Positions 1 through 14,487 of a DNA stretch of 14,487 bases are shown here, one piece after another. The notes below the pieces were generated by a model, which was not told the DNA's origin, searched no databases, and saw only the letters and a program-made list of their open reading frames with translations. Position 1 is the first letter of the stretch. Each line of letters starts with the position of its first letter. The position numbers and the translations under genes are program-made. The stretch spans positions 1 to 14,487 of the forward strand of contig CAIODE010000045.1 of NCBI GenBank assembly GCA_903856875.1, in the 5' to 3' direction. Origin of the DNA: an uncultured Burkholderiales bacterium. GTDB taxonomy: Bacteria > Pseudomonadota > Gammaproteobacteria > Burkholderiales > Burkholderiaceae_C.

Positions 1-66
1 ATGGTGGCAGGTTTTATAGCCGCTGAACAAGAATTGTTTGCTCAAACTGAAGAAGTGAAATCATGA
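1..66 (+). CDS. C-terminal end of an unidentified upstream gene (5' partial)
   Basis: The first frame of the window is open from base 1 and reads 21 codons, ending in FAQTEEVKS before a TGA at 64-66. That TGA overlaps the ATG of the next gene (63-65) in the classic ATGA coupling arrangement, which argues that this is the real tail of an upstream gene rather than chance. The ATG at base 1 is probably internal or coincidental, because the window edge falls there. The tail is too short to assign a family. Its overlap with a Bug receptor suggests a shared operon, perhaps an enzyme acting on the transported compound. Confidence 0.55.
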   Translation: MVAGFIAAEQELFAQTEEVKS

Positions 67-1112
67 AGTCAATGTCTACAACCCACTCAAATACTTTGAT
101 ACAGGCTCGAACACAAACCCATTCGTGGCATCGCCGTGCATTGCTGGCTTTGTTGCTAGGTGCAACTGCACTGACTTTTTTAACGACATCTTTTTCTTCC
201 TTCGCACAAACTGCCTGGCCCAATCGTCCCATTAAGTTGGTAGTGCCCTATGGCCCAGGCTCATCGCCAGATGTGATTGCCCGAATTGTTTCTGAAAAAT
301 TGTCGGCACGACTGGGGCAACCCGTTGTCATTGAAAACCGCGTTGGTGCAGGCGGCAATACGGGATCTGGCTTTGTCGCTAAATCAGCGGGCGACGGCTA
401 CACGTTTTTGATCAGTACCAACGGCCCCTTGGTTTACAACACCGTGCTTTATAAAAAACTAAGTTATGACCCATTCACTGAACTGAGGCCCGTTGTATTG
501 GCCGGTGGGCAGTCCAATGTGTGTGCCGTACGGTCTGATTCAGGCATCAATTCTTTGTCTGATTTGATTACTGCTATGCGCAGCAAGCCAGGTCAATTTA
601 ATTTCTCCTCAACTGGCATTGGCAGCTTGTCACAGCTGGGTGTAGAGCTTCTTAAAGTGAAGACAGACACCTTTGCTGTTCACATTCCTTATGTTTCTTC
701 ACCACTTGCCATCATGGCTATTTTGCAGGGTGATGTGCAATTTGCTTGCGTGCCAGCGGTGGCAGTATTGCCGCAAGTGAAGGCTGGAAAAATGCACGCT
801 TTGGCTGTGTCTACCGCCAAGCGCAGCCAATTCTTACCCGATGTGCCCACCATGAAAGAAGCGGGATTTACAGGTATCGAAAATGTAGCTTGGATGGCCA
901 TCATGGCACCTGCGACGACGTCCTCTGAAGTTGTTCAGCGCATGAATCAAGAAATCAATGCTGTTTTGGCCATGCCAGATGTCAAAGAAAAACTCTTTGG
1001 CCAGTACATGGAGCCCATCGGTGGCACAGAGTCTGAATTAAAAAATTTCATGCTTCAAGAACTGCGTGTCATGACACCTGTCATCAAACGCACGGGAATC
1101 ACCATTGAGTAA
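63..1112 (+). CDS. Bug/TctC-family periplasmic solute-binding protein
   Basis: This is a 349-residue extracytoplasmic receptor of the tripartite tricarboxylate transporter (TctC/Bug) family, which binds carboxylates or similar small organic acids in the periplasm. The N-terminus has basic residues (WHRRA, about 22-26), a hydrophobic core (27-42) and a probable signal-peptidase site after SFA (46-48). The mature protein opens with the family hallmark WPNRPIKLVVPYGPGSSPD, followed by the conserved GQPVVIENR and DGYTFL segments. Length is normal for the family. The start at 63 overlaps the preceding stop (ATGA); an in-frame ATG at 72 is an alternative. Its last codons overlap the FAD oxidoreductase start, so the two are translationally coupled. 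No TctA or TctB membrane partner lies nearby, which is common for Bug receptors. The ligand cannot be read from sequence. Confidence 0.93.
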   Translation: MKSMSTTHSNTLIQARTQTHSWHRRALLALLLGATALTFLTTSFSSFAQTAWPNRPIKLVVPYGPGSSPDVIARIVSEKLSARLGQPVVIENRVGAGGNTGSGFVAKSAGDGYTFLISTNGPLVYNTVLYKKLSYDPFTELRPVVLAGGQSNVCAVRSDSGINSLSDLITAMRSKPGQFNFSSTGIGSLSQLGVELLKVKTDTFAVHIPYVSSPLAIMAILQGDVQFACVPAVAVLPQVKAGKMHALAVSTAKRSQFLPDVPTMKEAGFTGIENVAWMAIMAPATTSSEVVQRMNQEINAVLAMPDVKEKLFGQYMEPIGGTESELKNFMLQELRVMTPVIKRTGITIE

Positions 1113-2478
1113 TCATTGGTCCGAGCCAGCACGTCAACTGCCCGTTTATGGTGAGTTCGATGTGGTGGTGGTTGGAGGTGGCCCCGCAGGCATAGCGGCC
1201 AGTTGGAGTGCAGCCAAACATGGCGCCAAGGTTTTATTGGTCGAGCGTTACGGCTTCTTAGGCGGCATGGGCACGGCAGGCGGTGTCACCAACTTTGCTG
1301 GTCTGTATGGCGTGCGGCAAGGCGAAATGAAACAAGTCGTTCACGGTGTGGTCGATGAAATCTTCGACCGCTTGCTGGCCATGGAAGGCTTGAACGAGCC
1401 GCAAGATGGCATGCAAGGCCGCATTCGTGTTCGCTCGTACGACATGTCGGCCTACAAATGTGTGGCCGATCAGATGATGGTGGATGCCGGTGTTGAACTT
1501 TTATTCCATGCTTGGGCAGCGCAAGTCAGCATGGAAGACAGCAGAATCAAAGCGCTCTTTGTAGAAACCAAATCAGGTCGTCAAGCCGTGTTCGCGAAAA
1601 GCTTCATCGATTGTTCGGGTGATGCTGATGTAGCGGCTTTCGCAGGTGTGCCCTATGAAACTGGCGATGGCCAAGGCAGTGGTCTTTATCCCACGACCAT
1701 GTTTCGATTGGCGCATGTCAACCCCGAAGCTGCTATGGCTGCCGTGGGTGAATTTCAAGCCATCAATCAGTTGATGAAAAAAGTGCAGATTGAAAAACCT
1801 GGGGCCTATCAATTTCCTCGTGAAGGCGCCATTTTGCGACCTCAAAAAAATCCATCCGAGTGGCGTGCCAACGTCACCCAGATTGCGCAGTCCAATGGAT
1901 GCGCCATGGACGCCACAGATGCACGCCAGTTAAGTCAGGGTGAGTTAGAAGGACGCCAACAAATTGGTGAATTTTTCCGTTTTTTGAAAAACGAAGTACC
2001 AGGGTTTTCTCAGGCTAACATCACTGAAATTGCGCCTCAAGTAGGCATTCGTGAAAGTCGCAGAATTCAAGGTGTCTATGCTTTAACGGGTCATGACATT
2101 CTCAGTTGCGCTTCATTTAAAGACAGCATCGGCTGCAGTGCATGGCCTATGGAAATGCATGCGCAAGGAAAGATTGAATGGCAATTTCCTAAGACACCCA
2201 CTGGCCCAAATGCAAGGCTTTACAACGATTTGCCCTGGCGAATGTTGGTGCCACGAACAGTCGCTAATTTATTGGTGGCTGGCAGATGTGCTTCCATGAC
2301 GCACGAAGGCCAGTCTGCTGCGCGCGTGAGTGGTGGATGTTTTGTCATGGGGCAGGCTGCTGGAACTGCGGCGGCCCATGTCAGTGATTCACTAGGCTTT
2401 GAACATCAGGATATTGCCGTTTTGCAGCAATACCTGATTCAGGATGCTTGTTATTTAGAGCTTGAAAAGATCAGTTAA
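1105..2478 (+). CDS. FAD-dependent oxidoreductase (FAD_oxidored family)
   Basis: This 457-residue flavoprotein has an N-terminal Rossmann dinucleotide-binding fold: beta strand DVVVV (19-23), then GGGPAG (24-29), with the acidic residue E in LLVERYG ending the second strand, followed by GGMGTAGG. A mid-protein DCSGDADVAA motif and a C-terminal LLVAGRCASMTHEGQSAARV-type segment (about 389-408) match the FAD-dependent oxidoreductases of PF12831. Start is TTG at 1105, 8 bases inside the preceding gene. No ATG lies before the Rossmann strand and the next GTG would cut into it, so TTG is the best choice. It is coupled to the Bug receptor and probably oxidises the imported compound or a derivative; the substrate is unknown. 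The last 24 bases overlap, tail to tail, the read-through frame of the hydrolase on the other strand. Confidence 0.88.
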   Translation: MSNHWSEPARQLPVYGEFDVVVVGGGPAGIAASWSAAKHGAKVLLVERYGFLGGMGTAGGVTNFAGLYGVRQGEMKQVVHGVVDEIFDRLLAMEGLNEPQDGMQGRIRVRSYDMSAYKCVADQMMVDAGVELLFHAWAAQVSMEDSRIKALFVETKSGRQAVFAKSFIDCSGDADVAAFAGVPYETGDGQGSGLYPTTMFRLAHVNPEAAMAAVGEFQAINQLMKKVQIEKPGAYQFPREGAILRPQKNPSEWRANVTQIAQSNGCAMDATDARQLSQGELEGRQQIGEFFRFLKNEVPGFSQANITEIAPQVGIRESRRIQGVYALTGHDILSCASFKDSIGCSAWPMEMHAQGKIEWQFPKTPTGPNARLYNDLPWRMLVPRTVANLLVAGRCASMTHEGQSAARVSGGCFVMGQAAGTAAAHVSDSLGFEHQDIAVLQQYLIQDACYLELEKIS

Positions 2479-2613
2479 GAAGCTTTGCACCGGCCCCTTT
2501 GCTTGGGGAAATGTCAGCACCGTATGAGGCCCGCCAGGAATCAAAACAATACTGGCTTTTTTATTGCTTTTCAGAAGTGCGCCGCAATGGCCTATGGCTT
2601 GTGCATTGCCCAA
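2455..2613 (-). pseudogene. Stranded C-terminal 52 codons of the alpha/beta hydrolase, same frame after the TAG
   Basis: Immediately after the TAG at 2614-2616, the same reading frame continues for 52 sense codons to a TAA at 2455-2457. It reads LGNAQAIGHCGALLKSN, then IVLIPGGPHTVLTFP, then VQSFLTDLFKL. This is what the hydrolase family should have after its catalytic Asp: a beta strand, a loop with the catalytic His (position 255 if the stop is counted as residue 225) and a final amphipathic helix. No frame change is needed and no independent start is evident. Full length would be 277 residues, normal for dienelactone-hydrolase-like proteins. It overlaps the last 24 bases of the FAD oxidoreductase on the opposite strand. 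Confidence 0.85.
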
Positions 2614-3288
2614 CTATGTGTTGCTAGGTGAAAAATAGGGGTCTGTTGAGCTGATGATGTTAAGTGTAGGTTGATCATCTGGAATAGCTGTTTTGTGCGC
2701 TGTGACAAAGTAATTGTCTTCACACGACCAAGCAAACATGATGCGACCCGCAAATTCTTTCCCTGTGTAGCGAGCGACTGGCACAGAGCCCTCACTGGTG
2801 CCCGACAGTACCATTTTGCTTTTGTCTGCCCATGACATTTGCTGGAGAGCTTTAAGGGTGATGTCAATTTCAGTGGCTCTGAAAGCGTGCAACTTTTCAT
2901 AGGTTTCTTTGTCAATCGGAGACGAGTAGGTCATCCGATCTCTGAGTGCAAATGAGTTGGGTGCAATGCTGGCGATGCCCAAGCTGGCAAGCCATTGCTG
3001 CCACTCACCAATGGCTTTCAAACCTAAACCTGAAGAGCCATGCATGAAAATCACAACGGGCACTTTGGCTGAACTTAATTTGGGCGCATCTTTCAAGGGG
3101 CCTACATAAACAGCACCTTGCACCAATGGAGCTGGAAAGGCAACTTGAGCCTCATTGACAAGTCCCGCACTTGATTCTGCTGTGTGAACCAGAGGGCCGG
3201 CTTTAATTTCGCCTTTGGGGGTTTGGGCGGATGCTAGGCTGCATGAAGTTGCAATTGCTATTGCAATTGAAATTGTTTTAATTGTCAT
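2614..3288 (-). CDS. Secreted alpha/beta hydrolase (dienelactone-hydrolase-like), truncated by in-frame TAG
   Basis: As it stands this encodes 224 residues. It begins with a Sec signal peptide (hydrophobic 6-19, likely cleavage after ASA near 19-21), so the protein is probably periplasmic. The fold is an alpha/beta hydrolase: strand VPVVIFMHGSSG (76-87) supplies the oxyanion region, GTSEG (163-167) is the nucleophile elbow with Ser165, and STDPYF (214-219) carries the likely catalytic Asp216. The frame stops at TAG 2614-2616 before any catalytic histidine. Translating on gives 52 codons in the same frame with His in GGPHTVL. The gene is therefore probably a nonsense allele or a sequence error, and the product as written should be inactive. 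The ATG overlaps the DUF1501 stop as ATGA, with AGGA about 11 bases upstream; it is the third gene of the DUF1800-DUF1501 operon. The substrate is unknown. Confidence 0.8.
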   Translation of the reverse strand: MTIKTISIAIAIATSCSLASAQTPKGEIKAGPLVHTAESSAGLVNEAQVAFPAPLVQGAVYVGPLKDAPKLSSAKVPVVIFMHGSSGLGLKAIGEWQQWLASLGIASIAPNSFALRDRMTYSSPIDKETYEKLHAFRATEIDITLKALQQMSWADKSKMVLSGTSEGSVPVARYTGKEFAGRIMFAWSCEDNYFVTAHKTAIPDDQPTLNIISSTDPYFSPSNT

Positions 3289-4721
3289 GATTTAAAGAGT
3301 CCTAATTTGTACAAGTCAAAATTTCTGGCATTCGGGAGCACCGTTTTGACATCGCTTGCACTGACGCCAAACCAGGCGGCCAACTCAGCTCCTAATTGAT
3401 CAACAGAGGTGCTTGGCAACAAGCGACCACTGCCAACTTGTTGGTTATGTGTCAGTCCTATTTCAGGGGCAGTACCTAAAAATTTCCCGCCATTGACTGC
3501 ACCGCCCATGACAAAGTGATGGCTTCCCCAGCCATGGTCAGAGCCATCGCCGTTAGAGGTCAGGGTACGACCAAAGTCAGACGCTGTGAAGGACGTCACT
3601 TGCGGGCCTTTGCCTAGGCTGGTCATGGCATCGTCAAATTCTTTCATGGCACTGCTTAATTTTTGAAGCAAAGCAGGATGCTGATCGGGTAAAAAATCAT
3701 GCAGGTCAAAGCCACCCATGCCCACCATGAAGACCTGCCGCTTCATGCCGAAGGCGGCTTGCTGCTCGATCATTCGTGCGACCATTTTGAGTTGAGCCGA
3801 TAGCGTGTTGGTGGCTGAACTTGAAAAGAGTGCGTTCATGCTTGCACTGGAGGTCGTGCCAATGGCCGCCACAATGCCGTCGTACGTGTCGAGCGCGCGT
3901 TTGGTCACTGTGGTGTAGTCGCTTGCCATTGGCAAAGAACTTGACTGCGTAATCAGGGTTTGCAAGGCTGCTGCGCAATTGGCCGATCCAAAAAGTGATT
4001 TGCCTTTGATGGCATTGACCGTGGTGGCGCCCGTTGAACTCATCTGGTACGAGATGGCATTTTGACCCGACAAAAAGAGTGCATTGCCATTGATGGAAAT
4101 ACACGTGAGTGTTGATTTGCTGTTGTTGCTTAAGAGTAAATCTGCAGCGCGCCCCCCCCATCCTGTAGCGCCGCCTTCAGCTTGAAAGGAGGACTGCCAA
4201 TAGGCTTGTTGATCGTTGTGTGAAAAAAGTTTAGGGGGCAAGGGAACAGATTTATTGTCGTACTGAATGCGGCTGGTGGGAACGACGAGAGGCCCTACAT
4301 TCATCAAGATCGATGCACGTTTGTTTTCGAACAAGGTTTTCAGTGCGCTCATCTCTGGGTTTAAAGCCATCTGCCGTCCATCGCTCAGCGCAGTGGACAA
4401 AGCAGTGGCTGAAAGTGAGTTACGGCCAATGGCGATGCCGTCGTAGACAGTGCCTGCCGCAGGTGTGCCTTTGCGGATATTGAAATAGTTGGTGTGAGTC
4501 GGTACGTCATAGGGAATGACTGTGTTGTAGTGGTCGTTGGCACCATATAAAAATATGCAAACCAAGGCTTTGTAATCGTTGGCCGATTGGGCTGCAGCAT
4601 CGGCCATCAATCCCAGACTGGTTGCCATGGGAATGCTGACGCGCTGTAGTGCCAGCGCAGCACTGCTTCTTAACAAGCTTCTGCGTGTCAAGCCGAGGTG
4701 TGAATGATTGTTGTTGGTCAT
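3285..4721 (-). CDS. DUF1501 family exported protein with Tat signal
   Basis: This 478-residue protein belongs to DUF1501, a family related in fold to the sulfatase/alkaline-phosphatase superfamily but of unestablished function. It has a twin-arginine signal (LTRRSLLRSS, 11-20), a hydrophobic stretch and a cleavage region near ADAAAQ (40-45), so it is probably exported folded. Family marks are FLYGANDHYNTVIP (57-70), SHNDQQAYWQS (167-177), TGWGGRAADLL (186-196), GGFDLHD (336-342), SDFGRT (381-386) and the GSDHGWGSHHFVMGG segment (393-407). The last two are the most conserved and contain the likely metal or phosphate-ester-type ligands. Its ribosome site (AAAGG) sits in the last codons of the DUF1800 gene, 4 bases upstream, and its stop overlaps the hydrolase start. 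A run of eight G on the coding strand (4152-4159) lies within the conserved GWGGR motif. Confidence 0.93.
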   Translation of the reverse strand: MTNNNHSHLGLTRRSLLRSSAALALQRVSIPMATSLGLMADAAAQSANDYKALVCIFLYGANDHYNTVIPYDVPTHTNYFNIRKGTPAAGTVYDGIAIGRNSLSATALSTALSDGRQMALNPEMSALKTLFENKRASILMNVGPLVVPTSRIQYDNKSVPLPPKLFSHNDQQAYWQSSFQAEGGATGWGGRAADLLLSNNSKSTLTCISINGNALFLSGQNAISYQMSSTGATTVNAIKGKSLFGSANCAAALQTLITQSSSLPMASDYTTVTKRALDTYDGIVAAIGTTSSASMNALFSSSATNTLSAQLKMVARMIEQQAAFGMKRQVFMVGMGGFDLHDFLPDQHPALLQKLSSAMKEFDDAMTSLGKGPQVTSFTASDFGRTLTSNGDGSDHGWGSHHFVMGGAVNGGKFLGTAPEIGLTHNQQVGSGRLLPSTSVDQLGAELAAWFGVSASDVKTVLPNARNFDLYKLGLFKS

Positions 4722-4725
4722 GGCA

Positions 4726-6429
4726 TTACCTTTGAATGAGGTAGTCGGTGCTGCTCATCACCATGAGAACAGCAGCATAAATGCGGTTGAGTAGCCCTGT
4801 TTCAGTGGCTGCTGAGATGCTGGTAATGGCGTTGACAATTAGGCTTTGACTGGCAGGGGTTAGAGCGCCAGAAGCCAGACACAGATTCAGATGGGCAACC
4901 AAGGCTGTAGGATCTATTGCCAATGTTTTTTCTATGCTGTAGTCGGCCTTGATGTTGCGCGCGTTGTTCACGGTGCCCGCCATGTAATTGATATAGCCCA
5001 CCACCGTGGGCTCGGTCAGTATTTGAAACTCTGGCGCAACAAGGTTTTGCGATGCCACTTGGGTATTCGGTGGTACATAGCCTGGCCTGAAAAAGTTGAA
5101 CACAGAGGGTGATCGCATGGGCATCTGACCCAAGGAGGTTTCGGCATCGGTGTAACCTAGAGTCCATGCGCCATCGGTGGATGTGGCACGAAAGGTGTGC
5201 CCCCATTGAAGCAGCCTGACCATCGGTTCCGACAGTTTGCCAAAACTTGAAGCTGCGTTAACTTGGCGAGCTTCTGTGTCCATCAAAATAGCGGTCCAAA
5301 CGGCTTTCATATCGCCCCTGACGCCTTTGCCGTTGTTTACAAATATTTTGGCAACACGTGCAACATAGGCGGGCGATGGATTGCTGGTCACCAGACGTTG
5401 AATGAGTTGCTTTGCAATGAACGGAGCTGTGTTGTTGTGCTGAAAAAGTGTGTCAAGCGCAATTCTTAAGCTTTCAACGCCAGCAGTGCCTGCTGGAACA
5501 GTGACGCCTAAAAATTTCTTTTCTTCTGGACTGTGCAAACTGACGGTGAGCATCATGGGCAAACCATGCCGATAGGCTGCGCTGGCTAATTCACCTGTAG
5601 CGTCAGTGCCAGTGGCCGTATTCCAACCTGTGAACACTTTGGCAAGGCCTTGAATGTCTACGTTGTCATAGCTTTCAATGGGCTTGCCTTGTGAGTCCAT
5701 TTGAAGTGTGCCATCGATGTTCAGTTGGTACAGCCCAATGGTGAACAATTGCATCACTTCTCGTGCATAGTTTTCATCGGGTGAACGTCCTGTTTTGGCG
5801 TCGTATTTCTGATTGCCCTTCATGTTCAAATAAGTGCCCATGGCCGAAGACAAGGTGACGCTTTCTAAGAGAGTTCTAAAGTTACCTAAAGCATTGGCTT
5901 CAAGAATTTCCCAATAGTTGGCAATGGCAAAATTACGCCAAGAAAAGGGCAGCCCTAGATGCGATACGACAAATAATTCTGACAAGGCCAATGCGGCCCG
6001 TTGCCTAAACAAGTCTGAAGCGCTAAACAGTTTCCACCAAATGGACTGAACCCAGCCGCCATCGCCATTCACGTTGTTGTTCACGCTGGCGTCATTGAAA
6101 CCTTTTTCGATCAACCAATGCGTTAGCGATTGACCCTGTGGTGCACTGAATTGAGCATTGAGCCAGCCTTGTTGACCTGATACAGCCAAGTCTTTGATTT
6201 CGTTGCTTGTGCCGCCCCAAGAAGCTTGCCGCAAAAAACGAGCGGCATCGATGAGGGTCACATTGTTCGCCGAACTGTTGTCTGGCGCTATAGCGGTTGT
6301 TGTGGATGTTTCGCCACCTCCGCCACAAGCAGTTAATAGAACTGTCCCAGATAGGCCTAGCACCGCAAGGGGGGATGCTTCGGATACCGTGTGTTGACTC
6401 TCGAGTTCAACAATCGTTGCGGCGGTCAT
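4726..6429 (-). CDS. DUF1800 family protein with lipobox-like N-terminus
   Basis: This 567-residue protein is of DUF1800, a family of unknown function nearly always encoded beside DUF1501. Family segments visible are ARFLRQASWGG (63-73), DENYAREVMQLFTIGLYQLN (218-237), a GKGVRGDMKAVWTAILMD stretch (367-384) and RSPSVFNFFRPGYVPP (439-454). A hydrophobic stretch (20-34) ends in LTAC followed by four glycines (Cys35), which resembles a lipoprotein signal, but the preceding 19 residues carry no Lys or Arg and three acidic residues. An in-frame TAG upstream leaves ATG 6429 as the only conventional start, with AAAGG about 8 bases before it. It is first in the operon DUF1800-DUF1501-hydrolase. The pair is thought to act together outside the cytoplasm; a biochemical role is not established. 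Confidence 0.92.
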   Translation of the reverse strand: MTAATIVELESQHTVSEASPLAVLGLSGTVLLTACGGGGETSTTTAIAPDNSSANNVTLIDAARFLRQASWGGTSNEIKDLAVSGQQGWLNAQFSAPQGQSLTHWLIEKGFNDASVNNNVNGDGGWVQSIWWKLFSASDLFRQRAALALSELFVVSHLGLPFSWRNFAIANYWEILEANALGNFRTLLESVTLSSAMGTYLNMKGNQKYDAKTGRSPDENYAREVMQLFTIGLYQLNIDGTLQMDSQGKPIESYDNVDIQGLAKVFTGWNTATGTDATGELASAAYRHGLPMMLTVSLHSPEEKKFLGVTVPAGTAGVESLRIALDTLFQHNNTAPFIAKQLIQRLVTSNPSPAYVARVAKIFVNNGKGVRGDMKAVWTAILMDTEARQVNAASSFGKLSEPMVRLLQWGHTFRATSTDGAWTLGYTDAETSLGQMPMRSPSVFNFFRPGYVPPNTQVASQNLVAPEFQILTEPTVVGYINYMAGTVNNARNIKADYSIEKTLAIDPTALVAHLNLCLASGALTPASQSLIVNAITSISAATETGLLNRIYAAVLMVMSSTDYLIQR

Positions 6430-6491
6430 GCAAATGGCCTTTAAATGTTGGAGAATTGAAGTCTATTCTGTATTGATGAAATTTAAAAGAC
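6430..6491. promoter_or_regulatory. Divergent intergenic region between DUF1800 and DUF3297 operons
   Basis: These 62 bases must hold the promoters of two divergent operons. The stretch is AT-rich, with a TTGAAG-like box near 6458 facing +, but no convincing -35/-10 pair at standard spacing could be assigned on either strand. No strong dyad was seen. The ribosome site for the + gene is weak (AAAAG). Confidence 0.4.
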
Positions 6492-6740
6492 ATGAGCGAC
6501 ACCAACTCACGCCCCGATTTGCCTGACCACCTCTGTATCGATGCCCGCAGTCCTTTCTACGTTGCATCTATTTTTGAGTACGATATTGGCATCCGCTTCA
6601 ATGGCAAAGATCGCAAAGATGTAGAGGAATACTGCATCAGCGAAGGGTGGGTCAAAGTGCCTGCCGGCAAAGCGCTTGACCGCAAAGGCAATCCCTTGCT
6701 CATGAAACTCAAGGGCACGGTAGAAGCCTATTACCGATAA
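6492..6740 (+). CDS. DUF3297 family small protein
   Basis: This 82-residue protein matches the DUF3297 family along nearly its whole length. Recognisable segments are LPDHLCIDARSPFYVA (10-25), FEYDIGIRFNGKDRKDVEEY (28-47), SEGWVKVPAGKALDRKGNPL (50-69) and LKGTVEAYY at the end. It has no signal peptide or membrane segment and is probably cytosolic. The family is widespread in Proteobacteria and has no established function; some records call it glutathione-peroxidase-related, without visible catalytic residues here to support that. It is separated by 17 bases from the carboxymuconolactone-decarboxylase-like gene and likely co-transcribed with it. Confidence 0.9.
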   Translation: MSDTNSRPDLPDHLCIDARSPFYVASIFEYDIGIRFNGKDRKDVEEYCISEGWVKVPAGKALDRKGNPLLMKLKGTVEAYYR

Positions 6741-6757
6741 ACACGGAAGGACACAGC

Positions 6758-7306
6758 ATGCGCATTCCTGATTGGACGCCAGAGCAACTTGCTCAACCCC
6801 AAGAGTTGGTAGACACCATTTTGGCTCGCAGGGGCGGCGCACTGCTTAACCTAGACAAAGCACTCTTGTGGAGCGAGCCAGTTGCCGCCGGATGGAACGT
6901 CTACATGCGCAATGTGCGAACGGGTTTGTCTGCCCCGCGCAAATTATGTGAGCTTGGTATTTGCGCAGTGGCTTTGCTAACAGGTGCGCACTACGAATAC
7001 CACCACCATGCACCTGACTTCTTAAATGCAGGCGGTACACAAGCAGAATTAGAGGGTTTAAAACGAGCGCTAGAAGCCAATCCAGCCGATGGCGTCACCG
7101 ACCCCGCTTTGGATCAAATGTCACAGTGGGTGGTGCAATATACCGCGCAGATGACGCTTCGAGTGAAGGTCGAAGAAGCACTTTTCAGACAACTTCAGTC
7201 GCGTCTGAATACGACTGAGATTGTTGAACTCACCACCGCCATTGCGGCTTACAACATGGTGGCCAGGTTGCTGGTTGCTTTGGAAATCACACCTGAAGAG
7301 AAATAA
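6758..7306 (+). CDS. Carboxymuconolactone decarboxylase / AhpD-fold family protein
   Basis: This 182-residue, mostly helical cytosolic protein belongs to the CMD/AhpD-like fold. The core segment RKLCELGICAVALLTGAHYEYHHH (61-84) corresponds to the family pattern REL.IL.VA...G..YEW..H, with Glu65, Tyr79-Glu80 and His82-84. The redox CxxC of AhpD is absent: the cysteines are Cys64 and Cys69, four residues apart, so a peroxidase-reductase role is not supported. A decarboxylase, hydratase or non-catalytic role is open. GGAAGGA lies 8 bases before the ATG at 6758. It follows DUF3297 by 17 bases, in the same operon, and ends at a hairpin shared with the convergent Bug receptor. Confidence 0.82.
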   Translation: MRIPDWTPEQLAQPQELVDTILARRGGALLNLDKALLWSEPVAAGWNVYMRNVRTGLSAPRKLCELGICAVALLTGAHYEYHHHAPDFLNAGGTQAELEGLKRALEANPADGVTDPALDQMSQWVVQYTAQMTLRVKVEEALFRQLQSRLNTTEIVELTTAIAAYNMVARLLVALEITPEEK

Positions 7307-7331
7307 AAAAATAGGGCGCAAGGCCCTATTT
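7304..7331 (-). terminator. Intrinsic terminator at convergent gene ends
   Basis: A perfect 9-base stem, AAATAGGGC (7309-7317) with GCCCTATTT (7323-7331), closes a 5-base loop. Read on the - strand it is followed directly by a T run (complement of 7304-7311), so it is a canonical terminator for the Bug receptor gene. On the + strand only TTTC follows, so it may end the DUF3297-CMD transcript less efficiently. Confidence 0.8.
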
Positions 7332-7349
7332 CAAAAGTCTCTCAGTGCA

Positions 7350-8342
7350 TCAATCTGGCTTGATGTTGTTGTCACGAACCACTTTGGCCCATGTGTCTAT
7401 TTGTTTGTCAATGAAGATCTTGGCTTTGTCGACACTGCCACCTGAAATGTCGATGCCCTGAGCACTTAATCTTTGAGATACCTCTGGGTTTTGTAAAACC
7501 TTGTTCAGCTCTTCGTTCATTCGCTTCACAAGCTCGGGTGGTGTTTTGGCTGAAGCCAAAAGCGCCCACCAGGCAGGGGCCTCAAAGCCTGGATACCCTG
7601 CTTCTGCAATGGTTGGAATTTCTGGAAACTCAGGCACACGTTTAAGTGAGGTCACAGCCAAAGGACGAATGCGTTTGTTGTCAATGTGCGGCTTGCTTAA
7701 GAAAACAGTGCCCATGGCCAATGGCACATGGCCAGCAACGGCGTCTGTCATCAGAGGGCCGCCGCCTTTGTAGGGAATGTGGTTGAACTCTAGGTTGGCA
7801 TTCTTTCCTAGCAAAGCCATGGCCAAGTGGCCTAAGCTGCCATTGCCGATGGTGCCAAATGAAACATTTTTCTTAGCCTTAGCAGCTGCCACCACATCTG
7901 CAAAAGTTTTGTACTCGTTACCGACATTGGAGGTTAGAACCATGGCGGAGGTGCCCACCAAAATCAGAGGAACCAAGTCTTTCTTGCTGTCATAGGGCAT
8001 GTTGGGCATTAAGCTTTGGTTCACGCCGTGAGTGTCAAATACCACTGCAAAGGTATAGCCATCTGCAGGAGAAGCCAGCACCGCAGACGTTCCAATGACG
8101 CCTGATGCGCCGCCTTTGTTTTCAACAATGACGCTTTGCCCTAATTGTTGCGACAAAACAGGTGCAATGATCCTAGCCACTTGATCAACAGAGCCACCAG
8201 GTGGGAAAACTGCTACAAGTTTGATGGGTTGCTTGGTGGGCCAAGCTTGTGCCAAAACCAGTGTGGGCAGCAAGCAGCAGAGAAGCAGAATTGACTTCAA
8301 ATTTTGGCTGAGTGAGAGTTGGCTAGAGAGACGGGTTGACAT
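7350..8342 (-). CDS. Bug/TctC-family periplasmic solute-binding protein (second copy)
   Basis: This 330-residue TctC/Bug-type receptor has a signal peptide with hydrophobic core LKSILLLCCLLPTLVLA (15-31), cleaved near VLA or AQA. The mature start is WPTKQPIKLVAVFPPGGSVD, followed by QSVIVENKGGASG, ADGYTFAVVF and the C-terminal PELVKRMNEELNKVL helix, all typical. It is clearly a paralogue, not a duplicate, of the receptor at 63-1112. AAAGGA lies about 9 bases before the ATG. No transporter membrane subunits are near. It is transcribed alone and diverges from a class V aminotransferase, which hints at an amino- or keto-acid ligand; that link is inference only. Confidence 0.93.
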   Translation of the reverse strand: MSTRLSSQLSLSQNLKSILLLCCLLPTLVLAQAWPTKQPIKLVAVFPPGGSVDQVARIIAPVLSQQLGQSVIVENKGGASGVIGTSAVLASPADGYTFAVVFDTHGVNQSLMPNMPYDSKKDLVPLILVGTSAMVLTSNVGNEYKTFADVVAAAKAKKNVSFGTIGNGSLGHLAMALLGKNANLEFNHIPYKGGGPLMTDAVAGHVPLAMGTVFLSKPHIDNKRIRPLAVTSLKRVPEFPEIPTIAEAGYPGFEAPAWWALLASAKTPPELVKRMNEELNKVLQNPEVSQRLSAQGIDISGGSVDKAKIFIDKQIDTWAKVVRDNNIKPD

Positions 8343-8507
8343 GCGTAAATTTCCTTTGGTGCGATCCTAGTGCCTCAAAAGAGTGTGCAGGTAGGTATTA
8401 ACCCTTGACTTAACTCTCAATTCAATGCTGTGTTTGAACGGATTGAAGACTTTTATAAGTCCCTTGACTAAAATGGTAGGTCCCTCTTAATTCCTAGGAA
8501 AATGACC
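8343..8507. promoter_or_regulatory. Divergent promoter region of Bug receptor and aminotransferase
   Basis: The 165 bases between the two divergent starts contain a 9-base direct repeat CCCTTGACT at 8402-8410 and 8461-8469, and a small dyad GACTT-TTAT-AAGTC at 8447-8460 that includes a TATAAG -10-like box (8454-8459). TTGACT is a near-consensus -35 box on the + strand, but neither copy has a good -10 at 16-18 bases. The assignment of promoter elements is therefore tentative. Confidence 0.4.
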
Positions 8508-9671
8508 ATGCCCGCTTTATTGCCCAACATTGACCCTGATGGTTTGCTCGAATTTTCTGTGGTTTACACAGACCGAGCACTGAACCACATGTCCAAGCGC
8601 TTTCAGGGCGTGATGCAAGACATCTCTGTCATTTTGAAAGACGTCTATGCGGCCCATTCAGTGGCTTTGGTGCCTGGCAGTGGAACTTTTGGCATGGAAG
8701 CTGTCGCTAGACAATTTGCACACGGCCAAAAAGTCATGGTCATTCGCAATGGCTGGTTCAGTTACAGGTGGACACAAATTTTTGACATGGGTGCTATTCC
8801 TAGTCGGTCGATTGTCTTCAAAGCGCGTCAGCAGAGTGCCGATACCAAATCGGCATGGGCGCCTTGTGACATTGAAGAGCTTGAAGCGCAAATTGCAGCT
8901 GAAAAGCCTGCGGTCGTATTTGCACCGCACGTAGAAACGTCAGCAGGCATGATGCTGCCTGATGCTTTTTTGGCACGAGTGGGTGAAGCTGTTCACAAAG
9001 TGGGTGGCCTTTTTGTCTTGGACTGCATTGCATCGGGCACCATTTGGGTAGACATGAAGTCGACCGGGGTTGATATTTTGATCAGCGCGCCTCAAAAAGG
9101 TTGGAGCAGTTCGCCATGTTGCGCCATGATCATGCTAAGCGAGCGGGCTCGACAAGCCATTGATGCCACTCAAAGTTCTAGCTTCGCATGCGACCTCAAA
9201 AAATGGTTGCACATCATGGAAGCTTATGAGTCTGGCACCCACATGTACCACGCCACCATGCCCACAGATGCGCTTGCCCAATTGCGCGATGTGATGAAGG
9301 AAATGCAGTCTTATGGCTTTGCCAAGGTCAAGCAAGAGCAGCAAGAACTGGGTTTGCAAGTTCGAAGCCTCTTAGAGTCTCGCGGCTTCAAAAGCGTGGC
9401 TGCACAAGGATTTCAAGCACCCGGTGTGGTTGTGAGCTACACCCAAGATGCCGAAATTCAAAACAGCAAAAAATTCCTTTCTTTAGGGCTGCAAACTGCG
9501 GCAGGTGTGCCTTTGCAATGCGATGAGCCCAAAGACTTCATGACTTTCCGCATTGGCTTGTTTGGCCTAGAAAAGTTGCACAATCCTGCGCGTAGTGTGC
9601 AGCAATTGTCACAGGCACTCGACGAAATGGGTTATTTACCCATTGCAGCCAAAGAGCCGGCAATGGCCTAA
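8508..9671 (+). CDS. Class V aminotransferase (alanine-glyoxylate / AEP transaminase-like)
   Basis: This is a PLP-dependent fold-type I enzyme of aminotransferase class V, 387 residues from this start. VPGSGTFGMEAV provides the phosphate-binding loop, APHVETSAG the cofactor-contact strand, DCIASGT holds the Asp that pairs with the pyridine nitrogen (Asp172), and SAPQKGW carries the Schiff-base Lys197. It most resembles alanine/serine-glyoxylate and 2-aminoethylphosphonate-pyruvate transaminases; the substrate cannot be settled from sequence, and no phosphonate genes are nearby. Two ATGs occur (8502 and 8508). AGGA at 8496-8499 is 2 bases from the first and 8 from the second, so 8508 is preferred. 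It is cytosolic, probably monocistronic, and divergent from a Bug receptor. Confidence 0.87.
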   Translation: MPALLPNIDPDGLLEFSVVYTDRALNHMSKRFQGVMQDISVILKDVYAAHSVALVPGSGTFGMEAVARQFAHGQKVMVIRNGWFSYRWTQIFDMGAIPSRSIVFKARQQSADTKSAWAPCDIEELEAQIAAEKPAVVFAPHVETSAGMMLPDAFLARVGEAVHKVGGLFVLDCIASGTIWVDMKSTGVDILISAPQKGWSSSPCCAMIMLSERARQAIDATQSSSFACDLKKWLHIMEAYESGTHMYHATMPTDALAQLRDVMKEMQSYGFAKVKQEQQELGLQVRSLLESRGFKSVAAQGFQAPGVVVSYTQDAEIQNSKKFLSLGLQTAAGVPLQCDEPKDFMTFRIGLFGLEKLHNPARSVQQLSQALDEMGYLPIAAKEPAMA

Positions 9672-9709
9672 GGCCATCAAGTCCTGAGTCAGGACTTGAT
9701 CGGTTGGCC
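9672..9709 (+). terminator. Perfect inverted repeat after the aminotransferase, possible terminator
   Basis: Directly after the aminotransferase stop, arms ATCAAGTCCTGA (9676-9687) and TCAGGACTTGAT (9689-9700) are perfectly complementary around one central base. GGCC flanks both sides (9672-9675, 9706-9709). In RNA this gives a stable hairpin of about 9-10 pairs. There is no T run, so termination would be Rho-dependent or the element may have another role such as 3' end protection. Confidence 0.55.
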
Positions 9710-9713
9710 GCCA

Positions 9714-9732
9714 GCCATTTAGACAAAATGGC
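9714..9732. repeat. Second inverted repeat, 7-base arms
   Basis: GCCATTT (9714-9720) and AAATGGC (9726-9732) flank a 5-base loop AGACA. It lies 5 bases beyond the previous hairpin structure and could be a second stem of a compound 3' structure. Confidence 0.5.
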
Positions 9733-9738
9733 GTCGTC

Positions 9739-9754
9739 TTGGTTTGCAAACCAA
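9739..9754. promoter_or_regulatory. 16-base perfect palindrome upstream of the MFS gene, candidate operator
   Basis: TTGGTTTGCAAACCAA is a perfect even-length palindrome 31 bases before the MFS start. An uninterrupted 16-base palindrome in a short upstream region suggests a dimeric regulator site for the exporter. No regulator gene is adjacent, so this is inference from symmetry and position. Confidence 0.45.
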
Positions 9755-9784
9755 ATTTGTCGTTCTTGCCTAAAATGAAAAGCA

Positions 9785-11041
9785 ATGACAAACACTTCAC
9801 CGTCGCCTCATTTAAATTGGCGTGATTCATTTCGGGTTAAAAGCTTTCGCTACCAGTGGCCCGCAGATCTGGCCACATCATGGGCTTTTGAAATGGAAAC
9901 CATCCTTTTGGGTTGGTACATCTTGTCGGCCTCAGGCTCGGTTTTAATGTTGGTTGTTTATGGTTCTTTGCAGTACCTAGGTTCATTGGTGGCACCTGTG
10001 TTTGGTGTGGTCTGCGATCGAATGGGCTATCGGCGAATGCTCTGGTCCACCAGGGCCATTTACGCCGTGTTGGCTTTCATCATCATGTTGCTTTCCTATT
10101 TCCAAGCCCTAACGCCCGATAGGGTTCTCATATTGGCCGCCATTGTGGGCACCATCAGACCTTCCGATCAAATGATGCGCAATGCCTTGATTGCCAAAAC
10201 CTTGCCTGCAGCGCAGTTGATGGGCGCACTGGGTATTTCAAGAATGACGTCCGAGTCTGCCAGAATAGCCGGCGCACTTGCCGGTGCCGGCATCGTGGCA
10301 GTTCTTGGCATGACCTCGGCCTATGCGGTTGTCACTTTGCTGTATGTGCTTAGTTTTTGGCTGTCTCGAGGGGTTGACGATGTTCAGCCAACACCGAATA
10401 CCGGTGCCTTGGCCAGTCCACTGAATGATTTGAAATCGGCATTCACGTATGTTTGGCACAAGCCTATTCTCATGGGTGCCATGGCAGTGGCTTTTCTGGT
10501 GAACTTATTGGCATTCCCTTTTTCGCTGGGTTTGCTGCCCTATGCGGCTAAAAATATTTTTCTTACCAACCAAACGGGCCTTGGATTTTTGGGCGCCAGT
10601 TTTGCATTTGGTGGGCTTTTGGCATCATTCACTTTAAGCACTCACAAATTCAAACTGCTCGCATCCCAAACCATGATCGCTGCCTCAGCCGTTTGGTTTT
10701 CATTGGATCTTGCTTTTGCATTCACAAACAACTTGTACCTTGGCATGCTCGTTCTGATGTTGGCAGGCTTTGTGCAGAGTCTGTGCATGACTCCTTTGGC
10801 TGCAGTCATGCTGCGCGCGACTGAACCGGCGTTTCACGGGCGGGTGATGGGCATGCGCATGCTGGCCATTTGGGGCTTGCCCATTGGGCTATTGGCCAGC
10901 GGCCCCTTGGTTGAAAGCATCGGGTATGTGTCGACTGCCTGGATTTATTCGGCATTGGGTTTGATCTTGACTTTGGCTATAGCGCTTTACTGGCGCCATG
11001 CCTTGTGGGACAAGCACTCCGTTGCAAACAATGCGCTTTGA
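9785..11041 (+). CDS. MFS transporter, EntS/MFS_3-like
   Basis: This 418-residue integral membrane protein has about 10-12 hydrophobic helices. The loop after helix 2 reads GVVCDRMGYRRML (about 74-86), the major-facilitator motif A with D-R-x-G-x-R-R. The overall pattern, with a short N-terminal cytosolic part (NWRDSFRVKSFRYQW) and a matching DRVLILAAIVGTIRPSDQMMRNALI segment, resembles the MFS_3 / enterobactin-exporter-like group, so efflux is more likely than uptake. The substrate is unknown. The ribosome site is weak (AAAAG about 4 bases before the ATG), and a 16-base palindrome sits upstream. The stop is separated by one base from the stop of the convergent alkB, so the two genes share 3' signals. 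Confidence 0.85.
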   Translation: MTNTSPSPHLNWRDSFRVKSFRYQWPADLATSWAFEMETILLGWYILSASGSVLMLVVYGSLQYLGSLVAPVFGVVCDRMGYRRMLWSTRAIYAVLAFIIMLLSYFQALTPDRVLILAAIVGTIRPSDQMMRNALIAKTLPAAQLMGALGISRMTSESARIAGALAGAGIVAVLGMTSAYAVVTLLYVLSFWLSRGVDDVQPTPNTGALASPLNDLKSAFTYVWHKPILMGAMAVAFLVNLLAFPFSLGLLPYAAKNIFLTNQTGLGFLGASFAFGGLLASFTLSTHKFKLLASQTMIAASAVWFSLDLAFAFTNNLYLGMLVLMLAGFVQSLCMTPLAAVMLRATEPAFHGRVMGMRMLAIWGLPIGLLASGPLVESIGYVSTAWIYSALGLILTLAIALYWRHALWDKHSVANNAL

Positions 11042-11042
11042 A

Positions 11043-12224
11043 TTAATTTGGCGCTACAAGTCCAAATTTTTTGATCAGTCGATTTTTAGCGCTAGGTAAA
11101 AAGTTAATTTTTGAGATGTCGCCCTGAAGTGTTTTGATCAAAAGTGGATCCATCACCCGATACCAAAGGGGCGGTAAATAAGCCAAGAAAAACATCCCAA
11201 AATAGCCAGAGGGCAACCTGGGAAGCTCTGGAAAATCACGCAGTGATTGGTAGCTTCGGCCCGGATGAGCATGGTGGTCCGAATGACGCTGCAGTTGAAA
11301 CAACACCAGGTTGGAAACCAAATGGTTGCTGTTCCATGAGTGGTGTGGTTGGCAATTTTCGTAATTGCCATTGGTTGTTTTGAGCCGTTGAATGCCGTAA
11401 TGCTCAACGTAATTGGCCGATGTCAATTGAAATGCACCCCAAATTCCCACTGGAATGAGAACGATCACCATGTCTAAGCCGTAATGGCTGATCAAGCTAC
11501 CATGCACCAAAGCCGTTAGGCAAAGCGCTTGAAGAATTTCATTCTCAAAATGCCAAACAGATTTAGTTTGCCGCTGTAGCCGAGCAGCTTCAAGTCGCCA
11601 AGCACGCAGGGCTGCGCCAGGCATTTCTCTACAAGCAAACTGATAGATGTTCTCTCCCATTTTGGAAGATGCTGGATCTTCAGGCGTGCTCACATGGCGG
11701 TGATGACCTCGGTTGTGTTCTATGGAAAAGTGACCATAGGCACCCAAAGCCGTATTGAACAGCGCAATTTTCCGAGGCACTGTTTGCAGTTTATGGCCCA
11801 GTTCATGGCTGACGTTTAAGCCAAAACCTAAAACCGATCCGGTGGCCATGACGGTGGCTAGCCATTCCAATGTCGTCAATGAAAATGTACACAGGAAAAT
11901 GCAGTTAAAAATAACAGCAATCCATAAGATTGGAATGGTTGCGTAAGTGATCCATCGGTAATAGGCATCGGCTTCTAAAGCCTCAATCGATGATTCGGGT
12001 GGATTGCTGATGTCCTCGCCAATCAGGAAATCTAAAAATGGCACAAAGAAGTAATAGAAAACAAAAGGGAAAAATAAGATCCAACTGCTGACCCCAAAGC
12101 CAGAAACCGCAACTGTGCCAACCAGTGCGACAGCAGGCCCCACGACAGAAAATAACCACGCAAAACGCTTCTTATCTACGTAAGAGGGCAATGGGTTCTG
12201 GCGATCTTGAATGGCTGACGTCAA
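11043..12224 (-). CDS. alkB: AlkB-type alkane 1-monooxygenase
   Basis: This is a membrane-bound, non-haem di-iron hydroxylase of 393 residues that converts n-alkanes to 1-alkanols at the inner membrane, with electrons from rubredoxin. The four diagnostic motifs are present: Hist-1 HELGHK (140-145), Hist-2 EHNRGHHRHV (169-178), the HYG box in NYVEHYGIQ (271-279) and Hist-3 LQRHSDHHAHPGRSYQ (311-326). Hydrophobic segments at about 23-43, 46-68, 90-112, 118-136, 237-262 and 341-355 fit the six-helix topology. No rubredoxin or rubredoxin reductase gene lies in the window and no rubredoxin domain is fused. It diverges from the alkyl sulfatase across a dyad-containing promoter region and converges on the MFS gene. 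Chain-length preference cannot be read with confidence. Confidence 0.95.
   Translation of the reverse strand: MTSAIQDRQNPLPSYVDKKRFAWLFSVVGPAVALVGTVAVSGFGVSSWILFFPFVFYYFFVPFLDFLIGEDISNPPESSIEALEADAYYRWITYATIPILWIAVIFNCIFLCTFSLTTLEWLATVMATGSVLGFGLNVSHELGHKLQTVPRKIALFNTALGAYGHFSIEHNRGHHRHVSTPEDPASSKMGENIYQFACREMPGAALRAWRLEAARLQRQTKSVWHFENEILQALCLTALVHGSLISHYGLDMVIVLIPVGIWGAFQLTSANYVEHYGIQRLKTTNGNYENCQPHHSWNSNHLVSNLVLFQLQRHSDHHAHPGRSYQSLRDFPELPRLPSGYFGMFFLAYLPPLWYRVMDPLLIKTLQGDISKINFLPSAKNRLIKKFGLVAPN
11045..11072 (+). terminator. Candidate terminator for the MFS gene, inside the 3' end of alkB
   Basis: AATTTGG (11045-11051) pairs with CCAAATT (11062-11068) across a 10-base loop, followed on the + strand by further T (six T in all, 11067-11072). 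It would end MFS transcription but lies within the last codons of the oppositely oriented alkB. The short, AT-rich stem makes this moderate at best. Confidence 0.4.
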
Positions 12225-12277
12225 AATAGAATCTACGATGCAGTTTGATGTGTGAAGTATGCCTCATGATCTTTGAA

Positions 12278-12302
12278 TGAACAGGGTATTACCCCTAGTT
12301 CA
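12278..12302. promoter_or_regulatory. Dyad between alkB and alkyl sulfatase, candidate operator
   Basis: Nested arms TGAAC and GGGTA (12278-12282, 12284-12288) mirror TACCC and GTTCA (12290-12294, 12298-12302) around T12289. The spacers are unequal (1 and 3 bases), so symmetry is imperfect. Its place between two functionally linked divergent genes makes it a candidate regulator site. Confidence 0.4.
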
Positions 12303-12332
12303 AACGGCAGGCGTGGTTTATAACATCACGCT

Positions 12333-12338
12333 AAGGAG
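12333..12338 (+). promoter_or_regulatory. Strong ribosome binding site deciding the alkyl sulfatase start
   Basis: AAGGAG ends 7 bases before ATG 12346. The longer frame's ATG at 12277 has no such site and would translate through the dyad and the -10-like box. Confidence 0.8.
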
Positions 12339-12345
12339 TTTATCA

Positions 12346-14298
12346 ATGCGCGGTAGTTTTGACGAGGTGATTCGAGGCGGTCGCGTCTTTGCGGTATGCA
12401 TGGGAATTTGTGGATTGATGGCCTGTCAGAAGCTGGAATCAACTTCAAGTTCATCCAAAATACCAGCGCAGTCAAGAAGTGCCGATTGGCTTGAAAAAAG
12501 CGATGCCAGAAAAGGCTTTGTGGCGTCACCTTCTGGTCAGATCAAAGATGCACAGGGCAAAGTCATTTGGGACTTCGATGCCTTTGCCTTTATTCAAGGC
12601 GATGCGCCCTCAACAGTCAATCCAAGTTTGTGGCGCCAAGCCACTTTGAACAACCAAATTGGCCTGTTCAAAGTGACCGAGGGCATCTGGCAGTTAAGAG
12701 GCTTTGATCTGGCCAACATGACCTTGATTCAAGGCAAGACGGGCTGGATTGTGGTGGATGCCCTGACTGCACAAGAAACATCGGCGGCGGCACTGGCGTT
12801 TGCACGGCAACATTTGGGTCCGCAAAAAGTCTCTGGCCTTATTTTCACGCACAGCCATGCCGATCATTTTGGAGGGGCATTGGGCGTGGTGAGTGCAGAA
12901 GAAGCCAAAGCACGAAAACTGCCCATCGTTGCACCTTCGGGCTTTATGGAAGAGGCCACCAGTGAAAATATTCTCATGGGCCCCGCCATGGGCCGCCGTG
13001 CCATGTACATGTATGGCAGCAACTTAGCCAAAAGTCCAACAGGTCTTGTGGACAATGGCTTGGGCAAAGCGGTTGCGTTTGGAAAGATCGGTATTTTGCA
13101 ACCCAACATCACGGTTCAATTAGAAAAACAGGACTTGCTGATTGATGGCGTTCGTTTTGTTTTTCACAATGTGCCTGGCAGTGAGGCACCCTCGGAGTTC
13201 ACTTTCTATTTGCCTGACTTCAAGGCATTTTGTGGCGCCGAAATCATGGGCCACACCTTGCACAACCTCTATACCTTGCGCGGTGCCAAGGTGCGCGATG
13301 CCACCAAGTGGGCATCCTATTTGAATGACTCTTTGCGCTATGTCGAAAATTCAGAAGTGGTGTTCAATCAGCATCATTGGCCGGTCTGGGGGGCAGCCAA
13401 TATTCAAGACTTCATTGTCAAGCAAAGAGATACTTACCAGTTCATTCACGATCAAACAGTTCGGCAAATGAATGCGGGCCTGAACGCTGCCGAAATTGCT
13501 GAAAATCTTCGGCTGCCGCCAGCGCTTGACGAGCATTTGAGTGTGCGGGGTTATTACGGTACGGTTCGGCACAACGTGAAAGCGGTCTACCAAAACTACA
13601 TGGGCTGGTTTGATGCGCATCCTTCCAACCTTGACCCTTTGCCCGCTGTGCAAGCCTCTGAAAAATACGTCAGCCTCATGGGTGGTGTCGACAAAGTGAT
13701 CGCGGCAGCCCAAGAATCCATGGGTAAAGCAGATTACCGCTGGGCTGCAGAACTGCTTAAGCATGCGGTCTATGTGGCGCCCAAAAATACCCAAGCCAAG
13801 GCCTTGTTAGCACAGTCTTTTGAAAAACTGGGCTATGCAGCCGAGTCATCGGCTTGGCGAAACTTTTACCTCACAGGCGCACTGGAATTGCGCGAAGGTA
13901 CGCCCGAAAAAGGCATGCCGCGCGAAGGCATGATCGACATGCTGAACCAAACGCCCATCGAACGATTTTTGGAGGCCATGGCCGCATCCCTCAATGCCCC
14001 AAAGGCCGAAGGCAAAAAAATGAAAATCAACTTGGTGTTTTCAGACACCCAACAAAGTTTTGTCTTGTCCCTTGATAATTCTGTGTTGCATCATGTGAAG
14101 GCGCATCCTGATCAAAATGCGAACGCAACCCTCACTTTGACCCAGCCATTTTTCATCAAAATGGTGCTGGGCCAAGCTGGGGCCAAAGACTTGCTCTTGT
14201 CGGATCAAACCAAGATCGAAGGCAGCACAATTGATTTGGCTTTGTTTTTCAGCATGATTGACAAAGCCCCAGGTAATTTTTCCATTGTCACGAGGTAA
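12346..14298 (+). CDS. Linear primary alkyl sulfatase, SdsA1-type metallo-beta-lactamase fold
   Basis: This 650-residue enzyme of the SdsA1/alkyl-sulfatase family hydrolyses medium- and long-chain primary alkyl sulfates to alcohol and sulfate. The N-terminal metallo-beta-lactamase domain has the di-zinc motif [10 protein letters not shown] (168-177). The family segment [16 protein letters not shown], then RGAKVRDA, supplies further metal and substrate residues, followed by HHWPVWG and the [20 protein letters not shown] stretch. A helical dimerisation region follows, and the last 120 or so residues form the SCP2-like C-terminal domain. Start 12346 is preferred over 12277 because AAGGAG sits 7 bases upstream. 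From there the N-terminus is basic, then hydrophobic, ending in GLMAC (Cys27), a plausible lipobox with Met at -2, followed by a Ser-rich linker. It is divergent from alkB and 5 bases before a GMC dehydrogenase. Confidence 0.92.
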
Positions 14299-14303
14299 AT
14301 CCA

Positions 14304-14487
14304 ATGACGCATTCTGAATTTGATTATGTGGTGGTAGGTGGAGGTTCTGCGGGATGCTGTGTGGCGGGGCGTTTGAGTGAAGATCAAAATACGTCAGTGT
14401 GTTTGCTGGAAGCGGGCGGCTCCGACAACTCTGTGTTTGTTCGGGCTCCTTTGGGATTTGCAGCCACCCTTTCTTTGAACCTCAACA
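14304..14487 (+). CDS. GMC-family alcohol dehydrogenase (AlkJ/choline-dehydrogenase-like), 3' partial
   Basis: Only the first 61 codons are in the window. They read [20 protein letters not shown], then [19 protein letters not shown], then [13 protein letters not shown]. This is the N-terminal FAD-binding signature of glucose-methanol-choline oxidoreductases: GGGSAG, the A.RLSE helix and the LLEAGG strand end that binds the adenosine ribose. AlkJ, the membrane-associated alkanol dehydrogenase of alkane degradation, and choline dehydrogenase share this pattern. GAGG (14292-14295) in the final codons of the alkyl sulfatase is 8 bases from the ATG, so the two are one operon. The likely role is oxidation of the primary alcohol released by the sulfatase, and possibly by AlkB. 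The exact subfamily cannot be decided from this fragment. Confidence 0.88.

Follow-up and report, generated by a model that had tools for sequence, protein, structure and literature searches.

Recent nonsense pseudogenes and strain-level null alleles are common in bacterial populations, and the in-frame TAG described here shares with the ordinary ones a single point lesion, the lack of further decay and an intact sister form; in kind the case is ordinary. The interrupted gene encodes an alpha/beta-hydrolase whose closest described systems are the dienelactone hydrolases (PF01738) and the alpha/beta-hydrolases of the feruloyl-esterase/carboxylesterase type, with which its intact form has in common the Ser-Asp-His order, a GTSEG nucleophile elbow and the fold. 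The classical dienelactone hydrolase uses a cysteine nucleophile, whereas the hydrolase studied here has a serine. Its upstream neighbors belong to the DUF1501 and DUF1800 families, which are described in PMC5122149 as a predicted single operon that in some bacteria neighbors genes for chitin synthase (both terms also occur together in PMC6653060). No chitin synthase was found by Pfam among the scanned genes of the window, that is, the whole stretch of 14,487 bases analyzed here (the second TctC-type gene of Table 1 lies outside that scan).

Table 1. Features of the hydrolase locus and its neighbors in the window.
Feature	Coordinates	Strand	Evidence
Frame of 277 positions for a probably secreted alpha/beta-hydrolase (dienelactone-hydrolase-like), with one in-frame TAG	2455..3288	-	Sequence, homology
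In-frame TAG, codon 225	2614..2616	-	Trp in 133/133 listed relatives; TGG in 44/53 distinct genome loci
Product of 224 residues encoded up to the TAG, with the N-terminus, Ser165 (nucleophile) and Asp216 (acid) but no catalytic histidine	2617..3288	-	Frame reading, alignment
52 codons past the stop: strand 245-250, catalytic His255, final helix 261-275	2458..2613	-	Model of intact homologue, alignment
DUF1501 gene, upstream, same direction, 4-base overlap with the hydrolase start	3285..4721	-	Pfam
DUF1800 gene, at the head of the likely operon	4726..6429	-	Pfam
FAD-dependent oxidoreductase, convergent, 24-base overlap with the hydrolase 3' end	1105..2478	+	Pfam
TctC gene, converges on DUF1800-DUF1501-hydrolase	63-1112		
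TctC-type gene	7350-8342		TctC profile match

The hydrolase frame (3288-2455, minus strand) opens with an ATG, runs through 224 sense codons to the TAG and continues without any frame change through 52 more sense codons to a TAA at 2455-2457, just as a sequence-only reading of this DNA had described it. A signal peptide, also proposed by that reading, seems plausible on sequence grounds. Judging from the frequency of stop triplets in the window, a run of 52 open codons past a stop has a probability of about 0.14, so the openness of the tail is by itself weak evidence and homology has to decide. The tail is more than chance, since residues 226-277 are identical to those of an intact 277-residue database protein (P0001) and align with the C-terminus of the family.

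Relatives were collected by two protein searches, one with X at the stop position (1055 proteins at E <= 0.001) and the other with the 224-residue product alone (1040 proteins); the best 120 of each were examined and together comprise 133 distinct listed relatives. All 133 have tryptophan opposite the TAG, followed by 47-58 further residues. Ser165 and Asp216 are present in every one of them and His255 in 132 (the exception is P0052), which bears out the placement of the triad by the earlier reading; in an alignment of 57 sequences (50 proteins and 7 translated genome loci) the triad is invariant and Trp225 is conserved in at least 90%. No 224-residue form of the hydrolase was found among these listed matches (the 120 best of either search) and none ends naturally at the SPSNT that precedes the stop, an ending that would have spoken against an interrupted gene. 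At the level of DNA, 55 genome loci were examined, 52 from one genome search and 3 from another, of which 53 are distinct after removal of two in the smaller set that repeat genes of the larger one (L006 = L012 and L007 = L015). The position is occupied by TGG in 44 loci and by a tyrosine codon in seven, all of them matches of 38-48% identity; one contig ends before the position (L047) and one locus (L008), a distant relative (28%) whose matched stretch contains one stop, has a gap there. A stop at codon 225 was thus found in none of the 51 distinct loci with a codon at that position. The hydrolase had no match in the viral contigs scanned. The named relatives bearing the gene include Limnohabitans and other Comamonadaceae, and the source organism is probably a freshwater Limnohabitans-like bacterium.

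The nearest intact form, P0001, has 277 residues with Trp225 and is the same as the window at all 276 other positions. It was found on three contigs, the longest of 18,098 bases, which is longer than the 14,487-base contig of the window and hence a different one. Two further proteins, P0002 and P0003, differ from P0001 by one and two residues respectively, and all three are free of the stop. In the genome to which the window belongs (88.9% complete), the sole match to P0001 is the window's own hydrolase, with one TAG inside it.

Past the stop position, the structure that AlphaFold2 predicts for P0001 (mean pLDDT 91.9) has a strand, the loop bearing His255 and a helix (Table 1). Compared with the PDB, the model gave 1152 fold matches at E <= 0.001, with alpha/beta-hydrolases at the top; the best are feruloyl esterases, the serine hydrolase YjfP and dienelactone hydrolases, at TM ~0.5-0.6 and ~15% identity. 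The intact homologue thus has the alpha/beta-hydrolase fold with a Ser-Asp-His triad, whereas the 224-residue product of the window is without the histidine. Deprived also of a core strand and of the last helix, this product should be catalytically dead and is probably unstable. Membership of PF01738 in the strict sense was not obtained: P0001 scores 18.4 bits against a cut-off of 21, and the label is carried by 4 of the best 120 of 1055 relatives and absent from the other 116. Two relatives, P0017 (25.0 bits) and P0027 (24.8 bits), score above the cut-off, both having been picked because they already carried the label. Neither the 224-residue product nor the X-bearing 277-residue frame has a Pfam match at E <= 0.001, no NCBIfam model matches the intact hydrolase at that threshold, and a PDB sequence search with the hydrolase gave no significant relative (best E 0.13).

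The explanation that we favor, with a probability of roughly 0.6, is a recent nonsense (null) allele: the stop stands where homologues have a sense codon, and the frame downstream of it still resembles the family. The conserved tryptophan codon of a dienelactone-hydrolase-like serine hydrolase would have become TAG in the lineage behind this assembly; translation would end at residue 224, and the product, deprived of its core strand, catalytic histidine and closing helix, would be unfolded or inactive. The lesion would be very young, since the intact and otherwise identical protein exists in other assemblies, and it is probably polymorphic in the population.

Substitution rates are consistent with a lesion of this age. 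The nearest named locus (L009, from a Comamonadaceae MAG, with a 90% identical protein) gives dN 0.014 and dS 0.279 for residues 23-224 and dN 0.052 and dS 0.575 for residues 226-277, dN being well below dS on either side of the stop; the first 22 codons are strongly divergent (dN 0.785, dS 0.961). Amino acid changes with respect to this locus are denser in the tail (6 of 52 codons) than in residues 23-224 (6 of 202 codons), which by itself would tell against the favored explanation. The changes in the tail are older than the stop, however, given that P0001 has the residue of the window at all positions other than 225. Against two other loci (L010 and L011), dN is lower in the tail than in the body of the protein (0.057 and 0.071 vs. 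0.143 and 0.148). If the stop is real, both parts of the gene thus appear to have gone on evolving in a functional enzyme up to very recent times.

A wrong base is the other live alternative, and the pair first offered by the sequence-only reading, a recent nonsense mutation or a base error, is still the pair to be weighed. Under a sequencing or assembly error, the organism would possess an intact gene and the consensus base would either be wrong or come from a rare read or a mixed strain. The three near-identical proteins without the stop agree with it, and so does the quality of the assembly, a fragmented draft of 592 contigs with 88.88% completeness. In one of the 60 contigs sampled, C26, a frame that we take to be RapZ-like (L109, positions 1-100) enters GC-rich sequence at the contig end and is continued in no frame, and this end looks like a chimera. 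Fragmentation and a seemingly chimeric contig end therefore leave an error with an appreciable share of the probability, roughly half that of a real allele. It is set against by the genome's own record: no internal stop was found in 167 domain matches (66 TctC, 54 ABC_tran, 27 adh_short_C2 and 20 AMP-binding), of which the 113 non-ABC matches comprise 30,160 codons (17,437 + 5,715 + 7,008) and two TctC matches lie within the window. Stop-making base errors are consequently not common in this assembly, which is why we lean toward the nonsense allele. Additionally, the DUF1501, FAD oxidoreductase (457 residues) and TctC genes have the same length in L009, and the other 11 genes of the window are without internal stops, which counts for little since they were picked as open frames.

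The TAG might instead be read as an amino acid through a suppressor tRNA or a reassigned codon, so that the full enzyme would be made. A single in-frame TAG at a tryptophan position followed by a conserved tail is what such recoding would look like, and at this degree of genome completeness a suppressor tRNA may have escaped the assembly; recoding is nevertheless largely refuted and, in our estimate, very improbable. The release factor 1 gene (prfA) is intact, scoring 498.5 bits where the cut-off is 423.25, and has no stop inside. Among the 20 tRNA genes found by ARAGORN (in a genome 88.88% complete, so that the tRNA count is not final), none has a CTA anticodon; that of the tRNA-Trp detected is CCA. 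Nor is the in-frame TAG repeated: the domain matches counted above contain none, and of the 156 non-overlapping open frames of at least 200 codons in 60 of the 592 contigs (291,723 bases), 9 end in TAG, the hydrolase included. Five of the other eight close within 5 to 18 codons past the TAG. Of the remaining three, the RapZ-like frame runs for 10 codons and then off its contig end, L115 stays open for 53 codons with an unfamiliar translation, and L104 goes on for 263 codons, probably a distinct gene that comes next. In this genome TAG serves as an ordinary stop. A codon-usage scan for stop-split genes over the same 60 contigs was also tried and proved insensitive, since the known hydrolase tail scored -0.001, that is, not coding; its 23 hits seem to be mostly adjacent genes in the same frame, and the domain matches were used in its place.

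A working truncated enzyme relative of 224 residues, with some role other than hydrolysis, is equally improbable; it has in its favor only the retained Ser165 and Asp216, while no listed relative ends there and the missing part holds an invariant histidine and a core strand.

The main consequence is for annotation, where the present sequence would be entered as a complete protein of 224 residues without its catalytic histidine. If the nonsense allele is real, it illustrates cleanly how an accessory enzyme looks just after its inactivation, while an intact sister form exists elsewhere. A literature search for premature stops and polymorphism in metagenome-assembled genomes yielded no relevant paper among the matches listed, as judged by title and the start of the abstract.

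The gene is patchy in its genus: of 35 same-genus genomes 3 have a match, which in one case is a 31% relative, and many genomes lacking it are 99-100% complete, which fits an accessory and dispensable gene. DUF1800 and DUF1501 lie beside the hydrolase in four loci (L009, L010, L011 and L047); loci L006-L008 and L048 span less than 4 kb and contig ends truncate others, so that the absence of a neighbor there is not always informative. The earlier description of the hydrolase as third gene of the operon holds in the window but not in two of those four loci (L009 and L011), where an Abhydrolase_10-type gene of ~650 codons stands between DUF1501 and the hydrolase; this gene is absent from the window and from L010, and its sole match in the window's own genome is a 38% relative on contig C15. 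When window positions 3229-3291 are compared with L009 positions 1681-3718, the window lacks the Abhydrolase_10 gene and also diverges strongly in the first 22 hydrolase codons, the remainder of the hydrolase being almost unchanged, as if a replacement or deletion had ended there. A far more speculative idea, to which we attach very little probability, is that the hydrolase is under on/off selection, with loss alleles and intact ones kept side by side through sharing of the secreted product or exposure of the locus to phages or predators, and with the variable Abhydrolase_10 neighbor involved in the same turnover.

Elsewhere in the window, a gene of the fatty-acid-desaturase family (11043-12224) adjoins one for an alkyl-sulfatase-type protein of metallo-beta-lactamase fold with dimerization and C-terminal SCP2-like domains (12277-14298). 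The 66 TctC-type tripartite transporter receptor matches of this genome, two of them in the window, are contained in 2.6 Mb of sequence.
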